Virus record (IMG/VR): IMGVR_UViG_3300009320_000043
Location: 1-41,388 of that record
DNA from: a virus
Length of the DNA: 41,388 nucleotides
Direction: 5' to 3' (one strand)
In this document: positions 1 to 41,388 of the stretch, piece by piece
How the letters are laid out: each line of letters opens with the position of its first letter
How positions within the stretch are numbered: position 1 is the stretch's first letter
Notes under the pieces: model-generated
The model's database searches: none
The model's input: only the letters and a program-made list of their open reading frames with translations
Told to the model about the DNA's origin: nothing
Position numbers and translations under genes: made by a program

Positions 1-119
1 AAATCCCAGGGTCGTTCTGCCTATCGAGGAAGGTTCTCATACCGCGGTAGCCAAGAGGCTTGGCGAAGGTGAGGAAATCCCCCTCATGTACGCTCCCGTC
101 GCAGGGAAAGAAGTGAAAG
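1..119. repeat. Terminal direct repeat, left copy
   Basis: These 119 bases recur without a mismatch at 41270-41388. The capsid reading frame continues in phase across the junction, so the sequence is a circle (or circularly permuted molecule) of 41,269 bp cut inside the capsid gene. The overlap is most simply an assembly product rather than a biological terminal repeat, because it lies in the middle of a coding sequence. Confidence 0.95.
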
Positions 120-796
120 CATACAAGATCGGACGGGGCCACAGGGTGACCTCTGAGATGATCAGATATCAGCAGTTTCCCATGGTCGAACATCTGTTGC
201 ACAAACAGGGTTTGGTCATGCACAACACCGTGAACACCGATATCTCCCTGGTGATTGGCGCCGGGATACCAGCTGCCAATGTCGTAGCCTGCACAGGTTC
301 CAGCCTGATGCCGGGCGCGAACAATCTCACCTGGGTGCTGACCATCCCCAACACGATAGGTCAGTATGATATCCTGACGGCAAAGAGGATTCTGCGACAG
401 AACTACAAGGATGTGGGCGGTGGAAAGGGAGTTCTGATGGTGAACGCTGTTGGCATGGAGCATATCGAGAGATTGCCCCACTACAACAGTGCCAACATGT
501 ACGGCGAAAGCAAGTACCAAAATGGATTTTCTGGCCGCGTCTCCGGATGCCAGGTCATTACGTCCGAACTGGTACCTGTTGGCGTTGCTTACATGATCGC
601 CACTGATCCGACCTCGATGTATACCAAGCAGTATACCCCGGTCCTGTTCTTCGTGGAATCCAGGAAACTGGAAACCTATCCCAAGAAGAGAGAGGAAAAC
701 GACGCGATAGACATCTACTCACTTTGGGAATACTGCCCCGTGGTCGCCTACGGGGAGGGTATGGCCAAGCTCGAGTATGCCGCTTTCTCGTCCTAA
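1..796 (+). CDS. Major capsid protein, HK97 fold (3' part; 5' part at 41118)
   Basis: This is the larger part of the major capsid protein. The full gene starts at 41118, crosses the circle junction and ends here, giving 315 residues. Features typical of HK97-fold capsid proteins are a late segment (GCQVITSELVPVG) leading into a strand with MIATD, and a C-terminal part with CPVVAYGEGMAKLE. It follows the protease-scaffold and decoration genes and is followed by a strong terminator and the connector genes, which is the usual head-gene order. Codon use is more GC-rich than in neighbouring genes, as expected for the most expressed virion protein. The family is assigned by pattern and position, not by alignment. 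Confidence 0.85.
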   Translation, partial: NPRVVLPIEEGSHTAVAKRLGEGEEIPLMYAPVAGKEVKAYKIGRGHRVTSEMIRYQQFPMVEHLLHKQGLVMHNTVNTDISLVIGAGIPAANVVACTGSSLMPGANNLTWVLTIPNTIGQYDILTAKRILRQNYKDVGGGKGVLMVNAVGMEHIERLPHYNSANMYGESKYQNGFSGRVSGCQVITSELVPVGVAYMIATDPTSMYTKQYTPVLFFVESRKLETYPKKREENDAIDIYSLWEYCPVVAYGEGMAKLEYAAFSS

Positions 797-824
797 GAAT
801 CTCGATTTCTAGAACCTTGTGAGA

Positions 825-850
825 GTGGGGCCGAGGGGTCCCACTTTTCT
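825..850 (+). terminator. Hairpin plus T-tract terminator after the capsid gene
   Basis: GTGGGGCC (825-832) pairs with GGTCCCAC (837-844) across the loop GAGG; there is one G-T wobble in eight pairs. A T-rich run (TTTTCTTTT) follows directly. It lies 28 bases after the capsid stop codon and would end or reduce transcription into the connector genes. Confidence 0.75.
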
Positions 851-852
851 TT

Positions 853-868
853 TATTTTCTGGAAAATA
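853..868 (+). repeat. 16-bp near-palindrome, copy 1
   Basis: TATTTTC-TG-GAAAATA. One of five exact copies in the genome. It sits just after the capsid terminator and 16 bases before the next start codon, so it could be a protein-binding site (operator or partition site). Confidence 0.7.
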
Positions 869-883
869 ATTGGGGGAAGATTG

Positions 884-1360
884 ATGGTAATAGCTGTTAC
901 AGATGTTCTCACCAGGCTAAATCAACCTGATGCTAATGCTGGAGCAGATGGATATTTATTTTTTAGAATTTTTGAGATTAAGACCACAACAATAACCCAG
1001 GTTCTTGCCCTTGCTCAAGCCCATTGCGAGGCAATGATCGATGAGGGTACAAGAAACACCTACGCCACTCTTTTTGACCACCTGGTGATCAACGAAGCAG
1101 CCCTGCGACTACTGAGGACGAATATTCGAGCTCAAATGGCAGCTTCGGGATTCTCATTCAATGCAACCGATCTTAACATTGATATGAGCAGGATCCCGGA
1201 TGTGTTAAAAGAAACGGTGATCTCTCTCACAAAGGAGAGGGATGAACTTCTTGGCATCTTGAGGCCCCGGGTGAGTGTAATTCCTCAGACCCGGTTCGGA
1301 GAAGACCCCTGGGGTATCATGGAGGAGAATTTCCCCGATACAAGCGTATGGTATCCGTGA
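884..1360 (+). CDS. Putative head-tail connector (gp6-like position)
   Basis: A 158-residue, largely helical protein directly after the capsid gene. By position it should be the adaptor that docks on the portal ring, the role of HK97 gp6 or lambda gpFII. I see no diagnostic motif. The C-terminus (GEDPWGIMEENFPDTSVWYP) is acidic and aromatic. The ATG at 884 is preferred to the TTG at 881 because GGGGGA lies about seven bases upstream of it. The next gene starts within its stop codon, so the two are probably translationally coupled. Confidence 0.5.
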   Translation: MVIAVTDVLTRLNQPDANAGADGYLFFRIFEIKTTTITQVLALAQAHCEAMIDEGTRNTYATLFDHLVINEAALRLLRTNIRAQMAASGFSFNATDLNIDMSRIPDVLKETVISLTKERDELLGILRPRVSVIPQTRFGEDPWGIMEENFPDTSVWYP

Positions 1361-1647
1361 TGATCATGTTCGGAAAGAAGAAAGGGAGATATGCTCAATC
1401 GCTGAGCATAGAGGAGGAATTAACCAACCCTAAGCCGATTCCTAAGAACATCCGGAGCGCCCTTAAAAGTAGAGATGATCGGGACCTCATGATCATGCTC
1501 TATATGAAAGTTCATAACCACTGTACTCAGATCGGGGATCATGAGAATCGATTGAGAGTGGTGGAGAAATGGTTTTTGCGAGTTACAGGAGGCCTCGCAG
1601 TACTTGTCTTCTTATCCCCCTATCTTTACAAATTAATGGGGGGTTGA
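1360..1647 (+). CDS. Small protein with a C-terminal membrane helix (XhlA-like layout)
   Basis: About 95 residues. A basic N-terminus and a heptad-like helix (HENRLRVVEKWF) are followed by one hydrophobic segment (VTGGLAVLVFLSPYLY) and a very short tail. This layout resembles hemolysin XhlA-type phage proteins, which sit on the cytoplasmic face of the membrane and cooperate with holins, but its position among connector genes is unusual for that role. The frame opens at an ATG at 1348. I place the start at 1360, where it overlaps the upstream stop codon; 1366 is also possible. Function is uncertain. Confidence 0.55.
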   Translation: MIMFGKKKGRYAQSLSIEEELTNPKPIPKNIRSALKSRDDRDLMIMLYMKVHNHCTQIGDHENRLRVVEKWFLRVTGGLAVLVFLSPYLYKLMGG

Positions 1648-1650
1648 TCA

Positions 1651-2073
1651 TTGGAACCGTCTGGCGTGATCAAAGATCGGCTTGAGATCATCAAGCAATT
1701 TTATAAGAATGCTTCTGTAACCATTGTATTGATCACTGACACCGGGGTAGTGTCAGCCATAGGAGAACCCACCAAGGACCGCCTGGAGATCACAGCAGAT
1801 GTAATCCCCTCTCCTGTGACCAAACGAGAGGTATGGAGATCAGAGGGGAGAATCGAGGCAAGCGATCTTCGATTGATCCTATGGGAATTGGAATCAGGCG
1901 GGACAAATTACCTTACAAATCAATATTTCAATGATAACAACCGGCCCAACATTCAAGTAGAAATCGACGATTGGTTATATCGGGCGATTGAGATCAGATC
2001 ACCATTTGCGATCACCTCTGAAAATCCCTATTGGGTGCTGATAATAAGGAAGCAGCAGTATATCGGTAATTAA
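1651..2073 (+). CDS. Putative head-closure (stopper) protein
   Basis: A 140-residue protein rich in beta strands, lying between the connector and the gp10-like completion gene, where stopper proteins of siphoviruses are found. It starts with TTG at 1651, supported by a GGGGGG run about eight bases upstream; no in-frame ATG gives a comparable protein. No motif was recognised, so the role rests on gene order alone. Confidence 0.45.
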   Translation: MEPSGVIKDRLEIIKQFYKNASVTIVLITDTGVVSAIGEPTKDRLEITADVIPSPVTKREVWRSEGRIEASDLRLILWELESGGTNYLTNQYFNDNNRPNIQVEIDDWLYRAIEIRSPFAITSENPYWVLIIRKQQYIGN

Positions 2074-2074
2074 C

Positions 2075-2518
2075 ATGTTCAAGTTCAAATATGCCACACG
2101 AGATATAGAGAAGGTCAAGAAAAGATTACTCAGGAGAAGAGATGAGTCATATGATCGATGGATGGAGTGGACATCTCAGCGCATGGTACAATTCATTAAT
2201 GATATTCGATCAGAGTTCCCAGGCAAGGGAGTGATCGCAAATAATAATATTAACATTCACGTTCAGCAAAAAGGAAAATGGGCGGGATCAATTCGATTAG
2301 TGGTTACCCATATGGCGGTGATCTATATCGAGTATGGCACTCAAGCCCATGGTCCTGTTAAGGCAAAGGTCCTCCATTTCTTCATAGATGGGAAAGAGAT
2401 ATTCACCCCCTGGGTGAGAGGGATTCAACCTCCCCGGCTGATCATAACGAGGAATGTTACTAAATTGCTGTCCGATCTGGAAACCATGGCAGATAAAATG
2501 AGGGTACGATTAAGATGA
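2075..2518 (+). CDS. HK97 gp10-like tail completion protein
   Basis: A 147-residue protein with the recognisable core of the HK97 gp10 family: an N-terminal basic helix, then IEYGTQAHGP, a strand with KVLHFFIDGKEIFTP and the closing GIQPPRLI. Members of this family help join the completed tail to the head. The start has little Shine-Dalgarno signal and lies two bases after the previous stop. The end overlaps the next gene by ATGA, consistent with one morphogenesis operon. Confidence 0.75.
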   Translation: MFKFKYATRDIEKVKKRLLRRRDESYDRWMEWTSQRMVQFINDIRSEFPGKGVIANNNINIHVQQKGKWAGSIRLVVTHMAVIYIEYGTQAHGPVKAKVLHFFIDGKEIFTPWVRGIQPPRLIITRNVTKLLSDLETMADKMRVRLR

Positions 2519-2994
2519 TCAACGTTACGATAATAGAGGTCCTTGAGCACCTGATTGCCTATCTTAATACCCTGGCGGTTGGTGATTATAGCGATCTGGT
2601 GAATAATGTATATACAGAGGAAAATGAGGACCTCGATATCAAAAATAAGAAAATGTTTATCTCGATCAAATATGAGGAAGATCCCCAGCCATGTGAGGGA
2701 GGGGATACCATCAGGAGATCGGTACTCCTTCTGATTCTCAGGCTAGGATATACCTGCGACAGCAAGGCAACCACCGGGGAAAAGAGAAAGGCCATGCTCT
2801 TCAAAGATTACATCGTTACCCGGTTGAGATCGACACAATTCAGGCAATACATGACGAGTCGGGGAATCGAATATAACCCCGGTAAATTCATGGATAGAGT
2901 CTGGCCCGATCCATTTAACGCTGATAGCGAATCTTTGAGAATATATTATATAAGAATGCGCTTGATTACTTACATAGAAAACTACATCGTATGA
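2515..2994 (+). CDS. Putative tail terminator protein
   Basis: A 159-residue protein in the tail-terminator slot, between the gp10-like gene and the tail-tube genes. The mixed alpha/beta pattern (strand MFISIKYEEDP, strand SVLLLILRLGY, long helix, strand RIYYIRMRLITY) fits the gpU/terminator fold, whose hexamer caps the tube and stops its growth. The call rests on position and predicted secondary structure. It starts inside the upstream stop (ATGA). Confidence 0.5.
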   Translation: MINVTIIEVLEHLIAYLNTLAVGDYSDLVNNVYTEENEDLDIKNKKMFISIKYEEDPQPCEGGDTIRRSVLLLILRLGYTCDSKATTGEKRKAMLFKDYIVTRLRSTQFRQYMTSRGIEYNPGKFMDRVWPDPFNADSESLRIYYIRMRLITYIENYIV

Positions 2995-3008
2995 GCAGGA
3001 GTGATGAA

Positions 3009-3803
3009 ATGTCGAACGAAATGAACAACAGCTTTGGTGCTAACAAGTACCTCATCATTGAGAGGCAATCCCAGGGAGATGCCATCTGCCCGTTTGGTCC
3101 TATTCAGTTTGATGCAGCGACCCCACCCCACCTAGTTTATGCTAATGGATTCTGGCGGGTTGAAGCAGGATTTAACGCTCCCTACGATTCATTTACAAAT
3201 CTGATCGGTGCGAATCCAAATCTAAGGGGATGGGTGGTTAATACGGGAACGGGAGAAGTTCGGTATTACCCCGGTGGTATGGCTGGTGATGTCGATCACA
3301 AATGGGATGCTCCCCAGAGGGCTATTGGTCGTTGGCAGACCTTCAAATATACAGAGGAGAGGAAGACAATAAAAGACTTCTCTAATGGTGAGATGTATGC
3401 CAGCGATATTAAGGGGCTTCATTACGATATCGATTTCACCCTGGAGAAAGTTCTGATCAAGAAGAGGAAATATACCACTCAGGCTTACACTGATCCCCGA
3501 AAAAATCAATTCGGTTTCGCGGGTCCTGGAGTTCTTGAAGTGGATAATTTCAATGTTGAAGATAATGATTGGTATTTCGTTATTCTCTACCGTGAGGATG
3601 AATATGTGCCACCTGCAGGACCAGATAATGAGATCGCCTGTGCCACGATAATGCCATGCGTGAAGTTTAGCAAGATCGATGTAGAGGATAAATTCGATGA
3701 TCTCTCCAGGTGCACTCTCTATGGCCATGCCGTTTACGCTTTCACTGTTCCTGAAGACGCTCCGAATATTGAATCTTATAACCCGGTTGCTTCGGCACCA
3801 TAA
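3009..3803 (+). CDS. Tail tube protein 1 (putative major tail protein)
   Basis: About 264 residues. It is homologous to the next gene over its whole length: WVVNTGTGEVRYYPGGMAGD here against WVFHNQTGEGRFYDGN then GFGMAGD there. Also shared are DIKGLHYD/ALKGMDYV, FGFAGPGVLEVDNF/FSMLGPEVVSVESF and MPCVKF/APCTMF. Position before the chaperone pair and tape measure identifies tube proteins. The ATG at 3009 is chosen over 2991 because AGGAGTGAT lies just before it, while 2991 has no ribosome site. Which of the two copies is the main tube subunit cannot be decided from sequence. Confidence 0.65.
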   Translation: MSNEMNNSFGANKYLIIERQSQGDAICPFGPIQFDAATPPHLVYANGFWRVEAGFNAPYDSFTNLIGANPNLRGWVVNTGTGEVRYYPGGMAGDVDHKWDAPQRAIGRWQTFKYTEERKTIKDFSNGEMYASDIKGLHYDIDFTLEKVLIKKRKYTTQAYTDPRKNQFGFAGPGVLEVDNFNVEDNDWYFVILYREDEYVPPAGPDNEIACATIMPCVKFSKIDVEDKFDDLSRCTLYGHAVYAFTVPEDAPNIESYNPVASAP

Positions 3804-3818
3804 CCAGGAGGTTACGAA

Positions 3819-5168
3819 ATGGATCACATGTATGTCAGTACCGATGCCCATTTAATTCTATTGAAACAGCCTTATGGCGCTTGCCCTCTGCCATCAGATC
3901 AGAATTGGGAGACTCCCCCGGCAGGAGATGATATCCTCACCCTGCTCAATCAATTCATTTTCATCGATACCCGTCTTGATCCCACCTCCCCCTTTTACTC
4001 CTTCAACAATCTGATCATAAACTCGATAGCACCGATCATCTCCTGGGTGTTCCATAACCAGACTGGAGAGGGAAGATTTTACGATGGTAATCAGGGTTTC
4101 GGTATGGCCGGTGATCCTACACTATTCTGGAATCCGATGCAGAGAGCCCTTGGGAAGGTCCACGGCATTGATTACGGCATCGAGAGAGCAGTTATGGAGG
4201 ACGGAGAGATAGGATCAATGAGACCCTCTGCTTTGAAGGGGATGGACTATGTTTCCAAGTTGTCATTTGACAAAACCTGGATCGATAGATCGAAGATCGA
4301 AGGATCACCGAGCAGGACGAATCCCACAGATCACCAATTCTCGATGCTAGGCCCGGAGGTCGTATCGGTAGAGAGTTTCATAAATAGTCTGAAGCAGAAT
4401 TACCATGCGGTAATCCTCTACGTTGCGGATGGATCGGCCCGGAAGGGATTGGATGTATTGAATATCTCCCGAACACTACTCGCCCCCTGTACGATGTTCG
4501 ATACCTTCAAATCGGGAGTTAAGGAAAAGGATAAGATTAACTGCTCGATGAGTGCCAAATCCACCTACATGATGCACTTCCCGAGGCCATATGATAATAT
4601 CGCAGAATATTCTCAAACCTTCTCAGTGCCTACCTGTATCTTGCTGATCGAGGTCATGAATGAAACCCAATCCAACCAGAATTATCCGGTGGGAGATGTT
4701 GCCGGGATTGAATACTGGTATGGTGAGGGAATCCTTGCCCCGATATCGACTCATACAATATGTGCCATTGAGGCCTATATTGATACCAAGACAGGAGGAT
4801 CATTACCCGATTATAGAATAGTAATATATCCATCGGCTGCCACGGGAGTACCAACAGGTCCGGCGATACCAAACGGCACTTCAAACTTGATTGCGGGTGC
4901 TGCTCTGGTAGCTGGTGCATGGAATCGATTCACCTTCCCCGTACATCCCACCCTAGTGGCAGCTCAATATTACACGGTTGGCTTGGAACATAACGCTGCT
5001 GCACCCACGGATAATTACGTTAACCTGGCAGGAGCGAATGGGACGAACCCATATGCAGATGGTAACATGGTATTCGACGCCAGCGCAGTTTATGGAAACC
5101 TGGGGACGAGTTGGTCAGCATCACCACTCGATGATCTATGTTTCAGAATCTTCCGAGATTATCCCTGA
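3819..5168 (+). CDS. Tail tube protein 2 with C-terminal beta-sandwich domain
   Basis: A 449-residue paralogue of the upstream gene. Residues 1 to about 275 align with it. Residues about 280-449 form an added domain of a type common in viral surface proteins: a PTGPAIPNGT turn, AGAWNRFTFPV, AQYYTVGLEHN, DNYVNLAGANGTNPYADGN and the terminal strand DDLCFRIF. This matches carbohydrate-binding or choice-of-anchor-like beta sandwiches. It would decorate the tube exterior, as the Ig-like domain does on lambda gpV. AGGAGGTT precedes the start. Tandem duplication followed by domain gain is the simplest history. Confidence 0.65.
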   Translation: MDHMYVSTDAHLILLKQPYGACPLPSDQNWETPPAGDDILTLLNQFIFIDTRLDPTSPFYSFNNLIINSIAPIISWVFHNQTGEGRFYDGNQGFGMAGDPTLFWNPMQRALGKVHGIDYGIERAVMEDGEIGSMRPSALKGMDYVSKLSFDKTWIDRSKIEGSPSRTNPTDHQFSMLGPEVVSVESFINSLKQNYHAVILYVADGSARKGLDVLNISRTLLAPCTMFDTFKSGVKEKDKINCSMSAKSTYMMHFPRPYDNIAEYSQTFSVPTCILLIEVMNETQSNQNYPVGDVAGIEYWYGEGILAPISTHTICAIEAYIDTKTGGSLPDYRIVIYPSAATGVPTGPAIPNGTSNLIAGAALVAGAWNRFTFPVHPTLVAAQYYTVGLEHNAAAPTDNYVNLAGANGTNPYADGNMVFDASAVYGNLGTSWSASPLDDLCFRIFRDYP

Positions 5169-5201
5169 TCACGTTCATCATTTCATAATGGAGGCAAAAG
5201 A

Positions 5202-5630
5202 ATGAAAGTAATGGAAGCTGCAAAGCAGATAATAGGCGTACCCGTGAATGTTACGCTGGGAGAACGAGATATAGAGGTTTATCCTCTGGAAACAGAAGAG
5301 TTTTTTAAGGCTCTCACCCTCATGCCAGACCTAGAGATTTCCGACAAACTACAGGCCGATCTTGACGCATATAGGAAACTGTCCGAAGAGGATCGAAAGA
5401 TCGCACCGGTTCCCCATGTCCCAAGTACAAAGCCGGAAAAAGTCCAGACTCTACGGCATGAAAAGTATGTTATTGAATGCGTACTCAGGAGAGGAGGACA
5501 CCTGGACTTGATCGAGAGAATGAATGACGATGTACGGTATTTCAATTATCTGAATGATCGCATATATCTAGTGGTCTGGGAACTGTGCCGGGCTCCTCCA
5601 GAGTTGATAAAAAAAAAACCTTCTGCATAG
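5202..5630 (+). CDS. Tail assembly chaperone, G-type product
   Basis: A 142-residue acidic, helical protein between the tube and tape-measure genes, where tail assembly chaperones lie. It ends a few codons after a run of ten A residues (5609-5618), read here as AAA AAA AAA then CCT TCT GCA TAG. The start follows the leader AATGGAGGC. In lambda-type systems the short product coats the tape measure during assembly and a minor longer form recruits tube subunits. Here the -1 frame is open beyond the slippery run, so both forms can be made. Confidence 0.7.
   Translation: MKVMEAAKQIIGVPVNVTLGERDIEVYPLETEEFFKALTLMPDLEISDKLQADLDAYRKLSEEDRKIAPVPHVPSTKPEKVQTLRHEKYVIECVLRRGGHLDLIERMNDDVRYFNYLNDRIYLVVWELCRAPPELIKKKPSA
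5609..5618 (+). other. A10 slippery run, predicted -1 ribosomal frameshift site
   Basis: Ten consecutive A residues. In the zero frame, ribosomes reach a stop at 5628. Slipping back one base on A-AAA-AAA moves them into a frame open to 5866. The downstream frame lacks an independent start with a ribosome-binding site. Confidence 0.65.
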
Positions 5631-5866
5631 TCTACCCTCTCCAATCATTCCCAAAACATTACAATATAAATCTCAATGATATCATGAAAATGCCAATCAC
5701 GGCATACTGGTATTACTACCAGAAATATCTCGATGAGATGGAGCACCTACTTAGAGAAATGGGTGATCTTCCAACCATAGCGGATGACTTCGGACCGGGT
5801 TCAAAATGGGAGAGAGATACCTCCCCTCCTCAATGGTGGGTAGATATGCAGAAATCTGAGGGATGA
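5618..5866 (+). CDS. Tail assembly chaperone, T part (reached by -1 frameshift)
   Basis: The continuation in the -1 frame gives about 82 residues, including ITAYWYYYQKYLDEMEHLL and a proline/tryptophan-rich end (SPPQWWVDMQ). Fused to the upstream product at the lysine run, it makes a G-T protein of about 221 residues. A GTG at 5585 and an ATG at 5684 occur in this frame but have no ribosome-binding site. The tape-measure gene starts six bases downstream. Confidence 0.6.
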   Translation, partial: TFCIVYPLQSFPKHYNINLNDIMKMPITAYWYYYQKYLDEMEHLLREMGDLPTIADDFGPGSKWERDTSPPQWWVDMQKSEG

Positions 5867-5871
5867 GATAA

Positions 5872-6798
5872 GTGGCTGATACACCGGAAACAGAGATAGT
5901 CCCTTTCGATATTGAATGGGAATCATCGGGCGATAAGAGAGTGATCTCAAGTCTCAACGAGATACACAATATCACCAATTCGGTTTCTAATGTCTTCACT
6001 CACCTTACTAGCTCAGTATTGCAACTCAAACAGATGAATCTTTCATTGATTCAAACCTACTGGCGATTAGCCGATGCCAAGAGAGAGGTGAGGCGTGAAT
6101 CGGCCAGGATGTATGATCTCGATCTGAGACAAGCAGAACTCAGCCTTAGAATTGCTAAAAGGCAAGAGATGATCACCCAGAGGACCGGGCGGTTATTGGA
6201 TATAGAGCAAGCTCATCTAGCAACTCAGAGAGCTGCTCGTGATATTGAGTTAACAAGGTTCGCGATTGAAGACAAGAGGAGAAAAACCCGGCGTGATCTC
6301 ATCCTTGCTGAGGAGCAGTTAAATCTCATGGAGCAGCAGAGGGTTCTCCTGATGGCTCAGATCATTACCCAGACAGGACTAATGATAACCAACATCCTTG
6401 CTCTTACGGCAGCTCATTGGGCAGAGATATCAGCCCTGGTAACCAAACATTCGGTTGCTACTCTAGGGATCGCTCTCCCTGCGATTGGTCTAGCAATGGC
6501 GGGAGCATATGCCCTGGTGAAGAGTTACGAGCCTGATATGTCGAAAGTCCAATCTGCTCAAACTGATTATGGAGATGTGAAACAGATTGCTAAGGGTGGG
6601 ATCATCGAAGCTCATGAGGGGGAATATATCTCCAGGGAGCGCCCGGCGAGTATTTCAAGCACCACGTCGACCCAATACAATAATATCCATTTTCACATAA
6701 GGACAACCGACCAGAGATCAGTGATAGCAGCTATTGAAACGAAGCTCAGGCAGACCGGGACTTATCCAATAACTCCAATACCCGCGGGGGTTCGATAA
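5872..6798 (+). CDS. Tape measure protein (short)
   Basis: A 308-residue protein following the chaperone pair. It has a long charged coiled coil (about residues 65-160), then hydrophobic stretches (GLMITNILALTAAHW and ALPAIGLAMAGAYALV), and a C-terminal KGGIIEAHEGEYI segment typical of tape-measure ends. Using the usual rule of about 1.5 angstrom per residue, the tail would be only about 45 nm long. It starts with GTG at 5872. The stop overlaps the next start (TAATG). Confidence 0.75.
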   Translation: MADTPETEIVPFDIEWESSGDKRVISSLNEIHNITNSVSNVFTHLTSSVLQLKQMNLSLIQTYWRLADAKREVRRESARMYDLDLRQAELSLRIAKRQEMITQRTGRLLDIEQAHLATQRAARDIELTRFAIEDKRRKTRRDLILAEEQLNLMEQQRVLLMAQIITQTGLMITNILALTAAHWAEISALVTKHSVATLGIALPAIGLAMAGAYALVKSYEPDMSKVQSAQTDYGDVKQIAKGGIIEAHEGEYISRERPASISSTTSTQYNNIHFHIRTTDQRSVIAAIETKLRQTGTYPITPIPAGVR

Positions 6799-7262
6799 TG
6801 GTTTACAATACTCAGTTCACTCTCACAGAACCGATATCAGGGGTAACGATACATTTCTATATTCGTCCCAATCAACTGGAGGTCAATCCTCGTCCTATGA
6901 TTGCAGAGCATCAGGTACCTGGTTTCAATAGATCGATAGTTCAGCCGATGGGTTGCATGAATGAATCTTACTCATTCAACAGGATCATATACTCAAACCA
7001 GTTTTTCCAAACATCTCCTGCCCCTTTGGCATCTCCCCAGGACGTTTTAATGGTCTTGAGAACCTGGTCAAGGAATAATAATCTACTAACATTCATCTGC
7101 GATCATGTGGTTGAAGGATTAGGAGAAGCTCTGGGGATCGAGGTGATTATTGAACATTTCAAATTTAATGAGATTACCGGGGCAGGGACCGGCACTAATC
7201 CAAATGAACATCTAGGGGTCTATGATATGGAACTCACTCTCGTATCCTATACTGGAGCGTGA
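6798..7262 (+). CDS. Putative distal tail / baseplate protein
   Basis: A 154-residue beta-rich protein immediately after the tape measure, the slot of distal tail proteins that connect tube and tip. Visible features are FYIRPNQLEVNPRP near the start, a VPGFNRSIVQPMG segment resembling baseplate proteins with a PG...QP.G signature, and a C-terminal strand (VYDMELTLVSY). The gene overlaps the next one by 41 bases in a different frame. Exact family not identified. Confidence 0.5.
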   Translation: MVYNTQFTLTEPISGVTIHFYIRPNQLEVNPRPMIAEHQVPGFNRSIVQPMGCMNESYSFNRIIYSNQFFQTSPAPLASPQDVLMVLRTWSRNNNLLTFICDHVVEGLGEALGIEVIIEHFKFNEITGAGTGTNPNEHLGVYDMELTLVSYTGA

Positions 7263-10203
7263 TACCATAAAGAGTTATGTCCCTGAAGGAGTTATTCCTC
7301 TCTGCCACGAATTTTTTGATAATGAGGACCTCGGCGCCGTAGATATCCAACTTAACAGCTGGTCGATTCTGAGCAATGGAACGGAAGTAGTTGAGCATGA
7401 TGTGAGATCGGATCGCAAGATGCTTCACTTCTATGATAATGGAACTGGTAGCGGTGGGGGAATAGTTCAGGTAACCAGAGTGGTATCAAATGATTTCATC
7501 ACCCAGGTATATGTAACCGTAAAATCGGACCCGGCCAATACTATTGGAGCAAGAATCAAAGTAACCGTTTTCGATGTGTTAGGTGCAGAAATCTGTATGT
7601 TTCGATGCCATAACCGATATGTATATTATCGAGATCCTGCTCATGGAGGATGGATCAGGACCTTAAACCAAATAATTCCACATAATGAATGGCATGAAAT
7701 GAAAGTTACCATCCATAAAGATAATTCCCCTTATTCTGGTAGGGTGGAGTTATTGGTGGATGGTTTCAAGCAATGGTATGTAGCCGGTTCTGGTCGATTA
7801 GAGAATAATATTGCTGGTGCGGAATTGGGAAGATTCGATACCAATTCAGGAAATCCCTCATATACAGCTCTTGAAACACCTACTTTAAATGCCGGGGATG
7901 AATTTTGGATCGGTGGTCTAATCATGGAAGATTGGGCCGATATGACCGATCTATCACCGATCAAACCCATGCTCGAAGTATGCTTTCAGGCCAATGATAA
8001 AGCCACCTATTTCAAGATCGGAAGTATCATGAAATCGATGGAGTGCGAACCATCATTGAATGGGAATCCTACCGCCAGACTTTCAGTAACGGGTCCCGAT
8101 GTAAATGTATTGCTTGACAACTTTCTCACCGAGACGGACGATGGCCTATGGTATCATGGAACATATGATAATAAGACATTGATCTTCCTCCAACAGTCCC
8201 AGCTCATTATGATGGGTTACAAGGCCACTTCATTGCTCCAGGACCTCACCGATACAAATCTCAATTTCATTACCTCGGGAGTGCAGCCGGGGGATATCGT
8301 TTGGTTCTATCGGCGTTACTGCGCTATCGATAATCCATTTACAGTTTTAACAGTAGCCGCCAATGTGTTAGGATTGGATCAGAATATTAACGGAGGCCTT
8401 GCCACTGGCCACATCAGTTACCTTATTGTACGACCAAACCGGGAGACTCTGGAAACCCGAAAGGGAGATTTCATATTTCAGGGCAAATTCAAGAATTACC
8501 ACTACAATTACGAACCAGAGCCATATCTCAGTTTGGAGCTCCTGGGGGAAGCTTATACGGCAATTCAAAAAAATCTTTATTGCGATGGATCCCGGTATTA
8601 TAAGAAACCACTCGACTATCTGCTAGAAGGTCATTTCGCCACTCCAGCTGATCACATTATCGATGGCGCCGATACCATGGGGAATTACTCAGGGATTCTC
8701 TCTCAGGACTTCGGCGGTGGCACTGTAGAGGAAAAGATGCCCTTCGCCCCTAATACCAATGCTCTGATCGACGCTACCGAAGAATCACCAATCACTAAGG
8801 TATGGAGTCCTTCCACGATCTCCCTTTACGATGCTCTAGTATCTGCATGTGATACCCTTAATCTACAGCTGCAGATTTTCAGGGATTCTCAATTCAGAGA
8901 TCAGCGCAGAATCTTCTTTCGTGATAGAAAGCGGGTCGGAGTCGATTCTCCTCTCTATACCTTCTTTCTTGGAGCTGATCATGCTTCATTTACGATCAGC
9001 GAAACAACCCGGGTCTTACTCTCCCTTCGATATACAAAAGGCACTCGGGATTATATCGATAGAGTAGTATGTATCGGTTCTCATGATGATGAAGGATATC
9101 TCATCCTTAATGATTCCCCTGCCAACCTTAATATCAATGGATTCATTCGCGATAAATACCTGAGCAATAATAGGATACGAGTCTATGATCTCGCCAAGCA
9201 AAATGCCGATGTAATGGCTGCGGAATATATGAGAATGCCAGAAGAGGGGGAACTCGAAACTATACCTTTCGGCCATCGTGAAACCTGGCTTGATAATATA
9301 CACGTCGACGATGGTTTAATTGATAACTATCAGGAACGATTATCGGGGAATTATGGATATTTTATGGGAGATTCCGACTGGATTCTATATGGTACAATCG
9401 ACCAGAAGGATCGAACTTCCCAGGGGCATCTTTACAAGAAGCCTTTCTCACCAATCGGGGAGCTCGCAAGGTTCTATACTTCAATGGTGAGGGACCCGGT
9501 AGATTTCGAGATCAGGGCACTCAGGTATATGTGGGGAGGAGATGGTTTCAAGATCACGATCTCCCCCAATGTTCGGGAGTTCAGCATTTCAAAGGGGATG
9601 GCTGAGACTCAGCGAAATATCGATTGGGTAGAGGAGCAATTCAAAGACCCCCAACCCACAGAGTGCTTTAACCAACCGATCCATAAATCACAGATCGGGA
9701 TTAATGAAGCCATAGCGGTGGGTTTGGCCCCTCTCGATGTATCGAATTTCACAGATCAAACGGGAGGAGTAGGATTGATTGAGTTTATCCCCTTCACCTA
9801 TGTGGATAAGGTGAATGCACTCTCAGCCTATGGTTATGGATTCTTCTACCGGGCTCTTGGAGGTCCTGTGTGGCTTATTTGTCCGGTGAGGAATCAGGGA
9901 GGGAATAATCTAATAACCGATATCGATGATAGCGATCAATCGATTGAGCTTAATAACGATGCCACTCCTCCAGCCGATTATGGATACTCTGCACCTGATA
10001 ATTTCGCCTATCTCTCCACCGGGGCAGGTACTTGGGAGTTCATGATCGTGCTCTATAATCGCCATGTACTTGATACAGGGATCACCCATGATATCCCTCG
10101 TAGCAATCCCCCTGATCTTGCTGTCTTGGATGGATATGAAGAAACCCTGCAAATCATCCGACTCATCGATGATAACGGCGGTCTTGGTTTCGTGGTAACA
10201 TAA
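7222..10203 (+). CDS. Large tail-tip protein with N-terminal lectin-like domain
   Basis: A 993-residue protein, the largest in the genome, in the tail-tip position. Residues about 30-245 look like a concanavalin/laminin-G-type beta sandwich (SWSILSNGTEVVEHD, YVYYRDPAHGGWIR, HNEWHEMKVTIHKD, RVELLVDGFKQWYV, ELGRFDT). The rest resembles hub/tip proteins, including SLYDALVSACDTLNLQLQIF. The ATG at 7222, inside the previous gene, is preceded by AGGGGT and is the only good in-frame start. Likely role: baseplate hub and host recognition. The lectin domain is inferred from strand pattern. Confidence 0.55.
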   Translation: MIWNSLSYPILERDTIKSYVPEGVIPLCHEFFDNEDLGAVDIQLNSWSILSNGTEVVEHDVRSDRKMLHFYDNGTGSGGGIVQVTRVVSNDFITQVYVTVKSDPANTIGARIKVTVFDVLGAEICMFRCHNRYVYYRDPAHGGWIRTLNQIIPHNEWHEMKVTIHKDNSPYSGRVELLVDGFKQWYVAGSGRLENNIAGAELGRFDTNSGNPSYTALETPTLNAGDEFWIGGLIMEDWADMTDLSPIKPMLEVCFQANDKATYFKIGSIMKSMECEPSLNGNPTARLSVTGPDVNVLLDNFLTETDDGLWYHGTYDNKTLIFLQQSQLIMMGYKATSLLQDLTDTNLNFITSGVQPGDIVWFYRRYCAIDNPFTVLTVAANVLGLDQNINGGLATGHISYLIVRPNRETLETRKGDFIFQGKFKNYHYNYEPEPYLSLELLGEAYTAIQKNLYCDGSRYYKKPLDYLLEGHFATPADHIIDGADTMGNYSGILSQDFGGGTVEEKMPFAPNTNALIDATEESPITKVWSPSTISLYDALVSACDTLNLQLQIFRDSQFRDQRRIFFRDRKRVGVDSPLYTFFLGADHASFTISETTRVLLSLRYTKGTRDYIDRVVCIGSHDDEGYLILNDSPANLNINGFIRDKYLSNNRIRVYDLAKQNADVMAAEYMRMPEEGELETIPFGHRETWLDNIHVDDGLIDNYQERLSGNYGYFMGDSDWILYGTIDQKDRTSQGHLYKKPFSPIGELARFYTSMVRDPVDFEIRALRYMWGGDGFKITISPNVREFSISKGMAETQRNIDWVEEQFKDPQPTECFNQPIHKSQIGINEAIAVGLAPLDVSNFTDQTGGVGLIEFIPFTYVDKVNALSAYGYGFFYRALGGPVWLICPVRNQGGNNLITDIDDSDQSIELNNDATPPADYGYSAPDNFAYLSTGAGTWEFMIVLYNRHVLDTGITHDIPRSNPPDLAVLDGYEETLQIIRLIDDNGGLGFVVT

Positions 10204-10213
10204 GAGGTCTAAC

Positions 10214-11260
10214 ATGGAAATATCGCAAGGATTCGAGATCAAAGCCAACCTCGAAGTAATCAAAAGAAGATCGAGCCCCGAAATTGATTTCCTGACCAGG
10301 CTACATCAAAGAGAGGTTGAGACAGGCAAAGAACTCCTTACTACTGAAGATCGGTTAAAACTCGATATAGCCATAGTTCAACATCAGAAAATCCGAAATA
10401 TGACCATGACCAGGGCGATTGATCGGTTTATGTCCCTATTTGGAATCCTGCCGGGTTATGGCCTTGATTCTGCAACCGATGATCGAATGAAGATCAGGAA
10501 CATGCTAGGCGGGACTAATTACCGGGGCGGCGGACCATTTAGATCATCACAGGAGGCCTCGGGGTTGTGGGGCGAGGTGGTAGGTATCGGATCGAGCTCA
10601 CAAGCCCCTAGTCCTACAGATGCCGGGCTGATAGCCGATTTCAATGTGCCACCCGTGGGACCGGGATACGATACAAGCGGAGTAACCTACCGGAATACCT
10701 ACAATAATAAATATGGAGGAATACAGCCCGCTCTAGGATTGACCTACGATTATGATAATGATTATGTTGCCCGGTATGTAGCAACATATCTATCCAGCGA
10801 AATAAATAACCTCAATGCACCAATTCGAGAGATCGGTTTATTTTGCCCCTTGATCCAACTTGCTTACCACCAGGTTCTCCCCGCTGATTCAATGATCCAT
10901 TTCAATGATGCAAACTGCGGTAATATTTTCTGGAAAATACTGAATCTCTCGATGCTCTATAGTTATGTTGGCCAGCTGAGAGTAGCAACAGAGGAGAGGA
11001 TTTCCCTTTCAGGAAATCGAGATACCCAACTGATCACCCCCAATAATTCCGAACCTGCAGCCGATAATAATAATGCTGTGATCGTTGCCTTCGTTCCACA
11101 ATGGAACAGCATTCCTTCGGGAGTAGGGCAATGGGGTTCTAGCAATATGTTTGGTGTCGGTGAGATGTTAGCTCGAGCTGTTCTTTCACCCTCTTTTACC
11201 AAGAATGCCCTGGAATCATTAACGGTGATCTGGGAAGTATATACGGAGCGATACCCATGA
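10214..11260 (+). CDS. Tail fibre / receptor-binding protein 1
   Basis: A 348-residue protein with the pattern of phage fibre and collar proteins: VGIGSSSQAPSPTDAGL, TYRNTYNNKYGG, IREIGLF and a closing strand ESLTVIWEVYTERY. The following gene shares these elements in the same order, so the two are paralogues. It ends inside the start of the next gene (ATGA). A copy of the 16-bp near-palindrome is embedded at 10924-10939. Confidence 0.65.
   Translation: MEISQGFEIKANLEVIKRRSSPEIDFLTRLHQREVETGKELLTTEDRLKLDIAIVQHQKIRNMTMTRAIDRFMSLFGILPGYGLDSATDDRMKIRNMLGGTNYRGGGPFRSSQEASGLWGEVVGIGSSSQAPSPTDAGLIADFNVPPVGPGYDTSGVTYRNTYNNKYGGIQPALGLTYDYDNDYVARYVATYLSSEINNLNAPIREIGLFCPLIQLAYHQVLPADSMIHFNDANCGNIFWKILNLSMLYSYVGQLRVATEERISLSGNRDTQLITPNNSEPAADNNNAVIVAFVPQWNSIPSGVGQWGSSNMFGVGEMLARAVLSPSFTKNALESLTVIWEVYTERYP
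10924..10939 (+). repeat. 16-bp near-palindrome, copy 2 (inside fibre gene)
   Basis: Exact TATTTTC-TG-GAAAATA. It is read here as codons for NIFWKIL, a different frame from the copy in the MuF gene, so the DNA and not the protein is conserved. Confidence 0.65.
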
Positions 11261-12291
11261 AGGTAGGCATGGTTGGAGTTATGAATCTTTTTCAGCATCG
11301 ATCCTCTCCAGGTATCAAAAAAATCATGGGAAAGTTTGCCCGTAATATTCCACTAAATCCATGGGAAAAGAAGAAGTTCAAGAAGGATATGATCTTTCAA
11401 TATTCGAAGCCGAACTTGATCATGGATAGGATGATCGATCGATTCTCTGCTGCGATATGTCAATCACCAACTCAAGTAACACTCAATATGGGTGGTGCTT
11501 ATGGCCGATCAGATGTTCTCAGATATGAACAGATGAGGGAAGAAATCGAGATAGTACAGGCGGGAACGGGGACCTCATCAATTTATTGCCAGGGGATGAT
11601 CCCTGAGATCATGGGGATCGGGAGCGGGGTAACTGCCCCTACTGTCCATGATGCAAGGCTTGAAACTCCTTTCGTCATAGGAGCGACTCACCGCAATACA
11701 TACAACTCGAAGGAGGGCGGGACCTATGGGCTACAAGACAATATAATCATGAGGTGTGGCTCGATATGGGATGAAACTTATACCTCTCCTGGATTCATTA
11801 ACGAGGTTGGATTATACACCAATCCTTACTATCTATCATTGAGGGAGTTCGTTAATGTTGCCGGGACTGATCAGATCGATTTCACCAGGGGAGGCATGGG
11901 GAATATGGCCTGGGAGATTCATAATATCACCCTGGGGATCGATGCCGGTACTGATGAATTGAGAACATTGATCAGGTGCGATACCGGGGGTCTTCTCAAT
12001 CAATCGTATACCTTTGATCGCAATACTCAGCTGATCGTCTATAATGGTGGAGATGTTCAACCCACATTAGTGGCCGGGTATGTTGCCAACTCTGCAATAA
12101 TCTCCTTCTCTCCCCATGTGCTACATGCTGCTGATGCCGTTTCCGGTAGTAATATAGGGTGGGTTATTCCCTCAGTTCTATCCCGAAGGTTATTTGCGCG
12201 GGTGGTCCTACCATATGTTAATTCTCTGCAAACCGGGATCAATGATGTGCTGACGATCGTTTGGGTATTCTATTTTAGAAGAACGTACTGA
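11257..12291 (+). CDS. Tail fibre / receptor-binding protein 2 (paralogue)
   Basis: A 344-residue paralogue of the upstream fibre gene: MGIGSGVTAPTVHDARL, ATHRNTYNSKEGG, INEVGLY, LFARVVLP and the final DVLTIVWVFYF match in order. The N-terminal 60 residues and the surface loops differ strongly, as expected for proteins under receptor-driven selection. ATGs at 11257, 11269 and 11281 are all possible; the first overlaps the upstream stop. The two may form a mixed fibre or recognise different ligands. Confidence 0.6.
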   Translation: MKVGMVGVMNLFQHRSSPGIKKIMGKFARNIPLNPWEKKKFKKDMIFQYSKPNLIMDRMIDRFSAAICQSPTQVTLNMGGAYGRSDVLRYEQMREEIEIVQAGTGTSSIYCQGMIPEIMGIGSGVTAPTVHDARLETPFVIGATHRNTYNSKEGGTYGLQDNIIMRCGSIWDETYTSPGFINEVGLYTNPYYLSLREFVNVAGTDQIDFTRGGMGNMAWEIHNITLGIDAGTDELRTLIRCDTGGLLNQSYTFDRNTQLIVYNGGDVQPTLVAGYVANSAIISFSPHVLHAADAVSGSNIGWVIPSVLSRRLFARVVLPYVNSLQTGINDVLTIVWVFYFRRTY

Positions 12292-12294
12292 TCA

Positions 12295-12354
12295 ACGAAA
12301 TGTTTATAACTTCGTTCTAGCATAGTCCCATTACCATTTTATAATGGAGGCTAC
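12295..12354 (+). promoter_or_regulatory. Promoter and leader of the glycan-modification island
   Basis: TTTATAA (12303-12309) is an archaeal TATA candidate and lies inside a short inverted repeat (AACGAA 12294-12299, TTCGTT 12311-12316). The predicted start of transcription is near 12332. The leader then carries CCATT...AATGG and the ribosome site GGAGGCTAC (12346-12354), a 9-mer shared with three other transcription-unit starts. Confidence 0.45.
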
Positions 12355-12360
12355 CGACTT

Positions 12361-13107
12361 ATGGCGAATAAAAAACCGGTTTACAAACCAAAGCATGTTG
12401 ATTTTAATTTTGAGCTTGGAGATAATGAACAGTTGATGATCCTCTCAAAAATCTGCGAGGAGAAGTTCCAAGGAAACCCTGCTTTTAAGGTGCACCTGGC
12501 GACCATCCCCTCTCTTAGAGTAGAAGAGCTAAGGATGTATTATAGCGGAAGGGTACGAATCGAGAAACCAGAAGAACCTATACCCCGGCCAAAGAATGGT
12601 TTCCGAAAGAACAATATCGGTTTAAGGGTCCTAGATGCCACCGAAGAGAATAGATACGATAGGACCGACCGACGACATTGGAACCACCTGCGAATAGTGA
12701 TCACTAAGGAGGGCAAGACTCCCGCAGGGAACAAGATTCGGAAGCAGAAAATGAGACAGGTCAAGGTCAAGAATGAAGAGACCGGGGAAGTAACAAAAAT
12801 ATGGCAGGAGTTCTACTATTGGATAGAGAGAATGCCCAAGAAAATACTTCTAGTTCTCGATGGTATTCTCCCAAATATTCAGGTCGTAAATAGATACGAT
12901 CGGGTATGGACTAATAATCCTGATCATCTCGAAAAGATTCCTCACCTCTGCCGTCATTGTGGCAATAAAATGACCTGGAAGGAAGACCATTCAACCCTGG
13001 AGTGCGTAGATTGTAAGAATACTGAGGACCATCCCAAATTTTTCCTTATCGAAAAGAATGGCTCAAACCTAGATTTCTGGAAGGAATATCATAAGGTCAT
13101 GGGATAG
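12361..13107 (+). CDS. Zinc-ribbon protein of unknown function
   Basis: A 248-residue basic protein ending in a zinc ribbon, CRHC-x(15)-CVDC (about residues 197-219). The central part (PRPKNGFRKNNIGLRVLD, QEFYYWIERMPKKILLVLDG) is not recognised. It is the first gene after the fibre genes and opens the glycan island, with the GGAGGCTAC leader upstream. It may be a structural or regulatory protein; no enzyme motif is visible. Confidence 0.6.
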   Translation: MANKKPVYKPKHVDFNFELGDNEQLMILSKICEEKFQGNPAFKVHLATIPSLRVEELRMYYSGRVRIEKPEEPIPRPKNGFRKNNIGLRVLDATEENRYDRTDRRHWNHLRIVITKEGKTPAGNKIRKQKMRQVKVKNEETGEVTKIWQEFYYWIERMPKKILLVLDGILPNIQVVNRYDRVWTNNPDHLEKIPHLCRHCGNKMTWKEDHSTLECVDCKNTEDHPKFFLIEKNGSNLDFWKEYHKVMG

Positions 13108-13116
13108 GTTCCCTGG

Positions 13117-14214
13117 ATGCAGCGAGCCTTTTTAGCTGAGGAGAGTGGGATCCCGTTAAGTAAAAAACCAGCACCTCCAATCTCTCGACCTCCCAAGAAT
13201 TATAATCTATTGGTAACCGTGGGGAGATACGATTTTTCAGCAATAGCATGGAACCTCTGCCAAGCGGTCAATAGATATACTCCCGGCTGGAGAGCGCGAA
13301 GCATTGTAGGATTGCCTCATATGTTCCGATGGCCTACTGATCTGATAGCCAACAAGGAGAACAAGGGAGCAATCGAGAGATCACTCAGAGATGCCGACTT
13401 TCTGCTATTCTCCTCCAGTTATTTCTTTTATCGTCCTCTCGATATGAAACTACCTTTAGACATCCCCTGGGGATTATGGCATGGTGGGAGATACTTTCGA
13501 GAAAATCATGATCGCATGATTGAGAAAGTACACCCCTGCTTTGATTTCGTTTTCGCTCACCGGGACCTCTCAGTATTGGGGGAAAAGGTCCATACATTGC
13601 AAGCTCCTTTTGATACCGATAAACATAACTATATCCCGAAGGATTTCTTTGGGAGATTGATTATCGGACACTCTCCCTCAAGGGAACAAGTAAAGGGTAC
13701 AACTGAGTTCATGGCAGCAATCAATCATCTCAAAAAGAAATATGGCGAAGAGGTTATTGAAGTTCTTTTAATCAAGGATCTCTGCTTTAATGAAGCACTC
13801 GCACAAAAGAGGGATATCCATTTATTTTTCGACCAATTCAGTTCTCGATATTTTCCACCGGGAGCAATTCGAGGATATGGTACTTCACTAATCGAGGCTG
13901 CGAGTTATGGGGCAGTATGTCTCAACCATGATTATTTCGAAGATACCCCGGTGATCAAGGTTCACAATAAATCTGATCTGATACGAGAGTTATCCCTTCT
14001 CATAGAAGACAGGGACAGATTAGAGAAGCTTTCACACATACATAGGCGATGGGTTCATTCAGTGCATGGTTATGAGGCCATGGCAGAGTATTTCATGGAT
14101 ATAATCGATGCCGGGGGATATATCAACAGATTAAAGAGATCGATCTCAGCAAATAGGAAGAGACATAACACTAAGATGAACAGAAATATGGTAAGAGGAA
14201 GGCCACGAGTATGA
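13117..14214 (+). CDS. GT-B glycosyltransferase (GT4-like)
   Basis: A 365-residue glycosyltransferase. The N-terminal half (about 28-170) has alternating strands and helices with NLLVTVGRYDFSAIAWNL. The C-terminal donor-binding half begins with GHSPSREQVKGTTEF (184-198), a variant of the GT4 H-x-P..KG signature. It continues to GYGTSLIEAASYGAVCL (253-269), the motif that contacts the nucleotide-sugar. Expected reaction: transfer of a sugar from an activated donor to a glycan or protein acceptor in the cytoplasm. It overlaps the sulfotransferase gene by ATGA. Donor and acceptor cannot be read from sequence. The basic tail after residue 335 may hold a membrane or partner. Confidence 0.75.
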   Translation: MQRAFLAEESGIPLSKKPAPPISRPPKNYNLLVTVGRYDFSAIAWNLCQAVNRYTPGWRARSIVGLPHMFRWPTDLIANKENKGAIERSLRDADFLLFSSSYFFYRPLDMKLPLDIPWGLWHGGRYFRENHDRMIEKVHPCFDFVFAHRDLSVLGEKVHTLQAPFDTDKHNYIPKDFFGRLIIGHSPSREQVKGTTEFMAAINHLKKKYGEEVIEVLLIKDLCFNEALAQKRDIHLFFDQFSSRYFPPGAIRGYGTSLIEAASYGAVCLNHDYFEDTPVIKVHNKSDLIRELSLLIEDRDRLEKLSHIHRRWVHSVHGYEAMAEYFMDIIDAGGYINRLKRSISANRKRHNTKMNRNMVRGRPRV

Positions 14215-14879
14215 GGAAAGATATGGGGAAAAACAATATCGTGATCTGGGGGCATCCCAGGAGTGGGAATATGTTTTTTACTGGACTGATAGGGATGAAC
14301 TTTTATAGTGATCGTGATCTACGGTCTGCCTTTCCTACTCATGATTTCATCGATGAGAAAGGGGAAATATCTGACCGCTTGAAATGGGGGCAATTATTCG
14401 GAGGACATACATTTCGGCCCCCTCTAAATCCTGAACTTATTGGAAGATCGATCTATATCAAAAGGAGTGTTATTGATACAGCTCTTTCACTCTACAACTA
14501 CGTTAAGGATTATCTGCCCGATGCTTGGCAATCGATGAGTTTCAGTGATTTCATAAACCGGCCTATCGGGGGTTTTCGCTATTGGAACCTTAAACCAGTA
14601 TGGAAATTTACTGGACTAGTAAGTACTTATGCTGATTTTACTATTGATCGTTGCATCTTATCTCATCATATGATCTGGGAACAGACCGGAATATACGTAG
14701 TACAATACGAGGACCTGGTGAGAGATGCCGAGGGTGAGTTATTGAAGATATCTCAACATTTCGGACTCCCTCTAAAACCACCGTTCAAGCTCATTGATCG
14801 ATTAATTGGATTTCGCCCGGTGAAAGGACAGATCGGACGAGGTTACGATGCCCTGGAGGAATCTGAAAATGGAGACTAA
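14211..14879 (+). CDS. PAPS-dependent sulfotransferase 1
   Basis: A 222-residue Sulfotransfer_1-type enzyme. The 5'-phosphosulfate loop is GHPRSGN (14-20). The 3'-phosphate motif is the strand-helix IYIKRSVIDTALSLYNYV with Arg85 and Ser93. QYEDLVRDAEGELLKIS and the late KGQIGRGYD match the conserved C-terminal region. It would transfer sulfate from PAPS to a hydroxyl or amine of a glycan. The PAPS source is encoded four genes downstream. It overlaps both neighbours, so it is part of a tightly coupled operon. Confidence 0.85.
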   Translation: MRKDMGKNNIVIWGHPRSGNMFFTGLIGMNFYSDRDLRSAFPTHDFIDEKGEISDRLKWGQLFGGHTFRPPLNPELIGRSIYIKRSVIDTALSLYNYVKDYLPDAWQSMSFSDFINRPIGGFRYWNLKPVWKFTGLVSTYADFTIDRCILSHHMIWEQTGIYVVQYEDLVRDAEGELLKISQHFGLPLKPPFKLIDRLIGFRPVKGQIGRGYDALEESENGD

Positions 14880-15756
14880 ACCTGTATTTATTGGAGGAGT
14901 AGGCCGGTGTGGTACGAACCTGATGAGGATAATATTGGATGCTCATAAAAAGGTATTTTCCCCACCCTTCGAGATCAGAATTTTTATTGATCCTGATGGT
15001 GTACTTGATTTCTATCATACCATTAAACATTCCTGGAACCCTATAAATGCTCAAGTGGCATTTGAAAGGCTGCAGCGGTTGTTAACTCAAACTGAATCAC
15101 TCAGCGATTTCGGCACCCCATATGAGAATTGGCAACTCCGATATATCTTTGATGATTATCGGAAGAAAACTCATAAATTCCTCTCAGAATTATCGGAATT
15201 TATCTTTCCTGGTTATTGGTCAAGGATGGGTCGATCTGGTCATATCCCATATGTGGGACCTGATATCGAGAGAGTGAGGAAAATATGCAGAAAATACATG
15301 CTCAGCCTAATGGGAGAAGCGGAGTTTTATGTCGATGATGGGACATACAACTTATTTTATATCGAGGAGTTCAATGAGATATTACCAGAGGCTAAATTTA
15401 TCTGGTTGACTCGGCGAACTGATCAGATAGTTGGTAGTATGGGTGATGAGTTCTGGTGTCCAACCCATATTAATGATCTTACCATATGGGTGGCTGATTG
15501 TGAATCGGTTTTATCCTCTAGGATTTTTAAATTCCCTCACCTGAAAAATGTGATCATGGTAAAACATGACGACTTGATTAATGATAGAATGAAGGTAATG
15601 CAGGAGGTATGCCTCTTAATTGATCTTGAGCCGGATGAATTGTTTTTTACGAATATTCAGGAGATGGATTTTTCAAAGGCTAATGAATATACTTTCAAGA
15701 GCGATATCGGGGATAAAATAAAGGAATTACTCGAAATAAGGAGAGGTGATCGATGA
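14869..15756 (+). CDS. PAPS-dependent sulfotransferase 2
   Basis: A 295-residue second sulfotransferase, only distantly similar to the first. The N-terminal loop is FIGGVGRCGTNLM (residues 7-19), the Sulfotransfer_3 form of the PAPS-binding motif. KFIWLTRRTDQIVGSMGDEF supplies the 3'-phosphate Arg/Ser pair, and IMVKHDDLINDRMKVMQEV matches the later conserved helix. I start it at ATG 14869, preceded by CTGGAGGA, rather than at 14848. It overlaps the previous gene by 11 bases and the deacetylase by ATGA. Confidence 0.8.
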   Translation: METKPVFIGGVGRCGTNLMRIILDAHKKVFSPPFEIRIFIDPDGVLDFYHTIKHSWNPINAQVAFERLQRLLTQTESLSDFGTPYENWQLRYIFDDYRKKTHKFLSELSEFIFPGYWSRMGRSGHIPYVGPDIERVRKICRKYMLSLMGEAEFYVDDGTYNLFYIEEFNEILPEAKFIWLTRRTDQIVGSMGDEFWCPTHINDLTIWVADCESVLSSRIFKFPHLKNVIMVKHDDLINDRMKVMQEVCLLIDLEPDELFFTNIQEMDFSKANEYTFKSDIGDKIKELLEIRRGDR

Positions 15757-16451
15757 ATGTTCTTTTCGTGGGAGCTCATAATGATGATATAGAGATTCAC
15801 TGCATGGCTACCCTGCTGAAACTGAATGATCTCGGCCATAAGATATATTACCTAGCATTTTGTAGATGTGAGGATCTATCCCGGAATAAGAACCTTATGA
15901 ACGAATGGAAACAGAGCAAGAAAATACTTGATGAACAGGGGGTTGATGTGGCGATACATGACCTTGAAAATAGAAGGTTTCCTGATCAGGCTCAAATGGT
16001 TCGAACTACCTTAGAAGTTTATCGAAACCATATGAAGATTGATCTCGTTTTCTCCCACTCTCCTGATGATATACATCAAGATCATGAGACAGTCGGGAAG
16101 GAGGTGCGCCGGGTATTCAAATATCAATCTATTCTTTTCTATGGAGGACCCCACTCAAATCCAAAATTACAGCATGACTTTTTCATCTCCATAGATTCAG
16201 ATTTACTCAGGAGAAAAATGGAAATATGGTCCCTCTTCAAGAGTCAACATAGATTATTCAATGGAAAGTCTAACTATTTGACTAATCTGTTAATGCACTT
16301 TGGTGCTTTGGCGGGAACGGAGTTTGCGGAGGGATTCAAGATTCACCGGATGGTAGCGAACATATGGTTTACCCCGGAAGTATCACAGATTCAAGAGGAA
16401 ACAGGGCAAGGAGAGGAGAAGAGCGCGAAAGAGGTATATAGAGACCTCTAG
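15753..16451 (+). CDS. PIG-L / LmbE-family deacetylase
   Basis: A 232-residue zinc-dependent de-N-acetylase. The first metal motif AHNDDIEIHCMATL (8-21) is the family's AHPDDE with Asn for Pro. The second, HSPDDIHQDH (102-111), is canonical. His9, Asp12 and His108 or His111 should bind zinc and Asp11 act as base. Family members remove acetyl groups from GlcNAc-containing lipids or glycans. Placed beside two sulfotransferases, it could expose an amine for N-sulfation. The operon seems to end here: the next gene has its own leader. Confidence 0.85.
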   Translation: MNVLFVGAHNDDIEIHCMATLLKLNDLGHKIYYLAFCRCEDLSRNKNLMNEWKQSKKILDEQGVDVAIHDLENRRFPDQAQMVRTTLEVYRNHMKIDLVFSHSPDDIHQDHETVGKEVRRVFKYQSILFYGGPHSNPKLQHDFFISIDSDLLRRKMEIWSLFKSQHRLFNGKSNYLTNLLMHFGALAGTEFAEGFKIHRMVANIWFTPEVSQIQEETGQGEEKSAKEVYRDL

Positions 16452-16502
16452 CACCTCCCGACCCTCTACGGCTCTGCAAATGGTCCATAGGAGGCTACAA
16501 CA

Positions 16503-17351
16503 ATGCGAGGAAAAGTAATATGGTTAACGGGTCTGCCCTGCAGTGGCAAAACGACTCTAGCAAAAGAACTCAAGGGAAGAGAAGAATTTAAGAACGCCGT
16601 TCACCTAGATGGTGATACGATCAGAGGAACTCCGATCTCCAATGATGTAGGATTCTCCCCGGCCGACCGGGCAAAGCATATCATGAGAATCGGATATATC
16701 TCTCGAATTATCGCTGGGGCAGGAGTAGACGTTATATGCTCATTCGTTTCCCCATCGGCTGAGATCAGGGAAAGAGTGAGATCGATGAACCCTACCTTTC
16801 TCGAGATATGGGTCAAGGCAAGTGGTGAGGCCTGCCGAGATAGAGATGTTAAAGGGATGTGGGCCAGGGCAGATAAGGGAGAGATACAGGATTTCACGGG
16901 AGTGGGTGCTCCCTATGATCCCCCTGCCTTTCCCGAGGCGGTCTGTGATACCGATAAGGAGAGTATCGAGGAATCGATTGATATCATCCTCAAGGCACTG
17001 AATTTAAGGTTTGCACGTGCGCTATATATTGGCCGGTGGCAACCCTTCCATGATGGGCATAAATTCATCATAAGCCAATCTCTTGATAAGGGCATCCCGG
17101 TCCTTGTTGCGATCAGGGATATGCTGCACGATGAGGGGAACCCATATCCCACTGATGAGATCAAAGCCATGATAGAAGATCACTATCAGGGAGAGGATGT
17201 TAAAGCGGTGATAATCCCGGATATCCGTTCAGTGAACATCGGCAGGAAAGTGGGATATGAGATCATTGAGATCGAGGCGCCACCTCAGATCAAGGAGATA
17301 TCGGCCACCAAGATAAGAGAGGAAACGAAAAGAGATTGTAAAAGAAGTTAA
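16503..17351 (+). CDS. APS kinase fused to a nucleotidyltransferase domain
   Basis: A 282-residue two-domain enzyme. Residues 3-165 are APS kinase (CysC-type): P-loop GLPCSGKT (10-17), LDGDTIRG, GFSPADRAKHIMRIG, then RDRDVKGMWARADKGEI and FTGVGAPYDPP. This domain phosphorylates adenylyl sulfate to PAPS, the donor for both sulfotransferases. Residues 172-282 are a HIGH-superfamily nucleotidyltransferase with GRWQPFHDGH (177-186) and ISATKIRE (266-273). This looks more like NMN or cytidylyltransferases than ATP sulfurylase, so APS probably comes from the host. The ribosome site is the GGAGGCTAC leader (16490-16498). The activity of the second domain is open. Confidence 0.85.
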   Translation: MRGKVIWLTGLPCSGKTTLAKELKGREEFKNAVHLDGDTIRGTPISNDVGFSPADRAKHIMRIGYISRIIAGAGVDVICSFVSPSAEIRERVRSMNPTFLEIWVKASGEACRDRDVKGMWARADKGEIQDFTGVGAPYDPPAFPEAVCDTDKESIEESIDIILKALNLRFARALYIGRWQPFHDGHKFIISQSLDKGIPVLVAIRDMLHDEGNPYPTDEIKAMIEDHYQGEDVKAVIIPDIRSVNIGRKVGYEIIEIEAPPQIKEISATKIREETKRDCKRS

Positions 17352-17367
17352 TATTTTCTGGAAAATA
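17352..17367 (+). repeat. 16-bp near-palindrome, copy 3
   Basis: Exact TATTTTC-TG-GAAAATA, starting one base after the APS-kinase stop codon and nine bases before a bidirectional terminator. Confidence 0.7.
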
Positions 17368-17375
17368 AAAAAGTA

Positions 17376-17397
17376 AAGAGGGGGCGATCCCCCTCTT
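17376..17397. terminator. Bidirectional hairpin between convergent genes
   Basis: AAGAGGGGG (17376-17384) pairs perfectly with CCCCCTCTT (17389-17397) around CGAT. It separates the rightward APS-kinase gene from the leftward operon, whose last stop codon overlaps the hairpin's right arm. Confidence 0.75.
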
Positions 17398-18013
17398 ATT
17401 CTTGGGCTAGAGATATATGTTTTCCCTTCTCCCAAATCTCGCGGGCTTTCTTGAAAGTTGGAATCTCTGCCATACTCTCATACCCTTCCTGCTTGTATGC
17501 CCTGACAAAAAATCGGACATATTGCTGATTTTCCGGTTGGCTCATGGTGGTTTTCCACCAATCGTTGATATCCTTTTGCTGCTTGGCGCTCACTGGCTTT
17601 TTGGGAGGCTTCTCTTTCTCTTTCTTCTCAGCCTCTGAGATTGCCAATGCTCCCTCGGGATCAGTATCTTTCATGCTGGAGAGTTCGTCCTTTTCATTGG
17701 GCTGATCATTGATAACCCTCTCGACGACGCGCTCCTCTCCTGATGTTCCCCTGACTCTTTTCTTATGAGTAGTATAGATCCTGCTCTCATAAGGTCCGAT
17801 GTTCTTTGTTTCGATATCGGGATGGTGCTTCCGCACATCCATCTCGACCCGTTTTACATAGGCGGTCAGGTATGATCTTGCTGACTCCATGCTCTCATAT
17901 AGTGAGTCATGTTCCCCCAGGGTTGCCGTGAGTCCCACGTCAATCCTTTCGCTCTCGAAGCTTCCCAGGTTGATGGTTCGGGAAACTGATACGGATATTT
18001 CTTTCGGTTCCAT
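17396..18013 (-). CDS. Hypothetical protein, NLG-FES type N-terminus
   Basis: A 205-residue protein. The N-terminal 60 residues (ISVSVSRTINLGSFESERID, then VGLTATL and a helix) form a beta-alpha pattern often seen in small phage and archaeal-virus proteins of unknown role. A charged linker rich in Lys, Glu and Pro follows (about 110-145), then a helical C-terminal part (QQKDINDWWKTTMSQPENQQ). It is the last gene of the leftward 20.8-17.4 kb unit, starting in the stop of the gene before it. A DNA-binding or recombination accessory role is possible but not shown. Confidence 0.6.
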   Translation of the reverse strand: MEPKEISVSVSRTINLGSFESERIDVGLTATLGEHDSLYESMESARSYLTAYVKRVEMDVRKHHPDIETKNIGPYESRIYTTHKKRVRGTSGEERVVERVINDQPNEKDELSSMKDTDPEGALAISEAEKKEKEKPPKKPVSAKQQKDINDWWKTTMSQPENQQYVRFFVRAYKQEGYESMAEIPTFKKAREIWEKGKHISLAQE

Positions 18014-18201
18014 TATTCTTCCTCCGTCTTCTCTTCAATATGCTGGGGATTGTTACAATCACAAAAACTGTATTTACAATCCTTCGTAGTTCTCACCCCA
18101 TAGCCATCTGATCTCGGGTGCATCCATTGGAGTGATCCTTCTTTTTCTCGCTGAGTTATTGGGTGTCCGCAGATTTTACAGCGAGGGCGTAATTTCTCCA
18201 T
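18013..18201 (-). CDS. Small zinc-finger protein
   Basis: A 62-residue protein with CKIC near the N-terminus and CKYSFCDC later, likely one zinc site. The tail is acidic. It is coupled to the following gene by overlapping start and stop. Function unknown. Confidence 0.55.
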   Translation of the reverse strand: MEKLRPRCKICGHPITQREKEGSLQWMHPRSDGYGVRTTKDCKYSFCDCNNPQHIEEKTEEE

Positions 18202-18204
18202 GGT

Positions 18205-18588
18205 TCACACCTTGAGATATGGCTTGCCGAGCTGGATGTCAAGATCAACGAGAATGGCTGTCCTTGAATCATCATCCTGCTCCTCAAGTATTTTATCGAT
18301 CTTGGAGAGGGTTAGGAACTTCAACGATTCCGGGACCACCTCTGTGATGATATCGGGCCACCTTTCATGTATGCTCTGAGCATCCGCAGTTATCCTCCTG
18401 TTGCGAACAATCTTTGAGTTATGAAGTCTCTCCACACCCATGAAGATCATTCCTTCAAGTACATCCTTCTCGAGCTCTTTGATCCTCTTGTTTACTTTCG
18501 TAACATGAGCTTTGAGGTTCCTTATCTCGTTGATCTTGGCGATTCCTTCCTTTTCCAAGAATTTCGTTTCTGGCTTTTTTCCTGTCAT
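18205..18588 (-). CDS. Hypothetical helical protein
   Basis: A 127-residue protein with an N-terminal coiled coil (INEIRNLKAHVTKVNKRIKE) and a mixed C-terminal half. The ATG at 18588 follows AAAGGGGT at good spacing and is preferred to the TTG at 18594. It lies after a G6/C6 hairpin that separates it from the upstream gene. No family recognised. Confidence 0.55.
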   Translation of the reverse strand: MTGKKPETKFLEKEGIAKINEIRNLKAHVTKVNKRIKELEKDVLEGMIFMGVERLHNSKIVRNRRITADAQSIHERWPDIITEVVPESLKFLTLSKIDKILEEQDDDSRTAILVDLDIQLGKPYLKV

Positions 18589-18619
18589 GCACAAACCCCT
18601 TTTTATTGATGAAAATAAT

Positions 18620-18635
18620 GGGGGGATATCCCCCC
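18620..18635 (-). terminator. G6/C6 hairpin after the lysine-rich protein gene
   Basis: GGGGGG (18620-18625), ATAT, CCCCCC (18630-18635). On the minus strand it follows the stop codon at 18646 and is followed by ATTATTTT, as in an intrinsic terminator or attenuator. Confidence 0.6.
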
Positions 18636-18645
18636 CTTAAATCAT

Positions 18646-19533
18646 CTATTGAACGGTTCTGATTACCTCCGCAGGTCCATCTCGTCCGGCTGGACGGAAG
18701 ACATATTCCTGATTTTCGAGCTCATCGATGATCAATGATGCTTTGGTCTCGGAAATGACGAACTTCTTGGCGATCTGCTCAGGCTTGATCACCGCTCCAA
18801 AACCCTGCTCGCAAACCCATTTCTTGATAGCATCGGAAACCTCGACCTTTCCTCCATTCTCGGCAGGATTCTCCTTCTCGGGCTTGGGCGGTTTTTCCTC
18901 CTTTTCCTCTTTTTCCTCCTTCTTCGTTGCCTTCTTCTTACCCTTCCCCTTCCCTGTCTTCTTGGGGGCGGTCTTTTTGGCTGCTGCCTTCTTCTTGTCC
19001 TCCTTCTTGGGTTTAGCCTTGGCTGGAGTCTTATTGCTCTCAGATTCAACCTCTGTGGCGGTCTGCATGATTCCAAGGATATAATCTACCCGGCTCATGA
19101 ATTCGGTTTCCTCCATTGAAAAGGCTAATCCGATCCTCATGATATGCTCAACCCCTCGGGTTATCCTCTCGACCCTCATTTGAAGCTCATCGGGCGTTAC
19201 TCCAAGAGATAGTCCTAACTTCTTGAGTTCTGTCTCGTAAGCATATCTCATATCACGGAACTGCTCGATTGAATCTACAAAACCAAGGATTTCATTCACT
19301 CTCTCCTTGAAATCTGCGGTTGGTTTGTTCAGGCGTAGACCCAATCTCTTGAGTTGCTCCTGATTCGTGATCGAGAATCTGGCTTCTTTTACAAGTTGTT
19401 CAACCTTGGCTTCAAGAACAGATAACTTCCTGGCAATTTCCACCTCGGTGCTGTGCTTGGAGTAATAATCCTTGATCTTTTCCTCCAGATCAAGAAACTC
19501 CTTTATATCTTTGATTTCGGTTTCATCTGTCAT
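18646..19533 (-). CDS. Winged-helix protein with histone-H1-like linker
   Basis: A 295-residue protein. Residues 1 to about 165 are helical, with two or three related segments (ARFSITNQEQLKRLGLRL, ELKKLGLSLGVTPDELQMRV). A linker of about 60 residues follows, made almost only of Lys, Ala, Pro, Gly and Glu (for example KKAAAKKTAPKKTGKGKGKK). The C-terminal 60 residues look like a winged helix (VSDAIKKWVCEQGFGAVIKP, then KASLIIDELENQEYVFRP). The linker resembles eukaryotic H1 and bacterial H1-like tails, suggesting non-specific DNA binding. The ATG at 19533 is chosen because GGAGGC precedes it. Confidence 0.65.
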   Translation of the reverse strand: MTDETEIKDIKEFLDLEEKIKDYYSKHSTEVEIARKLSVLEAKVEQLVKEARFSITNQEQLKRLGLRLNKPTADFKERVNEILGFVDSIEQFRDMRYAYETELKKLGLSLGVTPDELQMRVERITRGVEHIMRIGLAFSMEETEFMSRVDYILGIMQTATEVESESNKTPAKAKPKKEDKKKAAAKKTAPKKTGKGKGKKKATKKEEKEEKEEKPPKPEKENPAENGGKVEVSDAIKKWVCEQGFGAVIKPEQIAKKFVISETKASLIIDELENQEYVFRPAGRDGPAEVIRTVQ

Positions 19534-19567
19534 ATTTTTTGCCTCCATTATAATGGGGATGATCTGC

Positions 19568-19586
19568 GGGGGGAATCGAACCCCCC
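19568..19586 (-). terminator. G6/C6 hairpin with T-loop-like sequence
   Basis: On the minus strand, GGGGGG-TTCGATT-CCCCCC. The loop matches a tRNA T-loop, but there is no room for the rest of a tRNA. It follows a stop codon by 20 bases, like the two other G/C-run hairpins of this operon, so a terminator or processing hairpin is the better reading. Confidence 0.5.
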
Positions 19587-19605
19587 ACGGAGCCTTTTTA
19601 ACTCC

Positions 19606-19887
19606 TCAGACCGTTTTTTCGAGATTGGCGAGAACCACTTTAGCAAGAGTAAGAGGAACATCTCCAACTCTATCATATCCGAGATCCCGGCATACCTTAC
19701 TGAGAGGTTCGATTAGGTGGGTCTTGCCTCTCTTGAATGTCTCAGTATACCAGTAAAAGGTTTCGTGGTCGGTTTTGTCGGTCTTGATCGGTTCGCTCAC
19801 ATGATAATAATCACATGAGGGGCAGTACGACCCCCACTTGGTGAGGACTAAACTATCTGATTTACATTTCGCGCATGTTACACTCAC
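19606..19887 (-). CDS. Zinc-ribbon protein
   Basis: A 93-residue protein. CAKC and CPSC (residues 5-8 and 22-25) form one N-terminal zinc ribbon, followed by a helical C-terminus (VPLTLAKVVLANLEKTV). It starts with GTG overlapping the stop codon of the AbrB-like gene, preceded by GAGGTGATC. Likely DNA- or RNA-binding; no specific family. Confidence 0.55.
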   Translation of the reverse strand: MSVTCAKCKSDSLVLTKWGSYCPSCDYYHVSEPIKTDKTDHETFYWYTETFKRGKTHLIEPLSKVCRDLGYDRVGDVPLTLAKVVLANLEKTV

Positions 19888-20219
19888 TCGATCACCTCTA
19901 CTTTTTTCAACATTCTCTGAGCGATAAGAAGTCCTGCTCTGATGGCAGTTTGTCGCTCTTCCTCGACGTTCTCCCCCTTGGCATGGTACTCATCTCCAAG
20001 TTGGACGGTATGAAGGATGGCATCATTTACTCCATCAATGGCTTCTTTCAGGGTAAATCCCTTCTTTGTATCCATCCTTCTGATCGTGATCATCTTATTC
20101 TTGGCGTCCACCATTATGACAGTGTCTTTCTTCCCGATCTCTTTCTCCCGGAGCCATTCTCGGGGGATTTTTACATAATGCGATTTTCCATAAACTTTTA
20201 TTTTATCCTTGTATTCCAT
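19884..20219 (-). CDS. AbrB/SpoVT-like DNA-binding protein
   Basis: A 111-residue protein. Residues 3-50 have the swapped-hairpin AbrB pattern (KIKVYGKSHYVKIPREWLRE, then DTVIMVDAKNKMITIRR) found in many archaeal regulators. The C-terminal helices (KGFTLKEAIDGVNDAILHT, GLLIAQRMLKKVEVIE) probably serve oligomerisation. A transcriptional regulator of early genes is the natural reading. The ATG at 20219 overlaps the upstream stop (TGATG) and follows AAGGTGATT. A TTG one codon earlier is less likely. Confidence 0.7.
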   Translation of the reverse strand: MEYKDKIKVYGKSHYVKIPREWLREKEIGKKDTVIMVDAKNKMITIRRMDTKKGFTLKEAIDGVNDAILHTVQLGDEYHAKGENVEEERQTAIRAGLLIAQRMLKKVEVIE

Positions 20220-20485
20220 CAATAATCACCTTCATATTTCGTTAACAATTTTATCTGCGGTAATGGAAGAGATCTCTCGCAAAGGGACCAATCAATATTC
20301 GGGCATTGTTCCCAATGTTCGCACCCCTTACATATGTCTTTCCAGGGAGAAACATCTCTCCAGGTCTGGTAACTCAGACACTTGCCATTCTCGATCTGCA
20401 CTATCTCCTCGTGGCAATCTCCATTATGGCAATGAATACAATCCAGTTGATCGCAGGAATGTACGCCCATCTCGATCGTAGTCAT
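20219..20485 (-). CDS. Cysteine-rich small protein
   Basis: An 88-residue protein with eight cysteines in paired arrangements (CDQLDCIHCHNGDC, CKGCEHWEQC). It could bind two zinc ions or, less likely, an iron-sulfur cluster. Starts at ATG after GAGGT. Function unknown. Confidence 0.55.
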   Translation of the reverse strand: MTTIEMGVHSCDQLDCIHCHNGDCHEEIVQIENGKCLSYQTWRDVSPWKDICKGCEHWEQCPNIDWSLCERSLPLPQIKLLTKYEGDY

Positions 20486-20488
20486 GAA

Positions 20489-20650
20489 TTATACCTCCCG
20501 ATTTAGAGTTGGAATCTTGATGGTAGATCCATCTTTCATAGTGAGAAAGATATCTAGGTAATATCCAATCTCGACCTTCTCAATCTTGGAAACATCGATT
20601 AGATGCTCGCGAGCTACAGATTCCGATAATCTGAATAATACGCTAGGCAT
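20489..20650 (-). CDS. Small hypothetical protein (53 aa)
   Basis: A complete small frame: MPSVLFRLSESVAREHL..., with DVSKIEKVEIGYYLDIFLTM and an end in KIPTLNREV. A strong ribosome site (GGAGGAATGATA) precedes the ATG, and the stop codon is followed at once by the next gene's ribosome site. It fills the gap between neighbours exactly, which supports it as real. Confidence 0.55.
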   Translation of the reverse strand: MPSVLFRLSESVAREHLIDVSKIEKVEIGYYLDIFLTMKDGSTIKIPTLNREV

Positions 20651-20652
20651 TA

Positions 20653-20811
20653 TCATTCCTCCACAGTTATATTGATCTGCTCGAGGTATGAAGAGAAAGG
20701 GAATTTCACTGATACTCTCAGAGTGTTCGAGTCAATCTGTTCGTTCTCTGCTCCGCAATATCCTAGAAACCGGGAGAGAAGTTCTATTGCGCTTAAGTCT
20801 TCTTGTGTCAT
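20653..20811 (-). CDS. Small hypothetical protein (52 aa), first gene of its operon
   Basis: A 52-residue acidic protein (MTQEDLSAIELLSRFLGYCG..., ending YLEQINITVEE). GGGGT precedes the ATG and a TATA box lies about 40 bases upstream, making it the first gene of the leftward 20.8-17.4 kb unit. Its stop overlaps the ribosome site of the next gene. Confidence 0.55.
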   Translation of the reverse strand: MTQEDLSAIELLSRFLGYCGAENEQIDSNTLRVSVKFPFSSYLEQINITVEE

Positions 20812-20848
20812 GCTGTTACCCCAATAACATTAACAAGAATACGCCCTC

Positions 20849-20860
20849 ACTATATATAGT
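20849..20860 (-). promoter_or_regulatory. TATA-box promoter of the leftward 20.8-17.4 kb operon
   Basis: CTATATATAG lies about 40 bases before the first start codon (20811) and just beyond the end of the HNH gene. Transcription should begin near 20825, giving a leader of about 15 bases. Confidence 0.6.
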
Positions 20861-20887
20861 TTGTTCCTGTAATCGAATTTAATCGAA

Positions 20888-21460
20888 TTAGCCCTCTCTG
20901 CCTTCAAACTTCCAGTAATATTTCTTGCCATATATCTTGTGATATTCCTCATGGCAATGTTCATGTACGAGCTCGAGGTTGGAGGGGTCATTATTGCCCT
21001 CAATCAGCTTAATAGATATCCTGTGGTGAATATGGATGGGTTCGCAGGAATCCACTATCCATATCGGCCAGCCACATTTCGAACATTTACCCTGCTGCGC
21101 CTCATAAAGTTCCTCTCTGATCTCTTTTTTGTATCTATCTAAATGCCTTTTCCTGTTTTGTATCGTTCGGGCTCCTGCCCTACTTGAACCATTGTTGTTA
21201 TTCTGCTCAATTTCTATAATGAAATCGATTATTTTAAGGGTGGACCTGGTGCGCTTAAGCAATTTGACAAGTCGGGGATCGGCATCCCACCCGCTCATAC
21301 AAAATGGATGATACTTTATTTCATATGCTCTCGATTTTAAGTTCTCTCCGGAGCGCCTAAAGAAAATTCTCACATACTGATCCTTGATGAATATTGGCAG
21401 ATAGCATCCCTCGCAATAATACATTTTCCTTGCCCGGTGCAATCTACAAGAAATGATCAC
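20888..21460 (-). CDS. HNH endonuclease with extra zinc finger
   Basis: A 190-residue protein. The C-terminal HNH domain (about 120-180) has CSKCGWPIW, IHIHHRISIKLIEGNNDPSN and LELVHEHCHEEYHK. His, Asn and His give the beta-beta-alpha metal site and the cysteines bind structural zinc. The N-terminal 60 residues contain a second zinc motif (CEGC ... YHPFC). GTG at 21460 follows GGAGGG and overlaps the resolvase stop. HNH enzymes in tailed viruses may assist packaging or act as homing nucleases. Pairing with a RuvC-like protein suggests DNA processing. Confidence 0.75.
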   Translation of the reverse strand: MIISCRLHRARKMYYCEGCYLPIFIKDQYVRIFFRRSGENLKSRAYEIKYHPFCMSGWDADPRLVKLLKRTRSTLKIIDFIIEIEQNNNNGSSRAGARTIQNRKRHLDRYKKEIREELYEAQQGKCSKCGWPIWIVDSCEPIHIHHRISIKLIEGNNDPSNLELVHEHCHEEYHKIYGKKYYWKFEGREG

Positions 21461-22002
21461 TAAAACCCTCCCATCTGCTTGAACATGGGATAGAGTCTCC
21501 CGAAGGTGATCTCTGCAATGATACAGGCGGCGGCATCGATCTGGTGCTCCCTCTCGTTCTTCACTTTGGAATAGACGTCCTCTTTAAAATAATCGAGAAC
21601 TCCTTTTTCGACCTCCTGCTTGGAAGCATTTACTTTGTTGCATATGACCTTCTTAATGTCTCCTGGGGTGAAGTAATCAAGAGATGGCTTACTGATAGCC
21701 TCGATCCCTGCGAGAAGACCAGTAACAATCCCTAGGGTTCGTGCTGCCCTGCTGCTCTGTGCTCCTCCATGTGGTAATTCGATGGCAAGAATGCCGGGGT
21801 AATTCTTGATCACTAATGAGAGATATCTCACTATAACGGTGGCTCGAGCAAGATCATCATTAGCGACTAATATTTTCCCTTTCTTGCTTGAGGGTTTGGT
21901 CTTCACGCATCCCACTTGCTCGATCTTTCTGGTTTCCATGTTATAGATCGCTACTCCTGTGGCGGTGAATCCGGGATCAATTCCTATGATGTGTTTCATC
22001 AT
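21460..22002 (-). CDS. RuvC-like Holliday junction resolvase
   Basis: About 180 residues with the RNase-H-fold resolvase signatures. IGIDPGFTATGVAIY carries the first catalytic Asp, LAIELPHG the Glu, and REHQIDAAACIIAE the C-terminal acidic residues. It would cut branched recombination or packaging intermediates. The frame is open upstream, but ATG at 22002 (or 21999) follows GAGGGT and starts where family members do. It overlaps the MazG-like gene by about 25 bases. Confidence 0.75.
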   Translation of the reverse strand: MMKHIIGIDPGFTATGVAIYNMETRKIEQVGCVKTKPSSKKGKILVANDDLARATVIVRYLSLVIKNYPGILAIELPHGGAQSSRAARTLGIVTGLLAGIEAISKPSLDYFTPGDIKKVICNKVNASKQEVEKGVLDYFKEDVYSKVKNEREHQIDAAACIIAEITFGRLYPMFKQMGGF

Positions 22003-22279
22003 TAACCCTCTTTTGTAATCTCTCGAGCTTCGACTTTCTCCTCTGATCATATAGATCGGGGTCAATATCGAGCATAATCCTGAGTTGAGAAATCATAATA
22101 TCAACATCCACAATTTCATCCATTACCTCCTCCACGGTGGCTCTACCCCGGTGGTACTTTCCTAATGCAGATAATAACTCTCCCATCTCTTCATAGATCA
22201 TTCTTTCCTGGGCAAGAAATTTCCATTTATTCAAGCATCTCCAGTAGAGTGATTCCTCTGTCTCACCATTTATTATCAT
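21977..22279 (-). CDS. MazG-like nucleotide pyrophosphohydrolase
   Basis: A 100-residue all-alpha protein. EEMGELLSALGKYHRGRATV and then EVMDEIVDVDIMISQLR give the E-x-x-E ... E-x-x-D metal motif of MazG and related NTP pyrophosphohydrolases. These enzymes clean up nucleotide pools or lower alarmone levels in infected cells. It starts in the stop codon of the upstream gene (ATGA). Confidence 0.7.
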   Translation of the reverse strand: MIINGETEESLYWRCLNKWKFLAQERMIYEEMGELLSALGKYHRGRATVEEVMDEIVDVDIMISQLRIMLDIDPDLYDQRRKSKLERLQKRVNDETHHRN

Positions 22280-22593
22280 GGATCATCCTCCTTTGGTTTC
22301 CTCCACCCCGGTGGCATTCCCTTCAGGTATGATTCTGATTTCATTTGCCTGGCTACCTCTTCGTTGAGTTCATATGCTTCGTCGGTAACAAAAACAACCC
22401 ACACCAACTCAGTAGAGGGGGAATATACAAAATCGCAACTTTCTATTACTTCCGCTCTGGCTTCTGGAATAATTCGACATAATGTTCTATGTACTTTTTC
22501 ATGAAAGGAATCCACTATGATACAATCATTTTGGCAGAACCCATCATTTCTAATCGGACAATTCCTTTTACAATATTTATCAGGTACTTTCAT
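22276..22593 (-). CDS. Hypothetical protein with N-terminal cysteine cluster
   Basis: A 105-residue protein. Four cysteines near the start (YCKRNCPIRNDGFCQNDC) suggest a metal site. The middle has strands (LVWVVFVTDEAYELNEEV). A clear AGGAGGTTT precedes the ATG. No family recognised. Confidence 0.5.
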   Translation of the reverse strand: MKVPDKYCKRNCPIRNDGFCQNDCIIVDSFHEKVHRTLCRIIPEARAEVIESCDFVYSPSTELVWVVFVTDEAYELNEEVARQMKSESYLKGMPPGWRKPKEDDP

Positions 22594-22603
22594 GATAAAC
22601 CTC

Positions 22604-22903
22604 CTATCTCAGATCATCGAAAGGGATATGATGCCAATCGGAATCACCTATCTCTCTCCTAGAACGAAAGGGGAAAGATAATTTTGAAACTGGGCCCGGG
22701 GTAGTAAATGAATCTCGGCGATTCAATTCCCGGCAGGCCATATAATCACGGTGATTGATCAGATCGATCAGGTGAATCTCATCTCGGGGCAGGTTCGCCC
22801 GGTCCTCCTTCAATCCCCACCGCTTGAACCATCTCAAGAAATTCCTGATCTCATTCTTCTCCCATTGTTCCGTATAACTCTCGGCTGATCTGGTGAATTT
22901 CAT
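22604..22903 (-). CDS. Hypothetical protein
   Basis: A 99-residue, strongly charged protein (WEKNEIRNFLRWFKRWGLKE, LPRDEIHLIDLINHRDYMAC). Its ATG overlaps the upstream stop (TAATG) and follows AGGAGGCC. Not recognised; real by operon packing. Confidence 0.5.
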   Translation of the reverse strand: MKFTRSAESYTEQWEKNEIRNFLRWFKRWGLKEDRANLPRDEIHLIDLINHRDYMACRELNRRDSFTTPGPVSKLSFPFRSRREIGDSDWHHIPFDDLR

Positions 22904-23136
22904 TATGATAATGGCCTCCTTCTATTTGGTTTCATATATAATGGAAAAGGTCTGAACTTATCCTCATATGAAACTTTGTGGTTGGGGTGTCTTACTAACC
23001 TCTTGCATAATCTACAGGGGGAATCGTATACACTCTTTTCATGATGCACACATGCCTGGCAGGTGCCATCCTCATTCCATGTTTTGAATGGGTAGTTCTC
23101 CTCTGGTTGTTTATCATAGTTTTTCTTTTTCAACAT
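22903..23136 (-). CDS. Small zinc-finger protein downstream of MCM
   Basis: A 77-residue basic protein with CQAC and CRLC separated by 12 residues, a treble-clef or zinc-ribbon spacing. The ATG at 23136 follows GAGGGTG at good spacing. The GTG at 23145 is possible but less likely. Immediate coupling to MCM suggests a replication accessory role. Confidence 0.5.
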   Translation of the reverse strand: MLKKKNYDKQPEENYPFKTWNEDGTCQACVHHEKSVYDSPCRLCKRLVRHPNHKVSYEDKFRPFPLYMKPNRRRPLS

Positions 23137-23141
23137 TATGA

Positions 23142-25136
23142 TCACCCTCTTGCAGCAATATATTTCCGGTGGCCGATTTCGTATAATTCCTTCGGCTCTG
23201 ATTTGGTTAATTTATTAACAGCTTCGGTAACTCTGCCCTGTCCTAATCCCATCCCGGCAGCTACTTCAACTATCTTGAAAAGAGGTACTCCCCTCTCGAA
23301 CTCATCACATCGGTTCAATTTATGGAAGATATCGAGAACCTTGATCATCAGGTTTCTGGTATCTCCTTTCAACCCGGTTTCGAGGATATCAATATCCATA
23401 ACCCCCTTGGGCGACAATTTCTTGATACACTCACTCACCAAATTTATGGCTCGATCAACATCCTCCTCGTTGACTTCATCTGATAATCGACCCCTCGCTG
23501 ATGCCATGCTCAATCTCATGATGCCCTGGAGATGCCTACTATCTATCGACATAATACAGAATTGCTTGAATTTCGCTCTTATTTCCTTGTAATAATCGAG
23601 AATCTTTCGCTTCAGATCGATGGGTATTCTTGGGTTATGTCTCTTGGCTACGGCAATATACTTTATCAAGAGATCCCGATCAATAGGAAAATTATCCTCG
23701 GTATCCCAATAGCTCAATATATGAGCTCCCATAGCCTCATCCTGCTCAACGTCGGCGATATCTCTCAAGATAAAAGTAAGGTCAAATCGAGAGATCAGTT
23801 CAGGTGCTATTTTGAGCTGCTCATTCAGATCAAGAGAAGGAGTAAATCTTCCCATCTTGGGATTGGCAGCTGATAAGACAGAGGTCTTGCTGATCAGAGT
23901 TGCATGGATGCTCGCCTTATCGATTGGCACTTTCTGGGAGCTCATTGCTTGGAGGAGGGAATCTGTCCCGGTCTTCCTCATCTTGTCCAACTCATCTATG
24001 GCACATATCCCATCGTTCGCCATTACGATGGCGCCGCCCACAAGGAACCATTTTCCTGTAAGTTCATCTCTCTCGACTGTAGCAGTTAGCCCAGCTGCAC
24101 TCGCTCCCCTTCCTGATGTGTATATGCCTCTAGGAACGATCGAGGAAACATACTCAAGAAGTTTACTCTTACCTGTGCTTGGATCACCAGCAAGGAGAAT
24201 ATGGATATTTCCTCTAAAATGCACCCCGGTGTTTTTGTTAAATTCTGGTGATCCGAATAGCTGGAGAAGTATCGCTTCTTTGATATCGTCGAGCCCATAT
24301 AATTCTGGCGCGATCAATCTCGAAAGTTTTGAAAAGAGATCAGGTGATTCCGATATTTTTCTGATCTTTTTCATCTCCTCATCATTAACCTCGATATCGA
24401 TGAACTTCTGCTGTATTATATCAATGCCGGCAACCCTAAAATAAAAATTATATATTGGTTTCGTCCCCTTCTTTTTCTTCGTTATGTCGAGGAATCCGGT
24501 GAGTCTTACCTTGTTGCCCGGAAATATGTTTCCGCAATCGGTCCCATCCAGAAAACAATAAAGCTGCTCAGGCTGTCTTTGTGGCGCTACCGATTCAAGA
24601 GACTCCTCGATATAGATGATCTGAGTTCTGAGAGATTGATCAAGAGACGGCACATGCTTGAATCTGGTACGCGCTGCGGTGCTCCCACAACCACCCTGCT
24701 CCTTGACACATGCAAGAGGTTCCACGGTCTTCATATAGTCCTGCTGCACCCTAATAACTGCCTGGCATCTACGACAACGAAAAGCCATTTCCACAGCTCT
24801 GTAGGATACATCGTCGATCCTTTTGATATGCCCCTCGATGGAAATAAGTTTCCCTATGTCTGCGTCCCTGATTCTGTTAATATCAGAATGAAGCATATCG
24901 GGTGGATCGATGAGGTAAATTTGTGGGTATTTCTCTTTGCGAGGAGGGAAGAGTTCAACTTGATCATATCCCTTTAATATCTCTCTTACCCTGTCCTTAA
25001 CTACCTCGTTCCCGATCCTCAGAAAACGAATAGGAGAATAGACTAGGAGAAGGAAAAACTCTGAACGAAAATCCATGAGATGATCAAGAGAAATTCTGAT
25101 ATCTTCCTTTGTTTCCCCGGAGGCGAATTGATACAA
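23142..25136 (-). CDS. mcm: MCM replicative helicase
   Basis: At least 664 residues of an archaeal-type MCM helicase. The N-terminal domain has a zinc site (C121, C124, C143, C150) and an OB fold. The AAA+ core has Walker A GDPSTGKSK (317-325), Walker B GICAIDELDKM (376-386), sensor SAANPKMGRF and arginine finger SRFDL (449-453). A winged helix ends the protein. It should unwind the viral DNA at the origin. TTG at 25136 is the only standard start codon, but it has no ribosome site. The open frame upstream to 25265 encodes residues that align with MCM N-terminal helices, so the true protein probably begins earlier on a non-standard codon. Confidence 0.95.
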   Translation of the reverse strand: MYQFASGETKEDIRISLDHLMDFRSEFFLLLVYSPIRFLRIGNEVVKDRVREILKGYDQVELFPPRKEKYPQIYLIDPPDMLHSDINRIRDADIGKLISIEGHIKRIDDVSYRAVEMAFRCRRCQAVIRVQQDYMKTVEPLACVKEQGGCGSTAARTRFKHVPSLDQSLRTQIIYIEESLESVAPQRQPEQLYCFLDGTDCGNIFPGNKVRLTGFLDITKKKKGTKPIYNFYFRVAGIDIIQQKFIDIEVNDEEMKKIRKISESPDLFSKLSRLIAPELYGLDDIKEAILLQLFGSPEFNKNTGVHFRGNIHILLAGDPSTGKSKLLEYVSSIVPRGIYTSGRGASAAGLTATVERDELTGKWFLVGGAIVMANDGICAIDELDKMRKTGTDSLLQAMSSQKVPIDKASIHATLISKTSVLSAANPKMGRFTPSLDLNEQLKIAPELISRFDLTFILRDIADVEQDEAMGAHILSYWDTEDNFPIDRDLLIKYIAVAKRHNPRIPIDLKRKILDYYKEIRAKFKQFCIMSIDSRHLQGIMRLSMASARGRLSDEVNEEDVDRAINLVSECIKKLSPKGVMDIDILETGLKGDTRNLMIKVLDIFHKLNRCDEFERGVPLFKIVEVAAGMGLGQGRVTEAVNKLTKSEPKELYEIGHRKYIAARG

Positions 25137-25255
25137 GAAATTATCATAGATCGCTCCAGATTTAGGAGATTCGTGAAGAATGAAAGTAGTGATAAACTGA
25201 TACCATATTTCACGAATCTCCCCATCAATTAATTGGTTGATCTCAAGACCCCCAA

Positions 25256-25444
25256 TTACTCCTTCTCATTTTGGATATGTGATATAACTTTCAGTGATAC
25301 ACATCCTCTAACTCCGGTTATCCAAGCGACTCCTCCACAACTCGGAATAGTTCCAATATCCTTAATTATATGATCAGTGGATGTTATGGGTCCTCCTATA
25401 ATACTGTGATAATTTACTTTATCACCTTTGCGGAAAACCGTCAT
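25256..25444 (-). CDS. Small hypothetical protein between ParB and MCM
   Basis: A 62-residue beta-rich protein (VFRKGDKVNYHSIIGGPI, VAWITGVRGCVSLKVISHI), similar in outline to SH3-like or KOW-type small barrels. It starts in the ParB stop codon (ATGA) and ends beside the poorly defined MCM start. Confidence 0.55.
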   Translation of the reverse strand: MTVFRKGDKVNYHSIIGGPITSTDHIIKDIGTIPSCGGVAWITGVRGCVSLKVISHIQNEKE

Positions 25445-27132
25445 TTCTTTCCCCCCTTCTTGGTCGTCTTCTTTGTGGTGATCTTCCTTTTCTTGCTCCT
25501 CTCGATCTGCTTGAGTTTTCTCTGGGCTAACCGCTCGAGTTCAGCCTCTTTCTGCTGCTTCTTGATCGTATTAAGAAATGTCTTTTTCTTGACTGCTCTC
25601 TTCTCGTTCCTGATCCTCTTCACCTCGTCGGCCTTCTCGGTATAATACTTCATGGCAGAAGGTACTACACGCTCCAGGTCCTCCCCTAGAATGAATCGCC
25701 GATCCTTCCGCTCTCGGTCATTCCCCATGATCTCAAAGTGCCAGATCAGGCTAATGAGAATCTTTTCGATCTTGTCCTCCGGGAGCTTCTTTCCTTTGTG
25801 TGAACCTCCCCAACGAGGAGGGAAGTATTTTGCCGATTCCCCAAAAGGTTTATAGGCGAATTGCTCCGCGTAACGATCTCCAGGAGCTCCATATCTCGTT
25901 ATCGTTTCAAGGATCGATCTCATGAGGTCAAGAGGAACTACAACCGCTTTTCTTTTCTTCCCCCGGGGCGGTTTAAAATCAGTTCTCGGCAGCTCGAAAT
26001 CATCAATTGCCTTGTAAAGCGCCTCTCGAGCTACAGGGTACAATTTCTTCATGAGGATTGTTTCGCTTCTCTTTTGTCCGATCTCTTTGTTGTGATAGCA
26101 TTCGGAATCAGAACAATATTCCCCTGCCTTCCCTTTGAATTTCAGTTTTTTCGGGCATCCGGTACAGATATATCCTTCGAATTTCTCACCGATCTTCTTA
26201 TGCCTCCAGGAATCGAATTTCACTCGAGCGGTTTTCACCTTGGTGCTGATCTGTGCTGCCTTTCTCTCCTCTACCTTCTCTTTCTCTTCGATTTTCTCCC
26301 TTTCCTTCAATTTCTTCTTGGCAGCCACCTTCTTGGGAATGAAGCATTTGGGATCCAGGCAAAATGTATTTTTCTCTTTACCCCATCTTCTACCCACTTC
26401 GCAGTTTTTCTTACATTTCTTACAGGGCTTTTTATTGAAATAAAACCACCATCTTTCCGACCAATAATCTCCTCGATTCATGGTAAGATCGAGGACTTTT
26501 TTCTTATTTGCTCCTCTTATGGATAAATCGATTACCCCCTGGGTTTTATCCATCGTCGGCGCTCCATATTCCTGGATGTGCTCCTTGATACCGTCCATGA
26601 TATCCTTGAAGACGGGATACTTCTCGAATGAGAGAACGGCGAGAGCCTGTTTGGTCATTATTTTCCGGGAAATAATTAGTTCCTTTAACTTCGCCGGCGC
26701 CTTTAAAAGTCGAAGGCGGTTCGCAATCCATCCCTGAGTCTTGCCCAAGCGATCAGCGAGCTCCTGCTGTGTTCCTTTCTTATCTTTGAGCAGGATCTCC
26801 AAACAAGCTGCCTCTTCCATCGGTGCGAGGTCCTCCCGCTGCAGGTTCTCAATGATCATTACTTCTCGGACCTGCTGATCATCCATCTCCTTGATCATGC
26901 AAGGTGCTGAGGTAAGCCCGGCCATCTGAGAAGCCCGGTATCTCCTCTCTCCGCACACCAGTTGGTATCTCTCGGCGTTCGGGCGGACGATGATAGGTTC
27001 TAGTATCCCTTGAGCCTTGATGCTCTTAGAGAGGTCCTGGAGGGCTTGCTCATCGAAGTTCTTTCGGGGATTCCATCCGGTGAGATAGATATCCTCGATC
27101 TTGATCATCTTAATTGAGTCCCGGTACCTCAT
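25441..27132 (-). CDS. parB: ParB/Spo0J-type partition protein with zinc-binding C-terminal half
   Basis: A 563-residue protein, about twice the length of chromosomal ParB. Residues 8-105 are the ParB/CTPase fold with GERRYRA (61-67) and ENLQRED (95-101). Residues 119-145 are the helix-turn-helix (TQQELADRLGKTQGWIANRL). The C-terminal half adds two cysteine clusters (CKKCKKNC, CTGCPKKL and CSDSEC) and lysine-rich coiled segments. ParB proteins bind palindromic parS sites and spread by CTP clamping. No ParA is visible, so it may act in replication, silencing or transcription. AAGGTGATT precedes the ATG. Confidence 0.85.
   Translation of the reverse strand: MRYRDSIKMIKIEDIYLTGWNPRKNFDEQALQDLSKSIKAQGILEPIIVRPNAERYQLVCGERRYRASQMAGLTSAPCMIKEMDDQQVREVMIIENLQREDLAPMEEAACLEILLKDKKGTQQELADRLGKTQGWIANRLRLLKAPAKLKELIISRKIMTKQALAVLSFEKYPVFKDIMDGIKEHIQEYGAPTMDKTQGVIDLSIRGANKKKVLDLTMNRGDYWSERWWFYFNKKPCKKCKKNCEVGRRWGKEKNTFCLDPKCFIPKKVAAKKKLKEREKIEEKEKVEERKAAQISTKVKTARVKFDSWRHKKIGEKFEGYICTGCPKKLKFKGKAGEYCSDSECYHNKEIGQKRSETILMKKLYPVAREALYKAIDDFELPRTDFKPPRGKKRKAVVVPLDLMRSILETITRYGAPGDRYAEQFAYKPFGESAKYFPPRWGGSHKGKKLPEDKIEKILISLIWHFEIMGNDRERKDRRFILGEDLERVVPSAMKYYTEKADEVKRIRNEKRAVKKKTFLNTIKKQQKEAELERLAQRKLKQIERSKKRKITTKKTTKKGGKK
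26659..26674 (-). repeat. 16-bp near-palindrome, variant copy inside parB
   Basis: TATTTTC-CG-GGAAATA on the plus strand, one mismatch from the consensus arm. It lies inside the parB coding region; self-location is common for parS-like sites but this copy could be chance. Confidence 0.35.
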
Positions 27133-27794
27133 TTGGAATCACCTTTCCTTTTGGCAGAGCCATAGTATTTTTCTACTGCTCTCCATTTCGCCATTACCCG
27201 GCCGGTCAATTTCGAGAAGTTATCTCTTTTCCATTTGGTGATGGTCTTTCCCCTTTTGGTCCTCACCTCGAAATACATACAAGGAGAACATTTCGCTACA
27301 CCTACGAAGAGAGTATCTCCTTCAGAATCTACAATCTCAGCAAAGGTGCATTCTGCAACAGGATATCTTAAATCCCTCTCGAGTTTCTTGATGCAAGAAA
27401 GTGAAATGAAATCCGCCCATAGCTCCTTTCTCAATCCTTTGATTATTGGTTCTGCATTCCCTTCCTCAAAACGAAGGTAGAATATTTGAAACTCGAAACC
27501 TTTCACTGCAGCCCAGCTATTCAATTGCTCATCGATTATCTTCTGCTGATCTCGGGGAAAGTTGTAGATATCGCGCGCTTCTTTCATCTCAGATAATGCT
27601 CGGATATCCTGGATAAAAGGAGTGCTCATCACAACATCTCCATGCCATGGTACATTAGCGGTATGGTCGATTATCTCCTGCTCTTCCTGGACGAGAGCGA
27701 GTGCTTCAGCTTCCACTCCATGAACAAATTCGAGCTCCCGCTTGAGGTCCTCCGCTTCTCTCCTCTCCTCCTCGGGTGGTACATCCTCACTCAT
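27129..27794 (-). CDS. Hypothetical protein upstream of ParB
   Basis: A 221-residue acidic protein. An N-terminal coiled coil (PEEERREAEDLKRELEFVHG) precedes a mixed domain (FEFQIFYLRFEEGNAEPIIK, TLFVGVAKCSPCMYFEVRTK, WKRDNFSKLTGRVMAKWRAV). I start it at ATG 27794, which has AAGGGTG upstream, rather than 27821. Its stop overlaps the parB start (ATGA), so the products probably work together. No family recognised. Confidence 0.6.
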   Translation of the reverse strand: MSEDVPPEEERREAEDLKRELEFVHGVEAEALALVQEEQEIIDHTANVPWHGDVVMSTPFIQDIRALSEMKEARDIYNFPRDQQKIIDEQLNSWAAVKGFEFQIFYLRFEEGNAEPIIKGLRKELWADFISLSCIKKLERDLRYPVAECTFAEIVDSEGDTLFVGVAKCSPCMYFEVRTKRGKTITKWKRDNFSKLTGRVMAKWRAVEKYYGSAKRKGDSK

Positions 27795-28218
27795 CAGAAT
27801 CACCCTTTTCTGATCCCTCATCCTTCGAATCCCCCTCCATGATCATATACTCTCTGATTTGTTCCGGGTCGAGAATGCCCGTGATCACGAACGGGAAGAC
27901 CTTGATCAGTCGATTCACTGACTCAGGTCTCGGGTTGTTCAGAATGAAGGACCTCAGAGAAAGCAGAAGCTCCCCAACGGCAGGATCATTCTTCTGCATG
28001 TATCCAATGAAATAATCCAGGACCTCCGCGGTCTTCTGCCCAGCGCCCTCCTCGATGCTTTTTAAGGTCTCGAGCAGCATATCCCTCCAGCCCTGATCTG
28101 GTTGTCGATTGTAATAGCGCTCAAAAACCCTCTTCTGTTCCTCATCGGCGAATACTACTCGTATCACCAATTCCATTTTTTCCGGCGGTATTGCCAGTTG
28201 CTTTGTTTTTCTTGTCAT
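27787..28218 (-). CDS. Hypothetical protein, early leftward operon
   Basis: A 143-residue helical protein (KMELVIRVVFADEEQKRVFE, YNRQPDQGWRDMLLETLKSI) with an acidic tail. Preceded by GAGGCTGAGGT. It is the first sizeable gene leftward from the origin-like region and overlaps the next one. No family recognised. Confidence 0.55.
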   Translation of the reverse strand: MTRKTKQLAIPPEKMELVIRVVFADEEQKRVFERYYNRQPDQGWRDMLLETLKSIEEGAGQKTAEVLDYFIGYMQKNDPAVGELLLSLRSFILNNPRPESVNRLIKVFPFVITGILDPEQIREYMIMEGDSKDEGSEKGDSDE

Positions 28219-28221
28219 ACC

Positions 28222-28314
28222 TCAGCCTCTTGTTTCTTTCGAGGCCTCGCGCAAAAAAGAAGAAAAATGCTGGTATCTATTCATCTCCAGGTGATGATCT
28301 ATAATTCCAGTCAT
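28222..28314 (-). CDS. Possible 30-residue leader peptide
   Basis: A short frame (MTGIIDHHLEMNRYQHF...) starting about eight bases after the predicted transcription start and ending next to the ribosome site of the following gene. The position fits a leader peptide, but the frame is short and has no strong ribosome site. Confidence 0.3.
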   Translation of the reverse strand: MTGIIDHHLEMNRYQHFSSFLREASKETRG

Positions 28315-28347
28315 GCACGAAACCCAAGCCTTGATTAGACTGAGTAC

Positions 28348-28356
28348 TATATATAT
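28348..28356 (-). promoter_or_regulatory. TATA-box promoter of the leftward replication operon
   Basis: On the minus strand the sequence reads AAATATATATAG. Transcription should begin near 28322 and run through the parB and MCM genes. It lies at the edge of the origin-like block. Confidence 0.5.
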
Positions 28357-28373
28357 TTTCTCTTCTCAATCAC

Positions 28374-28537
28374 TTATGTAAACATAAACCCCCCTTTTCC
28401 TTTGTTTTATTTTAATTAAAACTATAAAATAAATATAATTATAAATGTCTAAAGCGAGATAATGTAATATATTACGTACTATAGATACATGTTTTTCGAG
28501 TTTTATTAAAATTAAAACATAGTTTATGTAAACATAA
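28374..28537. other. Origin-like AT-rich block with symmetric repeats
   Basis: Two exact 14-mers TTATGT-AA-ACATAA (28374-28387 and 28524-28537, exactly 150 bases apart) enclose two 19-mers matching at 17 of 19 positions: GTTTTATTTTAATTAAAAC (28404-28422) and its partner (28500-28518). Between them lies the perfect palindrome GTAATATATTAC (28464-28475). The order A-B-palindrome-B-A in a very AT-rich, gene-free stretch between divergent transcription units that include MCM and ParB is what a replication origin would look like. Confidence 0.5.
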
Positions 28538-28573
28538 TGTATTTTCACCGATTTGTGAATGAATCCGACACAA

Positions 28574-28580
28574 ATATATA
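28574..28580 (+). promoter_or_regulatory. TATA box facing the structured intergenic segment
   Basis: ATATATA preceded by ACACAA. Transcription would begin near 28603-28605, exactly where the GC-rich, hairpin-dense segment begins. Confidence 0.45.
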
Positions 28581-28603
28581 GGAATAAATCTCTCTTTGTC
28601 ATA

Positions 28604-29048
28604 GGTGGGCCGGGGTCATTGTCATGTACGTTACCCCGTGATTTGACTTCTATCCCCGGTCTATCGGTTCATGATCCCATAAGGGACATAAGTCCTCCTG
28701 ACGAAGACGGGTTCTTTCAGGTGCCTACCGTTCTGGGCCCTGTCTGAAGGAATGGAACGGTGCTCAGGATGAAGGAGGCGACCCACAAGACACAAAGCGG
28801 GCTAGGGTATGCGGATGCCTGCACCCCGGCCCCCAGGGTGAGAGGGATAAAATACTGCTCCGCACAGTATTCCTCTGGCAAGGATCACCTCCCCTCTCTC
28901 CCTGTTATTTTCTGGAAAATACCGCTTATTGCTGTTGCAATAACTCTATGACCTGGCGCAAGGGGGGACCCTCGCACATAAAACAAATTGGCGCTCGGGT
29001 AGGGACAAGTCACCCCGATCACTTCTATTCTGTTCGATATATTTTTTT
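28604..29048 (+). ncRNA. Candidate structured non-coding RNA
   Basis: This GC-rich stretch stands out from the AT-rich surroundings and has no credible gene. Stems visible by eye: CGGGGT/ACCCCG (28611-28616, 28633-28638), TCCC/GGGA (28675-28686), CCTGA/TCAGG (28697-28701, 28717-28721), CCTCC/GGAGG (28694-28698, 28774-28778) and ACCGTTC/GAACGGT (28727-28733, 28755-28761). Further on are CACCC/GGGTG, AATACTG/CAGTATT (28851-28857, 28865-28871) extended by AGAGG/CCTCT, and TTATTGC/GCAATAA (28926-28943). AGGTG at the start can pair with CACCT at 28886-28890, closing a core. A TATA box precedes it and a T7 run (29042-29048) could end it. Together with the origin block and the promoter region, this accounts for the gene-free stretch 28315-29196. 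Confidence 0.4.
28906..28921 (+). repeat. 16-bp near-palindrome, copy 4
   Basis: Exact TATTTTC-TG-GAAAATA, in the intergenic region about 370 bases from the origin-like block, followed five bases later by the TTATTGC/GCAATAA hairpin. Confidence 0.7.
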
Positions 29049-29095
29049 GTTATATGTGGATCCCGGGGAGGCTAACAGCATAACGAGAGATCGGT

Positions 29096-29194
29096 GTTTA
29101 ATCGGTTTACTTAACATTAAACGCATTTGGTTTTTCGGACAGAAGAGTTAAATAGAATCGTGGGAATTAAAGAGTTTAACACAATGGAGGCTAC
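29096..29194 (+). promoter_or_regulatory. Promoter and leader of the rightward packaging operon
   Basis: An inverted repeat GTTTAAT (29096-29102) / ATTAAAC (29116-29122) could be an operator. TTAAATAG near 29148-29155 is a TATA candidate with a start near 29178. The leader carries AATGGAGGCTAC (29183-29194), three bases before the ATG. Confidence 0.4.
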
Positions 29195-29196
29195 CC

Positions 29197-29463
29197 ATGA
29201 CTAATATTTTTCATTGCCCTGAATGTGGGTGCGAGTGCAAGGTTCTAGTAACCAATACTGAGGCTCGGCCACCCAGCAAAAGACAGCTGCCTTATCTGAA
29301 ATTCATTCGCATGAATCCGGGTAAGAATCAGATCGAGATCGCCAGAGGGATAGATAGGACGGTTCCTGCAGTCAGCAATACTCTTTCTAACATGGAGAGG
29401 AAGAAACTGATTTTTCATGAGACGGACTCCAAGGGCTACCAAATCTATTTTGAGAGGAAGTGA
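29197..29463 (+). CDS. Zinc-ribbon winged-helix regulator
   Basis: An 88-residue protein. An N-terminal CPEC-x-CEC zinc motif is followed by a MarR/ArsR-like winged helix: QLPYLKFIRMNPGKNQIEIA, the recognition helix around RTVPAVSNTLSNMERKKLI and the wing FHETDSKGYQIYFE. It is the first gene of the rightward unit beside a putative operator, so it may control its own promoter. Confidence 0.65.
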   Translation: MTNIFHCPECGCECKVLVTNTEARPPSKRQLPYLKFIRMNPGKNQIEIARGIDRTVPAVSNTLSNMERKKLIFHETDSKGYQIYFERK

Positions 29464-29468
29464 TCTCC

Positions 29469-29648
29469 ATGGTCGAGCCGATCCCAAACCCTCCTCCTGA
29501 TCTTTCCGGTGAGAAATGTACCAACTGCAACACCATCGGAAAACTCTCATATATCTGGATTAGGGGAAGATTCCCGGCATTAATTCAGTGTGGTGAATGT
29601 GGTTATAAGATCGATACATCGGACCATTTTAAGGATGGATATCCATGA
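29469..29648 (+). CDS. Small zinc-ribbon protein
   Basis: A 59-residue protein with CTNC and CGEC, a simple zinc ribbon. The ATG at 29469 is used because the GTG at 29460 would sit on the upstream stop with weaker context. It overlaps the next gene by ATGA. Confidence 0.55.
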   Translation: MVEPIPNPPPDLSGEKCTNCNTIGKLSYIWIRGRFPALIQCGECGYKIDTSDHFKDGYP

Positions 29649-30367
29649 GTAAGGAACCGCTTGAGATCATATACATGAGCATCGATGATCTGCATGATTG
29701 GGACGATAATCCCAAGCTGCATAATGAGGAATTGCTGCTCAAGAGCATTGAACGGTTTGGCATCCGTCAAGCCATTCTAGTACAGAAATCCACCAAGAAG
29801 ATCATTGCCGGCCATGGTCGAAAGAAAGCCTTTCGAGAGAAGGGATATACCAAGGTCCCCGTTATGCTGTGGGATTGCACAGATGAGGAGGCTACTACCT
29901 ATGCTATCGCAGACAACCAACTGACTATATCCGGGGGGTGGGATCAGGGGCTCCTCCTTGATTCTCTTCGGTTGATCAATGATGTGGAGATGTTGGATTT
30001 TGCCGGATTCGATGAGGAGGAACTTGAAAACCTGATAAAGCTGGAAGATATGGATTTCGTTGACCCTTATGCTAATGATGAGATCCTACCACCAAAAGAA
30101 AAACCACCTTCCTATTTAACGACCGAGTTCACCTATTTCTATATTCGGCTAATCAAGAAGTTGAAAAGAACCAACATATATGCCGTGATCAATAGAAACT
30201 CCGGCGAAGAACTCGGTCGCATAAAATGGTATGGACATTGGAGATCATATTGCTTTTTCCCCGAAGCCGAAACCATATTTAATAGTAACTGCATGGTAGA
30301 TCTTATTGATTTCATGAACGATCTAATGGAAAAGAGGAAGAGCAAGAATGACAACCGAAAATCCTGA
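29645..30367 (+). CDS. ParB-fold (ParB-N/sulfiredoxin-like) protein
   Basis: A 240-residue protein. Residues 7-90 have the phage ParB-N pattern: SIDDLHDWDDNPKLHNEELL, LLKSIERFGIRQAILV, KIIAGHGRKKAFREKGYTKV and YAIADNQL. It lacks the classical GERR-x-R box, having GHGRKKA instead, and no helix-turn-helix follows. Such proteins often accompany phage DNA methyltransferases or nucleases. The C-terminal 110 residues are not recognised. It is the second ParB-fold protein in the genome and is not closely related to the first. Confidence 0.7.
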   Translation: MSKEPLEIIYMSIDDLHDWDDNPKLHNEELLLKSIERFGIRQAILVQKSTKKIIAGHGRKKAFREKGYTKVPVMLWDCTDEEATTYAIADNQLTISGGWDQGLLLDSLRLINDVEMLDFAGFDEEELENLIKLEDMDFVDPYANDEILPPKEKPPSYLTTEFTYFYIRLIKKLKRTNIYAVINRNSGEELGRIKWYGHWRSYCFFPEAETIFNSNCMVDLIDFMNDLMEKRKSKNDNRKS

Positions 30368-30530
30368 CCCTGATGGATTCGATTGGAAAGTTCACATTCG
30401 ATTCGAGCCTCAAAGATGTACTAGATGTGGTACATTTGAGAATCTGAAATGGTACGCTCCCCTACAGAACATATATTGTGAGCATTGTATCTATAACATC
30501 GAGTTGATGGCCAGGAGTGGAGTACAATGA
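30348..30530 (+). CDS. Small zinc-ribbon protein
   Basis: A 60-residue protein with CTRC and CEHC flanking a short beta hairpin. It starts 20 bases before the upstream stop and ends in the next start (ATGA). Function unknown. Confidence 0.5.
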   Translation: MTTENPDPDGFDWKVHIRFEPQRCTRCGTFENLKWYAPLQNIYCEHCIYNIELMARSGVQ

Positions 30531-30733
30531 ATGATGGAAAGAACCATGATTTCGATTACCAGATCAAGATCGGCGGCCACACCTTTGCCTGGGGTTCCGA
30601 TGAGTTCTGGATGAATTGGGCTTATGAGAGTTATATCAGAGATACGCAGGACCCCGAAAATACACTTCATGGCAAGCCTGTGGTTTTCTTCGATCACGGT
30701 CATCCCACAATGATGCACCGAGGCGATAACTAA
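30527..30733 (+). CDS. Small hypothetical protein
   Basis: A 68-residue, aromatic- and histidine-rich protein (GGHTFAWGSDEFWMNWAYES, FFDHGHPTMMH). It shares overlaps with both neighbours (ATGA and TAATG), so it is part of the operon. No family recognised. Confidence 0.45.
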   Translation: MNDGKNHDFDYQIKIGGHTFAWGSDEFWMNWAYESYIRDTQDPENTLHGKPVVFFDHGHPTMMHRGDN

Positions 30734-30975
30734 TGGAGAACAAGATCATAATCAACCGGCCACCGCCACCGAAGAAAAAGAAAGATGATCTCAGATTCAT
30801 GATCGGGATGGTTATGCTCCTCTTTGGTGGGCTTCTTGTAGGGGCGATCATCTATCAAGAGGCCACCCTTATGGGAAAGGTCTATGATTGTGGGATTGCC
30901 ACGATATCGAGCCTGATCACCTATATTGTTATCAAGATGCAATTAGGAGGACCTGGCACTGAAGGAGTTGAATAG
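30733..30975 (+). CDS. Two-helix membrane protein, holin candidate
   Basis: An 80-residue protein. A basic, proline-rich start (RPPPPKKKKDD) is followed by two membrane segments (FMIGMVMLLFGGLLVGAIIY and GIATISSLITYIVIKM). Size and layout fit a class II holin, but no lysin gene was found next to it and archaeal lysis systems are poorly known. A different membrane role is possible. Confidence 0.5.
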   Translation: MENKIIINRPPPPKKKKDDLRFMIGMVMLLFGGLLVGAIIYQEATLMGKVYDCGIATISSLITYIVIKMQLGGPGTEGVE

Positions 30976-31191
30976 ATGAAAATGGCTGGAACATGTGAGA
31001 AATGCGGGGATATCTGTGAGATATTCCGACACCTTTATTTGGGTAAAATAGTTGGAATGTGTGATGATTGCTGGATGGACGAATCCAGACCCTATGATGC
31101 CGAATATGATATGAACTATCTACCAGAGGATGAGGATTTCTGGGATTATAGACCAATAATTCAATATCCTCCTCCCTTTAGATTTGGGTAA
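30976..31191 (+). CDS. Small zinc-finger protein
   Basis: A 71-residue protein with CEKCGDIC and CDDC, then an acidic, aromatic tail (DEDFWDYRPIIQYPPPF). It begins directly after the upstream stop. Function unknown. Confidence 0.5.
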   Translation: MKMAGTCEKCGDICEIFRHLYLGKIVGMCDDCWMDESRPYDAEYDMNYLPEDEDFWDYRPIIQYPPPFRFG

Positions 31192-31195
31192 TAAT

Positions 31196-31732
31196 ATGTC
31201 ATACCTTACCAAGCAAGATATAGCTGATATCATCGATCTGAAAAACACCGGGTGGAGTCAGAGGAAGATCGCCAAGAAGTACGGCAAATCCCCCGGCAGG
31301 ATATCTCAGATATTGAAGGACCCGATCAATGCCATCAAACGAGAGGATGGAACTGAGGAGAAAGCACTCAAGAAAGCAGCTGATACTCAAGAGGCCATCA
31401 AACGAGAGGTTGATCTCCGTAAGACCTTCTGCGCTGCTATCGCCAAGAGCCATCTCAATCCAATGGTGAGGAAACTACAGAGTAACCAAAACCTCACCGC
31501 TGATGAGAAGAGGATTCTAAGAGAGGGGGCCCGGGTATATTCTCAGATTCTCTCAGATATGGACAAATCGAAGCAGTTGAATTTAACACTCAATCAGTTT
31601 ATGGGCGACGTTACAATCATAAACAACAAGGTAAAGCAGGGAGTGAGGGATGAGATCGCCAAGATCATGAGTCATCTCTGCCCTCACTGTCAAGATAAAT
31701 TAATCGAACTGGAGGATCAGGGATTGATATGA
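31196..31732 (+). CDS. Putative terminase small subunit
   Basis: A 178-residue protein. An N-terminal helix-turn-helix (GWSQRKIAKKYGKSPGRISQ) is followed by a long helical oligomerisation region and an end with CPHC. This is the layout of small terminase subunits, which recognise viral DNA for packaging. The large subunit lies 1.3 kb downstream. The ATG at 31196 is preferred to an upstream TTG (31184). Confidence 0.6.
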   Translation: MSYLTKQDIADIIDLKNTGWSQRKIAKKYGKSPGRISQILKDPINAIKREDGTEEKALKKAADTQEAIKREVDLRKTFCAAIAKSHLNPMVRKLQSNQNLTADEKRILREGARVYSQILSDMDKSKQLNLTLNQFMGDVTIINNKVKQGVRDEIAKIMSHLCPHCQDKLIELEDQGLI

Positions 31733-31992
31733 AATCATTTAGCATGGTATGGCCACTTTCAATATTTAATATTGCCCATTGTATAGGGAAGATCATTCCT
31801 TTTCTTGATCAAAAGGGGAATGAAATAGCGAAAGTGAAGATCACTCAAATCGCCTCCCATACAGATCATAGATATTCAGTGGTAAACGTCGAATTAGTGG
31901 AGGGTGATCTCTCATCATATGTCCCCTGCCTCACCGGTCTTGATATCAAAGACCATTTGATCGATGTATCATTCACGAAGGAGGACGAATGA
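31729..31992 (+). CDS. Small hypothetical protein
   Basis: An 87-residue beta-rich protein (IIPFLDQKGNEIAKVKITQI, YSVVNVELVEGDLSSYVPCL). Joined to both neighbours by ATGA overlaps. Not recognised. Confidence 0.5.
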   Translation: MKSFSMVWPLSIFNIAHCIGKIIPFLDQKGNEIAKVKITQIASHTDHRYSVVNVELVEGDLSSYVPCLTGLDIKDHLIDVSFTKEDE

Positions 31993-32621
31993 CCACCTAT
32001 ATCGCAGGGAACTCCATGAGCATGAAGGTTTCCCCGAACGATGGTCAACCCTGGTCTGCTCTGATCAAGGGAAATAAACTCTGGGGAGGAGGGCATGGTT
32101 ATCTCTATACTGTCCTTGGCGCCATGATGCAACTGAAGGAGATCACACTCTCCCCTACCGATAAGGTGATATTCTGCATTGGGCTGAATGATTGCCTATA
32201 TCGAAAGAATCTACTCAACCAGATCAAGAGAATCCACCCGATATACCAAGGCTCTACGGGATTGATCAGGGCATTCCTATGGGGTAAGATCAAGTTACTA
32301 CTCAACAAGAATCCTGATGAATTGGTGCAGCTCCTGACCTTCCAGGAGTTCACCGATTTCACTAATGATCTATTCTCGAAATACAGAGGGAAAGGGGTGG
32401 TTCTAGGCATCCATTGGGTAACTCGAAGAAATCCAAAACTATGCTGGGGGATCAAGCAGCTCGAGGAGGTCAATAGAATCCTCAGAATTGCAGCCTATGA
32501 GAACAACCTCAAGTTCATTGATTTCTGGCATCCCCCCAACCTTCGAGGTAAGGATGGTGTCCATCTGACCGCTGCAGGTCATAAAATAGTTGCAGATAAA
32601 ATAACCCAGGTGATCAAGTGA
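31989..32621 (+). CDS. SGNH/GDSL-family hydrolase
   Basis: A 210-residue hydrolase. Block I is AGNSMSM with nucleophile Ser9; the usual GDS reads GNS. Block III is IGLNDC (64-69), the G-x-N-D oxyanion element. Block V is DGVHLTAAGH (189-198), with Asp189 and His192 completing the triad. SGNH enzymes typically remove acetyl or acyl groups from sugars and lipids. In this virus it could act on the same surface glycans as the 13-17 kb island, or at host entry or exit. No signal peptide is visible. Confidence 0.75.
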   Translation: MTTYIAGNSMSMKVSPNDGQPWSALIKGNKLWGGGHGYLYTVLGAMMQLKEITLSPTDKVIFCIGLNDCLYRKNLLNQIKRIHPIYQGSTGLIRAFLWGKIKLLLNKNPDELVQLLTFQEFTDFTNDLFSKYRGKGVVLGIHWVTRRNPKLCWGIKQLEEVNRILRIAAYENNLKFIDFWHPPNLRGKDGVHLTAAGHKIVADKITQVIK

Positions 32622-32803
32622 AACTAACATACCGGAATTTCATAAATGCTACGATCATGATTCTCTGCTTGGGATTGGTTATCGAGATGAGTATCACCTT
32701 GGATACCTCCTCCCCGGTGGTGTTCTTTGTGAAGATAGTCTATATCTGTACCCTGATCGTGATCATCTTAAAATTCATTCTTGATTTATCGTTCGTAAGG
32801 TGA
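32618..32803 (+). CDS. Two-helix membrane protein
   Basis: A 61-residue protein with two hydrophobic segments (NATIMILCLGLVIEM and VVFFVKIVYICTLIVIILKF). It starts with GTG overlapping the SGNH stop. Another small membrane gene is at 30733; either could be a holin. Confidence 0.5.
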   Translation: MKLTYRNFINATIMILCLGLVIEMSITLDTSSPVVFFVKIVYICTLIVIILKFILDLSFVR

Positions 32804-32807
32804 GATT

Positions 32808-33068
32808 ATGAAAATATTCAGGCGACCAACCAAAGAAGAATATGCAGAAATGGCAAAGAGGTTTACCTTCAGGGTTGATCTCGACGATGAACAACTAGAA
32901 GATATGGACTCGAGCCGATTGAGCGGAAAGCTATTGGCAGAATCCATGATGCACTCTGCCCCTAGATGCCGTGAGTTATCACTTGCTTTAACCCGGCTCG
33001 AGGAGGCCGTGATGTGGGCGAACAAGGCAATAGTTAGGCGAAATGAAAATGGAGAGCCTCTGGAGTAA
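32808..33068 (+). CDS. Acb2/Tad1-hairpin-like protein, putative cyclic-nucleotide sponge
   Basis: An 86-residue helical protein. The C-terminal segment SAPRCRELSLALTRLEEAVM followed by WANKAIVRRNENG matches the conserved hairpin of the Acb2 family, whose members usually read like RE-x(2)-LALTKLEEAVMWA-x-AIARN. Acb2 proteins form hexamers that bind cyclic oligonucleotides made by CBASS and related defences, blocking host signalling. The N-terminus (FTFRVDLDDEQLEDMDSSRL) is less typical. Recognition is by memory of the family pattern. The gene overlaps the terminase start by 26 bases. Confidence 0.7.
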   Translation: MKIFRRPTKEEYAEMAKRFTFRVDLDDEQLEDMDSSRLSGKLLAESMMHSAPRCRELSLALTRLEEAVMWANKAIVRRNENGEPLE

Positions 33069-34764
33069 TGCTCGAAAGATCAATCAGATTTACTCTGATC
33101 CTGTCCTCTTCGAGAAATACGTACTCGATGAGTTCAGATGTTTTATGAGGGATCTCTCTGATTGGAAATTATATCCTCCTCAGTGGCGTGTAGCTCGTGC
33201 AATCATCCGCACAGTGATCCACCACAGAGGCAGGGAGTTCCTCGTGGAGTTCTCAAGGCAATCAGGCAAGACAACCACACTGGCCTGGGTGGTATCATTC
33301 CTAGCCATCAAACTGCCCTCCTATTATGAGATGGCTTTTGCCCTTCAGCCTGATTCTCTCGTTACCAAGCACTTGGCAGAATATAAGCATGGGATATGGG
33401 TTGGAATCTTCGGTCCCTCCGGAGAACAGGCCGAAACAGCTTATCAGAGAGCCCGGGCAGTAATGAAAGCAGCTAAGGAACAATTAGGCATCAAATCGAA
33501 TATGGATAGGAGTGACCGATTTGAGTTTGAGAATGGTTCGTTTGTACGGATGCAATCAGCTTCACCTACTGCCAAGATCGAGAGTAAAACGTATCATCTC
33601 TTGATCTGCGACGAGGCCCAGGATACCTACGACTGGGTAATGAAAAAATCGATCTTCCCCATGGGAGCACATACCAAGGCTTCCAGGGTCTTGATCGGGA
33701 CAGCATCACTTGATATCAAGGATACCCGGTATTTCTATGATCGTCTTCAGAATCCAAATGCTGATCTTGATGAGTTAGGCAATATGGCTAAATTCATTTA
33801 TGATTACCGGGAGATCATCAAATACAGTGAGAATTACCGCTTCTACATCGAACAAGAGAAGGATAGAATCGGTGAGGATTCAGATGAGTTCCGGGCAGCC
33901 TACCTTCTCCAGTGGTTGGTGGAAAGTTCTCTCTTTACCTCTATTGAACAACTGAGAGCAAACGGGCAGCAGGACCTCCTCCGCGTGAAGTCCCTGATCT
34001 ATACAGAGGAGAACCAGTTTTATGATAACATTTATGCCGGGATCGATTATGGAGAGGACCCGGCCTCTACTGTTCTCACCATTGGGCAGATTCTCACAAT
34101 TATCCAGGCAAGGCAGCAGGGTATCAATGTTGCTTTTGAGATGGACGTCCATTCTAAAAAGGTGATCATCAGGATTCTTGATTGGTTAGAATTGTCCGGC
34201 CATGGTCGAGATATGACATACGATCGGCAGATTCCCCACCTCTTCGCTACACTTTCAAACTATTCGATCCTGAGAGTGTCAGACGATACACGAGGTCCAG
34301 GGAAACCTCCCCATGATATGCTTATTCGTATGTTCAGGCACAACAATCTAGCTCATCACGTTCATACAACCGTGAAGGCTCACCCATGGACAGGCCTAAC
34401 TCATTCGAATCTATTCACCCGGCTCCATAACGAATGGTGGGAATCCCGGATAGTTTACCCTGACGATGGCAGTAGGGAATCAAAAAGATTTAAGGAACAA
34501 TTCCAGAAATTACAGAAGGAATTTAAAGGTAACCTGATGTCATGCCACAAGCCAAAGGATAAATGGGCAAGAGATGATTACTGCTCCTCTGCAGCTCTGC
34601 TCATCGATGCCATTGGGTTGAACTATTTTGAACCTGAAAAATCAGGGGTGAAACAGAGAGGACAAGAGATCAGGATGGTGGGATCAAAGAGCAGAGGGGC
34701 AGAGATATTCAGCGACGATGGAATACCAGGGATCAATGAGGTGTTCGAGGATAGGTGGGAATGA
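33043..34764 (+). CDS. terL: Terminase large subunit
   Basis: A 573-residue packaging motor. ATPase: Walker A variant SRQSGKTT (71-78), Walker B LLICDE (186-191) and the coupling motif GTAS (219-222). Nuclease (RNase-H-like): Asp335 in AGIDYGED, Asp414/415 in RVSDDTRG and Asp511/512 in ARDDYCSSAALL. It cuts and pumps DNA into the prohead through the portal. The start overlaps the Acb2-like gene; ATG at 33049 is also possible. Circular permutation of the assembly would fit headful packaging, but this is not proved. Confidence 0.95.
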   Translation: MKMESLWSNARKINQIYSDPVLFEKYVLDEFRCFMRDLSDWKLYPPQWRVARAIIRTVIHHRGREFLVEFSRQSGKTTTLAWVVSFLAIKLPSYYEMAFALQPDSLVTKHLAEYKHGIWVGIFGPSGEQAETAYQRARAVMKAAKEQLGIKSNMDRSDRFEFENGSFVRMQSASPTAKIESKTYHLLICDEAQDTYDWVMKKSIFPMGAHTKASRVLIGTASLDIKDTRYFYDRLQNPNADLDELGNMAKFIYDYREIIKYSENYRFYIEQEKDRIGEDSDEFRAAYLLQWLVESSLFTSIEQLRANGQQDLLRVKSLIYTEENQFYDNIYAGIDYGEDPASTVLTIGQILTIIQARQQGINVAFEMDVHSKKVIIRILDWLELSGHGRDMTYDRQIPHLFATLSNYSILRVSDDTRGPGKPPHDMLIRMFRHNNLAHHVHTTVKAHPWTGLTHSNLFTRLHNEWWESRIVYPDDGSRESKRFKEQFQKLQKEFKGNLMSCHKPKDKWARDDYCSSAALLIDAIGLNYFEPEKSGVKQRGQEIRMVGSKSRGAEIFSDDGIPGINEVFEDRWE

Positions 34765-34889
34765 TGACAGAAAAAAAGATATGGCCTGCACCATGCCAGG
34801 CATGTAATTTGAAAACAAAGAAATGCTGGAATAACTGGAACTTATGTGCCAGGCATCTGGAATTAAAAAGACAACGGGAAGGATGTTAA
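34761..34889 (+). CDS. Small cysteine-rich protein (42 aa)
   Basis: A short complete frame starting in the terminase stop (ATGATGA) and ending in the next start (TAATG). CQAC, then KKC and LCARH, suggest one zinc site. Overlaps at both ends support it as a real gene. Confidence 0.5.
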   Translation: MMTEKKIWPAPCQACNLKTKKCWNNWNLCARHLELKRQREGC

Positions 34890-35494
34890 TGAGAGTGTTC
34901 AAAGCAATAAATTTTAACAAAATGCTAGACTACCTAGAGAAAGATTTGGGACTACCGGCAGGGGATATCCTCTGGCCTGATCGAGATGAGCATTCCGATC
35001 TATTCATGCTCACCTTTGAATATGCCAGGGACTTCTTGGGATTCACCTTCCTTGACTTCCTGGAGGAGATCGGGAAAATGTGGAGTAATACCCGATATCA
35101 TGGCCACAATTACACTGAGGTGGTATATGATCCCAAGGACCCTCCCTGGACTCCTAACTGTGATGGACGATTAACAGCAGATCGATGGAAGCCGATTGAT
35201 TGGGATGCTGTGATCAAGAAAGCCCAGGAGAATGATCCCGAATTCCAGTTATATATGAAATTGCAGGAGGAGGCAGCATTGATGATCGAACAATCTGAGA
35301 AGCTGAAAACCTCCATGTTCATCCCTCAGATCAAATGCGGTAAATGTAATCGTAAGAAGGGATGCAGGAAACCGAATAAGCATTTCTCTTGTAGTGAGGA
35401 GCATTTCCTGAGTACCGGGGACCTGCCCTGCATGATGTGGCCTGAGCTGTCCTGCGATACCTGTATCAATGGACTGAGGAAATATAATCCATGA
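34889..35494 (+). CDS. Hypothetical protein with C-terminal cysteine cluster
   Basis: A 201-residue protein. The N-terminal two thirds is acidic and aromatic (NKMLDYLEKDLGLPAGDILW, FLDFLEEIGKMWSNTRYHGH). The last 60 residues hold eight cysteines (CGKCNRKKGC ... CDTC), probably two zinc sites. ATG at 34889 follows GAAGGA and overlaps the upstream stop. Not recognised. Confidence 0.5.
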   Translation: MRVFKAINFNKMLDYLEKDLGLPAGDILWPDRDEHSDLFMLTFEYARDFLGFTFLDFLEEIGKMWSNTRYHGHNYTEVVYDPKDPPWTPNCDGRLTADRWKPIDWDAVIKKAQENDPEFQLYMKLQEEAALMIEQSEKLKTSMFIPQIKCGKCNRKKGCRKPNKHFSCSEEHFLSTGDLPCMMWPELSCDTCINGLRKYNP

Positions 35495-35503
35495 GGCGTT
35501 AAG

Positions 35504-36097
35504 TTGAAAGTATTGGTAGCGTGTGAGTTTTCGGGAACCGTTCGGGAAGCATTCAGAAAGAAAGGGCACGATGCTTGGTCTTGCGATTTAATACCCAGCG
35601 ATGCCAAAGGACATCACTACCAAGGTGATGTATTGGAACTATTGGGCAAGGATTGGGATTTAATGATCGCATTTCCACCATGCACATATATTACAACAAC
35701 CGCCAATAGACATTTCAAGAATAATCCAGAACGATGGAAAAAACGTTATGAGGCTATGATATTCGTGTGGAAACTTCTAAGCGCCCCAATAGAAAGAATT
35801 GCCCTTGAAAATCCCAAAGGAGTTATCACATCTCATATTCGGAAAGCTGATCAATATATTCATCCGTACCAATTCGGGGATGCATATGAAAAGATGACCG
35901 GGCTCTGGCTGAAAAATCTCCCTCTTCTGGAACCCACCAATATCGTTACTCCCGAATATACGTATTATAATTCAAAGAAAAATAAATCGGGGAAGTCTCG
36001 TTATTCGAAGTACTGGAAACTAGGGAAAGACCATGGGCGAGAACGGTCCATAACTCCGAAAGGCATCGCCAACGCAATGGCAGCACAATGGGGATAA
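35504..36097 (+). CDS. Cytosine-C5-methyltransferase-like protein
   Basis: A 197-residue protein of a type common in phages. MKVLVACEFSGTVREAF is the SAM-binding start. SCDLIPSD and YQGDVLELL follow. FPPCTYIT (57-64) carries the catalytic PPC motif and ALENPKG replaces the ENV motif. It is about half the length of full C5 methyltransferases and lacks a target-recognition domain, so specificity and even activity are uncertain. It could protect viral DNA. Starts with TTG at 35504 after GAGGCG. Confidence 0.6.
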   Translation: MKVLVACEFSGTVREAFRKKGHDAWSCDLIPSDAKGHHYQGDVLELLGKDWDLMIAFPPCTYITTTANRHFKNNPERWKKRYEAMIFVWKLLSAPIERIALENPKGVITSHIRKADQYIHPYQFGDAYEKMTGLWLKNLPLLEPTNIVTPEYTYYNSKKNKSGKSRYSKYWKLGKDHGRERSITPKGIANAMAAQWG

Positions 36098-36126
36098 GCC
36101 ATCTGCCTTTGTGTTATTGAAAAACG

Positions 36127-36191
36127 AGGGCGCTAGATGAGGAAACCCGCAGGCCTCTCCCATCTATTAATGGAGGCCAATCCAACGCCCT
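36127..36191 (+). other. Structured leader with mutually exclusive stems
   Basis: An outer stem AGGGCG (36127-36132) / CGCCCT (36186-36191) encloses either GGCCTC/GAGGCC (36152-36157, 36173-36178) or TAGATG/CATCTA (36134-36139, 36161-36166). The two inner stems overlap and cannot coexist. It lies between the methyltransferase-like gene and a separately promoted small gene, so it may be a terminator or a switch. Confidence 0.35.
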
Positions 36192-36215
36192 ACGCTTGAG
36201 AATATCCGCGAGCAT

Positions 36216-36225
36216 TTTATATAAT
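36216..36225 (+). promoter_or_regulatory. TATA box of a leaderless small gene
   Basis: TTTATATAAT is centred about 26 bases before the ATG at 36246, the normal archaeal distance to the transcription start, so the mRNA should begin at or near the start codon. Confidence 0.6.
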
Positions 36226-36245
36226 ACTTCGTGTAATTAAATCAC

Positions 36246-36407
36246 ATGGGTAGAAAGAAAACCCGACTCAGAGTCACCTATAAGAGCGGTGATGTCAAGG
36301 ATTTTAAGAGCCTCCAGGACGTAGCAAAGAACCTGATGAAAGTGGATTCAAAACATGGAAACGTCAAGGCTCGAATTATCACCAAGGCAGAAATCGTCTC
36401 TATATAG
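36246..36407 (+). CDS. Small basic protein (53 aa), leaderless
   Basis: A complete frame beginning MGRKKTRLRVTYKSGD and ending ARIITKAEIVSI, basic and strand-rich. The correctly spaced TATA box without a ribosome site supports a leaderless transcript. It converges on the MuF-like gene, overlapping its last eight bases. A small DNA-binding protein is possible. Confidence 0.55.
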   Translation: MGRKKTRLRVTYKSGDVKDFKSLQDVAKNLMKVDSKHGNVKARIITKAEIVSI

Positions 36408-37023
36408 CACAGCATATAATCGATGCTGGTACATGTTGTGGGGATATCCCTTCATAACAGAAGAAATTATTTTCCAGAAAATAAGCAGCTGATTTTCTAG
36501 GCTCAACCTTTTTGAAATCGACCACAGTCTCCCAGCATTGGCAGTTCGGATGTGTCTCGTTAGGAATGATTCTCAATGTTATGCTGTAGATCCTACCATC
36601 AAATGAACGGCAGGTTTCACAGGCAGTAGGATGAGCATGGAATTGGACGTATCGATACCCCAACTCATAAGCTGTTTTCTTGTAGGCCCAATTATATGCC
36701 CTCCTGATCTCATTCAGTGCGATTCGTCGAGCAACGGCAACAGTGAGATCAAACTTCTCGACTAGAAGCTGCTGCAAGGCTGCACGACTCATCCCTGCCT
36801 GGATGGAATGAGCTATCGTGCGCCTGATCGCTAGCTCTTTCCCGGTAGAGACAGATTTCAATCGGGATACATAAGAAGTAGTCCACTCCACCACCTTCTT
36901 TTTTCGATACATGGTAGTATCGATATCTTTGAGAATCTTTGAATCGATCCCCGGCCCTGATGTAACTCTCAGCTTCTTGGTAGCAAGCTTAACAGCTTCG
37001 AAAGCGAGATCATACATACTCAT
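36400..37023 (-). CDS. MuF-like minor head protein
   Basis: A 207-residue protein. The MuF core is visible: helices with RRIALNEIRRAYNWAYKKTA, then HAHPTACETCRSFDGRIYSI and THPNCQCWETVVDF, including the Cys/His residues typical of the family. Such proteins sit inside the capsid near the portal and may be ejected with the DNA. It starts in the portal stop codon (ATGA). The C-terminal tail beyond residue 180 includes a copy of the 16-bp near-palindrome. Confidence 0.8.
   Translation of the reverse strand: MSMYDLAFEAVKLATKKLRVTSGPGIDSKILKDIDTTMYRKKKVVEWTTSYVSRLKSVSTGKELAIRRTIAHSIQAGMSRAALQQLLVEKFDLTVAVARRIALNEIRRAYNWAYKKTAYELGYRYVQFHAHPTACETCRSFDGRIYSITLRIIPNETHPNCQCWETVVDFKKVEPRKSAAYFLENNFFCYEGISPQHVPASIICCAI
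36468..36483 (-). repeat. 16-bp near-palindrome, copy 5 (inside MuF gene)
   Basis: TATTTTC-CA-GAAAATA on the plus strand, which is TATTTTC-TG-GAAAATA on the coding (minus) strand. It is translated as YFLENNF, a frame different from copy 2. Confidence 0.65.
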
Positions 37024-38852
37024 GCTTCAGCACCGGGGAAGTTCTTTAACTGCTCCTCGAACCAATGCTCGTAGGGGTCCCACTCCAGGCTTGGATCGTT
37101 TGCGCTGATGATCTCCCCATCAATATCATCCACCATGATACCAGCACATTTCGGGCATTTGAGATTCGTACTATCTCCAATGAAGAGTAATTTTGAACCA
37201 CATCCGGAGCACTTAAATTTCTTGGGCTTGATGATTGGATTCTGCAATCCCTTTGTAGCCATCTCACTGAATGATGCCCTGATCTCTCGCCCGGTCTGCA
37301 CCTCGTCCAACTGTGGCACATTCGCTCCTCCTCCAGGTCCTCCCTTGATGTTCCCCATCACGTCCTCAATGAACATAGTCCCGGTTTCATCCTCAATGGC
37401 AGGCCTCCTTATAGATTCTCGATACTCATTCCGGCTGATTCCACCTGCTTGCCATTCTGCGGTAGCTCTCTGGGATTCTATGCTCATATCCTGAATCGAA
37501 AGGTATTCAAAATTCATGGTAGGCAAGTTCTCCATTATTTCCTCATATGTCCATTTCCTCTTTTTTCCGGTGGGGTCCTTGGGGTCCCTCATTCTCAGTA
37601 ATCCAGGGATAGCAATACCCCAGGTCGTGAATGAGCTAACTAATTGCTGGATGCCCTGGACCTTCACGATGAGCTGATCCCATGAGGTCATAGCAGTTGT
37701 ATGGCTGGAACCTTCGGGGATGCCCAGCAATGGTTTTGGGACTCCTAGAGCAATGATCAGCTGCTCGAGCAGACGATCATAGAATTGTACCATTCCTTGT
37801 ATTACTGAACCCTGGGGCATCATGGGTTCGGCATCTGCTCCATAAGTGAGAATCGAATCACCAACCTTACGAGCTGCTTCAGCAGCTTCGATGGCTGCCC
37901 AATTGATCGATCCCATGGGATTCTCTCCATGCTCTCCCCGGGGTTGCTTATAGATTACCGGGCATTTCACAATAGAATGACCGGATTGGTAGAGATCATT
38001 CTCACATGCCCGGAGCAATCGGTATATCCTAACACACGCTTGAAGGATAGATGTTCCATAGGCACTCTCGTAACTCACCGTGGTGGGTTGGTATCGATAG
38101 TGAGTGATCTTCGAGGGAACAAAGGCAACAGGAGGATAGGCGATTATCTGCCGGAAACCTAGCACATTGTTGTAGGCATCCCGGCTCACTCTCATGTAAT
38201 AAGGATCTAGGGCTTTTAAATTGATGAGTTCCCCATCGTCCTCAATGTCGAGCTCAGAAATAATACCATGACCTTTCTTGATATCCGCGATATCTCTCTT
38301 TTTCACTTGCCCTGCGAAAAGATTTTCCACGAATGCTGACCCATAGGTAATAAGATCGAAGACGATCTGAGGTAGGATTACAAGATCGAAATCACATTTC
38401 AGATTATTGAAAATCTTGTATACGTCCTCTTCCATGATTTCCTTTTTGGGAGCCTTGGGATCACAATTCCATTGATATCCCTTCTGCAGCGTCAAATGAA
38501 CGAGAGTCTGTATAGCTGCATGGATCACAGGGTGATTCCTTACCATGTTGCGATAGATCAGCATATCTCCGATAGGTTCTACTCCCCATAACCTCATGTA
38601 GATATCGCTATAAGGTGATTGGACAAAACCCTCGCCCGATGCTGGAGGAATCGCATCTTTATCAATGGGAGAAGTTTCCTTAGTATACCATTGCTCAGGT
38701 ACAAAACCATACTCTTTTCCCATCTCATCAGTTACATCTCTGGCCTCGAGCAATCCCTTCTCCATCCTACCCTTTTTCCCTATAGGATTCAATGCTCGGA
38801 GCCTTAAACTTAATCGGTTTAGAAGCTTCCCCATGGAGTCACCGTACCTCAT
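37020..38852 (-). CDS. Portal protein with C-terminal zinc ribbon
   Basis: About 610 residues, a dodecameric portal by content and position. Recognisable parts are the N-terminal MVRNHPVIHAAIQTLVHLTL, a wing region with LKALDPYYMRVSRD and PSKITHYRYQP, then GTSILQACVRIYRLLRACEN and the stem segment GVPKPLLGIPEGSSHTTAM. Near the C-terminus CSGC and CPKC (about 550-571) form a zinc ribbon, an uncommon addition. ATG at 38852 or 38834 and GTG at 38858 are all possible; none has a clear ribosome site. It is encoded opposite to the capsid genes. Confidence 0.85.
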   Translation of the reverse strand: MRYGDSMGKLLNRLSLRLRALNPIGKKGRMEKGLLEARDVTDEMGKEYGFVPEQWYTKETSPIDKDAIPPASGEGFVQSPYSDIYMRLWGVEPIGDMLIYRNMVRNHPVIHAAIQTLVHLTLQKGYQWNCDPKAPKKEIMEEDVYKIFNNLKCDFDLVILPQIVFDLITYGSAFVENLFAGQVKKRDIADIKKGHGIISELDIEDDGELINLKALDPYYMRVSRDAYNNVLGFRQIIAYPPVAFVPSKITHYRYQPTTVSYESAYGTSILQACVRIYRLLRACENDLYQSGHSIVKCPVIYKQPRGEHGENPMGSINWAAIEAAEAARKVGDSILTYGADAEPMMPQGSVIQGMVQFYDRLLEQLIIALGVPKPLLGIPEGSSHTTAMTSWDQLIVKVQGIQQLVSSFTTWGIAIPGLLRMRDPKDPTGKKRKWTYEEIMENLPTMNFEYLSIQDMSIESQRATAEWQAGGISRNEYRESIRRPAIEDETGTMFIEDVMGNIKGGPGGGANVPQLDEVQTGREIRASFSEMATKGLQNPIIKPKKFKCSGCGSKLLFIGDSTNLKCPKCAGIMVDDIDGEIISANDPSLEWDPYEHWFEEQLKNFPGAEA

Positions 38853-38900
38853 ATTCACGACTTCGGTATTATTAGTTTTGCCCGAAATTCGTTACCAAAA

Positions 38901-38910
38901 TTATATATAA
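38901..38910. promoter_or_regulatory. Palindromic TATA box, bidirectional promoter
   Basis: TTATATATAA is a perfect palindrome between the divergent portal (leftward) and protease-scaffold (rightward) genes. It is placed to serve both, with starts near 38880 and 38930, so head genes on both strands would be switched on together. Confidence 0.55.
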
Positions 38911-38940
38911 TTCTGCGCTCCATTTATCCATCATTACAAT

Positions 38941-38978
38941 GGAGGCTACCATTCATTTTCAATTATTAGAGGAGCCTC
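38941..38978 (+). promoter_or_regulatory. Leader of the capsid operon with two ribosome-site-like segments
   Basis: GGAGGCTAC (38941-38949) is followed by AGAGG-AG-CCTCT (38968-38979). GAGGCT (38942-38947) can pair with AGCCTC (38973-38978). Only the second, AGGAG, is correctly spaced from the ATG at 38983, so the first may be a leader element rather than a working ribosome site. Confidence 0.35.
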
Positions 38979-38982
38979 TATT

Positions 38983-40554
38983 ATGCCGTGGGACGATTTA
39001 AGCGCTATACCAGACCAGGTTAAAACCCATGATGGTGCTACCCTTTCACTTGCCCAGGCGAACCACTGGGCAGAGATGTTCGATGCTTTGAAAGATGAAC
39101 CTGGCATTGATAATCCTGCTGCGGTGGCATGGAGCAATTTTAAGAAAGTCTACAAGAAGGAAGAGGGGAAGTGGGTTAAGAAGAAAAAAGAAGCTGCTGA
39201 AATCCCGGATTCTGAAATAAAAGAATGGGTCACTACAAATGGAGTTCATGTGCCCTTGGGTAAGAATGGGAAACCTCATCCAGACTTTAAGATGGATAAA
39301 GTCAATAAACGTGAGGAGAAAGGGAAGGAGAAAGGAAAAAAAGGAGATACAAAAAACTCCACATCAGGAAAAACAGATGTAAGTGCGATTTATAAAAAAC
39401 TGGGACTAAATCCGTTTGGCGACACCGAGGAGGACGAGGACGATGATGGCTCGCAATTCGATTATTGGAAATCTTTACGATCAAATAACCCCACCCATCT
39501 CACTCCTTTAAGGTGGATTGCCCAGATCGATTTAGGAATGTCATTCGAATCAGAAAAACCACCCTTCTCTGAGGTATGGAAATCCAATAAGGAGAAGCTC
39601 CCTATTGTGGCTCGAGTCATACAGATCGGAAAGAATAAGAGAGGATGGGGAGTGGGTAAGGAAGAACTCGAAAACGTTGTAGCACAGATCAATGAGGGTG
39701 TGCAAATAGTCGCTGACCATTCTTATGGGAAAGCCTGCAAGGTCATAGGAATTTTTAATCAGGCAGCGATTGAGGATGGTGGCGAGGCTGTAATTGCCTC
39801 GGGATTCATTAGCCAAGAAGACTATGCCAAGAAGGTTTACGATGGGATCCTGACAGATATATCACCATCGGCATTACCTACCCTTTCGGTCTGCTCTGCA
39901 TGTGGAAAACAGAAATATCCGAAAATGGAAGCCTGCAAGTGTGCGGGAGCCTATGAGCTGGCAATGGGTATCAAGATTTTCCATATGGGATTAGTGGATA
40001 AAGGAGCATATTCTGGTACAAAGATTTTCGATACGTTCACCGCATCGATGAACGATTGGGTTGAACATCACGAGCAAGAGATTCCACCTGTATCAATGGA
40101 GGACAACAAAGAAGCAAGCAAGCAGAATAATGAGGCTGATATTATGTCAGATGGACAGAAACCGAACGAGGCAGCGGATGATGAGGAGAAGAAACTCAAT
40201 GAGAAGAAGGAAGCCTTGAAAGCGGAGATCGAAAACCTGGAGAAGAAGAAGAAGGGGCTAGAGGAGGCATGTGCCAAGGTATCGGCGCAGGACAAGGAGG
40301 AAGAGGAAGAGGAGAAGCCCGCCCAGGCATCGGCACCGCCCGTAAAGGACGACTCGGAGCTCAACAAGTTTCAGGCTTCGCAGAAACCTGCCAACCCCCA
40401 AGATGGGGGGCAAGTATTACCTCCTGAGAGATCGGGAGAAGCCGATGGAAGCGTTGGAGCGTGTCTGGGAGAACTCACCCGGTTTGTGGCGAGCGATCCC
40501 TACAGTTACGACCCACGAAAGTGGCTTCCACCTGGGTATCGCCTGGAGGGCTAA
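38983..40554 (+). CDS. ChaB-domain prohead protease-scaffold fusion
   Basis: A 523-residue protein. Residues 1-70 are ChaB-like (MPWDDLSAIPDQVKTHDGAT ... NPAAVAWSNFKKVYKKEEGK). A charged linker follows. Residues about 200-340 look like a capsid maturation protease: PIVARVIQIGKNKRGWGV, VADHSYGKACKVIG with the likely catalytic His, and TDISPSALP with the Ser. A zinc motif (CSACGKQKYPKMEACKC) comes next. From about 375 the protein is an acidic coiled coil (KKEALKAEIENLEKKKKGLE), as in scaffolds. It heads the capsid operon, where protease and scaffold are expected. Confidence 0.7.
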   Translation: MPWDDLSAIPDQVKTHDGATLSLAQANHWAEMFDALKDEPGIDNPAAVAWSNFKKVYKKEEGKWVKKKKEAAEIPDSEIKEWVTTNGVHVPLGKNGKPHPDFKMDKVNKREEKGKEKGKKGDTKNSTSGKTDVSAIYKKLGLNPFGDTEEDEDDDGSQFDYWKSLRSNNPTHLTPLRWIAQIDLGMSFESEKPPFSEVWKSNKEKLPIVARVIQIGKNKRGWGVGKEELENVVAQINEGVQIVADHSYGKACKVIGIFNQAAIEDGGEAVIASGFISQEDYAKKVYDGILTDISPSALPTLSVCSACGKQKYPKMEACKCAGAYELAMGIKIFHMGLVDKGAYSGTKIFDTFTASMNDWVEHHEQEIPPVSMEDNKEASKQNNEADIMSDGQKPNEAADDEEKKLNEKKEALKAEIENLEKKKKGLEEACAKVSAQDKEEEEEEKPAQASAPPVKDDSELNKFQASQKPANPQDGGQVLPPERSGEADGSVGACLGELTRFVASDPYSYDPRKWLPPGYRLEG

Positions 40555-40557
40555 TCG

Positions 40558-41082
40558 ATGATTACCGCACCTGTAGTAATTATCCTTGGTTTCCTGGTGG
40601 TCGTGATTCTTTCCCTGGTTCAAGCAATCACGACAAACTACACGTGGGAGGGACCTAACAACAACTGGGGTCCCACCGACTGTTTACCGAACAACCGGCA
40701 TACGGGACGTCTTCCTGACGACGATGTTGAAGGTTTACTTTCCAATAGAATGGTAGAGATGGGCGATACGAACAACCAGAAGATCAAACTCGCTACAGAT
40801 GCAACCCTGCACTGGCGAGGTATACTGACCGTGTCGCAGCGGAGAAAAGCCGATCTGACCTGGGACTACGATACTTCGCTGACGTATACGATCCAGGGAC
40901 CAGTTCGGGGAGTTTCAAATGCAGCCATCGATCCCGATGATTATCTCTGCTGCGCTGCTCTTGGAACAGTAAGAACGTGGGTATTTGGAGTCGATCCAGC
41001 GGGAGCGGTCATTGGGCAGGCGTCAGGGTCTTGTACCTTGGCAAATGAGATGATCGAGTTCGTGATCACTGGAGGGCGGTAA
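40558..41082 (+). CDS. Putative capsid decoration protein with N-terminal hydrophobic helix
   Basis: A 174-residue protein between protease-scaffold and capsid genes, the usual place for decoration proteins. The C-terminal part (IKLATDATLHWRGILTVSQR, DPAGAVIGQASGS, NEMIEFVIT) fits a small beta-tulip decoration fold. The first 24 residues form a strong hydrophobic segment (VVIILGFLVVVILSLVQAI), which is odd for such a protein and suggests a membrane-inserted or processed form. GGAGG lies about nine bases before the ATG. Confidence 0.5.
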   Translation: MITAPVVIILGFLVVVILSLVQAITTNYTWEGPNNNWGPTDCLPNNRHTGRLPDDDVEGLLSNRMVEMGDTNNQKIKLATDATLHWRGILTVSQRRKADLTWDYDTSLTYTIQGPVRGVSNAAIDPDDYLCCAALGTVRTWVFGVDPAGAVIGQASGSCTLANEMIEFVITGGR

Positions 41083-41083
41083 C

Positions 41084-41098
41084 CAGTCTTCGAGACTG
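41084..41098 (+). promoter_or_regulatory. Hairpin in front of the capsid gene
   Basis: CAGTCT-TCG-AGACTG is a perfect six-base stem in the 35 bases between the decoration and capsid genes, just before a strong AAGGAGGA ribosome site. It may stabilise or process the capsid mRNA. Confidence 0.45.
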
Positions 41099-41117
41099 AG
41101 CTAAGGAGGAAATTATT

Positions 41118-41388
41118 ATGACGCAACCAAACGCACCGGGAGTAGACTCCCAAATGAATACCCAGGCATTGTCCGGCCTTCACTACCCCTCCCTCAGCAA
41201 GAGGATAGTGGAGACCCCTCTCGACGGATATGACTGGAGGAGCCTCTGTGATTTCTGGCCATCGTATGAAAATCCCAGGGTCGTTCTGCCTATCGAGGAA
41301 GGTTCTCATACCGCGGTAGCCAAGAGGCTTGGCGAAGGTGAGGAAATCCCCCTCATGTACGCTCCCGTCGCAGGGAAAGAAGTGAAAG
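41118..41388 (+). CDS. Major capsid protein (5' part; continues at position 1)
   Basis: The first 90 residues of the capsid protein (MTQPNAPGVDSQMNTQ ...), open to the end of the window. The frame continues in phase from 41269 into base 1, giving 948 bases including the stop. AAGGAGGA precedes the ATG at good spacing. The N-terminal 40 residues are polar and may form the N-arm of the HK97 fold. Confidence 0.85.
   Translation, partial: MTQPNAPGVDSQMNTQALSGLHYPSLSKRIVETPLDGYDWRSLCDFWPSYENPRVVLPIEEGSHTAVAKRLGEGEEIPLMYAPVAGKEVK
41270..41388. repeat. Terminal direct repeat, right copy
   Basis: Identical to bases 1-119; shows that the sequence closes on itself. Genome length without the overlap is 41,269 bp. 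Confidence 0.95.

Follow-up and report, generated by a model that had tools for sequence, protein, structure and literature searches.

The window, meaning the whole 41,388 nt stretch of DNA analysed here, appears to be the complete genome (41 kb) of a tailed virus of archaeal type, with direct terminal repeats at its left (1–119) and right (41270–41388) ends. Archaea are probably the host domain. Five ORFs run in the same direction on the + strand between 13117 and 17351 (13117–14214, 14211–14879, 14848–15756, 15753–16451 and 16503–17351), exactly where the initial annotation had placed five adjacent genes. Successive overlaps of 4, 32 and 4 nt join the first four, a gap of 51 nt separates the fourth from the fifth, and the next gene downstream (17396–18013) lies on the opposite strand. 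The fibres said to be encoded just upstream were not confirmed, as family searches with the upstream ORFs (Pfam, PHROG) gave no match above noise.

The first ORF (13117–14214, 365 aa) encodes a putative glycosyltransferase with a GT-B/GT4-like C-terminal half. Residues 172–329 share 25% identity with a 'glycosyltransferase family 1 protein' (E = 0.02) and a PHROG glycosyltransferase was matched at E = 0.019, whereas Pfam and PDB searches returned nothing; the original GT-B call thus stands as a weak assignment. Of the two PAPS sulfotransferases that had been proposed, sulfotransferase 2 (14848–15756, 302 aa) is firmly assigned by its sequence to Sulfotransfer_3 (PF13469; 8.5e-16, 59.3 bits vs a cut-off of 27), and 5′-PSB-like (GGVGRCGTNLM) and 3′-PB-like (RRTDQIVGS) motifs are visible by eye. 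Sulfotransferase 1 (14211–14879, 222 aa) is a candidate that falls just below both Pfam cut-offs (Sulfotransfer_3: 9.5e-5, 23.2 bits vs 27; Sulfotransfer_1: 1.8e-4, 21.4 bits vs 22). It has PAPS-binding-like motifs by eye (HPRSGNMF and KRSVIDTALSLY) and a PDB search gave no match. The fourth ORF (15753–16451, 232 aa) is firmly predicted to be a PIG-L/LmbE-type de-N-acetylase, as first annotated. It matches PF02585 well above cut-off (4.9e-13, 50.1 bits vs 28.2), and its alignment to the LmbE-related structure 2ixd (2.7e-5) spans both metal-binding motifs, in which the ligands are intact (AHNDD and HQDH; family AHxDD and HxDH). Single-protein scans of viral contigs found no relatives of the deacetylase, sulfotransferase 2 or the glycosyltransferase.

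The fifth ORF (16503–17351, 282 aa) encodes an APS kinase (aa 2–166) followed by a compact C-terminal HxGH nucleotidyltransferase domain, hereafter NT (aa 172–275). The APS kinase domain (16506–16946) scores above cut-off against both PF01583 (APS_kinase; 6.2e-41) and TIGR00455 (apsK; 149.9 bits vs an equivalog cut-off of 138.7) and matches PDB APS kinases at 1e-37. Its motifs comprise the P-loop GLPCSGKTT, DGDTIR and RDVKGMWARADKGEIQDFTG; together with the equivalog score, the P-loop, DGDxxR and KGxxxxAxxGExxxFTG region place it within CysC. The AF2 model is confident (pLDDT 91) and has the APS kinase fold (Foldseek 5cb6, E 1e-15, TMt 0.89). Sequence and modelled fold therefore agree in firmly predicting a canonical APS kinase, in line with the initial annotation. 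The fusion as a whole gave a confident two-domain AF2 model. The second domain had been overlooked in that annotation.

NT (17016–17327, + strand) is supported by NMNAT-like NCBIfam profiles (5e-9), 27 homologues and an AF2 model (pLDDT 88–91). Its motifs occur in the order GRWQPFHDGH ... GRKVGY ... ISATKIR, and among the residues invariant in the alignment of 27 homologues are GRxVGY and the arginines of the HxGH and GRxVGY motifs. By both sequence and fold the nearest relatives of NT are NMN adenylyltransferases (NMNAT) and phosphopantetheine adenylyltransferases (PPAT), not Sat; it has the HxGH and ISxTxR motifs and the fold of an NMN adenylyltransferase. The best PDB relatives are of the archaeal MJ0541 (1f9a)/NadM type, with which NT shares GRxQPFHxGH and ISxTxIR. 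However, all aligned NT homologues are without the segment that binds NMN and lies between strand 4 and ISxTxR: profile positions 80–87 do not align to MJ0541, and the invariant GRxVGY occupies the place of this segment. NT also differs from MJ0541/NadM in being fused to or adjoining APS-kinase-like proteins. Of the ordered Sat motifs QxRNPxHRxH, GRDHAG and ISGTxLR, the last was matched in 4/13 proteins; possible NT counterparts (GRWQPFHDGH, GR[DGK]VGY, ISATKIR) follow that order at shorter spacing. No match to PF01747 (Sat) was found at 0.1, comparison of the NT and Sat profiles gave E 0.047 with an alignment confined to the HxGH segment, and no Sat fold appeared among the best 50 fold matches listed. 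NT was therefore rejected as a cut-down member of the Sat family.

NT is encoded by at least 591 viral stretches, commonly adjoining or fused to APS-kinase-like genes. In a first viral sample, 64/81 had such a kinase-like partner and 64/81 a sulfotransferase within 4 kb (16/20 for each after dereplication at 90%). In a second sample the kinase was present in 51/80 and a sulfotransferase in 22/80, with sulfotransferase-like motifs in five more (about 27/80); this count is a lower bound because strict detection missed divergent sulfotransferases such as that of phage DLP_6. Glycan genes neighbour NT at loci of the second sample that have no sulfotransferase. The viral partners of NT are mostly short, divergent APS-kinase relatives (128–160 aa) lacking the RDPKGLYKKAR...FTG region. 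Some phages carry the kinase-NT fusion with no detectable sulfotransferase, in one case adjoining a NADAR-domain gene, and DLP_6 carries its own genes for a nicotinamide phosphoribosyltransferase and for NMNAT/Nudix-like proteins. In viruses related to ours through the terminase (L083–L085, partial records), a search that had no positive control found no match to the fusion, so that the sulfation island looks accessory.

Beyond the many aquatic and archaeal viruses, NT is found in SAR11, marine Marinimicrobia and one haloarchaeon. In the haloarchaeon (L106) a sulfotransferase is followed by an APS kinase-NT fusion, in the same order as here. In Parcubacteria (L101, L104) the two domains are fused in the opposite order, NT-APS kinase, with a sulfotransferase-like gene nearby in L101, and in a marine bacterium (L105) a full APS kinase (236 bits) abuts NT. 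Class-wide sampling of Alphaproteobacteria added two further kinase-NT fusions (L181 and L182) and was uninformative on co-occurrence, since few members have NT. Among 40 NT-bearing cellular genomes, 33 had a sulfotransferase, one had Sat and none had CysD over cut-off. A separate NadD was present in 30 of the 40, a further difference from MJ0541/NadM, so that NAD synthesis there does not require NT. On this ground NT was judged unlikely to serve as the cellular NMNAT. In the G022 phylum (149 genomes), a known ATP sulfurylase accompanied sulfotransferases in 1/8 genomes with NT vs 65/89 without (p = 0.001, uncorrected for phylogeny). This signal is confounded, because the NT-bearing genomes are, with one exception, small (0.7–1.0 Mb) and several equally small relatives with sulfotransferases lack NT as well as Sat/CysD. 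SAR11 genomes, which carry sulfotransferases, are without sat and cysDN (PMC5069961). They also have AprBA, which is able to make APS out of sulfite (PMC5069961); NT is therefore not necessarily the sole source of APS in SAR11.

With a canonical APS kinase alongside two PAPS-type sulfotransferases, PAPS would very probably be both made and used by the products of this operon. The initial annotation had held that donor synthesis and use were both present, which these genes support; it fell short on completeness, since an APS kinase by itself cannot start from sulfate. The fused NT may therefore supply the missing step. We consider it probable that the operon encodes a viral sulfation pathway in which a compact PAPS synthase (NT plus APS kinase) feeds the two sulfotransferases. 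NT would convert ATP and sulfate to APS, and 3′-phosphorylation of APS by the kinase would yield PAPS, a step known for the family and for which sequence and fold give strong support. With PAPS as donor, the sulfotransferases would then sulfate an acceptor on its hydroxyl or amino groups. The glycosyltransferase and the PIG-L enzyme would build or trim this acceptor, which is most likely a glycan on the virion or the surface of the host. Such sulfation might exclude competing viruses, shield the virion or improve its binding, or free the virus from dependence on a low-PAPS host. By a narrow balance, we also favour reading NT as a hitherto unrecognised ATP sulfurylase, a third type that would have arisen from the NMNAT/PPAT branch independently of Sat and CysDN and that would form, with the APS kinase, the smallest known PAPS synthase.

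The kinase could instead use host-made APS, with NT transferring an adenylyl or cytidylyl group to a cofactor or sugar precursor in the manner of NMNAT or CoaD, and sulfation of the acceptor unchanged. The closeness of NT to NMNAT and PPAT in profile and fold points this way, as do the phage kinase-NT pairs with no sulfotransferase nearby and the one beside a NADAR-domain gene. It nevertheless seems rather unlikely, given that GRxVGY replaces the NMN-binding segment, that most NT genomes have their own NadD and DLP_6 its own NMN-related genes, that fusions with full APS kinases occur with NT at either end, and that NT co-occurs with sulfotransferases in genomes lacking Sat and CysD. One APS-kinase relative is known to make a different 3′-phosphonucleotide donor, in Campylobacter phosphoramidate synthesis. 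A non-PAPS 3′-phosphonucleotide product of the kinase-NT pair would suit the short, divergent putative kinases that partner most viral NTs, but is very improbable here, where the kinase is canonical, above the apsK equivalog cut-off and beside PAPS-type sulfotransferases.

The nature of the acceptor bears on two other readings. A glycan acceptor, as originally proposed, was not supported: among PDB entries, human and other tyrosylprotein sulfotransferases (TPSTs; aligned segment FIGGVGRCGTNLMRIILDAHKKV) come nearest to the PAPS-binding stretch of sulfotransferase 2. Sulfotransferase 2 might thus modify tyrosine residues on proteins of the virion or the host surface. With an E of about 0.02 the match is weak, however, and it covers the cofactor site only; the operon also encodes a PIG-L deacetylase and a possible glycosyltransferase, and glycan genes recur near NT in other viruses. 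We regard a protein acceptor as unlikely. Less likely again is the heparan-sulfate-like scheme of the initial annotation, an NDST analogue built from unrelated parts in which PIG-L would remove the acetyl group from GlcNAc and a sulfotransferase would N-sulfate the sugar. The PIG-L gene, whose product has intact metal ligands, does come after that of sulfotransferase 2 and before that of the PAPS enzyme. Yet the pairing is not conserved, as none of the other NT loci examined had a PIG-L-like gene beside the PAPS enzyme; members of the PIG-L family take many substrates (mycothiol, bacillithiol, GPI), and nothing favoured N- over O-sulfation.

Like animal PAPS synthetase (PAPSS1/2), the fifth gene product is a single chain in which an APS kinase, homologous between the two, precedes an HxGH adenylyltransferase-type domain; microbial Sat-APS kinase fusions likewise join the two in one chain. 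In the human enzyme the HNGH motif is required, and R421 and R522 adjoin the docked sulfate (PMC11697783); NT for its part has invariant arginines in HxGH and GRxVGY. In contrast to these fusions, NT is about 110 aa rather than about 390, belongs to the NMNAT/PPAT branch, is without PF01747 and aligns to Sat solely around the HxGH motif. The C. jejuni HS:19 cluster (cysD-cysN-permease-cysC-sulfotransferase-glycosyltransferase), whose function is only proposed, similarly groups donor synthesis with a sulfotransferase and a glycosyltransferase, but is bacterial and obtains APS via CysDN (PMC8743553). Two different sulfotransferases also sulfate the N-glycan of Halobacterium salinarum; there they are host-encoded and act on surface glycans with no viral operon, and donor synthesis is outside that paper (PMC11980604). 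APS kinases and sulfotransferases in phages are as such already known, and have been seen singly: an APS kinase in Ralstonia phage RSL1, and Sulfotransfer_3 in OM43 phages and cyanophages, where its function was termed unclear (PMC10580990). Our literature search found no description of phage sulfotransferases linked to a kinase-NT PAPS module, nor of any viral PAPS-sulfotransferase system; in the papers searched there was no archaeal-virus counterpart, in keeping with the earlier statement that no such system is known to have been described.

If the proposed pathway is correct, viruses have their own means of turning sulfate into sulfated surface molecules, and sulfate activation gains an additional, independent origin. 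NT would fill a gap in organisms without sat or cysDN, such as SAR11, feeding their sulfotransferases. Moreover, a function would be given to a gene pair conserved in at least 591 viral stretches, and the role of phage sulfotransferases (PMC10580990) would become directly assayable by an enzyme test.

The five genes of the operon (13117-17351, + strand) lie exactly where the initial annotation had placed them, with operon-like overlaps and the next gene on the opposite strand. Sulfotransferase 2 and the PIG-L deacetylase passed the curated Pfam cut-offs, sulfotransferase 1 scored slightly under its cut-off, and the PIG-L protein retains both metal-binding motifs in an alignment with the LmbE-type structure 2ixd. 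That the first gene encodes a glycosyltransferase is only suggested, by a PHROG match (E 0.019) and by the 25% identity that its second half shares with a family 1 glycosyltransferase (E 0.02). The last gene (16503-17351) was correctly called an APS kinase, being over the NCBI equivalog cut-off and APS-kinase-like in fold, but a second domain (aa 172-275) had been overlooked.

This domain, a compact HxGH nucleotidyltransferase (NT), was placed by Pfam and NCBIfam near the cytidylyltransferase/NMN adenylyltransferase superfamily and carries the motifs GRWQPFHDGH, GRKVGY and ISATKIR. Residues invariant across the family are G, R, Q, P, H, G, H in the first motif, a central N-P, GRxVG(Y), and, within the last motif, S, T and R. 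AlphaFold2 models were of high confidence both within the fusion and for NT alone. The NT profile aligned with the archaeal NMN adenylyltransferase MJ0541 on both flanks of GRxVGY and not across it; the family, judging from its sequences, no longer has the NMN-binding segment present in its relatives.

The window genome looks complete, since it has a direct terminal repeat of 119 bp. Gene content makes it very probably that of a tailed virus of an archaeon, because it encodes a large terminase, portal and head protein, and an MCM helicase that, among isolate viruses, matches almost exclusively those of archaea (haloarchaeal tailed viruses, Methanocaldococcus fervens tailed virus 1 and an Altiarchaeum virus). 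Separate ORFs at opposite ends of this terminally repeated genome (86-796 and 38983-40554) each weakly match major head protein families. There are also two ParB-like genes (25441-27132, -; 29645-30367, +), the second of which matches a DNA methyltransferase family too.

A profile scan of viral contigs gave at least 591 confirmed stretches with NT. Of the 81 loci in a first sample, most had NT as a standalone gene of about 115 aa; 64 had an APS-kinase-like gene fused to NT or directly upstream, and 64 had a sulfotransferase within 4 kb (16/20 for each after collapsing at 90% identity). In a second sample of 80 loci, with NT nearer to that of the window, the kinase was adjacent or fused in 51 and a sulfotransferase lay within 4 kb in 22, with sulfotransferase-like motifs in five more. 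Neighbours at the other loci were deformylases, DNA methylases, glycosyltransferases, sugar epimerases and two Sulfotransfer_2 genes. From these counts, the kinase linkage is general, and that to sulfotransferases, though common, is not universal. In Stenotrophomonas phage Bhz60 a small kinase-NT fusion (L195:15056-16882) lies between NADAR-domain and DNA methyltransferase genes, with no sulfotransferase detected in the 50 kb examined of the 56.6-kb genome; this setting may point to a second role of the pair. In phage DLP_6, a Sulfotransfer_2 gene lies in another part of the genome. In viral contigs L002 (9887-10876) and L220 (5045-5992), a canonical APS kinase has an extra C-terminal domain (HAD-like by eye in L002) and is directly followed by NT, in a cluster with sugar-nucleotide genes.

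Scanning GTDB genomes gave 547 confirmed stretches, of which the 80 kept were mostly SAR11, then Marinimicrobia, Parcubacteria and one haloarchaeon, Halocatena pleomorpha, where a sulfotransferase precedes an APS kinase-NT fusion as in the window. Two Parcubacteria have the reverse fusion, NT-APS kinase (L101:4909-5763 and L104:768-1610), and that both orders of fusion occur is good evidence that the two act in a shared pathway. In L101, some 1.6 kb upstream, there is a sulfotransferase-like gene. In SAR11 (L112:9487-10342, L108, L120, L172) a small APS-kinase-like gene overlaps NT; in L112 the pair adjoins methylenetetrahydrofolate-reductase-like and GcvT/DMSP-demethylase-like genes.

APS kinase uses only APS. 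Because sulfotransferase genomes without a known ATP sulfurylase carry the fusion, the simplest reading is that the joined NT would first form APS. Searches of 40 NT-bearing genomes found Sat in one, CysD over the cut-off in none and a Sulfotransfer_3 gene in 33. In 149 genomes of the phylum of G022, Sat or CysD occurred in 1/8 of the sulfotransferase-bearing genomes with NT vs 65/89 of those without (Fisher p = 0.0013, phylogeny ignored). Genome size confounds this comparison: the NT-bearing genomes are small with one exception, and equally small relatives (G209, G237, G265, G313) have sulfotransferases without Sat, CysD or NT. Either these four are incomplete or they have another PAPS source again. 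In Sat, the HxxH and ISGTxLR motifs flank GRDHAG, whose GRD arginine is R522 in human PAPS synthase. In that enzyme, R421 and R522 adjoin the docked sulfate (PMC11697783). Motif order is the same in NT, but this likeness is suggestive and no more, since the homology of NT to Sat goes no further than the superfamily. Pelagibacter lacks sat and cysDNCHIJ and has AprBA, which can make APS out of sulfite; cysC and sat are given as absent from Ca. P. ubique (PMC5069961). We put the chance that NT is an ATP sulfurylase at about even. Some form of PAPS-fed sulfation pathway is considerably likelier, and predicted with good confidence, because it needs only the kinase and sulfotransferases.

Judging by the adjacent PIG-L and possible glycosyltransferase genes, the putative acceptor is a glycan; in its cofactor stretch, sulfotransferase 2 is similar to tyrosylprotein sulfotransferases (E about 0.02). 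The heparan-like N-sulfation proposed initially remains a guess, because none of the other NT loci examined has a PIG-L-like gene.

Cellular clusters uniting CysDN, CysC, sulfotransferase and glycosyltransferase have been described (PMC8743553), as has the use of two sulfotransferases to sulfate archaeal surfaces (PMC11980604). Phage sulfotransferases are known singly, their function called unclear (PMC10580990), and Ralstonia phage RSL1 has an APS kinase. The literature searched contained no description of the compact APS kinase-NT protein or, in agreement with the initial annotation, of any such operon in a virus. There is a real chance that NT is a new kind of enzyme. While phage APS kinases and sulfotransferases are known singly, the fused protein and the viral operon appear to be undescribed.
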